Below are positions 1 through 45,418 of a stretch of 45,418 nt of DNA, one piece after another. The stretch spans positions 1 through 45,418 of the forward strand of contig NZ_JAFKIC010000134.1 of the NCBI RefSeq assembly GCF_017306585.1. The letters are read 5' to 3'. The notes under the pieces are model-generated. The model was not told where the DNA came from, did not search any database, and saw only the letters and a program-made list of their open reading frames with translations. Position 1 is the first letter of the stretch. Each line of letters opens with the position of its first letter. Origin of the DNA: Mesorhizobium sp. (lineage in GTDB: Bacteria > Pseudomonadota > Alphaproteobacteria > Rhizobiales > Rhizobiaceae). The translations under genes were made by a program, and so were the position numbers.

Positions 1-2
1 GT

Positions 3-227
3 CTGACGAGGTCGGCCGTCAGCAAGGCCGTCATGGAGTTGGAGCAGAGCCTCGGCGCACGCCTCCTGGATCGCACGACGCGGCGCGTCACGCCGACGGA
101 AGCGGGCCTCGCCTATTATGAGCGGTGCCTCGCAATTCTGGCCCAGGTCGAGGAAACGGAAGCTCAGGTCTCAAGGCTACACGACGAACCCAAAGGCACG
201 CTGAGGGTCAACGCGCCGATGTCGTTC
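3..227 (+). pseudogene. LysR-type regulator N-terminal fragment, fused in frame to tolB
   Basis: The frame is open from the window edge and encodes a typical LysR helix-turn-helix: an [10 protein letters not shown] recognition helix, [16 protein letters not shown], then [12 protein letters not shown] and the start of the linker helix, ending in LRVNAPMSF. That last stretch is where LysR effector domains normally begin with an APMSFG-like strand. Here the frame runs without a stop into TolB sequence at about 219-230. LysR proteins are about 300 residues long, so roughly three quarters is missing and the true start lies left of the window. It is either a real deletion or recombination product, or an assembly join at a sequence edge. 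Identification of the LysR piece is secure; the biological reality of the fusion is not. Confidence 0.8.
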
Positions 228-779
228 GCGCCGGAGTTCTCGCCGGATGGCGGGACGGTTGCGTTCTCGGTGAGCAACGGCGGCGTCACCAACATCTATG
301 CTGCCGGCGTCAACGGCAGCAAGCCGGTGCAGCTCACCTCGGGGGCGGAGATCGACACGGCTCCGTCGTATTCGCCCGACGGGTCCAGAATCGTGTTCGA
401 ATCCGACCGGGGCGGACAGCCGCAGCTCTACGTGATGAGCGCCAGCGGCGGCGGTGCGCAGCGCATCTCGTACGGGCAGGGCATCTACTCGACGCCGGTG
501 TGGTCGCCGCGCGGCGACCTCATCGCCTTCACCAAGCAGACCGGCGGCGAGTTCCAGATCGGCGTCATGAAGACGGACGGCTCCGGCGAACGCATCCTCT
601 CCTCCGGCTTCCAGCAGGAAGGCCCGACCTGGGCGCCCAACGGCCGCGTGCTGATGTTCTTCCGCGACTCCAATGGCGGTCCGAAGCTGGTTTCGGTCGA
701 TCTCACCGGCCGCAACGAACAGCCGATCCCGACCGCGAACTTCGCCTCGGATCCGGCCTGGTCGCCGTTGCTGGAGTAA
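219..779 (+). CDS. tolB: TolB C-terminal part (Tol-Pal system), 5' end replaced
   Basis: From about position 228 the frame encodes about 183 residues of the periplasmic TolB beta-propeller. Repeated WD40/PD40 blades are visible: [46 protein letters not shown] and the final DPAWSP. TolB normally has about 430 residues with a signal peptide and an N-terminal domain that contacts TolA; all of that is absent here, replaced by a LysR helix-turn-helix. TolB binds Pal and links the inner-membrane TolQRA motor to the outer membrane during constriction. The 3' neighbours pal and cpoB confirm the identity. As written, the product would have no export signal and could not work in the periplasm. Confidence 0.9.
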
Positions 780-806
780 GGGTTGTTCTCCTTACAACAA
801 ATACTG

Positions 807-832
807 AAAAGAGGCCCTTTCGGGCCTCTTTT
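807..832 (+). terminator. Intrinsic terminator after tolB
   Basis: An 11-bp stem, AAAAGAGGCCC with GGGCCTCTTTT, closes on a four-base loop 28 bases after the tolB stop. The descending arm ends in a T run. It suggests that tolB and pal can be transcribed separately even though they belong to one functional cluster. Confidence 0.8.
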
Positions 833-1025
833 CACGCCTTCGTCGCGTTTTGGCCGCATTTCCGCCTAGGGTCCGCGCGCAATGTCGCCTCTGTTCAGCG
901 TTGGGCGTAAAGGGTCGCGGACGGCGATCTAAACCGAATTTTAACCGTGTTTCTTGAATGCCGGTTAACCCAAACGTGGTTACTGGGTGATCAACGAAAT
1001 CACTCGAATGCGAAGGAGAGGCGGC

Positions 1026-1532
1026 ATGGGCCGTATCGCAGCACTTACCAGAAACCCCGCCATGATCGCACTGGTGGCAGCGCTTGCCATCACCGGCTGC
1101 GCCTCGAAGAAGACCCCGAACAATCCCAATGACCTTGGCCTCAACGGCGCGGGCGCCGCGACGCCGGGCTCGGCGCAGGATTTCACCGTCAACATCGGCG
1201 ACCGCATCTTCTTCGACACCGACTCGACCGCGATCCGCGCCGATGCCCAGCAGACGCTCGCCCGCCAGGCCCAGTGGCTCAACAAGTACCGGCAGTATGC
1301 CATCGTCGTCGAAGGCCATGCCGACGAACGCGGTACGCGTGAATACAATCTGGCGCTGGGCGCTCGCCGCGCCGCCGCCGCCCGCGACTTCCTGGTTTCA
1401 AAGGGTGTCGCCGGCAGCCGCCTGAAGACCATCTCCTACGGCAAGGAGCGTCCTGTCGCGGTGTGCGACGACATCTCCTGCTGGTCGCAGAACCGCCGCG
1501 CGGTCACCACGCTCAGCGGTGCCGGCTCCTGA
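1026..1532 (+). CDS. pal: Peptidoglycan-associated lipoprotein Pal
   Basis: Pal is the outer-membrane lipoprotein of the Tol-Pal system; it anchors the outer membrane to peptidoglycan and is recruited to division sites. The start at 1026 is chosen because AAGGAG at 1013-1018 lies 7 bases upstream and gives a compact lipoprotein signal peptide ending LAITG-Cys25; an ATG at 987 in the same frame lacks these features. The mature part has a short Asn/Ala/Gly-rich tether and an OmpA-like peptidoglycan-binding domain with the FFDTDS strand and GHADERGTREYN signature. At 168 residues it has the usual length. It follows tolB and precedes cpoB, the conserved order. Confidence 0.95.
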   Translation: MGRIAALTRNPAMIALVAALAITGCASKKTPNNPNDLGLNGAGAATPGSAQDFTVNIGDRIFFDTDSTAIRADAQQTLARQAQWLNKYRQYAIVVEGHADERGTREYNLALGARRAAAARDFLVSKGVAGSRLKTISYGKERPVAVCDDISCWSQNRRAVTTLSGAGS

Positions 1533-1535
1533 CGT

Positions 1536-1576
1536 ATGATCCCGAAAATCAGTTTCGATTTTCGGAAAAGGATCAT
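1536..1576. repeat. Palindromic intergenic repeat ATGATC...GATCAT
   Basis: A 41-base imperfect palindrome starts four bases after the pal stop, with outer arms ATGATC and GATCAT and inner arms CCGAAAATC and GATTTTCGG. Its compact hairpin shape and intergenic position match short palindromic repeats known to be scattered in rhizobial genomes. It may also stabilise the pal transcript end. Confidence 0.65.
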
Positions 1577-1663
1577 GCGTCGGAAGTAAGTGCTTCAGTG
1601 GCCTTTGCGCGTCCAAAGGACGCGCGGCGCTGAAGTCGGCAAAAATGCAACACCACCCTTGCG

Positions 1664-1689
1664 AAAGGCGGCCCCCGGGCCGCCTTTTT
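1664..1689 (+). terminator. Terminator-like hairpin between pal and cpoB
   Basis: AAAGGCGGCC pairs with GGCCGCCTTT and is followed by a five-T run. It lies about 130 bases after the pal stop and 126 before cpoB, so cpoB probably has its own promoter in the remaining gap. I could not identify a convincing promoter there. Confidence 0.7.
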
Positions 1690-1815
1690 CACATCGGCAT
1701 GCCTGAAACAAAATTTGGCCGAAGTCTCGCGCCCTGCTATGAGCCGAGGGCGCTTGACTGGTCCCACTCTGATTTGGAAGGCGCGGAAACAGGCTAACGA
1801 CACGGCGAGAGGCAC

Positions 1816-2919
1816 ATGCATTTGAGATCGGTTCTGAGCGGCACGCTTGCGATATTGCTCCTATCAGGCGTCACCGCCTTTGCCAGCGGATCGGGGACCG
1901 GCGGCGCCGGGCAAACCGACAGCGGCTTTTCCTTCCATTTGCCGTCGATCGAACTGCCCAGCCTCTTCGGCGACAAGAAGCAGCCCGAGCAGGTCCAACT
2001 CGCGCAGGCAAACAGCACCGCCCAGCTCGAGGACCAGCTGCGCCAGATGAACGGCAAGCTCGAGGAGCTCAATTTCCAGATCCTGCAGATGCAGGAGCAA
2101 ATCCGCAAGCAGCAGGAAGACAACGAGTTCCGCTTCCAGCAGCTCGAGGGCGGCTCGCAAGGCGGGCAGCAGCCGGCAGGGCAGAAGAAGTCGCAGGCGG
2201 CCCCAGCGGGTGCTGACACCAGCGTGGCCGAGGCGCCGGCCACGCAACCTCCGGCCGCTTCGGGCAACCAGGCCGCCAGCCAGTCGTCGGGCGGCCAGAG
2301 CGTCGAGGACGTCATTGTCGAATCCGGCAATGGCGATCCGGGCAAGGTCATTCCCGGAAAAGGAGCGCCTGAAAAGACCTTCGGCTCCATCACCGTCGAC
2401 AAGAACGGCAATGTGATCGATGCCGGAGCCGGCACCCAGGCTACCGCTCCCACGCAGGACGCCGCACCCGCCACCAGCGCTCCGGCCAAGGCTGGCAAGT
2501 CTGACGGCACGGTGGTCGCGGCATTGCCCTCCACCAACAATCCCGAGGAGCTCTACCGCAATTCCTATCAGTTCATCCTGTCGGGCGACTACAGCACCGC
2601 CGAGCAGGGTTTCCGCGACCATATCGCCCGCTTCCCCAAGGACGCCAAGACGGCGGACGCGCATTACTGGCTGGGCGAGTCACTGCTTGGCCAGCAGAAA
2701 TACCGCGACGCGGCGGAAGTCTTCCTCGCCGCCAGCAAGGACTATCCCAAGGCCAAGAAGGCTCCCGATATGCTGCTGAAGCTCGGCGTGTCGCTGGTCG
2801 GCCTCAAGCAACACGACGTGGCTTGCGCCACCTTCAGCGAGGTCGGCAAGCGCTATCCCGATATCTCCAATGCCCTCAAGGAACGCGTCAAGCAGGAGAA
2901 GGCTCTCGCCGCGTGCTGA
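1816..2919 (+). CDS. cpoB: Cell division coordinator CpoB (YbgF), Tol-Pal-associated periplasmic TPR protein
   Basis: The 367-residue protein begins with a signal peptide ending near TAFASG. Residues about 60-105 form a Gln/Glu-rich coiled coil (QLEDQLRQMNGKLEEL, LQMQEQIRKQQED), the trimerisation segment of YbgF. A long Pro/Ala/Gln-rich linker follows. The C-terminal 125 residues are the conserved TPR block beginning NPEELYRNSYQFILSGDYSTAEQ and containing AHYWLGESLLGQQKYRDAA. In E. coli, CpoB connects Tol function with PBP1B activity at the septum. The linker is longer than in the enterobacterial protein (about 260 residues), as is usual in rhizobia. Confidence 0.93.
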   Translation: MHLRSVLSGTLAILLLSGVTAFASGSGTGGAGQTDSGFSFHLPSIELPSLFGDKKQPEQVQLAQANSTAQLEDQLRQMNGKLEELNFQILQMQEQIRKQQEDNEFRFQQLEGGSQGGQQPAGQKKSQAAPAGADTSVAEAPATQPPAASGNQAASQSSGGQSVEDVIVESGNGDPGKVIPGKGAPEKTFGSITVDKNGNVIDAGAGTQATAPTQDAAPATSAPAKAGKSDGTVVAALPSTNNPEELYRNSYQFILSGDYSTAEQGFRDHIARFPKDAKTADAHYWLGESLLGQQKYRDAAEVFLAASKDYPKAKKAPDMLLKLGVSLVGLKQHDVACATFSEVGKRYPDISNALKERVKQEKALAAC

Positions 2920-2929
2920 TCCCGCGGTG

Positions 2930-4342
2930 ATGCCGCAGCCCGGAACCGGGGCTTTCGAGGCGCTTACATTGATGCTCGACACCGAGCCCGATCTTTCGAC
3001 AAAGCTTTTTTCGCACATCGATTTTACCAGCGGCGCCGTTGCAGCCGTGTCCGGCGGCAGCGATTCGACCGCGCTGCTTCTCCTTCTCAAACACCATCTC
3101 GACCAGACAGCGCCGTCCACCAGATTGCTGGCGGTGACGGTAGATCATGGCTTGCGGCGAGGCTCGGCCGCCGAAGCGCAAGCCGTGGCGAAGCTTTGCG
3201 TCGAGCGCGGCATCGCGCACCGCACCATGGCGTGGTCCGGTGACAAGCCATCGACCGGCCTGCCGGCGGCGGCGCGGCAAGCGCGCTACCGGCTGCTGGC
3301 GGGAGCCGCACGCTCTGAGGGGCTTGGCCTGATCGTGACCGGCCACACACTGGACGACCAGGCCGAGACGGTGCTGATGCGGCATGCGCGGGATGCGAAC
3401 CGAGATTCCGCCGATGCAGCCGGACGGGGGCTTGCCGGCATGGCGCCGGCCACGCTCCACGACTGGCGTGAGTGGATCGTGCGCCCGCTTCTCGGGACAA
3501 GCCGTTCGGCGCTTCGCGATTTCCTGCGGCGCGAGCAGGTCGGCTGGGCAGAGGACCCGACCAATGCCGACGAGGCTTTCGAACGGCCGCGCCTGCGCGC
3601 GACGCTAGCTGGCAGCGCCGGGCAAGTGGACGATGTGCTGGCGCTGGCCAGCCGGGTTGCTGCCGAGCGCGGCCGGCTTGGCGCCGATGCGGCGGAATTG
3701 ATCGGCCGCTTCGCGGGCCAGCCGGCCACCGGGCTGCTCCGCCTCGATCCCGGCCTGCTTTCGGCCGGCAACGACCGGGCGGCCGTCTATGCGCTGCGCA
3801 TTCTGCTGGCCACCACGGGCGGGCTCGCCTTCCTGCCGGACCAGTCGCGTGGCGAAGCGTTATTCGGCCGGCTGAGGGCTGGATTTCTTTGCGCCACATT
3901 GTCGCGGACGGTGGTCGATTTCCGGCGCGCCGGCATCTTCCTGCGCCGCGAGGCGCGCGGCTTGCCGCCTGACATCGCGGTCAGTGACGGTGCCGTCTGG
4001 GACGGGCGACGCCGGATCACGTTGAACGACGGCAGCGGCGCATTGTTGATCGGGCCGTGCGGGATGGCGGCGGCGAAAACGCTGGTCCCTGGCGAAGGCG
4101 AAACCCCGCCAAGCCTGACCCGTGCCGCCCTGGCCGCCGAACCGGCGGCGCGACAAGCCCTTGATCCCCCTGGAATGACGCGTGGCGAACGGGCGCCGCC
4201 AGGGTTCGTCGCGCTCCCGGTCGTTGCGCCATTCGCGGGCTTTCTGCCGTCCTTCGATCTTGCGCCGGCGCGCGCCGTGGCTTCGCTGATCGGAGCTACG
4301 CCCGTTCCGGCTTCGCCCTTGCGCGGCCACAGTGCCGGTTGA
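2930..4342 (+). CDS. tilS: tRNA(Ile)-lysidine synthetase TilS
   Basis: TilS attaches lysine to cytidine 34 of the tRNA-Ile CAU anticodon, so that it reads AUA. The ATP-pyrophosphatase P-loop SGGSDS is at residues 41-46, followed by VDHGLR, an ARQARYRLL region and GHTLDDQAETVLMR, all diagnostic of the family. The start is placed at 2930, 10 bases after the cpoB stop; another in-frame ATG at 2972 (MLDTEPDLS) is also possible and would remove 14 residues. The C-terminal part after about residue 300 is poorly conserved, as in other alphaproteobacteria. The close spacing suggests co-transcription with cpoB and then ftsH. Confidence 0.92.
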   Translation: MPQPGTGAFEALTLMLDTEPDLSTKLFSHIDFTSGAVAAVSGGSDSTALLLLLKHHLDQTAPSTRLLAVTVDHGLRRGSAAEAQAVAKLCVERGIAHRTMAWSGDKPSTGLPAAARQARYRLLAGAARSEGLGLIVTGHTLDDQAETVLMRHARDANRDSADAAGRGLAGMAPATLHDWREWIVRPLLGTSRSALRDFLRREQVGWAEDPTNADEAFERPRLRATLAGSAGQVDDVLALASRVAAERGRLGADAAELIGRFAGQPATGLLRLDPGLLSAGNDRAAVYALRILLATTGGLAFLPDQSRGEALFGRLRAGFLCATLSRTVVDFRRAGIFLRREARGLPPDIAVSDGAVWDGRRRITLNDGSGALLIGPCGMAAAKTLVPGEGETPPSLTRAALAAEPAARQALDPPGMTRGERAPPGFVALPVVAPFAGFLPSFDLAPARAVASLIGATPVPASPLRGHSAG

Positions 4343-4464
4343 TCTTGGGCGAAAGCTTAACCCAGACGTGCTGTTATGCTTGGCAAGGGGGAGCGCTCTC
4401 CCTATGTTAGGCTCAAGTTTCTACTCATGACGCTGTCCACCCCAGGACACCAACGGGACAATTG

Positions 4465-6393
<1,929 letters not shown>

Positions 6394-6420
6394 GGATTGC
6401 GCGAGAGACGTTGATTGAGA

Positions 6421-6448
6421 AACGCCGCGGATCAAACCGCGGCGTTTT
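6421..6448 (+). terminator. Terminator after ftsH
   Basis: A 10-bp GC-rich stem, AACGCCGCGG with CCGCGGCGTT, and a six-base loop are followed by TT-GC-TTT, 27 bases after the ftsH stop. It ends the tol-pal-tilS-ftsH stretch before the strand switch. Confidence 0.85.
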
Positions 6449-6500
6449 GCTTTGGGTGGTTAAGCCTGCGGCTTGATGATCGGCGAAGCCGGAGCGAGAG

Positions 6501-6528
6501 CCAATCTCCCCCTTGTGGGGGAGATTGG
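6501..6528. repeat. Palindrome CCAATCTCCCCC / GGGGGAGATTGG
   Basis: A perfect 12-bp inverted repeat with a TTGT loop. Its CTCCCC...GGGGAG core recurs in the larger intergenic elements at 13.4, 25.7 and 33.6 kb in this window, so it looks like a half-copy of the same repeat family. It lies in the convergent gap between ftsH and the first cysteine-repeat gene. Confidence 0.75.
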
Positions 6529-6591
6529 CAGCGTCGCCGGCCGCGCGTCTCCCCGTAGCGCAGAATGGGATTCCTCCAGATCTCCTCCAAC

Positions 6592-6627
6592 AAAAAGGCC
6601 CGCGAACCTTGCGGCTCGCGGGCCTTT
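6592..6627 (-). terminator. Terminator of the shorter cysteine-repeat gene
   Basis: A 12-bp stem AAAGGCCCGCGA with TCGCGGGCCTTT has a five-T run on the minus strand, 22 bases past the end of the gene at 6649-7101. The same 12-base arms recur at 7275-7308 behind the neighbouring paralogue. Confidence 0.88.
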
Positions 6628-6648
6628 GTTTCCAGGTGCTGCTACCGA

Positions 6649-7101
6649 TCAGCCCTTCAGCCGCGCATTGCACAGGCTGTAATAACCGCCGCCCTTCTGG
6701 ATCCAGCGAAGGCCGTTCAACGTACCCGCCTCCTTGTTGCCGTGGTAGCCCTGCAGGCAGGTCTTCATCCGCGCCTTCGCGGGCTTTTCGGTCTGGAACT
6801 CGGCGGCGAGGGTGGTCGGGAACGTCACGCCCGCAGGCGCTACGGTGGGGGCGACCGCCGTGCTGGTTTCCTTTTTCGGCGGCAGCGCGGTTTTGACCGT
6901 GCCCGCGCTGACGCTCTCCGTAGCGGATGCCGCGCATTTCTCCTTGCGGAAAGCAGCCCAGTCCATGCCGTTCAGGGTGCCGCCTTCCTTGGCCGCCCGA
7001 TAGGTCTCGCCGCATTCCTTCATTGTCAGTGCGCTCGCAGGGGCGATGCCCCAAGCAACCAATGCAGTCACAGCCAATACCGCCAATTTCAAACTGGGCA
7101 T
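6649..7101 (-). CDS. Secreted cysteine-repeat protein, two-repeat form
   Basis: Function unknown. The 150-residue product has a Sec signal peptide of about 25 residues ending PASA, then a first repeat (LTMKECGETYRAAK, GTLNGMDWAAFRKEKC) with one cysteine near each end, a Thr/Ala/Pro linker, and a distinct C-terminal unit (RMKTCLQGYHGNKEAGTLNG, WIQKGGGYYSLCNARLKG). Paired cysteines suggest one disulfide per repeat in the periplasm. GGAGG sits just upstream of the ATG at 7101. It is paralogous to the four-repeat gene upstream on the same strand. The repeat resembles PsiF-like short cysteine repeats only loosely, and I do not assign that family. The pair interrupts the usual ftsH-glmM neighbourhood. 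Confidence 0.85.
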   Translation of the reverse strand: MPSLKLAVLAVTALVAWGIAPASALTMKECGETYRAAKEGGTLNGMDWAAFRKEKCAASATESVSAGTVKTALPPKKETSTAVAPTVAPAGVTFPTTLAAEFQTEKPAKARMKTCLQGYHGNKEAGTLNGLRWIQKGGGYYSLCNARLKG

Positions 7102-7274
7102 AAGATCCTCCGGGTTGATAACAAAGTCAGATGTCTTTTTGTATACTGTTTGTTCTTCTTATGTTCAACCAGAATCTTTGCAAGCTACCGGCGGGCAGTG
7201 TGGCGAACTGACGATGCCAATAGCTTTCCCGATATACAGATGCGAGCCAGCCGCCGGCGTCTTCGCGCGAAACA

Positions 7275-7308
7275 AAAGGCCCGCGAAGCAGATGCATCGC
7301 GGGCCTTT
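7275..7308 (-). terminator. Terminator of the longer cysteine-repeat gene
   Basis: AAAGGCCCGCGA (7275-7286) pairs with TCGCGGGCCTTT (7297-7308), and an A run on the plus strand gives minus-strand T's. It lies 85 bases past the end of the gene at 7394-8233. The stem is identical to the terminator of the paralogue while the loop differs. Confidence 0.82.
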
Positions 7309-7393
7309 GCCTGTCCTTGCCGGACTTTCCGTCTAATTCAATTCGATCTCAACCAGGTCATGCCCCGTCGATACGGGGAATGCCATGCGTCGA

Positions 7394-8233
7394 TCAGCCC
7401 TTCAGCTTGGCGTTGCAGAGGCTATAGAAGCCGCCGCCCTTCTGGATCCACTTCAGACCACCAAGCGCGTTGGCGTCCTTGAGGGCGTAGTACTGATCAA
7501 GGCAGGTATGCATGCGGCCCTTTCCGGGGGTCTCGCTGGCATACTTGGCCGAGATCGCGGTTGGGAAGGTGACGCCCTTGGGCGCGACAGTCGTCGGCTT
7601 CTCCGGCTCCTTGGTGTAGTTCGCCTCGCTCGCAGCTGGCACGCTGTCGTCATCGGATGCGCTTGCGCCGCATTCGGACTTGCGGAAGTCGTTCCACTTC
7701 TTGCCGCCCAGCGTACCGGCGGTCTTGGCAGCCTGATACTTGGTGCTGCATTCGGCCATGCTCAGGCCCTTGCCGCTGGCGGCGGCGGGGGCTGCTGCGG
7801 CCTTCGTGGTCGCCGGCTTGGTGGTGTCGGCGGCAGCGGATGCGCCGGCGGCGCACTGGGTCTTGCGGAAGTCGTTCCACTTCATGCCGTTCAGCGTGCC
7901 GGCAGTCTTGGCGGCCTGGTACTTGGCGCTGCATTCCTTGGATGTCAGGCCCTTGGCCGTGCTGTCGGATGCAGCGGCGGCGGTCGCAGCCTTGGTCGCC
8001 TTGGTCTCGGCGGCCTTGGTGGCCGCCGGCTTGGTGTCCGTGGTGGCGGCGGCGTCGGTGCCGCACTGGGCCTTGCGGAACTGGTTCCAGGTCTGCCCGG
8101 CCAGGGTCCCCGCATCCTTGGCTGCGTTATACTTCGTGCTGCATTCGGCCATGGTCAACGCGTTGGCTGGCGCGGCCAGGAACAACGTCGCGACCGCGAG
8201 GCCGGTCAGAGTGGCAAGTCGGTGGATGAGCAT
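7394..8233 (-). CDS. Secreted cysteine-repeat protein, four-repeat form
   Basis: Function unknown. The 279-residue product has a signal peptide ending PANA at about residue 25. It carries three near-identical 32-residue units at about 26-57, 96-127 and 157-188, with the pattern L-[TS]-x2-EC-SxKY-x-AAK-x-AGTL-x-G-x2-W-N-x-FRK-x2-C. These are separated by Ala/Thr/Lys-rich spacers. A fourth, variant unit at the C-terminus (RMHTCLDQYYALKDA, WIQKGGGFYSLCNAKLKG) matches the end of the shorter neighbour. Each unit has two cysteines, suggesting separate disulfide-closed modules on a flexible cationic string. GGAG precedes the ATG. Internal repeats differ by few residues, which suggests recent internal duplication. 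Confidence 0.88.
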   Translation of the reverse strand: MLIHRLATLTGLAVATLFLAAPANALTMAECSTKYNAAKDAGTLAGQTWNQFRKAQCGTDAAATTDTKPAATKAAETKATKAATAAAASDSTAKGLTSKECSAKYQAAKTAGTLNGMKWNDFRKTQCAAGASAAADTTKPATTKAAAAPAAASGKGLSMAECSTKYQAAKTAGTLGGKKWNDFRKSECGASASDDDSVPAASEANYTKEPEKPTTVAPKGVTFPTAISAKYASETPGKGRMHTCLDQYYALKDANALGGLKWIQKGGGFYSLCNAKLKG

Positions 8234-8602
8234 AGCGTTTCTCCGTTGCTGCAGCCCATTGTACGTCCCTGCGAATCAATAACGCTCCCCGATCGGTTGC
8301 GCCAGATGCCAACTGGCGTATATATCACCGAAATTCGCGTTCTAACGACAAGGTGATGAAATCATTGAGCGTTACGGCCGCGGCGGCAAGAATTTTCAGG
8401 GTGTATCCGCACCAAACAGCTCGCGTGAATGGTATATTGTGGCGTAACAGTGTCATCTAGCCAGGCTGCGGCCAGGTTGTGTGCAGTGCACAACAATGAT
8501 TTTCTAAGGATTGGTAACATATAATCACACAATGTGATCAAGGCGCGGCGGCCAATTGTGGCAAGACGTGCCGGCTAAGAACAATCGGGGATACCGACCA
8601 GC
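8234..8602. other. Divergent intergenic region before glmM
   Basis: No gene is seen. This 369-base region separates the minus-strand cysteine-repeat gene from plus-strand glmM and must hold both promoters. It is more AT-rich than its surroundings, especially at 8430-8540. The only clear symmetry is ATCACA-CAA-TGTGAT at 8524-8538, a 6-bp inverted repeat about 65 bases before the glmM start that could be an operator; I know no regulator for it. Confidence 0.5.
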
Positions 8603-9955
8603 ATGGCAGGCAATTACTTCGGCACGGATGGCATCCGCGGGCGTGCCAACAAGTTTCCGATGACCGCCGAAATCGCCATGCGCGTCGGCATGGCCGCCGG
8701 TCTTTCGTTCCAGCGCGGCAGCCACCGCCATCGGGTCGTTCTGGGCAAGGACACCAGGCTTTCCGGCTACATGATCGAGAACGCGATGGTGGCCGGGCTT
8801 TGCGCCGCCGGCATGGACGTGTTCCTGCTCGGCCCGATCCCGACGCCGGCTGTCGCGATGCTGGTGCGTTCGCTGCGCGCCGACATAGGCGTCATGATCT
8901 CGGCCTCGCACAATCCCTATTATGACAACGGCATCAAGCTGTTCGGTCCCGATGGCTACAAGCTGTCCGATGAGATCGAGGAGCGCATCGAGAGCATGCT
9001 CGACAAGGATATCGAGCTGGCGCTCGCCGATTCCGACGGCCTTGGCCGCGCCAAGCGCGTTGACGGCGTCCATGACCGTTATATCGAATTCGCCAAGCGC
9101 ACCTTGCCGCGCTCGATGTCGCTGTCGGGTCTCAGGATCGTCGTCGATTGCGCCAATGGCGCGGCCTACAAGGTGGCGCCCGAGGCGCTGTGGGAACTCG
9201 GCGCCGACGTCGTGGCCATCAACGTGGAGCCCAACGGTTTCAACATCAACAAGGAATGCGGTTCGACCCATCCGACGGGACTGCAGAAGAAGGTGCATGA
9301 AGTTCGCGCCGATATCGGGATCGCGCTCGATGGCGATGCAGACCGGGTCGTCATCGTAGACGAGAACGGCGCGATCGTGGACGGCGACCAGATCATGGCG
9401 CTGATCGCCGAGTCCTGGCACCAGAGCGGGCGGCTTGCCGGCGGCGGCGTCGTCTCGACAGTCATGTCCAATCTCGGACTGGAGCGCTTCCTCGGCGGCA
9501 TGAAGCTGCAATTGCACCGTACCAAGGTCGGCGACCGCTATGTCGTGGAACATATGCGCGCGCATGGGCTCAATGTCGGCGGCGAGCAGTCCGGCCACAT
9601 CGTGCTGTCGGATTTCTCGACCACCGGCGACGGCCTCGTTTCGGCGCTCCAGGTGCTGGCCTGCATCAAGCGGCAGGGCCGCCCGGTCAGCGAACTGTCG
9701 AAGAAGTTCGAGCCGGTGCCGCAGCTGTTGAAGAACGTGCGCATCGCTGGCGGCAAGCCGCTCGAGGAGGCTCCCGTCAAGGCCGCCATCGAGGAGGCCC
9801 GCCACCGTCTCGGCAAGGCCGGGCGGCTGGTCATCCGCCCATCCGGCACCGAGCCGCTGATCCGCGTCATGGCCGAGGGCGACGATCCGCAGCTGGTCGA
9901 GGCGGTCGTCAACGACATCGTCGAGGTCATCTCGGAAACCCGCAGCGCCGCGTGA
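8603..9955 (+). CDS. glmM: Phosphoglucosamine mutase GlmM
   Basis: GlmM converts glucosamine-6-phosphate to glucosamine-1-phosphate on the way to UDP-GlcNAc, the precursor of peptidoglycan and lipid A. The phosphoserine loop [14 protein letters not shown] places the catalytic serine at residue 102, exactly as in characterised enzymes. The magnesium-binding loop DGDADR is at 243-248, the substrate motif GGEQSGH follows, and [12 protein letters not shown] is the C-terminal phosphate-binding loop. The N-terminus [13 protein letters not shown] is also canonical, fixing the start. The length of 450 residues is standard. In relatives glmM usually lies close to ftsH; here two unrelated minus-strand genes lie between. 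Confidence 0.97.
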
Positions 9956-10001
9956 CCCCAGGCGCCCGGCAAGGGCGTCGAGCCGCAGTCCCGCTCATAT
10001 C

Positions 10002-10028
10002 AAGGCCCGCCCTCACGGCGGGCTTTTT
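10002..10028 (+). terminator. Terminator after glmM
   Basis: GCCCGCC pairs with GGCGGGC across a five-base loop, followed by five T's, 47 bases after the glmM stop. Confidence 0.85.
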
Positions 10029-10110
10029 GCTGGTCGGCAGCCTGTCGTGTGCTGTCGAGATCGTCGCCGCGACACCTCGCATTTTAGTGATTCTTGGTTA
10101 ATCGACAGGG

Positions 10111-10125
10111 TTAAACGCCTTTTAA
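10111..10125 (+). promoter_or_regulatory. CtrA-type box TTAA-N7-TTAA upstream of the first porin gene
   Basis: TTAA at 10111-10114, seven bases, then TTAA at 10122-10125, followed by CC. This is an exact match to the full CtrA consensus of alphaproteobacteria. It lies about 85 bases before the predicted start of the beta-barrel gene, the right distance for promoter control. Another TTAA begins at 10098, and a GATTC (CcrM) site is at 10089-10093. CtrA is known to bind the omp25 promoter in Brucella, which supports the reading. Confidence 0.65.
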
Positions 10126-10209
10126 CCTTTGCAATTCATTATCCACGCTTGAAAGCCAATCTCATTGTCGGACGCGATCGCCGTTCCGAGGTTCCTAGGG
10201 GTGACAAGC

Positions 10210-11073
10210 ATGTTCAATACAGCAAGAAAGGCCCTGTTCGCCGCGCTGTTTGCTGGCCTGGCCTGGCCGGTGTTCGCAGCCGACCTGCCGGAGCCGCAGG
10301 TCGAAGAGGCGCCGCCGCCGGTCTATGAGCAGCCGGTCGATGTCGGCGGCTGGTATATCCGTGGGGACATCGGCTACCACAAGTCGAAAGTAGGCGACAT
10401 CGACTACATCACTTACGGAGCCGAGCCTTGCCCATGCGGACCCGGAGCCGTCGGGATCGCCGGCAGCAAGTCCTTCGACTACGGCAAGCTCAAGGGCGGT
10501 TTTTCGCTCGGCGCCGGCGTCGGCTACAAGATCAACGAACACTTCCGCACCGACCTGACCGCCGACTACTGGTTCAAGTCGAACTTTAGCGGCGGCACTT
10601 CGGACCTCACGACGGTCTCGGTCGAAGCGTCGAAGATGAGCGCCCTGCTGCTGCTCGCCAACGCCTATGTCGACATCGGCACTTGGCACGGCATCACGCC
10701 TTATGTCGGCGCCGGCATCGGCGGCGCGCGCGTCAAGTGGGATACCGTGTACGATCCGCGTCCGGGCGAAACGGAGTCCAACCCGGGAACATCCAGCTGG
10801 CGCTTTGCCTATGCTGTCATGGCCGGTGCTTCCTACTGCCTGACCGACAAGATCATCCTCGATGCCGGCTACCGTTTCTCCCATATTCAGGGCGGCCGCA
10901 TGTTCGAATATGGTCCAGCCGGCGCCACGCCGGGTGCTGGGCCGGGCTTCGACCATGGCTTCAACACCCACGAGGTGCGCGGCGGTCTGCGCTACCAGTT
11001 CGGCGGCAACAACGGTTGCGCCGCGCCTGCCGTAGCCTACCAGCCCGAACCCGAGCCGATCTACACCAAGTAA
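10210..11073 (+). CDS. Outer-membrane beta-barrel protein, Omp25/Omp31-like
   Basis: The start is placed at 10210 (MFNTARKALFAALFAGLAW), giving a signal peptide cleaved after VFAA; the longer frame from 10165 adds an implausible N-terminus. The mature protein starts with an acidic, proline-rich stretch, then alternating-residue beta strands typical of an eight-stranded barrel: GGWYIRGDIGYHKS, FSLGAGVGYKINEHFRTDLTADYWF, TPYVGAGIGGARV, IILDAGYRFSHIQGG and a final EVRGGLRYQFGG. Five cysteines (EPCPCG, SYCLTD, NNGCAA) are unusual for this family. The sequence continues past the last aromatic strand with a Pro-rich tail. Role: abundant porin-like surface protein in Rhizobiales; exact substrate unknown. 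Confidence 0.88.
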   Translation: MFNTARKALFAALFAGLAWPVFAADLPEPQVEEAPPPVYEQPVDVGGWYIRGDIGYHKSKVGDIDYITYGAEPCPCGPGAVGIAGSKSFDYGKLKGGFSLGAGVGYKINEHFRTDLTADYWFKSNFSGGTSDLTTVSVEASKMSALLLLANAYVDIGTWHGITPYVGAGIGGARVKWDTVYDPRPGETESNPGTSSWRFAYAVMAGASYCLTDKIILDAGYRFSHIQGGRMFEYGPAGATPGAGPGFDHGFNTHEVRGGLRYQFGGNNGCAAPAVAYQPEPEPIYTK

Positions 11074-11096
11074 CCATCTTCCTTCTGGAATCTTCG

Positions 11097-11125
11097 AACC
11101 GCCCGGCATCAGCCGGGCGGTTTTC
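11097..11125 (+). terminator. Terminator after the first beta-barrel gene
   Basis: An 11-bp stem AACCGCCCGGC / GCCGGGCGGTT with an ATCA loop and a T-rich tail, 23 bases after the stop codon. The two porin genes are therefore separate transcription units. Confidence 0.9.
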
Positions 11126-11184
11126 GTTTGTACGCAGGAACCGAAATTAGGCCCGAAAATCAATTCGCTAACGCTCTGTTAGCC

Positions 11185-11199
11185 TTAACCCCGACTTAA
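11185..11199 (+). promoter_or_regulatory. CtrA-type box TTAA-N7-TTAA upstream of the second porin gene
   Basis: TTAA at 11185-11188, CCCCGAC, then TTAA at 11196-11199. A further half-site in the opposite orientation (ATGGTTAAC, i.e. GTTAACCAT) follows within 12 bases. It lies about 80 bases before the ATG at 11279, the same spacing as the box at 10111-10125 before the neighbouring porin gene. Confidence 0.65.
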
Positions 11200-11278
11200 C
11201 CACTATGGTTAACAATGCTTCCTGAAACGATGGTTGCCGCGGCTTGTCCGACGGCGCCGAATCCGGGAGCCGGGGACC

Positions 11279-12043
11279 ATGATATCAACATCGCGTATGG
11301 CGCTGGCGCTTGCCGCATTCGCCTCGGTGCCGCTGACATCGGCACTCGCCGCCGACTACGACCCGCCGGTCTATGTCGATCAGGCGCCCGACTATGTGCC
11401 CGTTGAGGTCGGATCGGGCTGGTACCTGCGCGGCGATGTCTCCTACCTGGTGCAGAAGAGCTTCAGGAACGACAGTTTCAGCTTCACGCCGGCGAGCTTC
11501 AGCGACACGGAAGACCCGGTCTTTGCCAGTGTCGGCTTCGGCTATCATTTCAACGACTGGCTGCGCGCCGACCTCAATTTCGGCTATCTGCCCGGCAACA
11601 GCGTCGGCGTCGGCTACGATAATTCCGGAACGGTAACGGCCTATACCCAGGCGTCAGGCAACCTGAAGAACTATGCTTTCTCCGGCATTCTCAACGGTTA
11701 CGTCGACCTTGGCACCTACGTCGGCATCACGCCCTATGTCGGCGCCGGCGTCGGCATCGTTCGAAGCAAGCACACCCTCTCGGCGAGCTATTTCACCAAC
11801 AACAGCGACCCGACCGACGATTTCGTCCTGAGCGACAACAAGACCCAGTACTCGTTGGCCTATACGCTGAACGCGGGCCTCGCCTACCAGGTCACCAAGA
11901 ACGTTTCCGTCGATCTTGGCTACCAGTACTTCTCGGCCCCGAGCGCCGAATATGTGACGGCCGAAAGCCTCACCTCCTATCCGGTCAAGAAGGGCATCAA
12001 CAACCACCAGATCAAGCTCGGGCTGCGCTACGATCTCTGGTAG
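11279..12043 (+). CDS. Outer-membrane beta-barrel protein, Omp25/Omp31-like (second copy)
   Basis: The start at 11279 (MISTSRMALALAAFA) gives a signal peptide ending SALAA and follows a G-rich ribosome-binding stretch. The mature 230 residues show barrel strands: GSGWYLRGDVSYLVQK, VFASVGFGYHFNDWLRADLNFGYLPG, GVGIVRSK, SLAYTLNAGLAYQVTKNVSVDLGYQYF and terminal HQIKLGLRYDLW. The final Trp fits the usual C-terminal aromatic signature read by the BAM complex. It shares architecture with the gene at 10210 but is clearly diverged, lacks cysteines and ends at the last strand, so the pair looks like an old tandem duplication. Confidence 0.9.
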   Translation: MISTSRMALALAAFASVPLTSALAADYDPPVYVDQAPDYVPVEVGSGWYLRGDVSYLVQKSFRNDSFSFTPASFSDTEDPVFASVGFGYHFNDWLRADLNFGYLPGNSVGVGYDNSGTVTAYTQASGNLKNYAFSGILNGYVDLGTYVGITPYVGAGVGIVRSKHTLSASYFTNNSDPTDDFVLSDNKTQYSLAYTLNAGLAYQVTKNVSVDLGYQYFSAPSAEYVTAESLTSYPVKKGINNHQIKLGLRYDLW

Positions 12044-12066
12044 GACGGGAGAGACCGACATTCCGG

Positions 12067-12092
12067 CGGCGGATCCTCGGGTCCGCCGTTCG
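12067..12092 (+). terminator. Probable terminator after the second beta-barrel gene
   Basis: CGGCGGA pairs with TCCGCCG around a short partly paired loop, followed by TTCGCGTTT, about 25 bases after the stop codon. The T run is weak. Confidence 0.5.
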
Positions 12093-12156
12093 CGTTTGAC
12101 ATCACGCGATCCTGATCCGGGATCGCTGATATCCTGGCAGCGACAAAAACTTTCCC

Positions 12157-12185
12157 CTTGACGCCCGAGGCGTGAACGCATATCG
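12157..12185 (+). promoter_or_regulatory. Candidate sigma-70 promoter of serC-serA
   Basis: CTTGAC at 12157-12162 matches the rhizobial -35 consensus exactly. CATATC or ATATCG follows after 16-17 bases as a plausible -10. Transcription would start near 12192, immediately before the two hairpins of the serC leader, which supports the assignment. Confidence 0.5.
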
Positions 12186-12194
12186 CCGTCCGTG

Positions 12195-12242
12195 GGCCAC
12201 CCCTCCCCAACGAGGGGCCACTATCTGGAAGGATAGACCACG
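12195..12242 (+). ncRNA. serC leader RNA motif (alphaproteobacterial serC 5' UTR)
   Basis: Two small hairpins directly abut the serC start. The first has CCCCT / AGGGG at 12200-12217 within GGCC flanks and a CCCCAACG loop. The second, CTATC / GATAG at 12221-12236, carries the ribosome-binding sequence GGAAGG across its loop and 3' arm, six bases before the ATG. A conserved 'serC motif' upstream of serC in Alphaproteobacteria is described in Rfam, and the layout agrees with my memory of it. Placing the ribosome-binding site in a hairpin suggests translational control, but no ligand is established. Confidence 0.7.
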
Positions 12243-13418
12243 ATGACGACGCATACGAAGCCCGGACTCCGTCCGGCAAACCCCAATTTTTCTTCAGGTC
12301 CCTGTGCAAAACGCCCCGGCTGGTCGGTCGAGGCGCTGAAAGCGGCCGCGCTCGGCCGCTCCCACCGTGCCAAGATCGGCAAGGCCAAGCTCGAACAGGC
12401 GATCGAGCTGACACGTGAAATCCTGCAGGTTCCCGCCGGCTACCGCATCGGCATCGTGCCGGCGTCCGATACCGGCGCGGTCGAGATGGCGCTGTGGTCG
12501 CTGCTCGGCGAGCGCGGCGTCGACATGGTCGCCTGGGAAAGCTTTGGCGCCGGCTGGGTCACCGACGTGGTCAAGCAATTGAAGCTGACCGACGTGCGCA
12601 AATTCGAGGCCGGCTATGGCGAACTGCCCGACCTCGCCAAGGTCGATTTCGACCGCGACGTGGTCTTCACCTGGAACGGCACCACCTCCGGTGTGCGCGT
12701 GCCCAACGGCGATTTCATTCCGGCCGACCGCAAGGGCCTGACCATCTGCGACGCGACATCGGCCGCCTTCGCGCAGAGGCTCGATTTCGACAAGCTCGAT
12801 GTCGTCACCTTCTCCTGGCAGAAGGCGCTGGGCGGCGAGGGTGCGCACGGTATGCTCATCCTGTCGCCGCGCGCGGTCGCGCGGCTGGAAAGCTACAAGC
12901 CTTCATGGCCGCTGCCGAAAATCTTCCGCCTGACCTCCGGCGGCAAGCTGATCGAAGGCATCTTCAAGGGCGAGACCATCAACACGCCTTCGATGCTGTG
13001 CGTCGAGGACTATCTCGATGCGCTTCACTGGGCGAAGGCGATCGGCGGTCTCGATGCGCTGGTCGCCAGGGCGGATGCCAACGCGGCGGTGCTGGACGGT
13101 TTCGTTGGCAAGTCCTCATGGTTGGGACACCTTGCCGTCGAAGTTGCCACGCGGTCGAACACCTCTGTGTGCCTGTCCTTCACCGATCCCGATATCGCCG
13201 CGCTCGACGCCGACGGACAGGCGGCTTTCGCCAAGGGGCTCGTCTCGGCGCTCGACAAGGAAGGTGTCGCCTACGACATCGGCTCCTATCGCGATGCGCC
13301 TCCCGGCCTGCGCATCTGGTGCGGCGCCACCGTCGAGACTTCTGATCTCGAAGCGCTGCTGCCCTGGCTCGACTGGGCTTTCGCCGCGCAGAAGGCGTCG
13401 CTGAAAGCGGCCGCCTGA
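12243..13418 (+). CDS. serC: Phosphoserine aminotransferase SerC
   Basis: SerC transaminates 3-phosphohydroxypyruvate with glutamate to O-phosphoserine, the second step of serine synthesis, and usually also serves pyridoxal phosphate synthesis. The class V fold is evident: [15 protein letters not shown] at the N-terminus, [42 protein letters not shown], and [15 protein letters not shown] with the PLP-binding lysine at residue 194. The length of 391 residues matches the alphaproteobacterial subgroup, which is longer than the 360-residue E. coli enzyme. It lies immediately upstream of serA, the gene for the preceding step, separated by a palindromic repeat element. Confidence 0.96.
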
Positions 13419-13419
13419 T

Positions 13420-13567
13420 CCCTCCCCCTTGAGGGGAGGGTGGCCCGAAGGGTCGGGTGGGGTCCTTTCCACCCGCTCGACCTCCACACGACAAAGATTA
13501 GGCCGTGTCCGGCCGCACCGATCCCACCCCGGCGCTTTGCGCCGACCTCCCCTCGAGGGGAGGGATG
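13420..13567. repeat. Palindromic element between serC and serA
   Basis: About 148 bases with hairpins at both ends: CCCTCCCC / GGGGAGGG at 13420-13440 and CCTCCC-CTCGAG-GGGAGG at 13546-13563. Inner arms GGGTGGGG (about 13455) and CCCACCCC (about 13523) are also complementary, so the whole element can fold on itself. It resembles the elements at 25.7, 33.6 and 45.1 kb in design and is consistent with a small non-autonomous mobile palindrome inserted inside an operon. Confidence 0.75.
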
Positions 13568-13589
13568 CCAATCGCAAAGGATGAAACCC

Positions 13590-15188
13590 ATGCCTCGCGT
13601 TCTCGTCTCGGATAAACTTTCCACCACAGCCGTGCAGATCTTCAAGGATCGCGGCGTCGAGGTCGACTACCTGCCTGATCTCGGCAAGGACAAGGAAAAG
13701 CTGCTCGAAGTCATCGGCCAGTATGACGGCCTCGCCATCCGCTCGGCGACCAAGGTCACCGAGAAGCTGATCAACGCCGCCACCAATCTCAAGGTTATCG
13801 GCCGCGCCGGCATCGGCGTCGACAATGTCGATATCCCGGCGGCAAGCCGCAAGGGTATCATCGTGATGAACACGCCCTTCGGCAATTCGATCACCACCGC
13901 CGAACACGCGGTGGCGATGATCTTCGCGCTGGCGCGCCAGATTCCGGAAGCCAATGCCTCCACGCATGCCGGCAAGTGGGAAAAGAACCGCTTCATGGGC
14001 GTCGAGATCACCGGCAAGACGCTGGGCGTCATCGGCTGCGGCAATATCGGCTCGATCGTCGCCACGCGCGGCGTCGGTCTGAAGATGCATGTCATTGCCT
14101 TCGATCCGTTCCTGTCGGACAAGCGCGCCGAGGAGCTTGGGGTCGACAAGGTCGAACTGGACGAGCTTTTCGCCCGCGCCGATTTCATCACGCTGCACAC
14201 GCCGCTGACCGACAAGACGCGCAACATCATCGACGCGGCCGCCATCGCCAAGATGAAGAAGGGCGTACGCATCATCAATTGCGCCCGCGGCGGCCTCGTC
14301 GTCGAGGCTGATCTGATCGCGGCACTGAAGAGCGGCAAGGTGGCCGGCGCCGGCATCGACGTGTTCGAAGTCGAACCGGCCGAACAGAACGCGCTGTTCG
14401 GCATGGAGAATGTGGTCGCCACGCCGCATCTGGGCGCCTCCACGGCCGAAGCGCAGGAGAATGTAGCGCTGCAGGTCGCCGAACAGATGTCGGACTATCT
14501 GATCAAGGGCGCGGTCTCCAACGCCATCAACATGCCCTCGATCACGGCCGAGGAAGCGCCAAGGCTGAAGCCGTTCGTCAAGCTCGCCGAAGTGCTCGGC
14601 GCCTTTGTCGGCCAGGTCACCGAGGATCCGATCAAGGAAGTGGAAATCCTGTTCGACGGTTCGACGGCGACCATGAACACCCGCGCGCTGATCAGCGCGG
14701 CGCTGGCCGGGTTGATCCGGCCGCAGGTCGCCGACGTCAACATGGTGTCGGCGCCGATCATGGTGAAGGAGCGCGGCATCATCGTCGCCGAGGTCAAGCG
14801 CGACAAGTCGGGCGTGTTCGATGGCTACATCAAGCTCACCGTCAAGACCGAGCACATGACGCGCTCGATCGCCGGCACCTGTTTCTCCGACGGCAAGCCG
14901 CGCTTCATCCAGATCAAGGGCATCAACCTCGACGCCGAGGTCGGCCAGCACATGCTCTACACGACCAATGCCGATGCGCCGGGCATTATCGGCCTGCTCG
15001 GCACGGTGTGCGGCGAGAACGATGTCAACATCGCCAACTTCCAGCTTGGCCGCAACCGGCCAGGCGGCGACGCCATCGCGCTGCTCTATCTCGACGCGCC
15101 GTTTCCGGAAAAGGTGCTGGAGCAGGTGCGGGCGCACAAGTCGATCGACTCGGCCAAGCGGCTGCAGTTCGACGTCGGCGCGGTGTAG
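13590..15188 (+). CDS. serA: D-3-phosphoglycerate dehydrogenase SerA, long form with C-terminal ACT domain
   Basis: SerA oxidises 3-phosphoglycerate to 3-phosphohydroxypyruvate with NAD, the entry step of serine synthesis. The start at 13590 (MPRVLVSDKLS) follows AAAGG by nine bases; another ATG nine bases earlier sits directly on that site. Visible parts: the dinucleotide fold GVIGCGNIGSIVA, catalytic Arg233 in NCARGG, the DVFEVEP loop and His280 in TPHLGAS. Residues about 320-450 form the intervening domain of type I enzymes, and the C-terminal ACT domain carries DAPGIIGLLGTV and VNIANFQLGR. At 532 residues it is the long form, expected to be serine-regulated through its ACT/intervening domains. 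Confidence 0.97.
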   Translation: MPRVLVSDKLSTTAVQIFKDRGVEVDYLPDLGKDKEKLLEVIGQYDGLAIRSATKVTEKLINAATNLKVIGRAGIGVDNVDIPAASRKGIIVMNTPFGNSITTAEHAVAMIFALARQIPEANASTHAGKWEKNRFMGVEITGKTLGVIGCGNIGSIVATRGVGLKMHVIAFDPFLSDKRAEELGVDKVELDELFARADFITLHTPLTDKTRNIIDAAAIAKMKKGVRIINCARGGLVVEADLIAALKSGKVAGAGIDVFEVEPAEQNALFGMENVVATPHLGASTAEAQENVALQVAEQMSDYLIKGAVSNAINMPSITAEEAPRLKPFVKLAEVLGAFVGQVTEDPIKEVEILFDGSTATMNTRALISAALAGLIRPQVADVNMVSAPIMVKERGIIVAEVKRDKSGVFDGYIKLTVKTEHMTRSIAGTCFSDGKPRFIQIKGINLDAEVGQHMLYTTNADAPGIIGLLGTVCGENDVNIANFQLGRNRPGGDAIALLYLDAPFPEKVLEQVRAHKSIDSAKRLQFDVGAV

Positions 15189-15211
15189 GCCATTCGTAGC
15201 AGAAAGGCGTG

Positions 15212-15247
15212 GAAGCACCCCGCGATCCGTCAGGCGCGGGGTGCTTC
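15212..15247. terminator. Hairpin between convergent serA and ECF sigma genes
   Basis: A 13-bp stem GAAGCACCCCGCG / CGCGGGGTGCTTC spans the 66-base convergent gap. There is no T run, so it may block read-through in both directions by another mechanism or simply stabilise the 3' ends. Confidence 0.55.
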
Positions 15248-15254
15248 GAGCCGC

Positions 15255-16112
15255 TCAGCCCAGCCGCACCCAATCCACGGCTTCGAGCACATAGGGCGCG
15301 AACAGGAAATCGCGGATGCCGGCGATCCTGTCCTGCGACCAGTCGACCAACACGAAATGCGCCGGCCTTTCCATCGGGCCGGTGCCGTCGAAGACCAGCA
15401 TGGCCGGTTGCCCTTCGACCGCGCCGAAAGCGAAGCGCCATTTCGTCACCTCGGCATAGCGGGTGAAGTAAGGCGCGATTTTCTCGCGCCCGTCCAGCCG
15501 CAGGCGATTGACCAGTTCGAGCTTCACGTCATCGGCAAGCATGGCGCGGATCGCGTCGAAATCGCCGCTGCGGAACAGCTGGACAAAGGCGGTCATCCTG
15601 CTCCGGTCGGGCCCTGACATCAGCGGCAGTCTCGTGTCGTCCGGCGTCCGGGCCAGTTGCTTCAGGGCTACGCGCCCGCGCTGCAGCGCGGATTTGGCGG
15701 CTGCCCCCGAGCACCCGGCGATATCGGCGATCTCGTCCACGGAATGCCCCAGGACATCCTTGAGAATCACAGCACAGCGCTGAAGCTCGGGCAGGCGCAG
15801 AAAGGTCTGGAAGCCGATCGCGACGATGTCCGGTTCGGGCATGGCCGCCGCCTCGACGTCCTCAGTGAGCGGGACGACCGCGTGGCGCGACCCGGCGCGC
15901 AGGAAATCGAGGCTGGCGTTGTGGGCGATGCGAAATAGCCAGCCATCGAGATTGTCCACCTCGGTGCCCTCGGCCCGCGCATGCAGCGCCTTGAGCAGCG
16001 CATCCTGCAGGACGTCCTCCCCGGCGATGGCCGACCCCGTCATGCGCGCGCAGTAGCGATGAAGGCGCGGCCGCAGCGCTTTCAGGCGGTCCTCGAAGTT
16101 GTCGGTGTTCAT
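15255..16112 (-). CDS. ECF-type RNA polymerase sigma factor with C-terminal NTF2/SnoaL-like extension
   Basis: The 285-residue protein has sigma region 2 at about 10-75 (AGEDVLQDALLKAL, NLDGWLFRIAHNASLDFLR) and region 4 at about 105-160 (LPELQRCAVILKDVLGHSVDEIADIAGC, AAAKSALQRGRVALK). It lacks region 3, so it is an ECF factor. An extra domain of about 110 residues starts near FVQLFRSGDFDAIRAMLADDVKLE, typical of an NTF2/SnoaL fold, which in related ECF groups tunes activity in place of an anti-sigma factor. No anti-sigma gene is seen. Two small alpha/beta-barrel genes precede it on the same strand, 82 bases away, and may be its targets or operon partners. Signal unknown. Confidence 0.87.
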   Translation of the reverse strand: MNTDNFEDRLKALRPRLHRYCARMTGSAIAGEDVLQDALLKALHARAEGTEVDNLDGWLFRIAHNASLDFLRAGSRHAVVPLTEDVEAAAMPEPDIVAIGFQTFLRLPELQRCAVILKDVLGHSVDEIADIAGCSGAAAKSALQRGRVALKQLARTPDDTRLPLMSGPDRSRMTAFVQLFRSGDFDAIRAMLADDVKLELVNRLRLDGREKIAPYFTRYAEVTKWRFAFGAVEGQPAMLVFDGTGPMERPAHFVLVDWSQDRIAGIRDFLFAPYVLEAVDWVRLG

Positions 16113-16194
16113 CTATCGGGTCCCGTTGTGCCGCGGCGGCCTTGCCGCTGGTGACGTCATGGAGATGTCATGAGTATCGTGGAACCGGGGCGGG

Positions 16195-16509
16195 TCAAAC
16201 GTCCCGGTTGTCGAAGAGAAACATCCGCACGCCCGTCTCGTCGGGCGCAAACAGCCGGCGATCCGCTCCGGCCGCTTGCCCCTCGGGGCTTGCGAACGCC
16301 TTTCCGATGGCCGCAAGGTCGTCGAAATAGAGCGTGCCGATCCGATGGACATCGGAGGCTCCCACGGGTGTTACAATGGGGCCGTCGCTGACCTCGTATT
16401 TCCTGAGGCCCGGGAGCTTCAGGGCGAGGGGAACGTGGACATCGAAGTAGTGCCGGTCGAAAGCCTCGACGTGTTTCGGGGTGGGGTAAATCACGACCAT
16501 CCGCGCCAT
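16195..16509 (-). CDS. EthD-family small protein
   Basis: The 104-residue product starts MARMVVIYPTPKHVEAFDRHYFDVHVPLALKLPGLRKYEV, the standard opening of EthD-type dimeric alpha/beta-barrel proteins, and continues with HRIGTLYFDDLAAIGKAFASPEGQAA. The start at 16509 is preceded by AAAGGAG at good spacing; the longer frame to 16551 is unlikely. EthD was first found with a cytochrome P450 system for ether degradation; most homologues have no known reaction. It lies between an antibiotic-biosynthesis-monooxygenase-like gene and an ECF sigma gene, and the three probably form a unit. Confidence 0.85.
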   Translation of the reverse strand: MARMVVIYPTPKHVEAFDRHYFDVHVPLALKLPGLRKYEVSDGPIVTPVGASDVHRIGTLYFDDLAAIGKAFASPEGQAAGADRRLFAPDETGVRMFLFDNRDV

Positions 16510-16547
16510 TGCGGTTCTCCTTTGTTGACGGTTTGGTGAGGGCGTGT

Positions 16548-16859
16548 TCATGCCGGGCGGATTTCACCCAGCACCTGCGTGCCAAGTATCGACTCCAGGC
16601 TCGCCAGTTCGACAATCCTGGGGAAATAGGCCTTCATGCGCGGATCGGCGCGCATCGCCGCGACGGCCGCCGGGTTCTCCCACTCCGAGTAGATGACGAC
16701 GCTGGCCCCATCCTCCGCGGCGATGAGCCGGGTCGCCCTCCAGCCGGGAAGCGTGCGGATCACCGTTTCGGTGTTCTGCTTCAGCAGCGCGATCAGCGCC
16801 TGCTGCTTACCGGGCTCGACCTTCAGCAGATTGATCAGGATGACGGATTGGTCGGACAT
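16548..16859 (-). CDS. Antibiotic biosynthesis monooxygenase (ABM) domain protein
   Basis: A 103-residue single-domain protein: VILINLLKVEPGKQQALIALLKQNTETVIRTLPGW, then ASVVIYSEWENPAAVAAMRADPRMKAYFPRI. These match the ABM fold, a ferredoxin-like barrel found in small cofactor-free monooxygenases and in many uncharacterised proteins. The start at 16859 follows GAGGAG; an earlier ATG at 16889 has no such site. The gene ends 38 bases before the EthD-like gene. Two consecutive dimeric alpha/beta-barrel proteins upstream of an ECF factor suggest an oxidation or stress-response module, but the chemistry is not deducible. Confidence 0.82.
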   Translation of the reverse strand: MSDQSVILINLLKVEPGKQQALIALLKQNTETVIRTLPGWRATRLIAAEDGASVVIYSEWENPAAVAAMRADPRMKAYFPRIVELASLESILGTQVLGEIRPA

Positions 16860-17023
16860 GGCATGTCTCCTCTGTTGCCAACATGCCAAAGACGAGCCGA
16901 AGGATGAAAACGGATCGCGGCGTGAAATTTTTTACGAGCCATTGGCCGCGCATCGCACGGTTCGTAATGGCGGTGGCCACGGAGGGCGCGGCAAGGACAA
17001 CAGGCGCTGGACCAAAGGCCCGT

Positions 17024-17926
17024 CTAGCGGCTGGCGGGCATCGCCGCCTTTCGGCCGCTGTATTCGGCGAGCGCGATGCCGCCGAGCACCAGCGCCAGTG
17101 CCAAGGCCTGGTAGAGCTGGAACGTCTCGCCGACGATCAGCACCGAAAGCAGCGTGCCGAAGATCGGCACCAGGTTGATGAACAGGCCGGCGCGGTTGGC
17201 GCCGATCAGCTCGTTGCCCCTGATATAGGTCATCTGCGAGACGACCGAAGCGCCGATCGCGGTGTAGACGATCACAGCCCAGCCTTGCGCATCCGGCACG
17301 TCGACCTTGCCGGCCGCGGCCTCCCACAGGAAGAAGGGCAGCGACGTGATGAGCGCGGCGACCGACATGGCAAGCATCAGGCTCTGCCAGCGCATTGCCG
17401 GCTTCAGCCGCAGGCCGACCGAATAACCGCTGTAGAGGACGACCGCGACCAGCATGATGGCGTCGCCGAAATTGAGCTCCAGGGTGAGCAGCCGGCGCGG
17501 ATCGCCGTGGCAGGCGGTCAGGATCACGCCGACGATGGTCAGCACCACGCCGGCGATCTGCGTCCAGTTCACGCGCAGGCGGAAAAAGATGAAATTGGCA
17601 ATGATGATCAGGACCGGCATCGCCGCCTGTTCGATCGAGACGTTGATCGCCGTGGTGTAGTTGAGCGCGGTGTAGAAGATGGTGTTGAACAGGGTGAAGC
17701 CGCTGGCGCCCAGCGCGGCGAGCACGAACCAGTGCCTGCGCACGACGGGCCAGTCCTCCTGGATCGTGCGCCAGCCGATCGGCAGCAGGATCGCCACCGC
17801 CAGCAGCCAGCGCAGGAAGACCAATGTCATCGGCGAGACGTGGCCGACGGCAAGCTTGCCGGCCACCGAATTGCCGCCCCACAGCAAGGTGGTGAGCAGC
17901 AGGAACAGGTAGGCGCTTCGATGCAT
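17024..17926 (-). CDS. DMT-superfamily (EamA) transporter
   Basis: The 300-residue protein consists of ten predicted membrane helices in two EamA repeats. The first runs from LFLLLTTLLWGGNSVAGKLA to IAGVVLTIVGVILT, and the second from FGDAIMLVAVVLYSGYSVGL to ALALALVLGGIALAEY. Conserved family features include WGGNSVAGK in helix 1 and PIFGTLLSVLIVGE in the second repeat. Such proteins are inner-membrane exporters of metabolites or drugs; the substrate cannot be told from sequence. The start at 17926 (MHRSAYLFLLL) is chosen because the longer frame to 18061 adds a non-hydrophobic N-terminus and runs into the region before purA. Confidence 0.88.
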   Translation of the reverse strand: MHRSAYLFLLLTTLLWGGNSVAGKLAVGHVSPMTLVFLRWLLAVAILLPIGWRTIQEDWPVVRRHWFVLAALGASGFTLFNTIFYTALNYTTAINVSIEQAAMPVLIIIANFIFFRLRVNWTQIAGVVLTIVGVILTACHGDPRRLLTLELNFGDAIMLVAVVLYSGYSVGLRLKPAMRWQSLMLAMSVAALITSLPFFLWEAAAGKVDVPDAQGWAVIVYTAIGASVVSQMTYIRGNELIGANRAGLFINLVPIFGTLLSVLIVGETFQLYQALALALVLGGIALAEYSGRKAAMPASR

Positions 17927-18005
17927 CGCGGGATTCCGGCCGCGGCCGGTGAGCCGCATTGTTGCCGGCCTATTGCCCCCGCCTGCGCAAGTAAATGATG
18001 TCAAA

Positions 18006-18039
18006 GCCGAAAATTGTTGTGCCTCAGGGCATTTTCGGC
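18006..18039. other. Hairpin GCCGAAAAT / ATTTTCGGC upstream of purA
   Basis: A 9-bp inverted repeat with a 16-base loop lies about 100 bases before the purA start. It might be a leader structure, an operator or a degenerate copy of the palindrome at 1536-1576, which shares the CCGAAAAT / ATTTTCGG arms. I cannot choose between these. Confidence 0.4.
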
Positions 18040-18138
18040 GGCAAAGAAAGGTCGCGCTCACGAGGTCTTGACGCTATAGAGGCCTGTCGTTTCGAACCAT
18101 ATTCAAGCCGCGCCGCGGCCTCTCAAGGGAAAAGAATC

Positions 18139-19437
<1,299 letters not shown>

Positions 19438-19512
19438 TTTCTCAAGCCTTTCCGGGCATTGCGGCTGATTTGCGGGGGCCGGCGCGGAAACAAAATACAG
19501 GTCGACCGAAGC

Positions 19513-21246
19513 ATGGTAGATTTCGTTGCTATTCTGAAAAATGCGTTCGAAAAGCACGGCGACGAGACGCCCGAAAAGCGCACGCGCATCTATAACAGCG
19601 TTCGTACCATGCTGGCTAAGAAGCTTGCGGAATATTCGCCGCCCATGGCCGCCGAAGCCATCGCCAGCCAGAAGCGCTCCCTGGAAGACGCCATCACAAG
19701 TGTCGAGCGGGATTATGCCAGGAAAGCCCCGGAGGCCGATCCGCTGGCCGAGCTGGAGCACATCTTTTCGTCCATCGACCGCAACAAGAACCAGCCAAGC
19801 CACACCAAGCAGCCGGCGAAGCCTGATCCGACCCCCGCTCCGTCTCCGTATCGGCCCGCGCCCGCCGCTGCGAGGCCGGAACCATACAGGCCTGAGCCTT
19901 ACAAGCCGGCGCAGCCCGCGGCGAGCCCCGAACCTTACCGGCCGGCGCCTGCCCCTGTCGCGAAGACCGAGCCGAGCTGGCAAAGGCCAGCGCCGGTGCA
20001 GCCGGCTGCGGACTTCCCGGAGAAGGCCCTGCCGGGCATGGACATGGCCCGGGACGACGATCAGGACGACGTCTTCGCCAATGATGAAGCGCCCGTGGCC
20101 GACGACACTTTCCAGCGCCTGCGCCCGGTGGAACGCAAGCGCAGTTATGGCGGGCTGATCGCCGCCGTCGTCGCGCTGCTGGTCGTGGCCGGCGGCGGTT
20201 ACGGCATCTGGCTCAACAAGGACGCTTTCGGCAAGATGCTGGGCCTGGGCGGCAGCAAGGTCGTCGCCAAGACCGAACCGGTGAAGCCGGCGCCGGCCAA
20301 GCCTGCGAACGACGCCGCGGCGACGCCGCCGGCCCCCGCGACCGGTGCGGAAGGCACGAAATTCACGCAGCGGCTGACGCCGGAAGGCGGCGAGACCGAC
20401 CCCGGTCCGGCCGGAGGACAAAGCGGCATAGGCGAGGGTGAATCGGTTGCCGCGCTGACGACGCCGCCATCGGCGACGAATGCTCCCGCCAATCCGCCGC
20501 CGGCCACCGGGGCACCGGCCGCGACGGCGCCTGCCACGACCCCGCCTGCCGCTGCCACGCCAGCCGCGGGCGCCGCGCCGGCGACGCCGCCCGCCAATGG
20601 AACCGCGGCGCCGGCCGCAGCGGCGACGCCGCCGGCTCCGGCTGGCGCAACGCCACCCGCACCGGCCGCCGCCGCTGCACCGGCCTCGGTACCGGTTGGC
20701 CAGAAGGCGATCTTCTATGAGGAGCGCACGAGCACCGCGCAGGGCTCCGCCGAGCCCGGCAGCATTGTCTGGTCGCTGGTGCAGGAATCGCCGGGCGGTG
20801 ACCTGCCGCCAGAACCGGCGATCCGCGCCGAGGCGACCATTCCGGGCAAGGACATCCAGCTGCGCATGACCATCCGGCGCAACACCGACCAGACGCTGCC
20901 GGCGAGCCACATCATCGAGATGATCTTCCTGACGCCCGACGGCTTCGAGGGCGGCGGTGTCGACAACATCCTGCGCGTCGCCATGAAAAGCTCCGAACAG
21001 GATGCCGGCAGCCCGTTGATCGGCATTCCGGCCAAGATCGCCGACGGCTTCTTCCTCGTCGCGCTCAACGACACCAAGGCCGACGAGGACGCCAACATGA
21101 CCCTGTTGCGCGGCCAGGACTGGATCGACGTGCCGGTCGTCTACAAGACCGGACGGCGGGCACTGCTCACCATGGAAAAGGGCATTCCCGGCGAGAAGGT
21201 GTTCGACGAGGCGATCAAGGCCTGGCAGGCGAAGACGGCGGGTTGA
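19513..21246 (+). CDS. Proline/alanine-rich single-pass membrane protein of unknown function
   Basis: The 577-residue product starts MVDFVAILKNAFEKHGDETPEKRTRIYNSVR and has an N-terminal helical domain of about 75 residues. A cytoplasmic Pro/Glu/Tyr-rich linker with PEPYRP repeats follows, then one membrane helix at about 214-235 (GLIAAVVALLVVAGGGYGIW). Next comes a low-complexity Ala/Pro/Thr linker to about residue 395, and a C-terminal globular domain of about 180 residues starting GQKAIFYEERTSTAQGSAEPG. Topology is probably N-in, C-in-periplasm. I recognise no named family. It lies 75 bases after purA on the same strand. The linker may span the periplasm. Confidence 0.85.
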   Translation: MVDFVAILKNAFEKHGDETPEKRTRIYNSVRTMLAKKLAEYSPPMAAEAIASQKRSLEDAITSVERDYARKAPEADPLAELEHIFSSIDRNKNQPSHTKQPAKPDPTPAPSPYRPAPAAARPEPYRPEPYKPAQPAASPEPYRPAPAPVAKTEPSWQRPAPVQPAADFPEKALPGMDMARDDDQDDVFANDEAPVADDTFQRLRPVERKRSYGGLIAAVVALLVVAGGGYGIWLNKDAFGKMLGLGGSKVVAKTEPVKPAPAKPANDAAATPPAPATGAEGTKFTQRLTPEGGETDPGPAGGQSGIGEGESVAALTTPPSATNAPANPPPATGAPAATAPATTPPAAATPAAGAAPATPPANGTAAPAAAATPPAPAGATPPAPAAAAAPASVPVGQKAIFYEERTSTAQGSAEPGSIVWSLVQESPGGDLPPEPAIRAEATIPGKDIQLRMTIRRNTDQTLPASHIIEMIFLTPDGFEGGGVDNILRVAMKSSEQDAGSPLIGIPAKIADGFFLVALNDTKADEDANMTLLRGQDWIDVPVVYKTGRRALLTMEKGIPGEKVFDEAIKAWQAKTAG

Positions 21247-21278
21247 CGATTGGGGTCTCGCCCCGCCGCCGCCTTCGT

Positions 21279-21578
21279 TCAGAAGCCTTGGAACAGCATG
21301 TCGAGTGCGGCGACGATGTCGTCGCGATGCCTCGTCAGGTTCAACCGACTTTCGCCCAATTCGCTCACCGGAACGGTGGCAATGAGGTGTGTGGCCATAA
21401 CCAGCTTGCGGGCGTTGACCTCGAATATCGGATGGAGTTTTCGCATTGGCGGCGGCACCATTGCCACCGGCAGAAGCGGGACGACTACGCGTGTCTTGAA
21501 ATTGTCGAGCAGGTCGGATTGAACGTCGAGCAGATAGCTGCCTTCGACGCGGCCTGCGAAGACGTCATATCGAGGCAT
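21279..21578 (-). CDS. ccdB: CcdB-family toxin
   Basis: A 99-residue protein aligning along its length with CcdB gyrase poisons: LLDVQSDLLDNFKTRVVVPL, an HPIFEVN strand, KLVMATHLIATVPVSELGE and the C-terminal HRDDIVAALDMLFQGF. CcdB traps DNA gyrase and is neutralised by CcdA. In F-plasmid CcdB the last three residues are Trp-Gly-Ile and are needed for killing; here they are Gln-Gly-Phe. The Trp position also varies in chromosomal homologues (the Vibrio fischeri protein ends Thr-Gly-Ile), so loss of toxicity is possible but unproven. The start overlaps the ccdA stop (TGATG), implying coupled translation. Confidence 0.93.
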   Translation of the reverse strand: MPRYDVFAGRVEGSYLLDVQSDLLDNFKTRVVVPLLPVAMVPPPMRKLHPIFEVNARKLVMATHLIATVPVSELGESRLNLTRHRDDIVAALDMLFQGF

Positions 21579-21820
21579 CAGAACTGCCGATACTCTTCCA
21601 ACGGAATGCCGTTCTTTTCGGTATAGTCGTTCCAGGCATCAATAGTGGCGCGGTTCTCAAGCTTCCACAGCCGCGTTTTTTCAGCTGCCACCGCTTCCGC
21701 GATACCAGCTTCCGCAGCGCGCGAGACATTGACGTCCAGCCCCTTGGCTTCCCTCATGAGACTGGAATCGATCGACAGGTTTGCAGGCTGACGGATCGCA
21801 TTCAAGGCAATCTTACGCAT
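21578..21820 (-). CDS. ccdA: CcdA-family antitoxin
   Basis: The 80-residue product starts MRKIALNAIRQPANLSIDSSLMREAKGLDVNVSRAAE. This is the ribbon-helix-helix DNA-binding part of CcdA, with the conserved pattern in which a small beta strand is followed by two helices. Its C-terminal half (WKLENRATIDAWNDYTEKNGIPLEEYRQF) is the toxin-binding tail found in CcdA proteins. GGAGG lies just before the ATG at 21820. The longer frame to 21937 would cross its own promoter. It is followed by ccdB with a one-base overlap and preceded by a palindromic operator, the full arrangement of an autoregulated type II toxin-antitoxin operon. Confidence 0.93.
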   Translation of the reverse strand: MRKIALNAIRQPANLSIDSSLMREAKGLDVNVSRAAEAGIAEAVAAEKTRLWKLENRATIDAWNDYTEKNGIPLEEYRQF

Positions 21821-21836
21821 AATGGCCTCCGCAACA

Positions 21837-21872
21837 TGCGCATAATATATGCGCACTCCCGTTCTGGAGCAA
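21837..21872 (-). promoter_or_regulatory. ccdAB promoter with overlapping palindromic operator
   Basis: Perfect 8-bp arms TGCGCATA / TATGCGCA at 21837-21855 with a three-base centre lie 16 bases upstream of ccdA. On the minus strand TATATT (21844-21849) sits inside the palindrome as the -10, and TTGCTC (21867-21872) is the -35 with an exact 17-base spacer. A repressor on the palindrome would cover the -10, as expected for CcdA or CcdAB autoregulation. Confidence 0.72.
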
Positions 21873-21905
21873 TATCGAGCGACTTGGGTTGCCGGTCGAC
21901 TGTGC

Positions 21906-23726
21906 CTACCCCTCCATCTCTTCCCGCAGCATCTCAAGCTCCAGCCATTCTTCCTCCAGCGCCGCCAGCGTGGTGCGTTCCTTGTCCAGGGCGGCGATGG
22001 TCTTCTGGAACGAGACCGGATCGCGTTCGTAGAAAGCCGGGTCGGCGATGTTGTTCTCCAGCCGGGCGATCGACGCCGTTACCGCTTCCATCTTCTTGGG
22101 GAGAGATTCCAGCGCGAATTTCTGCTTGAACGACAGCTTCTTCGCCGGGCCTTTTGGCGTTGCCGGCTCGCTTCTGGCTGCCGCCGGGGCCTCGCTCCCT
22201 TCGGCCTTCGCACGCGCCTTGCGGTCGTCGAGCCTCGTGCCGCCGCGCTGCGCCAGCATGTCGGAATAGCCGCCGGCATATTCGACCCAGCGGCCGCCGC
22301 CGTCGGGCGCAATCACGCTGGCGACGGTGCGGTCGAGGAAGTCGCGGTCGTGGCTGACCAGGATGACGGTGCCGGCGAAACCGGCGACCAGTTCCTGCAG
22401 CAGTTCCAGCGTCTCCATGTCGAGATCGTTGGTCGGCTCATCGAGCACCAGGAGGTTCGCCGGCCGCGCCAGCACGCGCGCCAGGATCAGCCGCGCGCGC
22501 TCACCGCCGGAAAGCTCGCGCACCGGCGTGCGCGCCTGCTCGGGCTTGAACAGGAAATCCTTCATGTAGGACACGACATGGCGCTGCTCGCCATTGATGA
22601 CGAGGTTTTCGCCGCGGCCGTCGGTGAGATACTGCGCCAGCGTCTCCTGCGGATCGACCGCCTCGCGCTTCTGGTCGAGCGTGGCGATCTCCAGATTGGT
22701 GCCGAGCCGAACCGAACCGGCGTCGGGCGCCAATTCGCCGGTCAGCATCTTCAGCAGCGTCGTCTTGCCGGCGCCGTTCGGCCCGACGAGGCCGACGCGG
22801 TCGCCGCGCTGGATGCGGGTCGAGAACCCCTTGACCACGGTGAGGTCGCCGAAACTCTTGTCGATGGCCTTGGCCTCGATCACCAGCTTGCCGGATTCGG
22901 CGGCGTCGCTCGCCACCATGGTCGCCGTGCCTTCGGCGCCGCGGTGGCCGCGAAAGCGCTGGCGCATGGTCTGCAGTTCACCGAGACGGCGCATGTTGCG
23001 CTTGCGCCGCGCCGTCACGCCGTAGCGCAGCCAGTGTTCCTCGCGCACGATCTGGCGGCCGAGCTTGTGCTGCTCGCGTTCCTCTTCCTCCAGCACCTGG
23101 TCGCGCCATTCCTCGAAATGGCCGAAACCCTTGTCCAGCCTTCGGGTCTGGCCACGGTCGAGCCAGACGGTGGCGCGCGACACGCGTTCGAGGAAGCGGC
23201 GGTCGTGCGAGATGACGATGAGGGCCGAGGAGGTCCGGACGAGCTCTTCTTCCAGCCATTCGATGACCGACAGATCGAGATGGTTGGTCGGCTCATCAAG
23301 CAGCAGGATGTCCGGTTCTGGAGCCATGACGCGGGCCAGAGCCGCCCGCCTGGCCTCGCCGCCTGACAGATCGTTGGGCCGTTCCTCGCCCGACAGGCCG
23401 AGATGCTCCATCAGATAGCTGGCGCGGTAGGGATCGTCGGCAGGCCCGAGCCCCGCCTCGACATAGGCGCGCACGCTGGCAAAACCCTCCATGTCGGGCA
23501 TTTGCGGCAGATAGCGCACGGTCGCGGAAGGCTGGCGGAACACTTCGCCGTCCTGCGGCGCGATGAGGCCGGCGGCGATCTTGAGCAGCGTCGACTTGCC
23601 CGAGCCGTTGCGGCCAACCAGCGCGATCTTGTCGCCGGCCGAGGCGCTCAAGGCGGCGCCGTCGAGCAGCGGCGTGCCGCCGAAGGTCAGTTTTATCCCG
23701 TCGAGATTGAGAAGAGGCGGGGCCAT
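21906..23726 (-). CDS. uup: ABC-F family ATPase, Uup-like
   Basis: The 606-residue protein has no membrane helices and two ABC cassettes. The first has Walker A GRNGSGKST, signature LSGGEARR and Walker B ILLLDEPTNHLD; the second has GPNGAGKTT, LSGGERAR and LLVLDEPTNDLD. A charged linker with EEEEREQHKLGRQIVREEHWLRYG joins them. A Lys/Glu-rich C-terminal coiled coil (about 515-606, after an Ala/Pro/Lys hinge) is the Uup feature that binds DNA or ribosomes. Such proteins act on ribosomes or limit tandem-repeat deletion. The start at 23726 (MAPPLLNLDGIKL) lies one base after the stop of the thiamine pyrophosphokinase gene, so the two are likely co-translated. Confidence 0.93.
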   Translation of the reverse strand: MAPPLLNLDGIKLTFGGTPLLDGAALSASAGDKIALVGRNGSGKSTLLKIAAGLIAPQDGEVFRQPSATVRYLPQMPDMEGFASVRAYVEAGLGPADDPYRASYLMEHLGLSGEERPNDLSGGEARRAALARVMAPEPDILLLDEPTNHLDLSVIEWLEEELVRTSSALIVISHDRRFLERVSRATVWLDRGQTRRLDKGFGHFEEWRDQVLEEEEREQHKLGRQIVREEHWLRYGVTARRKRNMRRLGELQTMRQRFRGHRGAEGTATMVASDAAESGKLVIEAKAIDKSFGDLTVVKGFSTRIQRGDRVGLVGPNGAGKTTLLKMLTGELAPDAGSVRLGTNLEIATLDQKREAVDPQETLAQYLTDGRGENLVINGEQRHVVSYMKDFLFKPEQARTPVRELSGGERARLILARVLARPANLLVLDEPTNDLDMETLELLQELVAGFAGTVILVSHDRDFLDRTVASVIAPDGGGRWVEYAGGYSDMLAQRGGTRLDDRKARAKAEGSEAPAAARSEPATPKGPAKKLSFKQKFALESLPKKMEAVTASIARLENNIADPAFYERDPVSFQKTIAALDKERTTLAALEEEWLELEMLREEMEG

Positions 23727-23727
23727 G

Positions 23728-24384
23728 TCAGCTTTCGGGCAAAGGATGGGGATGGGCAAGCAGCAGCGCACGGCCGTGGCCGAGGGCGATTTCGAGGCCT
23801 CCGGTCTTGTCGACCCTGACCTCGTTGGAGATGGTCAATGAAGATCCGAAAGCGACCTCGACCTGGTCGAGCGGCCATTTGGCGCCGGTAACTGTCAGGC
23901 CGGCAAGTTCGGAGAAACCCAGGATCGAGAACAGCGTGCCGTCGGCGTAGTCGAAGCGCGCTGTTCCATGCAGCAGGGGAATGCCTTCCTGGGCGCCACT
24001 GGTCAGAAGCACATCCGTCCCTGCCTCGGCCAGCCGCAGGCCGAGCGCCAGGTGCAGGAAGGCATGGTCGGCGCGCTTGCCGCCGAAGGCGCCGGCAAGC
24101 ACAAGCCTGGTCGCGCCGCGTTCGAGTGCCGCCGCGATCGCCAGTTCGCCGTCGGTGGCGTCCTGCTCCGCCGGAAATGTCCGGCGCGGCACGTCGGCGA
24201 GATCGTCCGGCAGGCCGGCCGGCACGGAATCGAAATCGCCAACCCACAGTTCCGGCACAAGGCCCAGAAGCCGCGCATGGCCGATGCCGGCATCGGCGGC
24301 GATGACGCGCGAGCCTTCGACCTGGAGGTCGAGCCGTGGCGTGCGGACGAGGTCGCCGCCAAGCAGGATGGTGAATGTGCTCAT
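23728..24384 (-). CDS. thiN: Thiamine pyrophosphokinase
   Basis: This enzyme transfers pyrophosphate from ATP to thiamine, making TPP directly. The 218-residue sequence has the catalytic-domain motifs [28 protein letters not shown] and [19 protein letters not shown], then [20 protein letters not shown]; the GDFDS and D-x-TD motifs bind magnesium and nucleotide. The C-terminal half is the thiamin-binding beta-domain. It is divergent from a TPP riboswitch and thiBPQ, so imported thiamine can be converted to TPP by a neighbour-encoded kinase, closing the feedback loop. It is followed at once by uup. Confidence 0.93.
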
Positions 24385-24437
24385 ATCCGGTGGCCCTTAC
24401 CAGCCCGGCACGGGAAACGGAAGGCGGCAAACTCCCA

Positions 24438-24466
24438 CTTGCGCGGTTCTCCGGCCGGGCCTATGT
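24438..24466 (+). promoter_or_regulatory. Promoter of the thi riboswitch-thiBPQ operon
   Basis: CTTGCG at 24438-24443 and CTATGT at 24461-24466 are separated by exactly 17 bases, close to the rhizobial CTTGAC-N17-CTATAT pattern. The predicted start point, about 24472, coincides with the beginning of the riboswitch stem. Confidence 0.68.
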
Positions 24467-24469
24467 GTC

Positions 24470-24580
24470 GAAACGCTCTAACGGGGTGCCGGCCGCGATC
24501 GTCGCGAACCGGCTGAGAGGCAGTCTCGCCAACCCGCTGAACCTGATCCGGTTTGTACCGGCGGAGGGATTAGACGTTTC
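24470..24580 (+). ncRNA. TPP riboswitch (THI element)
   Basis: Conserved THI-box segments appear in order: ACGGGGTGCC at 24481, GGCTGAGAGG at 24511, CCCGCTGAACCTGATCCGG across 24534-24551, and the closing GGAGGGATTAGA. The outer stem forms between GAAACG at 24470 and CGTTTC at 24575, reinforced by CTA/TAG. When TPP binds, these elements reduce expression of the downstream gene, here thiB, 49 bases further on. The thiB ribosome-binding site AAGGAGG lies outside the aptamer. Confidence 0.96.
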
Positions 24581-24629
24581 GGACAGTCCGACGCCTCAAT
24601 TCCTTTCAATTCGAACGAAGGAGGCGCCG

Positions 24630-25628
24630 ATGCGCACGCTTTTATACGCTCTTGTCTCAGCAGCCGTCATGGCTCTGTCCGGACCAGCCTTGGCCAAGGA
24701 CAAACTCACCGTCTACACCTATGAGAGTTTTACCGCCGACTGGGGTCCAGGTCCGGTGGTGAAGAAGGCGTTCGAGGCTGAATGCGGCTGCGATGTCGAG
24801 TTCGTCTCGGTCGCCGATGGCGTCGCGCTGCTCAACCGCGTCAAGCTGGAGGGCGCGTCGACCAAGGCCGATGTCGTGCTTGGGCTGGACACCAACCTCA
24901 CCGCCGACGCCAAGGCTACCGGCCTGTTCGCGCCGCATGGCGCGGTAACGGACGTCAACGTGCCCGGCGGCTGGAGCGACGATACGTTTGTTCCCTTCGA
25001 CTACGGTTACTTCGCTGTCGTCTACGATACCGAGAAGCTGAAGAACCCGCCGAAGAGCCTGAAGGAACTGGTCGAAGGCAGTGGCGACGACAAGATCGTC
25101 ATCCAGGACCCGCGCACCTCGACGCCTGGCCTCGGCCTGCTGCTGTGGGTGAAGTCGGTCTATGGCGACAAGGCGCCGGAAGCCTGGGCCAAGCTGAAGA
25201 CCAAGGTGCTGACCGTGACGCCGGGCTGGAGCGAGGCCTATGGCCTGTTCACCAAGGGCGAGGCGCCGATGGTGCTGTCCTACACCACGTCCCCGGCCTA
25301 CCACATGGTTGCCGAGAACACCGAGCGCTACCAGGCGGCGTCCTTTGAAGAAGGCGAGTATCTGCAGATCGAGGTTGCCGGCGTTACCACGACCGGCGCC
25401 AAGAACCCGCTGGCGCAAAAATTCATCGCCTTCATGACCGGGCCGAAATTCCAGGATGCCATTCCGGAGACCAACTGGATGTTTCCGGCCGGGAAGACCG
25501 ACAAGGCGCTCAACGCGGCGTTCGACAAGCTGGTCAAGCCGACCAAGACCCTGCTGTTCAGCCCGGAGGAAGTGGCGGCCAACCGCAAGGCCTGGGTCGA
25601 TGAGTGGCTGGCGGTGATGAGCAAGTAG
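24630..25628 (+). CDS. thiB: Thiamine/TPP ABC transporter, periplasmic binding protein ThiB
   Basis: The start at 24630 follows GAAGGAGG and gives a signal peptide ending PALAK. The 332-residue product shows the ThiB pattern: [51 protein letters not shown], then [43 protein letters not shown] and a C-terminal ETNWMFPA. ThiB binds thiamine, its monophosphate or pyrophosphate and delivers it to ThiPQ. It is directly under the TPP riboswitch. The last codons and stop lie in a 30-base tandem duplication. Confidence 0.95.
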
Positions 25629-25676
25629 TTTGGTCTTATGATCGAAATGAGCAAGTAGTTTGGTCTTATGATCGAA
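25617..25676 (+). repeat. 30-base perfect tandem duplication across the thiB stop
   Basis: The 30 bases 25617-25646 are repeated exactly at 25647-25676. The unit begins ATGAGCAAGTAG, so it contains the last three thiB codons region and the stop codon plus 18 bases beyond. The coding frame is not altered because the first stop is retained. It looks like a recent replication slippage event. Confidence 0.9.
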
Positions 25677-25692
25677 AGATGAGTGCTCTACG

Positions 25693-25852
25693 GCGCCCCC
25701 CTCTGCCCTGCCGGACATCTCCCCCTCTAGGGGGGAGATTGGCAGCTTGGGTGCCCCGCTCGTTCACCCGGCATTGGTCATTGGCGAAATCGCCAATGGC
25801 GGCTGATCTCCCCCCTAGAGGGGGAGATGTCCGGCAGGACAGAGGGGGGCGC
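25693..25852. repeat. Long inverted-repeat element inside thiBPQ
   Basis: Two nearly perfect complementary arms of about 47 bases (25693-25739 and 25805-25852) flank a 65-base centre. Each arm itself contains the CATCTCCCCCTCTAG / GGGGGAGAT hairpin. The transcript could form a very stable stem between thiB and thiP. The design (long terminal inverted repeats, no coding capacity, about 160 bases) fits a MITE-like or REP-type mobile palindrome. A stable stem here may separate thiB expression from thiPQ. Confidence 0.85.
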
Positions 25853-25883
25853 GAAGGAACTCGACGCCTACTAAGGGTCTTTC

Positions 25884-27503
25884 GTGCAGCGCGCGTCTGA
25901 CCCCCGCGTCACCGCCGGCATTGTCGCGCTCGTCGCCATCGCGCTGCTGATCGGCGGCGCGTTCGCCGGGCTGCTCGTCGAGGGCGGTCATGACCTCTCC
26001 GGCGCCTGGGCGGCTTTCGATCCCTATCTGCTGCGCGTCGTCCGGTTCACGCTCTGGCAGGCAATCCTGTCGACGCTGCTTTCGGTCGTCCCGGCGCTGT
26101 TCGTGGCGCGTGCACTGTCGCGGCATCCGCGGTTTCCCGGCCGCGCCTTCATCCTGCAGCTCTTCGCCGTGCCGCTGGCGCTGCCGGCGATCGTTGCCGC
26201 GCTCGGCATCCTGACGCTCTATGGCCGTGCCGGCTATTTCTCCGGCCTGTTCAGCGCCATTGGCGGTCAGGGGTGGCCGGGTATTTATGGTCTGTCGGGC
26301 ATTCTGGTCGCGCATGTCTTCTTCAACCTGCCGCTATGCGTGCGCCTGTTCCTCGAAGCGCTGCAGACCATACCGGCTGACCAATGGCGGCTGGCGAGCC
26401 AGCTCGGCATGGGCGCGCGGCCGGCGTTCCGGCTGATCGAATGGCCGACACTGCGCGCGGCCTTGCCTGGTGTCGCCGGCCTTGTCTTCATGCTGTGTAT
26501 CACCTCCTTCACCATCGTGCTGACGCTCGGCGGCGGGCCAGCCGCGACAACGCTGGAGGTCGGCATCTACCAGGCGCTGCGCTTCGATTTCGATCCCGCG
26601 CGAGCCGTGGCACTAACATTGCTGCAGATCGCCTTGACCTTTGTCGTGGTGCTGGCGCTGACGCGGCTCGGCGCCAATGTCGTGGGCGACACGAACCTGC
26701 CGGTGGCTCCTCGCCGCTACCTGCGGGTCAGCGGCAGTGAGGCTTCGCTCAACACGGCGCTCATCGTTCTGGCGCTGCTGTTCGTCGCCGGACCGATGGC
26801 CGCGACCGTGATGGCGGGGCTGGGCGCCGATCTTGGCAGGCTTGCCGGCGAGGCGGCGGTGCGGCAGGCGACACTGACAAGTGCCGCGCTGGCCTTCCTG
26901 TCGGCGCTGTTGTCGGTGATGCTGTCGCTGGCCCTGACAATGGCGCGGCGGGCTCTGGCCTTGAGCCGGCGCACAGCCCGAAGGACGCTGCTCGAACATG
27001 CCACCGATACCGGTGCCGGTTTCGTGCTGGTGGTGCCGCCCATCGTCATCGGCGCCGGCTGGTTCCTGCTGCTGCGCCATGCCGGCGACGTCTTTGCCAT
27101 CGCCCCGGTGATGGTCGTCACCGTCAACGCCGTCATGGCCATGCCTTTTGCGTTGAGGGCCGTGCGCCCCGCCTATGACGCGGCGAGCGAGCGTCATGAA
27201 AGGCTCTGTGCGCAGCTCGGCATTTTCGGTTGGGCCAGGCTGAGGTTGATCGACTGGCCAACGCTGCGACGGCCGCTCGCCACAGCCTTCGCTTTCGCCA
27301 TGGCGCTGTCGCTTGGCGATCTCGGTGTCATCGCCTTGTTCGGCAGTGATTCCGTGCAGACATTGCCCTACCTTCTCCTGGCGCGCATGGGCAGCTACCG
27401 CACGCAGGACGCCGCCGGGCTGGCGTTGCTGCTTGGCGTGGTCTGCCTGGCCCTGGTGCTGGCGGCCGACCGGCTGAGAAAGGAGACGGTGGTTCGTGAC
27501 TGA
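25884..27503 (+). CDS. thiP: Thiamine/TPP ABC transporter permease ThiP
   Basis: The 539-residue inner-membrane protein has about 12 hydrophobic helices in two permease halves. Each half carries an EAA-type cytoplasmic loop that contacts Thi[29 protein letters not shown] and [29 protein letters not shown]. ThiP is a natural fusion of two permease domains, and 539 residues is the usual length. The start is a GTG at 25884, six bases after AAGGG. The 3' end overlaps thiQ by eight bases. An inverted-repeat element separates it from thiB. Confidence 0.93.
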
Positions 27504-28263
27504 GCGGGCAATTGGCGGGCAGGGGGCTTCGGTTCGGCTGGACAAGGTTTCGTTCAGCTATGGCGAAACGTCGCTTGCTTTCGACGTCGCGTTCGCCGCG
27601 GCGCGGATCACCGCCATCATGGGACCGAGCGGCTCGGGAAAGTCGACCCTGCTCAATCTGATCGCCGGGTTCGAGACGCCATTGTCCGGCCGCGTGCTGA
27701 TCGGCGGGGCCGATGTCGGCGCCGAACCGCCGGCGGCGCGGCCGGTGTCGATGGTGTTCCAGGAAAACAACCTTTTCGCCCATCTCTGCGTCGAGCAGAA
27801 TGTCGGGCTCGGCCGTTCGCCATCATTGCGGTTGAGCGAGGCCGACCGCGCGGCCATCGCCGACGCTCTTGCCCGCACCGGCCTTGCCGGCAAGGAAAAG
27901 CGGCTGCCGCGCGAACTGTCCGGCGGCGAACGGCAGCGCGTGGCGCTGGCGCGGGTGCTGGTGCTGGATCGCCCGGTGTTGTTGCTCGACGAACCTTTCG
28001 CGTCGCTCGGGCCCGCCTTGCGCGACGACATGCTCGACCTGGTCGCCGGCCTTCATGCCGAGCGAGGCATGACCGTGCTGTTCGTCACCCATCAGCCGGA
28101 AGACGCCCGCCGCATCGGCCAGAATGTGGTGTTTGTGGACAATGGCACAGTGGCGGCCATGGGCACTGCAGACGAATTCTTCGCCGGGACTGGTCCCGAA
28201 GCATTCCGGCGCTATATCGGCGTGAGTGCCCTATCACGAGATATTGCCCGGAAGCGGACATAA
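27496..28263 (+). CDS. thiQ: Thiamine/TPP ABC transporter ATPase ThiQ
   Basis: A 255-residue ABC ATPase with Walker [11 protein letters not shown]-loop [11 protein letters not shown], signature [15 protein letters not shown], Walker [11 protein letters not shown] and the switch histidine in [28 protein letters not shown] is a ThiQ hallmark. It starts with GTG at 27496 after AAGGAG and overlaps the end of thiP by eight bases, so translation is coupled. With ThiB and ThiP it completes a thiamine importer under a TPP riboswitch. No clear terminator follows; the next gene is about 260 bases away. Confidence 0.94.
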
Positions 28264-28520
28264 TTTACGGTCAAACCGGCTTCAGGCGAAGGGACGCTTG
28301 CTTGCCTTGGCAGAAGTAGTGTGGCTAGGTCCGCCCTACCGGTCCGGCACAGGCCGTGATTTGCCTGCAGCATCCACCGCGAGCCCTTGAGGGGGCGTAG
28401 TGGAGGCCGTAGCAGTTTGTTTTTGCGCATGACAGTTCCGAAGATCGCCCCCGGTTTTCGTGGTCATGCTCCGGGACCCGAAAGGAAGCCGTTCTGGCGA
28501 TCGGCGTTGAAAGACCAAGA

Positions 28521-29990
28521 TTGAAGCCGCTGGCGCGCTTTCTGGCACTGGCCGGCTTTGCCGTGGCACTGGCAAGCTGCCAGATGTTCACGCCGCCGGA
28601 CGTTCAGGAATCAGGCTTCCAGCCATCCGACAAGCCGATCACCGTCGACAATGTCGTCGCCAATGCCAAGCTCGCCGAAATGGCCAAGGCGCAGCACCCG
28701 CGCATCCTGGCGACCTATGGCGGCGAATATTCCGACCCCAAGCTGGAGCGCATGGTCGCGAAGGTCGTCGGCAATCTGACCGTTGTGTCGGCCAATCCGA
28801 CCCAGACCTATCGCATCACCATTCTGAATTCACCCAACGTCAACGCCTTCGCCCTGCCTGGCGGCTACCTCTACATCACGCGCGGCCTGCTGGCGCTGGC
28901 CAATGATTCATCCGAGCTTGCCGCCGTCATCGCGCACGAAATGGGCCACGTCACCGCCAATCACGGCTTGCAGCGCCAGCAGCTGGAGGCCGAGGAAGGC
29001 CTGGCGACCAAGGTGGTCTCGGACGTGCTCGGAGATAGCCCGACCGCCAAGGCGGCCCTGATCCGCGGCAAGCTCAGGCTGGCGCAGTTCTCGCGCAACC
29101 AGGAACTGGAGGCCGACGCTATCGGCATCAAGTCGATCGGCGAAGCCGGCTACGATCCCTACGCCGCCGGCCGTTTCCTGCAGTCGATGTCGGCCTATAC
29201 CGACTTCCGCTCGATATCGGGCGCCACCGACGCCAGCCTCGACTTCCTGGCCACGCATCCGAACACGCCGCAGCGCATCGACCTTGCGCAGCGCCATGCC
29301 CGCCAGTTCGGCGCGCCCGGCGTCGGCACGCGCGACCGCGATTCCTTCCTCGCCGGCATAGACGGCCTGCTCTATGGCGATACGCCGGAGGAAGGCTATG
29401 TACGCGGCGAGACCTTCCTACATCCGGGCCTGGGCGTCTCGTTCACGGTGCCGGACGGTTTCATCATCGACAACAACGCGGCGGCGGTGACGGCCACGGG
29501 GCCTGGCGACATCGCGATCCGCTTCGACGGCGTTTCGATCGACAAGAACCGTGCCCTGACCGATTACATCAAGAGCGGCTGGGTGGCGGGTCTCGACGAG
29601 AATTCCGTCAAGCAGGAGACGATCAACGGCAACGAGGCCGCGACCGCGCATGCCGGCGCGGAAGGCTGGCAGTTCGACATCGCGGTGATCCGTGCCGGCG
29701 GCCAGGTTTACCGGCTGCTGACCGCAGCGCCTTCGGCCAGCACCTCTCTGGAAACCGTGGCGCGTTCGGTGAGCGGTTCGTTCCGCATCCTGAGCCCCGC
29801 TGAAAAGGCGGCGCTGAAGCCCTTGCACATCCGCGTGCTTACCGTGCAGCCCGGCCAGACCATGGGAACGCTTGCCGCGCAGATGGTTGGCGTCGACCGC
29901 AAGCTCGACCTGTTCCGCGTGCTCAACGCGCTGTCGCCGGGCGCGGCGGTTTCTGCCGGTGACAAGGTCAAGATCGTCACCGACAAATAG
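28521..29990 (+). CDS. M48-family metalloprotease lipoprotein with LysM-like C-terminus
   Basis: The N-terminus is a lipoprotein signal peptide ending LASC at Cys20. The zinc protease motif HEMGH is at residues 139-143 with the downstream glutamate in NQELEADAIGIKSIGEAGYDP, as in BepA/YfgC proteases that monitor outer-membrane protein assembly. Unlike BepA, there is no TPR tail; a domain of about 150 residues follows, and the end (LTVQPGQTMGTLAAQMVG, LNALSPGAAVSAGDKVKIV) resembles a LysM fold. No ATG is available in frame: TTG at 28521 is the likely start, with a CTG at 28494 behind AAAGGAAG as an alternative. It converges with rpoH, leaving 15 bases. Confidence 0.88.
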   Translation: MKPLARFLALAGFAVALASCQMFTPPDVQESGFQPSDKPITVDNVVANAKLAEMAKAQHPRILATYGGEYSDPKLERMVAKVVGNLTVVSANPTQTYRITILNSPNVNAFALPGGYLYITRGLLALANDSSELAAVIAHEMGHVTANHGLQRQQLEAEEGLATKVVSDVLGDSPTAKAALIRGKLRLAQFSRNQELEADAIGIKSIGEAGYDPYAAGRFLQSMSAYTDFRSISGATDASLDFLATHPNTPQRIDLAQRHARQFGAPGVGTRDRDSFLAGIDGLLYGDTPEEGYVRGETFLHPGLGVSFTVPDGFIIDNNAAAVTATGPGDIAIRFDGVSIDKNRALTDYIKSGWVAGLDENSVKQETINGNEAATAHAGAEGWQFDIAVIRAGGQVYRLLTAAPSASTSLETVARSVSGSFRILSPAEKAALKPLHIRVLTVQPGQTMGTLAAQMVGVDRKLDLFRVLNALSPGAAVSAGDKVKIVTDK

Positions 29991-30005
29991 CTGATATCGT
30001 GAGGT

Positions 30006-30869
30006 TCAGGCCGCCGTCGCCAGAAATTCCGGATTCTGCTTCACCAGCGCGACCTTGAGTTTCTCCATGGCGCGCGCCTCGATCTGACGCACGCGCTCCT
30101 TGGAGATGCCGAGCGTCTCGCCAAGCGCCTCCAGCGTGGCGCCGTCATCCGTCAGCCGGCGTTCCTCGATGATGCGCAACTCACGGGTGTTGAGCGCGGC
30201 GAGCGCGGCCTTCAACCAGACCGAACGGCGCGCGACGTCGATCTTGTCGCCGACGACCTCGTCGGGCAGCGGGTCGTCCGAGACGAGGAAATCCATGCGC
30301 TCGGTGGCGCCCGAATCGTCGGCAAGCGGGACGTTGAGCGAGGAATCGGGAGCCGACAGCCGCGAATCCATCATCGCCACATCCGCTTCGGAAACGCCGA
30401 GTGCCACCGATACCTCGCGGTAAAGGGTTTCGTTGGAAAGCGGTTCGGCGCCATTCGCAAGACGGGCGCGCAGGCGCCGCAGATTGAAGAACAGGGCCTT
30501 TTGCGCCGAGCTCGTGCCGCCGCGCACGATCGACCAGTTGCGCAGGATATAGTCCTGCATCGAGGCGCGAATCCACCATGTCGCATAGGTCGAGAAGCGC
30601 ACCTCGCGCTCGGGCTCGAAACGGGCGGCGGCCTCGAGCAGGCCGACATGGCCTTCCTGGATCAGATCGCCGAGCGGCAGTCCGTAGTGGCGGAACTTGG
30701 ATGCCATGGAGATGACAAGGCGCATATGGGCGACGGTAATGGAGTGCAACGCGTTCTGGTCGTTGTCCTCTTTCCACAGCAGTGCCAGCCGGTGTTCCTC
30801 ATCACGCTCGAGATAGGGCGCCTTCATCGCCGCGCGGACCATGATCCGTCCTGCCGTGTCTTCCATCAT
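30006..30869 (-). CDS. rpoH: RNA polymerase sigma-32 family factor RpoH
   Basis: The 287-residue sigma factor lacks the long N-terminus of RpoD. Region 2 includes KFRHYGLPLGDLIQEGHVGLLEAA and FSTYATWWIRASMQDYILRNWSIVR, and the RpoH box QKALFFNLRRLRAR lies at about 123-136, separating it from RpoD and RpoS. Region 4 has ERRLTDDGATLEALGETLGISKERVRQIEARAMEKL. Rhizobiales often carry two rpoH genes; neighbours phbAB, carD and the helicase point to the RpoH2 type, tied to oxidative or stationary stress in Sinorhizobium, though that subtype is my inference. The start at 30869 follows GGGAG. It could be a substrate of FtsH. Confidence 0.93.
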   Translation of the reverse strand: MMEDTAGRIMVRAAMKAPYLERDEEHRLALLWKEDNDQNALHSITVAHMRLVISMASKFRHYGLPLGDLIQEGHVGLLEAAARFEPEREVRFSTYATWWIRASMQDYILRNWSIVRGGTSSAQKALFFNLRRLRARLANGAEPLSNETLYREVSVALGVSEADVAMMDSRLSAPDSSLNVPLADDSGATERMDFLVSDDPLPDEVVGDKIDVARRSVWLKAALAALNTRELRIIEERRLTDDGATLEALGETLGISKERVRQIEARAMEKLKVALVKQNPEFLATAA

Positions 30870-31191
30870 GAGGCGCTCCCCTGGCTCAGGCGATGTGACC
30901 GATGTCACGAACTTGGCGGGCACAAGCTTGAAATCGCGGCGTCGTGCCCTAGAAAATCCAAAACAGCCATGCGCGAGAAAGGTTCCGCTGGTAGCGGCGG
31001 ACTTAAGCCGTCCACGCGGCCCGATATTGGTTCCGGTCGGGCCAATCTCTGTGTCGAATTTTTCTTGAAGAATTCAGTTTCGGAAATGTCTCGTTTTTGA
31101 AAATCTGTTCCTTATTTTTTCGCTCCGCATCTGTCATTTTCCAGTCCTCACAACATGCCGGGTCTCCGGCCAAGGACGGGATCACAGAAAA
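30870..31191. other. Divergent intergenic region between rpoH and the amino-acid transporter operon
   Basis: No gene is seen. The 322 bases must contain the rpoH promoter (minus strand) and the promoter of the transporter operon (plus strand). The stretch at 31060-31130 is AT-rich relative to the window and is the likeliest promoter area. A 60-codon minus-strand frame at 31003-31185 has no family features and is not called. Confidence 0.5.
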
Positions 31192-31965
31192 ATGAAATGG
31201 CTCAAGTCACTCATCATCGCCGGAACGCTGCAGGCGCTGGCCGTCGCATCCGGCCATGCCGGGGCAAATCTCGACCAGATCAAGCAGGCGGGTGTCATCA
31301 AGGTCGGCACGGAGGGTACTTACGCGCCCTTCACCTATCATGACGCTTCAGGCGCCCTGGTCGGCTTCGACGTCGAGATCGCCAAGGCGATCGGCGACAA
31401 GCTCGGCGTCAAGGTCGAATTCCTCGAAGGCAAGTGGGACGGGCTGATCGCCGGCCTCGACGTCAGCCGCTACGATGCCGTCATCAACGAAGTCGGCATC
31501 ACCGATGCCCGCAAGGCCAAGTACGACTTCTCGGATCCCTATATCGCCTCCAAGGCGGTGCTGATCGTGCGTGGCGACAACACCGACATCAAGAGCTTCG
31601 CCGACCTCAAGGGCAAGAAGTCGGCGCAGTCGCTGACCTCGAACTTCGGCAAGCTGGCCGAGTCGAACGGCGCCGAACTCGTCGGCACCGACGGCTTTGA
31701 CCAGTCGATCCAGCTGCTCCTGACCGGCCGCGCCGACGCGACCATCAACGACAGCCTGTCGTTCCTCGACTTCAAGAAGCACAAGCCCGACGCCAATGTG
31801 AAGATCGCGGCGCAGGAAGAGAACGCCGACTATTCCGGCGTCATCGTGCGCAAGGGCGATCCCGAACTGGTCGCCGCCATCAACAAGGCGCTGGCCGACA
31901 TCAAGGCCGACGGCACATATCAGAAGATCGCCGACACCTATTTCGGCCAGGACGTTTCGAAGTAA
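31192..31965 (+). CDS. Polar amino-acid (cystine-type) ABC transporter, periplasmic binding protein
   Basis: The 257-residue protein has a signal peptide ending GHAGA and a family 3 solute-binding fold. Key strings are VIKVGTEGTYAPFTYHDASGALVGFDVEIAKAIG, EFLEGKWDGLIAGLDVSRYDAVINEVGITDARKAKYDFSDPYI and GTYQKIADTYFGQDVSK. These resemble the FliY/TcyJ L-cystine binding proteins closely. It heads a three-gene operon with a permease and ATPase. A terminator-like hairpin after it probably lets the binding protein be made in excess over the membrane parts, as is common. Substrate assignment is inference from similarity. Confidence 0.88.
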   Translation: MKWLKSLIIAGTLQALAVASGHAGANLDQIKQAGVIKVGTEGTYAPFTYHDASGALVGFDVEIAKAIGDKLGVKVEFLEGKWDGLIAGLDVSRYDAVINEVGITDARKAKYDFSDPYIASKAVLIVRGDNTDIKSFADLKGKKSAQSLTSNFGKLAESNGAELVGTDGFDQSIQLLLTGRADATINDSLSFLDFKKHKPDANVKIAAQEENADYSGVIVRKGDPELVAAINKALADIKADGTYQKIADTYFGQDVSK

Positions 31966-32006
31966 CTCACGTCGGGGCCGGTCAGCGGCTCCTGCAACAC
32001 CATCCG

Positions 32007-32039
32007 GCGGCGGGCTGTCTTTGACGGCCCGCCGCTTTT
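32007..32039 (+). terminator. Attenuating hairpin between binding-protein and permease genes
   Basis: A perfect 9-bp stem GCGGCGGGC / GCCCGCCGC with an 11-base loop is followed by four T's, 41 bases after the binding-protein stop. Partial termination here would raise the ratio of binding protein to permease. Confidence 0.75.
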
Positions 32040-32104
32040 GTCGTGATATGGCGCCAGCATAAGCGTTTCAATCACGCCGCCTTGACTGTTCCGGAGGGTC
32101 TTTC

Positions 32105-32785
32105 GTGCCGCACTGGCTGCAACTGATGCTGGACTCGCTGCCTTCGCTGTTGTGGGCGGCGCTGATCTTTACCGTGCCGCTGACGCTGTTGTCCTTCGTC
32201 CTCGGGCTGACCGTCGGTCTTGGTGCGGCGCTTGGCCGGCTGTTCGGGCCAAGGCCGCTGGTGGCGCTCGTGCGTTTCTATGTCTGGATCTTTCGCGGCA
32301 CGCCGCTGCTGGTGCAGCTGTTCCTGATCTTCTACGGCCTGCCGTCGGTCGGCATCTTGCTCGACGCCTTCACCGCGGCCCTGATCGGCTTCACGCTCAA
32401 CATCGGCGCCTACACGTCGGAAATCATCCGCGCGGCCATCGGCTCGGTGCCGAAAGGCCAGTGGGAGGCAGCCTATTCCATCGGCATGACATGGAGCCAG
32501 GCGATGCGGCGCACGATTCTGCCGCAAGCAGGGCGCGTCGCCGTGCCGCCGCTCTCCAACACCTTCATCTCTCTGGTCAAGGACACCTCGCTCGCCGCCG
32601 CCATCACGGTGCCGGAAATGTTCCAGGCCGCGCAGCGCATCGTCGCCACGACCTACGAGCCGCTGATCCTCTATGTCGAGGCGGCGATCCTCTATCTGGC
32701 GTTGAGTTCGGTGCTGTCGGCCCTGCAGACGCGGCTGGAGGGACGGCTCAACCGCTATGGCGGCTTCCTGGAGGCGCGCTCATGA
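32105..32785 (+). CDS. Polar amino-acid ABC transporter permease
   Basis: A 226-residue HisM-type permease with about five membrane helices, the FRGTPLLVQLFLIFYGLP motif and the EAA loop GSVPKGQWEAAYSIGMTWSQAMRRTILPQAGRVAVPPLSN that contacts the ATPase. It starts with GTG at 32105 after GGAGGG. The stop overlaps the ATG of the ATPase gene (ATGA). Only one permease gene is present, so it probably forms a homodimer, as in the TcyL/YecS system. Confidence 0.92.
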   Translation: MPHWLQLMLDSLPSLLWAALIFTVPLTLLSFVLGLTVGLGAALGRLFGPRPLVALVRFYVWIFRGTPLLVQLFLIFYGLPSVGILLDAFTAALIGFTLNIGAYTSEIIRAAIGSVPKGQWEAAYSIGMTWSQAMRRTILPQAGRVAVPPLSNTFISLVKDTSLAAAITVPEMFQAAQRIVATTYEPLILYVEAAILYLALSSVLSALQTRLEGRLNRYGGFLEARS

Positions 32786-33558
32786 TCGGCCTCACCAACA
32801 TCGAAAAGCGCTTCGGCGACAATCTGGTGCTAAAGGGGGTGACGGTCACAATCGCCGAAGGCAGCGTGACCGCGCTTGTCGGGCCTTCGGGCGGCGGCAA
32901 AAGCACGCTCCTGCGTTGCATCAACCTGCTGGAGATCCCGACGTCGGGCACGGTTCGCATCGGCGACGAAACGCTGGAATTCCGGCCCGGAGCCAAGGTG
33001 CCGGCCTTCGACATCAGGCGGCTGCGCCTGCAAACGGGCATGGTGTTCCAGAATTTTCAATTGTTCCCGCATCGCACCGCGATCGAGAATGTCATGGAAG
33101 GACTGGTGACGGTGCTGAAATGGTCGCCCGCGAAGGCGCGCGAGCGGGCGATGGCGCTTCTGGAGAAGGTGGGCATGGCGCACAAGGCCGACGCCTGGCC
33201 GGCGACCTTGTCGGGCGGCCAGCAGCAACGCGTGGCGATCGCCCGGGCGCTGGCGCCGTCGCCCAAGGTGCTTCTGTGCGACGAGCCGACCTCGGCGCTC
33301 GATCCCGAACTGGCGCAGGAGGTGGTCGACGTGCTGGGCCAGCTTGCCAGCGAGGGCACGACCATGGTGATGGCCACGCACGACCTGCGTCTCGCCTCCA
33401 AGATCGCGCGCGAAGTGGTGTTTCTCGATGCCGGCGTGGTGGTCGAGAGCGGGCCGGCTTCTGTCGTGTTCGACAATCCCGAGCGCGAACGGACGAAACG
33501 GTTCATTGCTTCGCTGCGGCAGGAGGCGGCGGCGGAAGGTGGCAAGATCTCTTCGTAG
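32782..33558 (+). CDS. Polar amino-acid ABC transporter ATPase
   Basis: A 258-residue ABC ATPase with Walker A GPSGGGKST, Q-loop MVFQNFQLFPHRTAIENV, signature LSGGQQQRVAIARAL, Walker B VLLCDEPTSALDPEL and the His switch MATHDLRLA. The CINLLEIPTSGTVRIG segment is typical of the GlnQ/TcyN subgroup. The start at 32782 overlaps the permease stop by four bases (ATGA). It ends an operon whose downstream boundary is a palindromic repeat. Confidence 0.93.
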   Translation: MIGLTNIEKRFGDNLVLKGVTVTIAEGSVTALVGPSGGGKSTLLRCINLLEIPTSGTVRIGDETLEFRPGAKVPAFDIRRLRLQTGMVFQNFQLFPHRTAIENVMEGLVTVLKWSPAKARERAMALLEKVGMAHKADAWPATLSGGQQQRVAIARALAPSPKVLLCDEPTSALDPELAQEVVDVLGQLASEGTTMVMATHDLRLASKIAREVVFLDAGVVVESGPASVVFDNPERERTKRFIASLRQEAAAEGGKISS

Positions 33559-33562
33559 GTCT

Positions 33563-33745
33563 GCGCTGCCCCTCATTGCCCTGCCGGGCATTTCTCCCCG
33601 TATAGTGACGGGGAGAAAGGTCGCCGTCATTGATGATTGCGCAAATCATCTTCGTTTCAAGAAAGAATGTGGAGGCTGCGGAAGTGGCCCTTCTCCCCGT
33701 CGCTATACGGGGAGAAGGTGGCGGCAGCCGGATGAGGGGCGGCGC
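33563..33745. repeat. Palindromic intergenic element downstream of the amino-acid transporter
   Basis: About 183 bases bounded by inverted arms GCTGCCCCTCAT-like (33563-33576) and ATGAGGGGCGGCGC (33732-33745). Inside lie two hairpins, CTCCCCGTATAG / GACGGGGAG near 33594-33615 and CTTCTCCCCGT / ACGGGGAGAAG near 33693-33717. A central AT-rich stretch contains AAATCATCTTCGTTTC. Same plan as the elements at 13.4 and 25.7 kb. Confidence 0.75.
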
Positions 33746-33775
33746 GGCGTATTCAAATTCCGCTTCCCAAAAGCA

Positions 33776-33802
33776 AAAAACCCGGCGCGAGGCCGGGTTT
33801 TT
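33776..33802 (-). terminator. Terminator of carD
   Basis: AAAAACCCGGC pairs with GCCGGGTTTTT around a five-base loop, 24 bases past the carD stop on the minus strand, with T's at the 3' end of the minus-strand transcript. The A/T symmetry means it could work in both directions. Confidence 0.9.
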
Positions 33803-33825
33803 CATGAACTCAAACTGGCAAGCGA

Positions 33826-34407
33826 TCAGGCAGCTTCTTCCTGCTCGGCTTCCTCATTGTCGGCCTTGGCGCCGCGCTTGGGGCCCTTGTTGAGGTTGAC
33901 CTCGATCAGGCGCACGGCTTCGGTTTCCGACATGCGGTTGACGGCGGCGATCTCGCGGGCCATCCGGTCGAGCGCGGCTTCATAGAGCTGGCGTTCGGAA
34001 TAGGACTGTTCCGGCTGGTTGTCGGCGCGGTAGAGGTCGCGCACGACTTCCGAGATCGAGATCAGGTCGCCCGAATTGATCTTGGCATCATATTCCTGGG
34101 CGCGGCGCGACCACATGGTGCGCTTGATGCGGGCGCGGCCCTGCACGACCTTCAGCGCGCGTTCGACATAATCCTCTTCCGACAGCTTGCGCATGCCGAT
34201 GGAGGTCGCCTTGGCGACCGGCACCTTCAGGCGCATCTTGTCCTTCTGGAAGTCGATGACGAACAGTTCCAGCTTGTGCCCGGCCACTTCCTGCTCGTCG
34301 ATCGAAACGATCTGGCCGACGCCGTGCGCCGGGTAGACGATATATTCGCCGGTCTTGAAACCGTGACGCGCACCGGTGGACTTCTTCTGCGGTGTGGTTG
34401 TTGCCAT
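33826..34407 (-). CDS. carD: CarD-family RNA polymerase-binding regulator (CdnL)
   Basis: CarD/CdnL proteins bind the RNA polymerase beta subunit and stabilise open promoter complexes, notably at rRNA promoters. The 193-residue protein has the Tudor-like RNA polymerase interaction domain FKTGEYIVYPAHGVGQIVSIDEQEVAGHKLELFVIDF and KMRLKVPVAKATSIGMRKL. Its helical DNA-binding domain follows, including SRRAQEYDAKINSGDLISISEVVRDL and SERQLYEAALDRMAREIAAV. The tail is acidic (EEAEQEEAA). The start at 34407 (MATTTPQKK) was preferred over an ATG 11 codons earlier. It is followed by a strong terminator. Confidence 0.93.
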   Translation of the reverse strand: MATTTPQKKSTGARHGFKTGEYIVYPAHGVGQIVSIDEQEVAGHKLELFVIDFQKDKMRLKVPVAKATSIGMRKLSEEDYVERALKVVQGRARIKRTMWSRRAQEYDAKINSGDLISISEVVRDLYRADNQPEQSYSERQLYEAALDRMAREIAAVNRMSETEAVRLIEVNLNKGPKRGAKADNEEAEQEEAA

Positions 34408-34777
34408 TACGCCCTGAACTCCTTGTTGTGGTACCGGCATCCTGCCGGCCCGAACTCGTGCGATCGGGGAACCCGATCGTTAGCCGCACAACTGGTGTAC
34501 CCACCGGGAAAGGCCGGGACCGGCAAACCGCACGAATTGCGACCGCCTGGCCCAGATCGCTCTGGTCCGGATTGGGAATTTCACCTTTCAGTGATTTGGG
34601 GCGTCTGCGCCATAAATCGACGTTGTGTCACCGGCATGTTTCGTTGGTGTAACACAAAAAGTCGGAAGAATCAAGGTTTTGCTGCATACGCGAAGGCCAC
34701 GACCTATCGCCGCCTGTCAAGGCGGTTAATGCACCATACCCTTTACGCTGCGTCATACCGCCTGAACGGTAGCGCTG
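34408..34777. other. Intergenic region between fdxA and carD
   Basis: No gene is seen in these 370 bases, which lie downstream of fdxA and upstream of carD on the minus strand. The part near 34620-34690 is relatively AT-rich and probably includes the carD promoter. A small hairpin CCAGATCGCTCTGG at 34551-34564 is the only clear structure. I saw no tRNA fold on either strand. Confidence 0.45.
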
Positions 34778-35116
34778 TCAGTCACCCTCGCCGGGCTCGG
34801 CGGAGAAGTACTTTTCGAACTTGCCGGCCTCGCCGTCGAAGGCCTTTGCGTCGGCCGGCGGTTCCTTCTTGGCCGTGATGTTGGGCCATTTCTCGGCATA
34901 TTCGGTGTTGATCTGCAGCCACTTGTCGAGGCCGGGCTCTGTGTCCGGCTTGATCGCATCCGCGGGGCATTCGGGCTCGCAGACACCGCAGTCGATGCAT
35001 TCGTCCGGATGGATGACGAGCATGTTCTCGCCTTCATAGAAACAGTCGACCGGACAGACTTCGATGCAGTCCATGTACTTGCACTTGATGCAGTTGTCGG
35101 TCACGACATAGGTCAT
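34778..35116 (-). CDS. fdxA: Seven-iron ferredoxin FdxA ([3Fe-4S][4Fe-4S])
   Basis: The 112-residue protein begins [29 protein letters not shown]. By comparison with Azotobacter ferredoxin I, shifted by one residue, Cys9, Cys17 and Cys50 would hold the 3Fe cluster, and Cys21, Cys40, Cys43 and Cys46 the 4Fe cluster. Cys12 and Cys25 match the two non-ligand cysteines of that protein. The long acidic C-terminus ([19 protein letters not shown]) is also shared. The start at 35116 is preceded by GGAG. It acts as a low-potential cytoplasmic electron carrier; partners are not evident from the context. Confidence 0.95.
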
Positions 35117-35350
35117 CGGTCGGCTCCGGGACGTCCCAACTTTATTGGGCTTTTTCCGTGAGGTAACGCCTTTGGCAGCCGCTTGCAAGGGCGGCCGTGC
35201 CCGGTGGCGCCGGCGTTTTGGAAATGAAATTTCATGCCGCCGGCTATGACGGGGTCATTGTCATCTCCGGGATCATTTGTTTGCCGGATTCAGACGTGGC
35301 CCGCATCCCGCATCCGCCGCGGCAAAGCCGCCGCCTTGGGGCGACTGGCC

Positions 35351-35737
35351 TCAATCGTCTTCGAACAGGCGATCGGTCTGGCGACGCTCTTTCTTGGTGG
35401 GTCGGCCACTGCCGGCCTCGCGCAGCGCCGGGATCGCGTCGGGAAGGGCCTCGCCTTTCGGTGTGGGCGGCGGCGACATGTCTTCGTAAAGGGTACGGGC
35501 TTCCTCGGCCGGGCCGCGCCGGGTGCCGGCGCCGAGCACCTTCCAGACGAAGATGCGCTGGTCGAGCGTGATCGTCAGCACGTCACCGGGCTTGACCAGA
35601 TCGGAGGCCTGCGCCGCTTTGTCGCGATTGATGCGCACGCGACCCGCGACCACCAGCTTCGCCGCCAGCGAGCGCGATTTCACCGCGCGCGAGAAGAACA
35701 GCCATTTGTCGATGCGCTGGCGGCCTTCCGCAACCAT
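35351..35737 (-). CDS. S4-domain RNA-binding protein, HslR-like
   Basis: The 128-residue protein opens with RQRIDKWLFFSRAVKSRSLAAKLVVAGRVRINRDKAAQASDLVKPGDVLTI. This is a complete S4 RNA-binding domain close to that of Hsp15/HslR, which binds 50S subunits stalled with peptidyl-tRNA. The C-terminal part is charged and ends KKERRQTDRLFEDD. It starts 14 bases after the stop of the large helicase on the same strand, and this helicase-S4 pairing is common in Rhizobiales; both are likely RNA-related. The role in ribosome rescue is inferred from the family only. Confidence 0.88.
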   Translation of the reverse strand: MVAEGRQRIDKWLFFSRAVKSRSLAAKLVVAGRVRINRDKAAQASDLVKPGDVLTITLDQRIFVWKVLGAGTRRGPAEEARTLYEDMSPPPTPKGEALPDAIPALREAGSGRPTKKERRQTDRLFEDD

Positions 35738-35751
35738 CGAACCCCGCCGGC

Positions 35752-38700
35752 TTACTTCTTAAGCTGGTCGCGCAGGGCGGCGAGCTTGGCGAAAGGTGAG
35801 TCCGGATCGAAGCGGGCCGGGCGCTCCTCGCGCGGCTTGGGCTGGAAGGCGGGTTTTCCGCCGCCCTTGCCCCGGTCGGGGCCTTTGCCTTCCGCTCTGT
35901 TGTTCTTCCAGTCCGGCCTGCCGTCGCGGCGATCGGCGCGATCGCCTTGCGGCCGTCCGTCACGGCGCTGCTCGCCTTCGCCCTGCGGCTTGGGCTTGAA
36001 CTTGGAGCGGTCGAAGCGCGGCTTGCCGGCGCCGTCGCGCCGACCTTCATGGGCGGGGCGTTCGCCTGACGCGCCGGTCGCCTGAGCGCCACCAGCTTCG
36101 GCCGGCGCATTGCCGCGTCCGCGCGCCTGTCCGTTGCGCTGGCGATTGTTGCGGCCTTCGTGATGGCGGGGGCGCTGCTCGAAGCGGCCCTGACGCCACA
36201 ACAGGATCGGCTTCGGCGCTTCGGCTTCGGCAACGGCCTCGCCAAAGGCCGTTTCGGCCGCCACGGCAGGCTCGTCCGAAACCACCTCAGTTGCCGTCAC
36301 GGCTTCGGCAGCCGGTTCCGCTGGCGTTGCCTCGACAGGCACGGCTTCCACCTCCGGCTCGCCGGCAGGTTCAGCAGCGGCCTCGGCTATCGCCTCCGAT
36401 GCAGGTTCTTCTTCGGCTTCGGCAGGAGCTTGCACCTGCTCTTCCGGAACAGGGTCGGCCTGCGCTTCCGCGATGGCTTCGGCCGGAGCTTCGGCAGCGG
36501 CTGCCGGTTCGGAACCGTCCACCGCAGTCTCCGTAGCCCCATCCGTCGCGGCGGCTTCGGCCGCTCTGGCCTGCTCGGCGCGCGCGGCCTCTTCCGCCGC
36601 GAGCTTGGCGGCGGCGGCTTCCCGGGCGGCATTGTCCTGTGCCTCCAGCCGTGCCTTGACCTCGGCCGCCGGCTTCGGCTCGGCGCGATAGCCAAGGCCT
36701 TTCAGGATCTCTTCCATGTCGTCGGCGGTGGCGCCCAGAATGGACATCATCGGCGGCGTCACCATGAAGGACTGGCCGTCATAGGCGCCGTCCGGACGTT
36801 GGCCGAGGCCGGGCTTCCAGTTGGTCGCCGGGCGGATCAGGTCGGCCAGCCGCTCCAGAATGTCGATGCGCACGGCGCGGCGGCCGAGATTGCGGTAGCC
36901 GGCCAGCTTGTAAAAGGCCTTGTCGAAGGCCTGATCGATGACGACGGACGTGCGTCCGGATGCCAGCGCATGGACGACATCGCCAAAACCAGGCTTGTCC
37001 TTGCCGTCGTTCTTCAGCGCCCACAGCAGCGTCACCAGTCCGGCGGGAGCCGGCTTGATCAAGGCCGGCACGAAGACATGATAAGCGCCGAAGCGTACGC
37101 CCAGCCGGCGAAGCGCTGCCCGGCCTTCCTGGTCGAGCGACTTCATCTCCTCGGCGATGTCGCGGCGGTTGATGAGGCCGAAATTCTCGACCAGCTGGAA
37201 CGCGATGCCTCTGCCGATGCCCGAAATCTGCTCGGCATTCTTCAAATCGACCAGCGGCTTCAGCAGCGACTCGATCTGGAAATTGACGAACCGTTCGGCG
37301 CGCGCGGCGACCTTGTCGCGCGCCGGGCCGGTCAGCTGTTCGTCGGCCAAAAGCACGAGGCGCGGCTTCAGCGCGTCTTCGCCGGACACCAGCGTGCCGA
37401 TCGGCGCGCCGATCCAGCGCAGGACACCGTCCGAGCCAAGCGCGAGGTCGCCATTGGGGCAGGCGCCGAAGCGTTCGGCGCGCGCCTCGAATTCGGCGGC
37501 CAGCGCCTTCTGCGCGGCGGTGCGCACGGCCTTGGCGTCTTCGCCGCCGGCCGTCTGGTCGGCGGTGAAGCGGAACCCCTGCAATTCGCCAACGTGATGG
37601 CCTTCGACAAGGACGGTTCCGGTAGGACTGATTTCGGCTTCAGGCATGGTATTTTCTCTAAGGCGCCGCATGAGGACGGAAGTCCTGCGGTCTACGAAGC
37701 GTTTCGTCAACCGTTCATGCAGCGCATCCGACAGTCTGTCTTCGATTTCGCGCGTCTTTTCCTGCCAGTGTGCCTGATCGGCCAGCCAGCCGGGCCGGTT
37801 CGACACGAATGTCCAGGTGCGGATCTGCGCGATGCGGTGCGACAGCGTGTCGATGTCGCCCTCGGTGGTGTCGGCGCGGCGCACCTGCTCGGCCATGTAG
37901 TTCTCGTCGACATGGCCATGGCGGGCAAGGTCCATGTAGATCGAAGCGATGAGATCGGCGTGCTGGGCCGGCGCGATCTTGCGGTAGTCGGGCAGCGCGC
38001 AGGCTTCCCACAACAGCGCCACGCGTTTGGCATCGCTGGCAAGAGCGCGGATCTCCTCGTCGCGCGACAGATATTCGAGCGCCTGCGCATCGACGGCCGG
38101 CAGAGCGCGGGTCAGGCCCTCGACCGGCGCGTTGGTCTCGATCGAGCGCTTCAGCGCGTCAAGGCTGCTGAAGTCGAAGCGGGCGGTGCGCCATTGCAGC
38201 ACCTTCACCGGGTCGAAGTCATGGCTTTCGATCTTCTTGACCAGTTCCTCGTCGAGCGGGTCGACCTGGCCGGTGACGCCGAAAGTGCCATCGCGCAGAT
38301 GCCGGCCGGCGCGGCCGGCGATCTGGCCAAGCTCGGCTGCCGTCAGGTTGCGGTACTGATAGCCGTCGAACTTTCGGTTCTGGGCGAAGGCGACATGGTC
38401 GAGATCGAGGTTGAGGCCCATGCCGATGGCGTCGGTGGCGACGAGATAGTCGACATCGCCCGACTGGAATAGCGCCACCTGCGCGTTGCGCGTGCGCGGC
38501 GAAAGCGCACCGAGCACGACGGCGGCACCGCCCTGCTGGCGGCGGATCAGTTCGGCGATGGCGTAGACCTCGTCGGCGGAGAAGGCGACGATCGCCGTGC
38601 GGCGCGGCAGGCGGGTCAGCTTCTTGGAACCGGCATAGGCCAGATGCGACAGGCGCGGCCTCGTCACCACCGAGACGCCTTTGAGCAGACGCTGCAATAT

Positions 38701-39126
38701 GCCGTGCATGGTGGCGGCGCCGAGCAGCAGCGTTTCCTGGCGGCCGCGCAGGTGCAGGATGCGGTCGGTGAAGATGTGGCCGCGCTCGAGGTCTCCGGCG
38801 AGCTGCACCTCGTCGATGGCGACGAAGGCGGCATCGGTCTCGCGCGGCATCGCCTCGACGGTGCAGACCGAATATTTCGCGCCGGGCGGCTGGATCTTTT
38901 CCTCGCCGGTGATCAGCGCGACCTTGTGGGCCCCGACCTTCTCGCAGACACGGCCATAGACCTCGCGCGCCAGCAGCCGAAGCGGCAGGCCGATGACGCC
39001 GGTCTCGTGCGCCACCATGCGCTCGATGGCGAGATGGGTCTTGCCGGTGTTGGTCGGTCCAAGCACGGCGGTCACGTCGCGGCCCGACAGGATCAGCGGC
39101 TCTGTGTGTTTGGGCTGGATATTCAT
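35752..39126 (-). CDS. Suv3-like DEAD/DEAH-box RNA helicase with long disordered C-terminus
   Basis: A protein of about 1124 residues when started at 39126 (MNIQPKHTEPLILSGRDVTAVLGPTNTGKTH). Walker A GPTNTGKT is at 23-30 and the Walker B box DEVQ at 105-108. GAATM, LGALSPRTRNAQVALFQSGDVDYLVATDAIGMGLNLD and QIAGRAGRHLRDGTFG complete a superfamily 2 helicase core like mitochondrial Suv3, which acts with RNA-degrading enzymes. A helical domain follows to about residue 810. Residues about 815-970 are Ala/Glu/Pro-rich and acidic, then 975-1110 are Arg/Gly/Asn/Lys-rich and basic, probably an RNA-binding disordered tail. The weak upstream site leaves the exact start uncertain. Confidence 0.9.
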   Translation of the reverse strand: MNIQPKHTEPLILSGRDVTAVLGPTNTGKTHLAIERMVAHETGVIGLPLRLLAREVYGRVCEKVGAHKVALITGEEKIQPPGAKYSVCTVEAMPRETDAAFVAIDEVQLAGDLERGHIFTDRILHLRGRQETLLLGAATMHGILQRLLKGVSVVTRPRLSHLAYAGSKKLTRLPRRTAIVAFSADEVYAIAELIRRQQGGAAVVLGALSPRTRNAQVALFQSGDVDYLVATDAIGMGLNLDLDHVAFAQNRKFDGYQYRNLTAAELGQIAGRAGRHLRDGTFGVTGQVDPLDEELVKKIESHDFDPVKVLQWRTARFDFSSLDALKRSIETNAPVEGLTRALPAVDAQALEYLSRDEEIRALASDAKRVALLWEACALPDYRKIAPAQHADLIASIYMDLARHGHVDENYMAEQVRRADTTEGDIDTLSHRIAQIRTWTFVSNRPGWLADQAHWQEKTREIEDRLSDALHERLTKRFVDRRTSVLMRRLRENTMPEAEISPTGTVLVEGHHVGELQGFRFTADQTAGGEDAKAVRTAAQKALAAEFEARAERFGACPNGDLALGSDGVLRWIGAPIGTLVSGEDALKPRLVLLADEQLTGPARDKVAARAERFVNFQIESLLKPLVDLKNAEQISGIGRGIAFQLVENFGLINRRDIAEEMKSLDQEGRAALRRLGVRFGAYHVFVPALIKPAPAGLVTLLWALKNDGKDKPGFGDVVHALASGRTSVVIDQAFDKAFYKLAGYRNLGRRAVRIDILERLADLIRPATNWKPGLGQRPDGAYDGQSFMVTPPMMSILGATADDMEEILKGLGYRAEPKPAAEVKARLEAQDNAAREAAAAKLAAEEAARAEQARAAEAAATDGATETAVDGSEPAAAAEAPAEAIAEAQADPVPEEQVQAPAEAEEEPASEAIAEAAAEPAGEPEVEAVPVEATPAEPAAEAVTATEVVSDEPAVAAETAFGEAVAEAEAPKPILLWRQGRFEQRPRHHEGRNNRQRNGQARGRGNAPAEAGGAQATGASGERPAHEGRRDGAGKPRFDRSKFKPKPQGEGEQRRDGRPQGDRADRRDGRPDWKNNRAEGKGPDRGKGGGKPAFQPKPREERPARFDPDSPFAKLAALRDQLKK

Positions 39127-39845
39127 CGGCTCGGAAATAAGGCTTTCTGGCCACTCATTGTCGGGAGCGCGCCTCGCGTGGCGCGTGTGACAGGCGACAC
39201 ATAGGGATTTCGGGCGCGAAGCGAAAGCGGAATGTTCCGGCAGGGGCCTGGAGGTGCCTTGGTCAACCCGCAAATCAGCCGGCGCTTAACAGTTGGAACG
39301 AGTCTGGAACGAATCGGCGACGAATCGCTGACTCCTCGGGATTCAGCTTTTGTTCACGGCTACATATGGATTTCGTGACCATGAGTCTCACCACATGCTG
39401 AATCGTCGAACTGGCCCGTTTTATGCTAGGCGAGTTACGCCGTTAATCCTTGCCGGAACGCTGGTCGAGCGGCCCGCCGGCTTCCGGCCAAGATTATGAA
39501 ATTGTTAATCTTTCTGAATTTCGTCTTAAAGAATTCCGCAGGTTTCAGGCGATTAATGTTAACATTGCGCTCAAAGCCGGAACGAATCGGCGACAAACCG
39601 GCGCCGGCGCTATTTTCCCGGTTTGTTCCGTCAATATGTTGTGTTGTGAACAGCTTATCCACCGACAATCCACAGGCTTGACCACAGGTTTAGCCACAGA
39701 TTCCGGTGAGCCTGTCTGTCGCCGTTAACCTTTGCGTGCCGGATTGGATCATCGCGCGGCGCCGTGTTCCCGGACCCGCGGAACTGGAACTGAAAAGCGG
39801 ACCGGTTCCCGATCCGCTATCACGGCTTGAAGGCCGTTGCCTGTC
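39127..39845. other. Long noncoding region with GANTC cluster, AT-rich tract and DnaA-box-like array
   Basis: No gene is convincing in these 719 bases between phbB (3' end) and the helicase (5' end). They hold nine GANTC sites between 39300 and 39703, five of them within 45 bases. The AT-rich tract at 39494-39570 includes the perfect palindrome AATGTTAACATT (39555-39566). The 16-mer GGAACGAATCGGCGAC occurs twice, at 39306 and 39579. Four TTATCCACA-like 9-mers are spaced 11-12 bases apart at 39655-39698. The upstream part must also contain the helicase promoter. See the findings for interpretation. Confidence 0.75.
39655..39698 (+). promoter_or_regulatory. Array of four DnaA-box-like 9-mers
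   Basis: TTATCCACC (39655), CAATCCACA (39666), TTGACCACA (39678) and TTAGCCACA (39690) are all in the same orientation with start-to-start distances of 11, 12 and 12 bases, close to one helical turn. Against TTATCCACA they match 8, 7, 7 and 8 of 9 positions. Regular phasing of weak boxes beside an AT-rich tract resembles DnaA loading arrays. Confidence 0.55.
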
Positions 39846-40571
39846 TCAGGCGAAGTACTGGCCGCCATTGGCTGTGAGTGTCGAACCGGTGATGAAGCCG
39901 GCCTCTTCGGAAGCGAGGAACACCACGCAGCGCGCGATCTCTTCGGGTTCGCCGAGGCGGCCGACCGGGATCTGCGGCAGGATGCGCTCGTTGAGCACTT
40001 TCTCGTCGATCGCCTTGACCATCTCGGTGGCGATATAGCCGGGGCAGATGACGTTGACGGTGATGCCGGCGCGGGCCCCCTCTTGCGCGAGAGCCTTCGA
40101 GAAGCCGATGTCGCCGGCCTTGGCGGCGGAATAGTTGACCTGGCCGGCCTGGCCCTTCTGGCCGTTGATCGAGGAGATGGTGATGACGCGGCCGAACTTG
40201 CGGTCACGCATGCCGCCCCACAGCGGGTGCGTCATGTTGAAGACGCCCGACAAATTGGTGTCGATGACCTCTTTCCACTGCTCGCGCGTCAGTTTGTGGA
40301 ACATGGCGTCGCGGGTGATGCCGGCATTGTTGACCAGCACCGAAACGGGGCCGAGATCGGCCTCGACCTGTTTGATGCCGGCGGCGCAAGCGTCATAGTC
40401 GGCGACCGACCATTTGTAGACCGGGATGCCGGTCTCCGCCTTGAACTTCGCAGCCGCCTCGTCATTGCCGGCGTAGTTCGCGGCAACGGAGTAGCCGGCC
40501 TTCTTCAGGGCGATCGAGATCGCGGCGCCAATGCCGCGCGAGCCACCGGTGACGATTGCAACCTTGGTCAT
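39846..40571 (-). CDS. phbB: Acetoacetyl-CoA reductase PhbB
   Basis: PhbB reduces acetoacetyl-CoA with NADPH to (R)-3-hydroxybutyryl-CoA for PHB synthesis. The 241-residue short-chain dehydrogenase has the nucleotide motif TGGSRGIGAA, NNAG in VLVNNAGITRDAMFHKL, the catalytic Ser-Tyr-Lys set in ISSINGQKGQAGQVNYSAAKAGDIGFSKALA, and the PGYIATEMV loop. SINGQKGQAGQVNYSAAKAG is characteristic of PhbB rather than FabG. The start at 40571 follows AAGGGGA. It lies 89 bases downstream of phbA on the same strand, forming the phbAB operon. Confidence 0.95.
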   Translation of the reverse strand: MTKVAIVTGGSRGIGAAISIALKKAGYSVAANYAGNDEAAAKFKAETGIPVYKWSVADYDACAAGIKQVEADLGPVSVLVNNAGITRDAMFHKLTREQWKEVIDTNLSGVFNMTHPLWGGMRDRKFGRVITISSINGQKGQAGQVNYSAAKAGDIGFSKALAQEGARAGITVNVICPGYIATEMVKAIDEKVLNERILPQIPVGRLGEPEEIARCVVFLASEEAGFITGSTLTANGGQYFA

Positions 40572-40660
40572 GCGTTTCCCCTTTTGATATCGCCCTGTTG
40601 TCGGGCTTGGCAGGCACTGGATATGAAACGGGCGGCTTGCGCCGCCCGTCAATCGTTTTC

Positions 40661-41839
40661 TCAGAGGGCTTCCACGCACATGGCGACGCCCATGCCGCCG
40701 CCGATGCAGAGCGTGGCGAGGCCTTTCTTGGCGCCGCGGCGGCGCATCTCGTAGACCAGAGTGTTGAAGACGCGGGCGCCCGAGGCGCCGATCGGGTGGC
40801 CGATGGCGATGGCGCCGCCATTGACGTTGACGATCGAGGGATCCCAGCCCATGCCCTTATTGACGGCGCAGGCCTGGGCAGCGAAGGCTTCGTTGGCCTC
40901 GACCAGGTCGAGATCGCCGACCGACCAGCCGGCCTTTTCAAGGGCGCGCTTGGAAGCCGGGATCGGGCCAGTGCCCATGATCGACGGATCGACGCCGGCG
41001 GTCGCCCAGGAGGCGATGCGCGCCAGGGGCGTGATGCCGCGCCGCGCGGCTTCGGCTTCGCTCATCAGCAGCGCGCCGGCCGCACCGTCATTGATGCCCG
41101 AGGCGTTGGCCGCGGTCACCGTGCCGTCCTTGTCGAAGGCGGGCTTGAGCTTGGTCATGGCGTCGAGCGTGGCGCCGTGGCGGATATATTCGTCCTGGTC
41201 GACAATGGTGTCGCCCTTCTTGCCCTTGATGGTGAAGGCGACGATCTCGTCCTTGAACTTGCCGGCCTTCTGCGCGGCCTCGGCCTTGTTCTGCGAGGCC
41301 AGCGCAAAATGGTCCTGATCATCGCGTGTGATCTGGAACTGGCGGGCGACGTTCTCGGCCGTGTTGCCCATGTGGTAGCCGTTGAAGGCGTCCCACAGCC
41401 CGTCCTTGATCATGGTATCGATCATCTTGTAGTCGCCCATCTTGACGCCGGCGCGCAGATGCTCGGCATGCGGCGACAGCGACATCGATTCCTGACCGCC
41501 GGCGACGATCACCTTGGCGTCGCCCGTGGCGATCTGCTGCATGCCGAGCGCGATGGCACGCAGGCCCGAACCGCAGACCTGGTTGAGGCCCCAGGCGGTG
41601 GTTTCGATGGGCAGGCCGGCAAGGATCGAGGCCTGGCGGGCCGGGTTCTGTCCCTGGGCGGCGGTCAGGACCTGGCCGAGGATGACCTCGTCGACTTCGG
41701 CGGCCTCGACACCGGCGCGCGACAGCAATTCCCTGATGACGACGGCGCCGAGCTCATGCGCTGGCGTGGCCGCGAAGGCGCCGTTGAAGGAGCCGACGGC
41801 CGTGCGGGCGGCGCTGGCAATGACGATGGAATCGGACAT
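40661..41839 (-). CDS. phbA: Acetyl-CoA acetyltransferase PhbA (biosynthetic thiolase)
   Basis: PhbA condenses two acetyl-CoA to acetoacetyl-CoA, the first step to PHB. The 392-residue thiolase has the acyl-accepting Cys89 in NQVCGSG, the base His in NGGAIAIGHPIGASGAR, and the second catalytic Cys in LCIGGGMG. NEAFAAQ and the covering loop between about 120 and 250 are also present. The length and the Cys89 position equal those of the well-studied Zoogloea enzyme. The gene is divergent from phaR with about 300 bases between, containing probable PhaR operators. Confidence 0.97.
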   Translation of the reverse strand: MSDSIVIASAARTAVGSFNGAFAATPAHELGAVVIRELLSRAGVEAAEVDEVILGQVLTAAQGQNPARQASILAGLPIETTAWGLNQVCGSGLRAIALGMQQIATGDAKVIVAGGQESMSLSPHAEHLRAGVKMGDYKMIDTMIKDGLWDAFNGYHMGNTAENVARQFQITRDDQDHFALASQNKAEAAQKAGKFKDEIVAFTIKGKKGDTIVDQDEYIRHGATLDAMTKLKPAFDKDGTVTAANASGINDGAAGALLMSEAEAARRGITPLARIASWATAGVDPSIMGTGPIPASKRALEKAGWSVGDLDLVEANEAFAAQACAVNKGMGWDPSIVNVNGGAIAIGHPIGASGARVFNTLVYEMRRRGAKKGLATLCIGGGMGVAMCVEAL

Positions 41840-41983
41840 TTTCTTCTCCAGACTTCAAGGGTGTTGTTCTGTCGTTGAGGACTTTTCTTGCCCTTTCCAA
41901 ACCCCAAGTCAAACCGGAAATCGGCATGGCGCCCATGCGTCGCAAGCAGGCCGCGCATTGTGGTGCAGGCGGCCCGGGCGTTG

Positions 41984-42012
41984 CTGCGCAGCATATTTTG
42001 CCTGCTATGCAG
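41984..42012. promoter_or_regulatory. Probable PhaR operator between phbA and phaR
   Basis: CTGC-TAT-GCAG at 42002-42012 and the adjacent CTGC-GCAG at 41984-41991 are TGC-rich inverted repeats. PhaR from Paracoccus is known to bind CTGC-N3-GCAG type sequences. Further TGC/GCA words (TATATGC, CACTGCAC, ACTGC) continue to about 42043. The site lies about 120 bases before phaR and 150 before phbA, so one operator could serve both. Confidence 0.7.
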
Positions 42013-42135
42013 CATTATATGCTCCCGCACTGCACAAACTGCTTGGAATTATGAGGCTTTTGCGCATATCTTCAAAAAGGGCGCAATCGTTACCGGCTGC
42101 TTACTCAGGCGCGCCGGTGTCCGGGGAGGATGCAG

Positions 42136-42744
42136 ATGGCCGCAAAAGACGATCCGATCATTATCAAGAAATACGCCAACCGCCGCCTCTACAATACGGG
42201 CACCAGCACGTATGTGACGCTCGAGGACCTGGCCGAGATGGTCAAGAAGGGCGAGGAGTTCACCGTCCAGGACGCCAAGACCGGCGACGACATCACGCAT
42301 CCGGTGCTGACCCAGATCATTTTCGAACTGGAGAACAAGGATGGGCAGAACATGCTGCCGATCCCGTTCCTGCGCCAGCTGATCGCCTTCTATGGCGACC
42401 AGATGCAGATGATCGTGCCGAGCTTCCTCGAACAGTCGATGATCGCCTTCTCCAAGGAGCAGGAGCGGTTTCGCGAGCAGATGAAGGGCGCGATCGGCAA
42501 GTCGCCGCTCGACGTCATGAAGATGGCGACGCCGATGAAGGCGCTCGAAGAGCAGACGCGGCGCAACATGGAAATGTTCCAGAACGCGATGCGGCTGTTC
42601 ACGCCTTTTCCGCCAGCGGCCCCGACCCCTGCCGCGACCCCCGCCGAGCCCGCCCGGAAGGAAGCGCCGGAGAAGCCCGACGATCTGCAGCAGCTGAAGG
42701 ACCAGATCGCGGCCATGCAGCGCAAGCTCGACACGATGTCTTGA
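42136..42744 (+). CDS. phaR: PHB synthesis repressor PhaR
   Basis: The 202-residue protein opens with DPIIIKKYANRRLYNTGTSTYVTLEDLAEMVKKGEEFTVQDAKTGDDITHPVLTQIIFE, the conserved PHB/PHA accumulation regulator DNA-binding domain. A second conserved block, LPIPFLRQLIAFYGDQMQMIVPSFLEQSM, is followed by a variable Pro/Ala-rich part and a short terminal coiled coil. PhaR represses phasin and synthesis genes and is released when it binds PHB granules. The ATG at 42136 is preferred over one at 42130 because GGAGG (42125-42129) abuts the earlier ATG. It is divergent from phbAB. Confidence 0.94.
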   Translation: MAAKDDPIIIKKYANRRLYNTGTSTYVTLEDLAEMVKKGEEFTVQDAKTGDDITHPVLTQIIFELENKDGQNMLPIPFLRQLIAFYGDQMQMIVPSFLEQSMIAFSKEQERFREQMKGAIGKSPLDVMKMATPMKALEEQTRRNMEMFQNAMRLFTPFPPAAPTPAATPAEPARKEAPEKPDDLQQLKDQIAAMQRKLDTMS

Positions 42745-42751
42745 TCTAACT

Positions 42752-43900
42752 TCAGTCAATCCGGGGCAGCAATCCATCATAACGGCCGCGCGGCCTGATG
42801 ATGTTGCCACTCACGATCTGTTCGACCATGTGCGCGGCCCAGCCGACGCCGCGTCCAAGCGCGAACAGTTGAAACGGCGCGTCGCGCGGCAGGCCGAGGC
42901 CGCGCGTCATCACGGCCAAGGCAAAATCTATATTCGGACGGGCGCCGGTCGCGGCGATAACGGCGGTCTCCAGCGACCGCAATGTGTCGTCGCTGTTGCC
43001 GATGGCAGCCAGAAGCGCGGTGGCCCTGGGGTCGCCTTCGGGATAGAGCTGGTGGCCAAAACCCGGTAGTGGCCGGTCGTGGCCGAGCCAGCGCCGGATC
43101 GCGGTGTCGGCGCCGTGCCGTGCCGCGTCCTCGGCCAGATGCATCACCGCTTCGCCGGCGCCACCGTGCCGGGGCCCGGACAATGTCGCCAGGCCTGCCA
43201 GGAGGCACGCAGCGGGCGAAGCCCCGGTCGAGGCCGCGACGCGCGCCGCGAAGGTCGAGGCGTTGAGTTCGTGATCGGCAAGCAGGACAAGCGCCCGGCG
43301 GATCGCATCCGCGCCGTCATCGCTCACCGACCAGCCTCGCGCCAATCGGTGATGCAGCGGGTCGGACCCTGCCGATGCACCGAGGGCGCCGGCCAGTACG
43401 CCGATCGCGCGCGCGGCGTCGGTACACAGTGAGGCGGCGTTTCGCCCAAGCGAAGGCCGCTCCTGGCCGGCAAGCATGGCGAGCCGCGCAAAGGCCGAAG
43501 CACGGCCGGCCTGATCGGAGAGGGGCGCCGCCGTCTCGAAATGGGCCGGTTCGGGCAAGGCCCACAGCACGGCGGCGGTCTCCTCCAGCGTGGCATGTTC
43601 GCTGAGCGCGGCCGCATCCTGGCCGCGATAGATGAGGCGACCGTGCCAGACGGTCGAGATGGCGGTGACGATCGACGGCTCACCCCAGGCGATCGCGCTT
43701 TCGGCGATGGCCGAGGGGCTGCGCCCGCGCGCCCGGCGGGTCGCCAGGGCCGCGATGTCATCGGCGCGATATTCGCTGCGGCGCGGATCGGTGCGATCCG
43801 GACGCATGCCGATTCGGCCGCGGCTGACATAGGCGTAGAGCGTCTGCGGCCGCACCTTGAGCCGTTCCAGCGCCTCTTCCCGCGACAGCCATTCGGACAT
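42752..43900 (-). CDS. Citrate synthase family protein with N-terminal helix-turn-helix domain
   Basis: The 382-residue protein joins two parts. Residues 1-60 (WLSREEALERLKVRPQTLYAYVSRGRIGMRP, EYRADDIAALATRRARGR) are a MerR/excisionase-like helix-turn-helix. Residues about 70-382 are a short citrate synthase with all three catalytic residues: His245 in RHGGA, His283 in GFGHQLY and Asp325 in NIDF, plus the DHELNAST segment. It is shorter than the housekeeping GltA of about 430 residues. The start at 43900 follows an AGG-containing stretch. It is divergent from a second citrate synthase, with 92 bases between. A helix-turn-helix on a metabolic enzyme suggests DNA binding or a structural role; neither is shown. 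Confidence 0.87.
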   Translation of the reverse strand: MSEWLSREEALERLKVRPQTLYAYVSRGRIGMRPDRTDPRRSEYRADDIAALATRRARGRSPSAIAESAIAWGEPSIVTAISTVWHGRLIYRGQDAAALSEHATLEETAAVLWALPEPAHFETAAPLSDQAGRASAFARLAMLAGQERPSLGRNAASLCTDAARAIGVLAGALGASAGSDPLHHRLARGWSVSDDGADAIRRALVLLADHELNASTFAARVAASTGASPAACLLAGLATLSGPRHGGAGEAVMHLAEDAARHGADTAIRRWLGHDRPLPGFGHQLYPEGDPRATALLAAIGNSDDTLRSLETAVIAATGARPNIDFALAVMTRGLGLPRDAPFQLFALGRGVGWAAHMVEQIVSGNIIRPRGRYDGLLPRID

Positions 43901-43913
43901 GACGAGCCTGATA

Positions 43914-43937
43914 TTGATTATGTTGATCAAGATTGAT
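43914..43937. promoter_or_regulatory. Phased TTGAT direct repeats between divergent citrate synthase genes
   Basis: TTGAT occurs at 43914-43918, 43923-43927 and 43933-43937, spacing 9 and 10 bases, within the 92-base gap that must hold both promoters. TGATCA at the centre (43924-43929) is itself palindromic. This is a plausible binding site for the helix-turn-helix citrate synthase or another regulator. Confidence 0.45.
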
Positions 43938-43992
43938 GCTTCTTTTGCACACGCTTATCTCCGATCAGCAAAAGCTTCAAGGAGACAAGGCG

Positions 43993-45081
43993 ATGGCGAA
44001 TGGGCTCGATGATGTGGTGGCGGCCGAAACGGTGCTGTCCGACGTGGACGGCCTGGGCGGCCGCCTGACGATCCGCGGCCATTCACTGCCCGAACTGGCC
44101 GGACGATGGAGTTTCCCGCAAGTCGTGCGCCTGCTGCTCGACGGCTTCTTCGACGATCTCCCCGGCGATGCCGAACTGGCGGGGCGTTTGGGCAAAGCGC
44201 GTGTCGAGGTTTTCGAACGCCTTCAGCCTTCGCTGGCCTTGCTGGCGCCGCTTGAAGTCTACAGCGCCATGCGCGCCGCGATGGCCCTGTTGCCGGATGG
44301 CGAAACGCTGGCGGACGCCTTGCTGCTCATTGCGGCGCCCTCGGTGCTGACGCCGGCGCTGTTGCGGCTGCGGCGTGGCGAGCAGCCGATCGCGCCGGAC
44401 GCCAAGGCCGACCATGCCGCCGACATGCTGCGGATGCTCAGGGGTTCGGCCCCTTCGGCGGCGCTTGCCAAGGCGCTCGATACCTATCTGGTGACTGTCT
44501 GCGACCACGGGCTCAACGCCTCGACCTTCGCCACCCGCGTCGTCGCCTCGACATTGGCCGGCCTGACGTCGTCGGTGCTGGCCGGGCTTGGCGCGCTGAA
44601 GGGGCCGCTGCATGGCGGTGCGCCCGGCCCGGTTATCGAGATGCTCGACGCGATCGAGGCGCATGGCGATGCCGCCGGCTGGCTGCGCGACGAGATCGCC
44701 CATGGCAGGCGCATCATGGGCTTCGGCCACCGCATCTACCGCGTGCGCGATCCGCGCGCTGACGTGCTGAAGGCGGTGGTACGCAAGCTTGGCGGCGAAG
44801 GCGAAGCCGGGCGCAGGCTGGCCTTCGCCGAGACGGTCGAGCAGACGGCGCTCGACGTGCTTCGGATCGCCAAGCCGCAGCGCTCGCTGCAGACCAATGT
44901 CGAGTTCTACACGGCACTGGTGCTGGAAGCGGCGGGCTTTCCGCCTGATGCCTTCAGCAATGTCTTTGCCGCCGGGCGTGTCGCCGGCTGGGTCGCGCAT
45001 GCGCGCGAGCAGCAGACGACCGGCCGGCTGATCCGCCCGCAATCGCGCTATGTCGGTCCGGTGCCGGACCTGGTTGCGTAA
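43993..45081 (+). CDS. Citrate synthase / methylcitrate synthase family protein
   Basis: The 362-residue protein has the citrate synthase folds and motifs CDHGLNASTFATRVVAST, GPLHGGAPGPVIEML with His207, and GFGHRIYRVRDPRADVLK with His246. At the position of the catalytic aspartate (NVDF in GltA) it has Glu304 in TNVEFYTALVLEAAGFP. This Asp-to-Glu change occurs in some other short citrate synthase homologues, as far as I recall, so activity may be altered rather than lost. The start at 43993 follows AAGGAG; the frame's earlier ATG lies in the divergent promoter. It is the partner of the helix-turn-helix citrate synthase. Possible substrates are oxaloacetate with acetyl-CoA or propionyl-CoA. 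Confidence 0.88.
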   Translation: MANGLDDVVAAETVLSDVDGLGGRLTIRGHSLPELAGRWSFPQVVRLLLDGFFDDLPGDAELAGRLGKARVEVFERLQPSLALLAPLEVYSAMRAAMALLPDGETLADALLLIAAPSVLTPALLRLRRGEQPIAPDAKADHAADMLRMLRGSAPSAALAKALDTYLVTVCDHGLNASTFATRVVASTLAGLTSSVLAGLGALKGPLHGGAPGPVIEMLDAIEAHGDAAGWLRDEIAHGRRIMGFGHRIYRVRDPRADVLKAVVRKLGGEGEAGRRLAFAETVEQTALDVLRIAKPQRSLQTNVEFYTALVLEAAGFPPDAFSNVFAAGRVAGWVAHAREQQTTGRLIRPQSRYVGPVPDLVA

Positions 45082-45100
45082 CGCAGGTCTGGTTTCCTCG

Positions 45101-45276
45101 CCCCCGCGAAGCGGGGGAGAGGTGGCCCGGCGAAGCCGGGACGGAGAGGGGGACGCCAGCCGCAAGGTCCGCGTCGCCGATGGTTGAGCGCGGGCGCTGA
45201 TCTGCGTTGGCAGTTCTGTGCGCCAAATTTCCTCTGCCGCGCAGGCCCCTCTCCGTCCCGGCTACGCCGGGCCACC
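45101..45276. repeat. Inverted-repeat element near the right end
   Basis: A small hairpin CCCCCGC-GAA-GCGGGGG (45101-45117) is followed by a 31-base arm at 45121-45151 beginning GGTGGCCCGGCG. Its complement is at 45246-45276 with one mismatch. The centre of about 95 bases has no frame of note. It has the size and plan of the other palindromic elements here but different arm sequences (CCCGGC / CGGAGAGGGG), so it is a second subfamily. Confidence 0.8.
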
Positions 45277-45318
45277 TTGTATCTACACGAGAGAGATTTC
45301 GTGGGAATGAAGCGATTG

Positions 45319-45352
45319 AGCCAAGGTCCGGGCGGCCGCCCGGACCTTGGCT
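45319..45352. repeat. 34-base perfect palindrome without loop
   Basis: AGCCAAGGTCCGGGCGG is followed immediately by its exact reverse complement, with no spacer. In RNA it would form a very strong hairpin, so it may be a factor-assisted terminator for the citrate synthase gene some 240 bases upstream, but there is no T run. Confidence 0.8.
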
Positions 45353-45418
45353 TGGCGAAGTCGCCCGTACCACCTGAGGTTACAGCCGCGGGAGAGCTTG
45401 GGATCTTCGCCTTCGTCA

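Follow-up and report, generated by a model that had tools for sequence, protein, structure and literature searches.

Why should nine GANTC sites be packed into a short noncoding stretch ahead of an RNA helicase gene in Mesorhizobium? The window, by which we mean the whole 45,418-nt stretch of DNA that was analysed, contains a gap (39127-39845) between the start codon of a Suv3-like helicase gene (ATG at 39126, minus strand) and the stop codon of phaB (39846, minus strand). A first-pass annotation of the DNA had offered three options for this noncoding stretch: a replication origin, a datA-like sink for DnaA, or a region that controls the helicase gene and carries methylation sites. The genes downstream and two of the features within the gap are as follows.

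35752-39126, minus strand: Suv3-like RNA helicase, homologue of mgpS and the presumed target of control (PF22527 DEXQc_Suv3, E = 2.3e-26)
35351-35737, minus strand: S4-domain protein, the next gene downstream of the helicase (PF01479)
34778-35116, minus strand: ferredoxin of the FdxA type (PF00037, PF11953)
33826-34440, minus strand: CarD/CdnL-type transcription regulator (PF02559, PF21095)
39180-39237, minus strand: second genus-conserved block, where the window's base is common to 94-96% of 30 aligned rows on average
39655-39698, plus strand: four 9-mers resembling DnaA boxes, characteristic mainly of the genus

Sequence features of the gap

GANTC sites were located at 39300, 39311, 39322, 39330, 39340, 39383, 39400, 39584, and 39699. 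This confirms the count in the first-pass annotation of nine sites within 404 bases (39300-39703), five of them at 39300-39344, and the number exceeds expectation: dinucleotide shuffles of the same stretch had a mean of 2.0 sites, and only 1 of 2000 shuffles reached nine or more. Every other 404-nt stretch of the window holds four GANTC sites at most. The window as a whole is depleted in GANTC, with 61 sites observed and 209 expected from shuffles, so the cluster at 39300-39703 stands out.

Several other features that had been described from the letters were also recovered. The AT-rich tract was placed at 39485-39545, where the AT content is 66% vs. 36% for the window. The repeated 16-mer, GGAACGAATCGGCGAC, was found at 39306 and 39579, its copies 273 nt apart as had been reported, and proved to be the core of the second copy of the element described below. 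The sequence AATGTTAACATT is present at 39555. The palindrome noted in the first-pass annotation was found in its full form in only 2 of the 30 aligned rows from the genus. Motifs of the TTAA type, CGCCGTTAA(T/C)C(C/T)TTGC, occur at 39438-39453 and 39720-39735 (repeat distance, 282 nt), and at least two such motifs were present in 20 of the 30 genus rows.

Alignment of the gap across the genus revealed two strongly kept blocks, the GANTC cluster with its flank and the block at 39180-39237. The latter lies between the element and the helicase start, contains no recognisable motif and may be where the helicase promoter lies. A sigma-70 consensus scan of the gap (39127-39845) detected no promoter, the block at 39180-39237 included, and a promoter-like motif, defined by a regular expression, was found in only 20 of 197 spacers between the element and the helicase gene.

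Anatomy, spread and linkage of the conserved element

The GANTC cluster belongs to an element of about 80 bp that aligns nearly without gaps (zero gaps in 25 rows and few in 55 diverse rows). In a 29-row core alignment from the genus, columns 2-100 had no internal gap. A sequence-only profile, R1, was built from 25 rows. The loci collected numbered 210 and represented 198 distinct places (12 were duplicates). Counts of element copies and of DnaA boxes were made on distinct places, and the anatomy of the element was derived from 92 proximal copies, less than 82% alike, drawn from the 210 loci. The parts of the element in the window are listed below.

39292-39374, plus strand: proximal copy of the element (model positions 2-84; R1, E = 1.4e-24)
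39296-39310, plus strand: GAAC-N7-GAAC (GTTC-N7-GTTC on the helicase strand), with the first GANTC in its spacer; found in 78 of 92 copies
39310-39327, plus strand: CGAATCG twice, at an interval of 11 bp; read on the other strand, both match the extended GcrA motif YGAKTCG
39330-39334, plus strand: GACTC, the fourth GANTC; 76 of 92 copies have GANTC here, in the form GACTC in all but one
39350-39355, plus strand: inverted half-site TTGTTC, which closes the 49-bp unit begun by the GAAC at 39307
39577-39645, plus strand: distal copy, 273 nt from the proximal one and including the second occurrence of the 16-mer (R1, E = 3.7e-4)

GANTC was present at model positions 10, 21, 32, 40, and 50 in 43, 60, 90, 76, and 47 of the 92 copies, respectively. 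The site was GAATC in 60 of 60 copies at position 21 and in 90 of 90 at position 32, and GACTC in 75 of 76 at position 40; the base N was mostly G at position 10 (39 of 43) and varied at position 50. The fixation of N calls for a protein that reads the sequence and not for methylation alone. GAAC was found at positions 6-9 in 82 copies and at positions 17-20 in 87, with both present in 78 copies, 35 of which had no GANTC in the spacer. CGAATCR was near-invariant at the second site (39321-39327 in the window; 90 of 92 copies) and was present at the first (39310-39316) in 54 of 92. The span from GAAC to GTTC was 49 bp in 72 of the 85 copies measured. As read from the aligned copies, the repeat unit is an 11-bp direct GAAC-GANTC-NN that is read from one helix face, and the repeats are combined with an inverted GTTC.

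Multiple copies of the element were common. Two to four copies (at least 10 bits, on the same strand and within 1200 nt) were detected at 109 of the 198 distinct places, with four copies at 6 of the 198, and 100 of 128 further copies were located 200-290 nt further on. The spacings between copies did not cluster clearly at multiples of 10-11 bp. Distal copies contained CGAATCR in 117 of 128 cases and GAAC-N7-GAAC in only five. Four tandem profile matches were observed at one locus (L297 in G133, 2917-3986).

The element is old and widespread. A search with the gap in 61 genomes gave matches in 42, of which 37, counting the window's own genome, belong to the same genus as the window. Profile R1 matched 106 of 150 genomes drawn from the order (61 of 86 genera, in 37 families) and 20 of 192 drawn from the class; 17 of the latter were outside the order, in 11 families, and some class-draw matches were weak (E near 1e-3). 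The remaining 172 genomes of the class draw had no R1 match. Among 249 genomes drawn from the phylum there were 35 matches, all 35 within the class (the share of the 249 that falls outside the class is not given). Searches of more than 40 genomes used stricter filters, by which weak matches were lost. A pattern scan of named genomes found at least 118 stretches, and those listed include records from Mesorhizobium, Rhizobium, Agrobacterium, Ensifer, Bradyrhizobium, Nitrobacter, and Methyloceanibacter. The first-pass annotation had made its proposal depend on conservation between species, and the GANTC cluster is indeed kept across genera and families. The parts most widely shared are GAAC, CGAATCR and GTTC. 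GANTC sites other than the central one were often missing from class-level sequences, so the clustering of methylation sites need not be ancestral. The full GANTC cluster is, judging by this distribution, an elaboration within the order.

The element is closely tied to the helicase gene. In the order, the helicase adjoined the element in divergent orientation at 26 of 26 distinct places (31 loci, five of them duplicates). In the class draw, the helicase was beside the element in 16 of 18 loci, and none was detected within about 1.5 kb in the other two. Among the matches listed from named genomes, the helicase was adjacent and divergent in 113 of 118 loci, and the other five offered at most 405 nt of DNA on the helicase side on which to judge; six of the 118 are places that also occur in other samples. 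The gene on the far side of the element differed between genomes (phaB in the window; others by eye). The distance from the element to the start codon ranged from 32 nt upwards (197 loci, repeats included), with a median of about 165 bp in 111 named loci among the matches listed. Because the element stays with the helicase gene, a helicase control region with methylation sites fits best among the three options of the first-pass annotation. The S4, ferredoxin and CarD genes, which follow the helicase in the same direction, are probably controlled by the element as well. The homologue in S. meliloti, mgpS (SMc03877), is described in the excerpts available as an RNA helicase that is raised under acid (PMC4941405).

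The helicase was sought in 19 R1-negative genomes, out of 44 such genomes in the order draw and 172 in the class draw, and 18 of the 19 carried it. A degenerate element was detected upstream in four of the 18, and no element was found upstream in the other 14 (9 of 13 members of the order and all five members of the class from outside it), suggesting that the element is dispensable or has been replaced in some lineages. No second element locus was detected in the window's genome at E values up to 5 (150 of 1909 first-look candidates were scored). In a few families a second, weaker locus was found elsewhere than beside the helicase. The element is therefore not strictly confined to one locus, and the genes flanking these secondary loci showed no common function. 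At loci L282-L288 (families f20 and f34), the weak second copy was near transketolase-like or PHA-depolymerase-like genes, as judged by eye.

DnaA-like boxes, replication and RNA structure

The four same-strand 9-mers that the first-pass annotation had likened to DnaA boxes at 39655-39698 were recovered. They are TTATCCACC (39655), CAATCCACA (39666), TTGACCACA (39678), and TTAGCCACA (39690), all on the plus strand, and they differ from TTATCCACA by one or two mismatches. None of 1000 shuffles of 39600-39720 contained four such 9-mers (mean, 0.3). Of the 37 genus loci, 31 had a DnaA-like box with at most one mismatch, usually in the same position; such a box was also present at 5 of 26 distinct places in the order, in 6 of 18 class loci and, among the matches listed, in 34 of 113 named loci. 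The corresponding background counts, made on coding DNA not matched in composition, were 0 of 37, 2 of 26, 1 of 18, and 2 of 113. Of the 34 box-bearing named loci among the matches listed, 23 had a title, and 14 of these 23 were Mesorhizobium. The distribution of the boxes indicates that the DnaA-like array was acquired later, inside the genus.

The datA and DARS loci of E. coli are noncoding clusters of DnaA boxes, usually not far from the origin, and the gap resembles them in being noncoding, in carrying a DnaA-box-like cluster and in lying, as a rule, fairly near the origin. A locus that binds DnaA, and so titrates it or adjusts the timing of replication, would be in keeping with an array beyond chance, with the frequency of the box in the genus and with the position of the element, which in 17 of 20 single-contig genomes had hemE less than 0.5 Mb away. 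Unlike datA and DARS, however, the gap has boxes that are mainly a genus feature, and the conserved element is not made of DnaA boxes. The box frequency in the order (5 of 26 vs. 2 of 26 in the background) was low while the element was kept, the element stayed with the helicase gene, and its distance from hemE reached 2.3 Mb. A DnaA sink or timing locus is considered very improbable. What stands of the datA-like option of the first-pass annotation is the presence of the boxes in most of the genus; the scarcity of boxes in the order and the far greater age of the GANTC element weaken it.

Chromosomal origins in alphaproteobacteria are linked to hemE, and like the region in the window, they combine GANTC sites, DnaA-like boxes and AT-rich DNA. 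The co-occurrence of the three in the gap is the argument for an origin. Unlike the hemE-linked origins, however, the element does not lie beside hemE, from which it was separated by 37 kb to 2.3 Mb in 20 single-contig genomes, and it is not marked by a change in GC skew. The skew was sampled in two single-contig relatives, G089 (40 samples; hemE 985 kb from the element) and G033 (28 samples; hemE about 452 kb from the element). In G089, all 24 stretches sampled between 0.42 and 2.82 Mb had a negative skew, and the element (1.86 Mb) falls in this range. Beside hemE (2.844 Mb) the skew was positive, at 2.846 and 2.90 Mb, and further on it was near zero with mixed sign. In G033, the skew was weak and mostly positive from 0.9 to 1.7 Mb, rose near hemE (0.95 Mb) and did not change lastingly at 1.40 Mb, where the element lies. 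An origin was rejected because the sampled GC skew changes near hemE and not at the element. The GC-skew check that the first-pass annotation had called for thus contradicts its origin option, and the region is almost certainly something other than a chromosomal origin. One single-contig genome (G009, contig C1) contained two full hemE-family matches, at 1053809 and 6231635.

The GAAC repeats are complementary to the GTTC arm, and the consensus fold for the genus pairs the first GAAC with GTTC, which would be expected if the element were a structured RNA, either a leader of the helicase transcript or a small RNA. The covariation of the first GAAC with GTTC was 0.183 vs. 0.173 in shuffled alignments (110 of 500 shuffles at least as high), and that of the second GAAC was 0.098 vs. 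a shuffled mean of 0.109 (400 of 500 at least as high). An Rfam search of the gap gave no match, and the single terminator-like site detected is at about the shuffle level (mean, 1.3). The RNA reading was rejected on the lack of compensatory changes in the stem and of an Rfam match; we consider it very unlikely. Two RNA elements were detected elsewhere in the window, both on the plus strand: a serC leader RNA (RF00517) at 12190-12241 (E = 2.3e-13) and a TPP riboswitch (RF00059) at 24472-24586 (E = 2e-11).

Candidate readers of the element

In alphaproteobacteria, the LexA box is GTTCN7GTTC, as given in the excerpts available of two papers (PMC12700426, PMC3323433). The proximal copy shares this form, a GTTC-N7-GTTC direct repeat with a period of 11, in 78 of the 92 diverse copies, 35 of them with no GANTC in the spacer. 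Among the 22 lexA loci in the compared genomes, 18 have the same form ahead of the gene, that of the window's genome being one of them; two of the remaining four loci had no box match and two could not be placed. The proximal copy might then be mainly a LexA operator and the helicase operon an SOS gene, with LexA bound to GTTC-N7-GTTC and released upon DNA damage. Several observations argue against this. Unlike LexA boxes, the repeat is embedded in a conserved stretch of 80 bp, far past the 15 bp of a LexA box. Distal copies mostly lack the first half-site (five of 128 have GAAC-N7-GAAC), yet 117 keep CGAATCR. Some members of the class have GGAC or GATC at one half-site, and the spacer is not A-rich, unlike that of lexA promoters (by eye). 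We know of no SOS membership for the helicase, and the literature search found nothing, in the parts of the papers it covered, that names the helicase as an SOS gene. The presence of lexA was not discriminating as a natural experiment, as 22 of 24 genomes carried lexA, those that have lost the first GAAC among them. A role of the proximal copy mainly as a LexA operator is unlikely, although well short of negligible.

The sequence of the element points more to GcrA and CcrM. A RAMA domain, which we take to be the C-terminal domain of CcrM, was detected in 19 of the 20 genomes examined, the window's own included, consistent with the presence of CcrM. With RAMA in 19 of 20 genomes, the use of CcrM-less genomes as a natural experiment was not discriminating. 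GcrA sites usually lie nearer the gene start than the median distance of about 165 bp found for the element. The extended motif of GcrA-activated promoters is YGAKTCG, according to the available part of its description (PMC7987155), and the near-invariant CGAATCR (90 of 92 copies) has this form on the helicase strand. Of the 61 GANTC sites in the window, 11 are in the extended form, and three of these are in this region. The element resembles GcrA/CcrM-controlled promoters (those of Caulobacter and Brevundimonas, and of gcrA and repABC in Agrobacterium) in having clustered GANTC sites upstream of a gene in CcrM-bearing genomes; six GANTC sites are reported in the upstream 250 bp of Agrobacterium gcrA in the accessible part of the source (PMC11514494). 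Unlike those promoters, the element has its GANTC sites in a rigid 11-bp array with GAAC, with fixed N positions; this array has been kept between families and between orders and may sit upstream of the promoter. The element probably has CcrM/GcrA input. GcrA and CcrM may be likelier readers than LexA, which would overlap or compete with them, and another protein may be the reader instead.

Taken together, we favour, with moderate confidence, the reading that the region is an ancient, protein-binding control element of the helicase (mgpS) operon that acts at the level of DNA, probably with CcrM/GcrA input and perhaps with LexA. Each module would present a protein with two or three GAAC-GANTC-NN direct repeats on one helix face, would end in an inverted GTTC and would usually measure 49 bp in all. 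Where there are several modules, the next usually lies 200-290 bp further upstream. A protein bound to the element would set transcription of the helicase gene. The CGAATCR sites would be methylated by CcrM and read by GcrA, so that passage of the replication fork and remethylation would modulate the helicase gene, and the GAAC-N7-GAAC of the proximal copy may be read by LexA.

To our knowledge, intergenic DNA is rarely conserved over 80 bp across families and orders. A literature search of open-licence papers found no description of the element. It is possible, although we put this forward only tentatively and from sequence comparison, that the element represents a type of composite operator new for the alphaproteobacteria, in which an array of methylated GANTC sites (GcrA/CcrM) is fused to a LexA-type repeat at one multi-copy locus per genome. 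Such an operator would make the operon of the RNA helicase and CarD respond to the passage of the fork and to DNA damage; alternatively, it would be read by a dedicated DNA-binding protein. The element provides a defined place for studying the interplay of GcrA, LexA and methylation by CcrM at a promoter, and its conservation suggests old, tight control of the little-studied MgpS helicase operon, CarD included.
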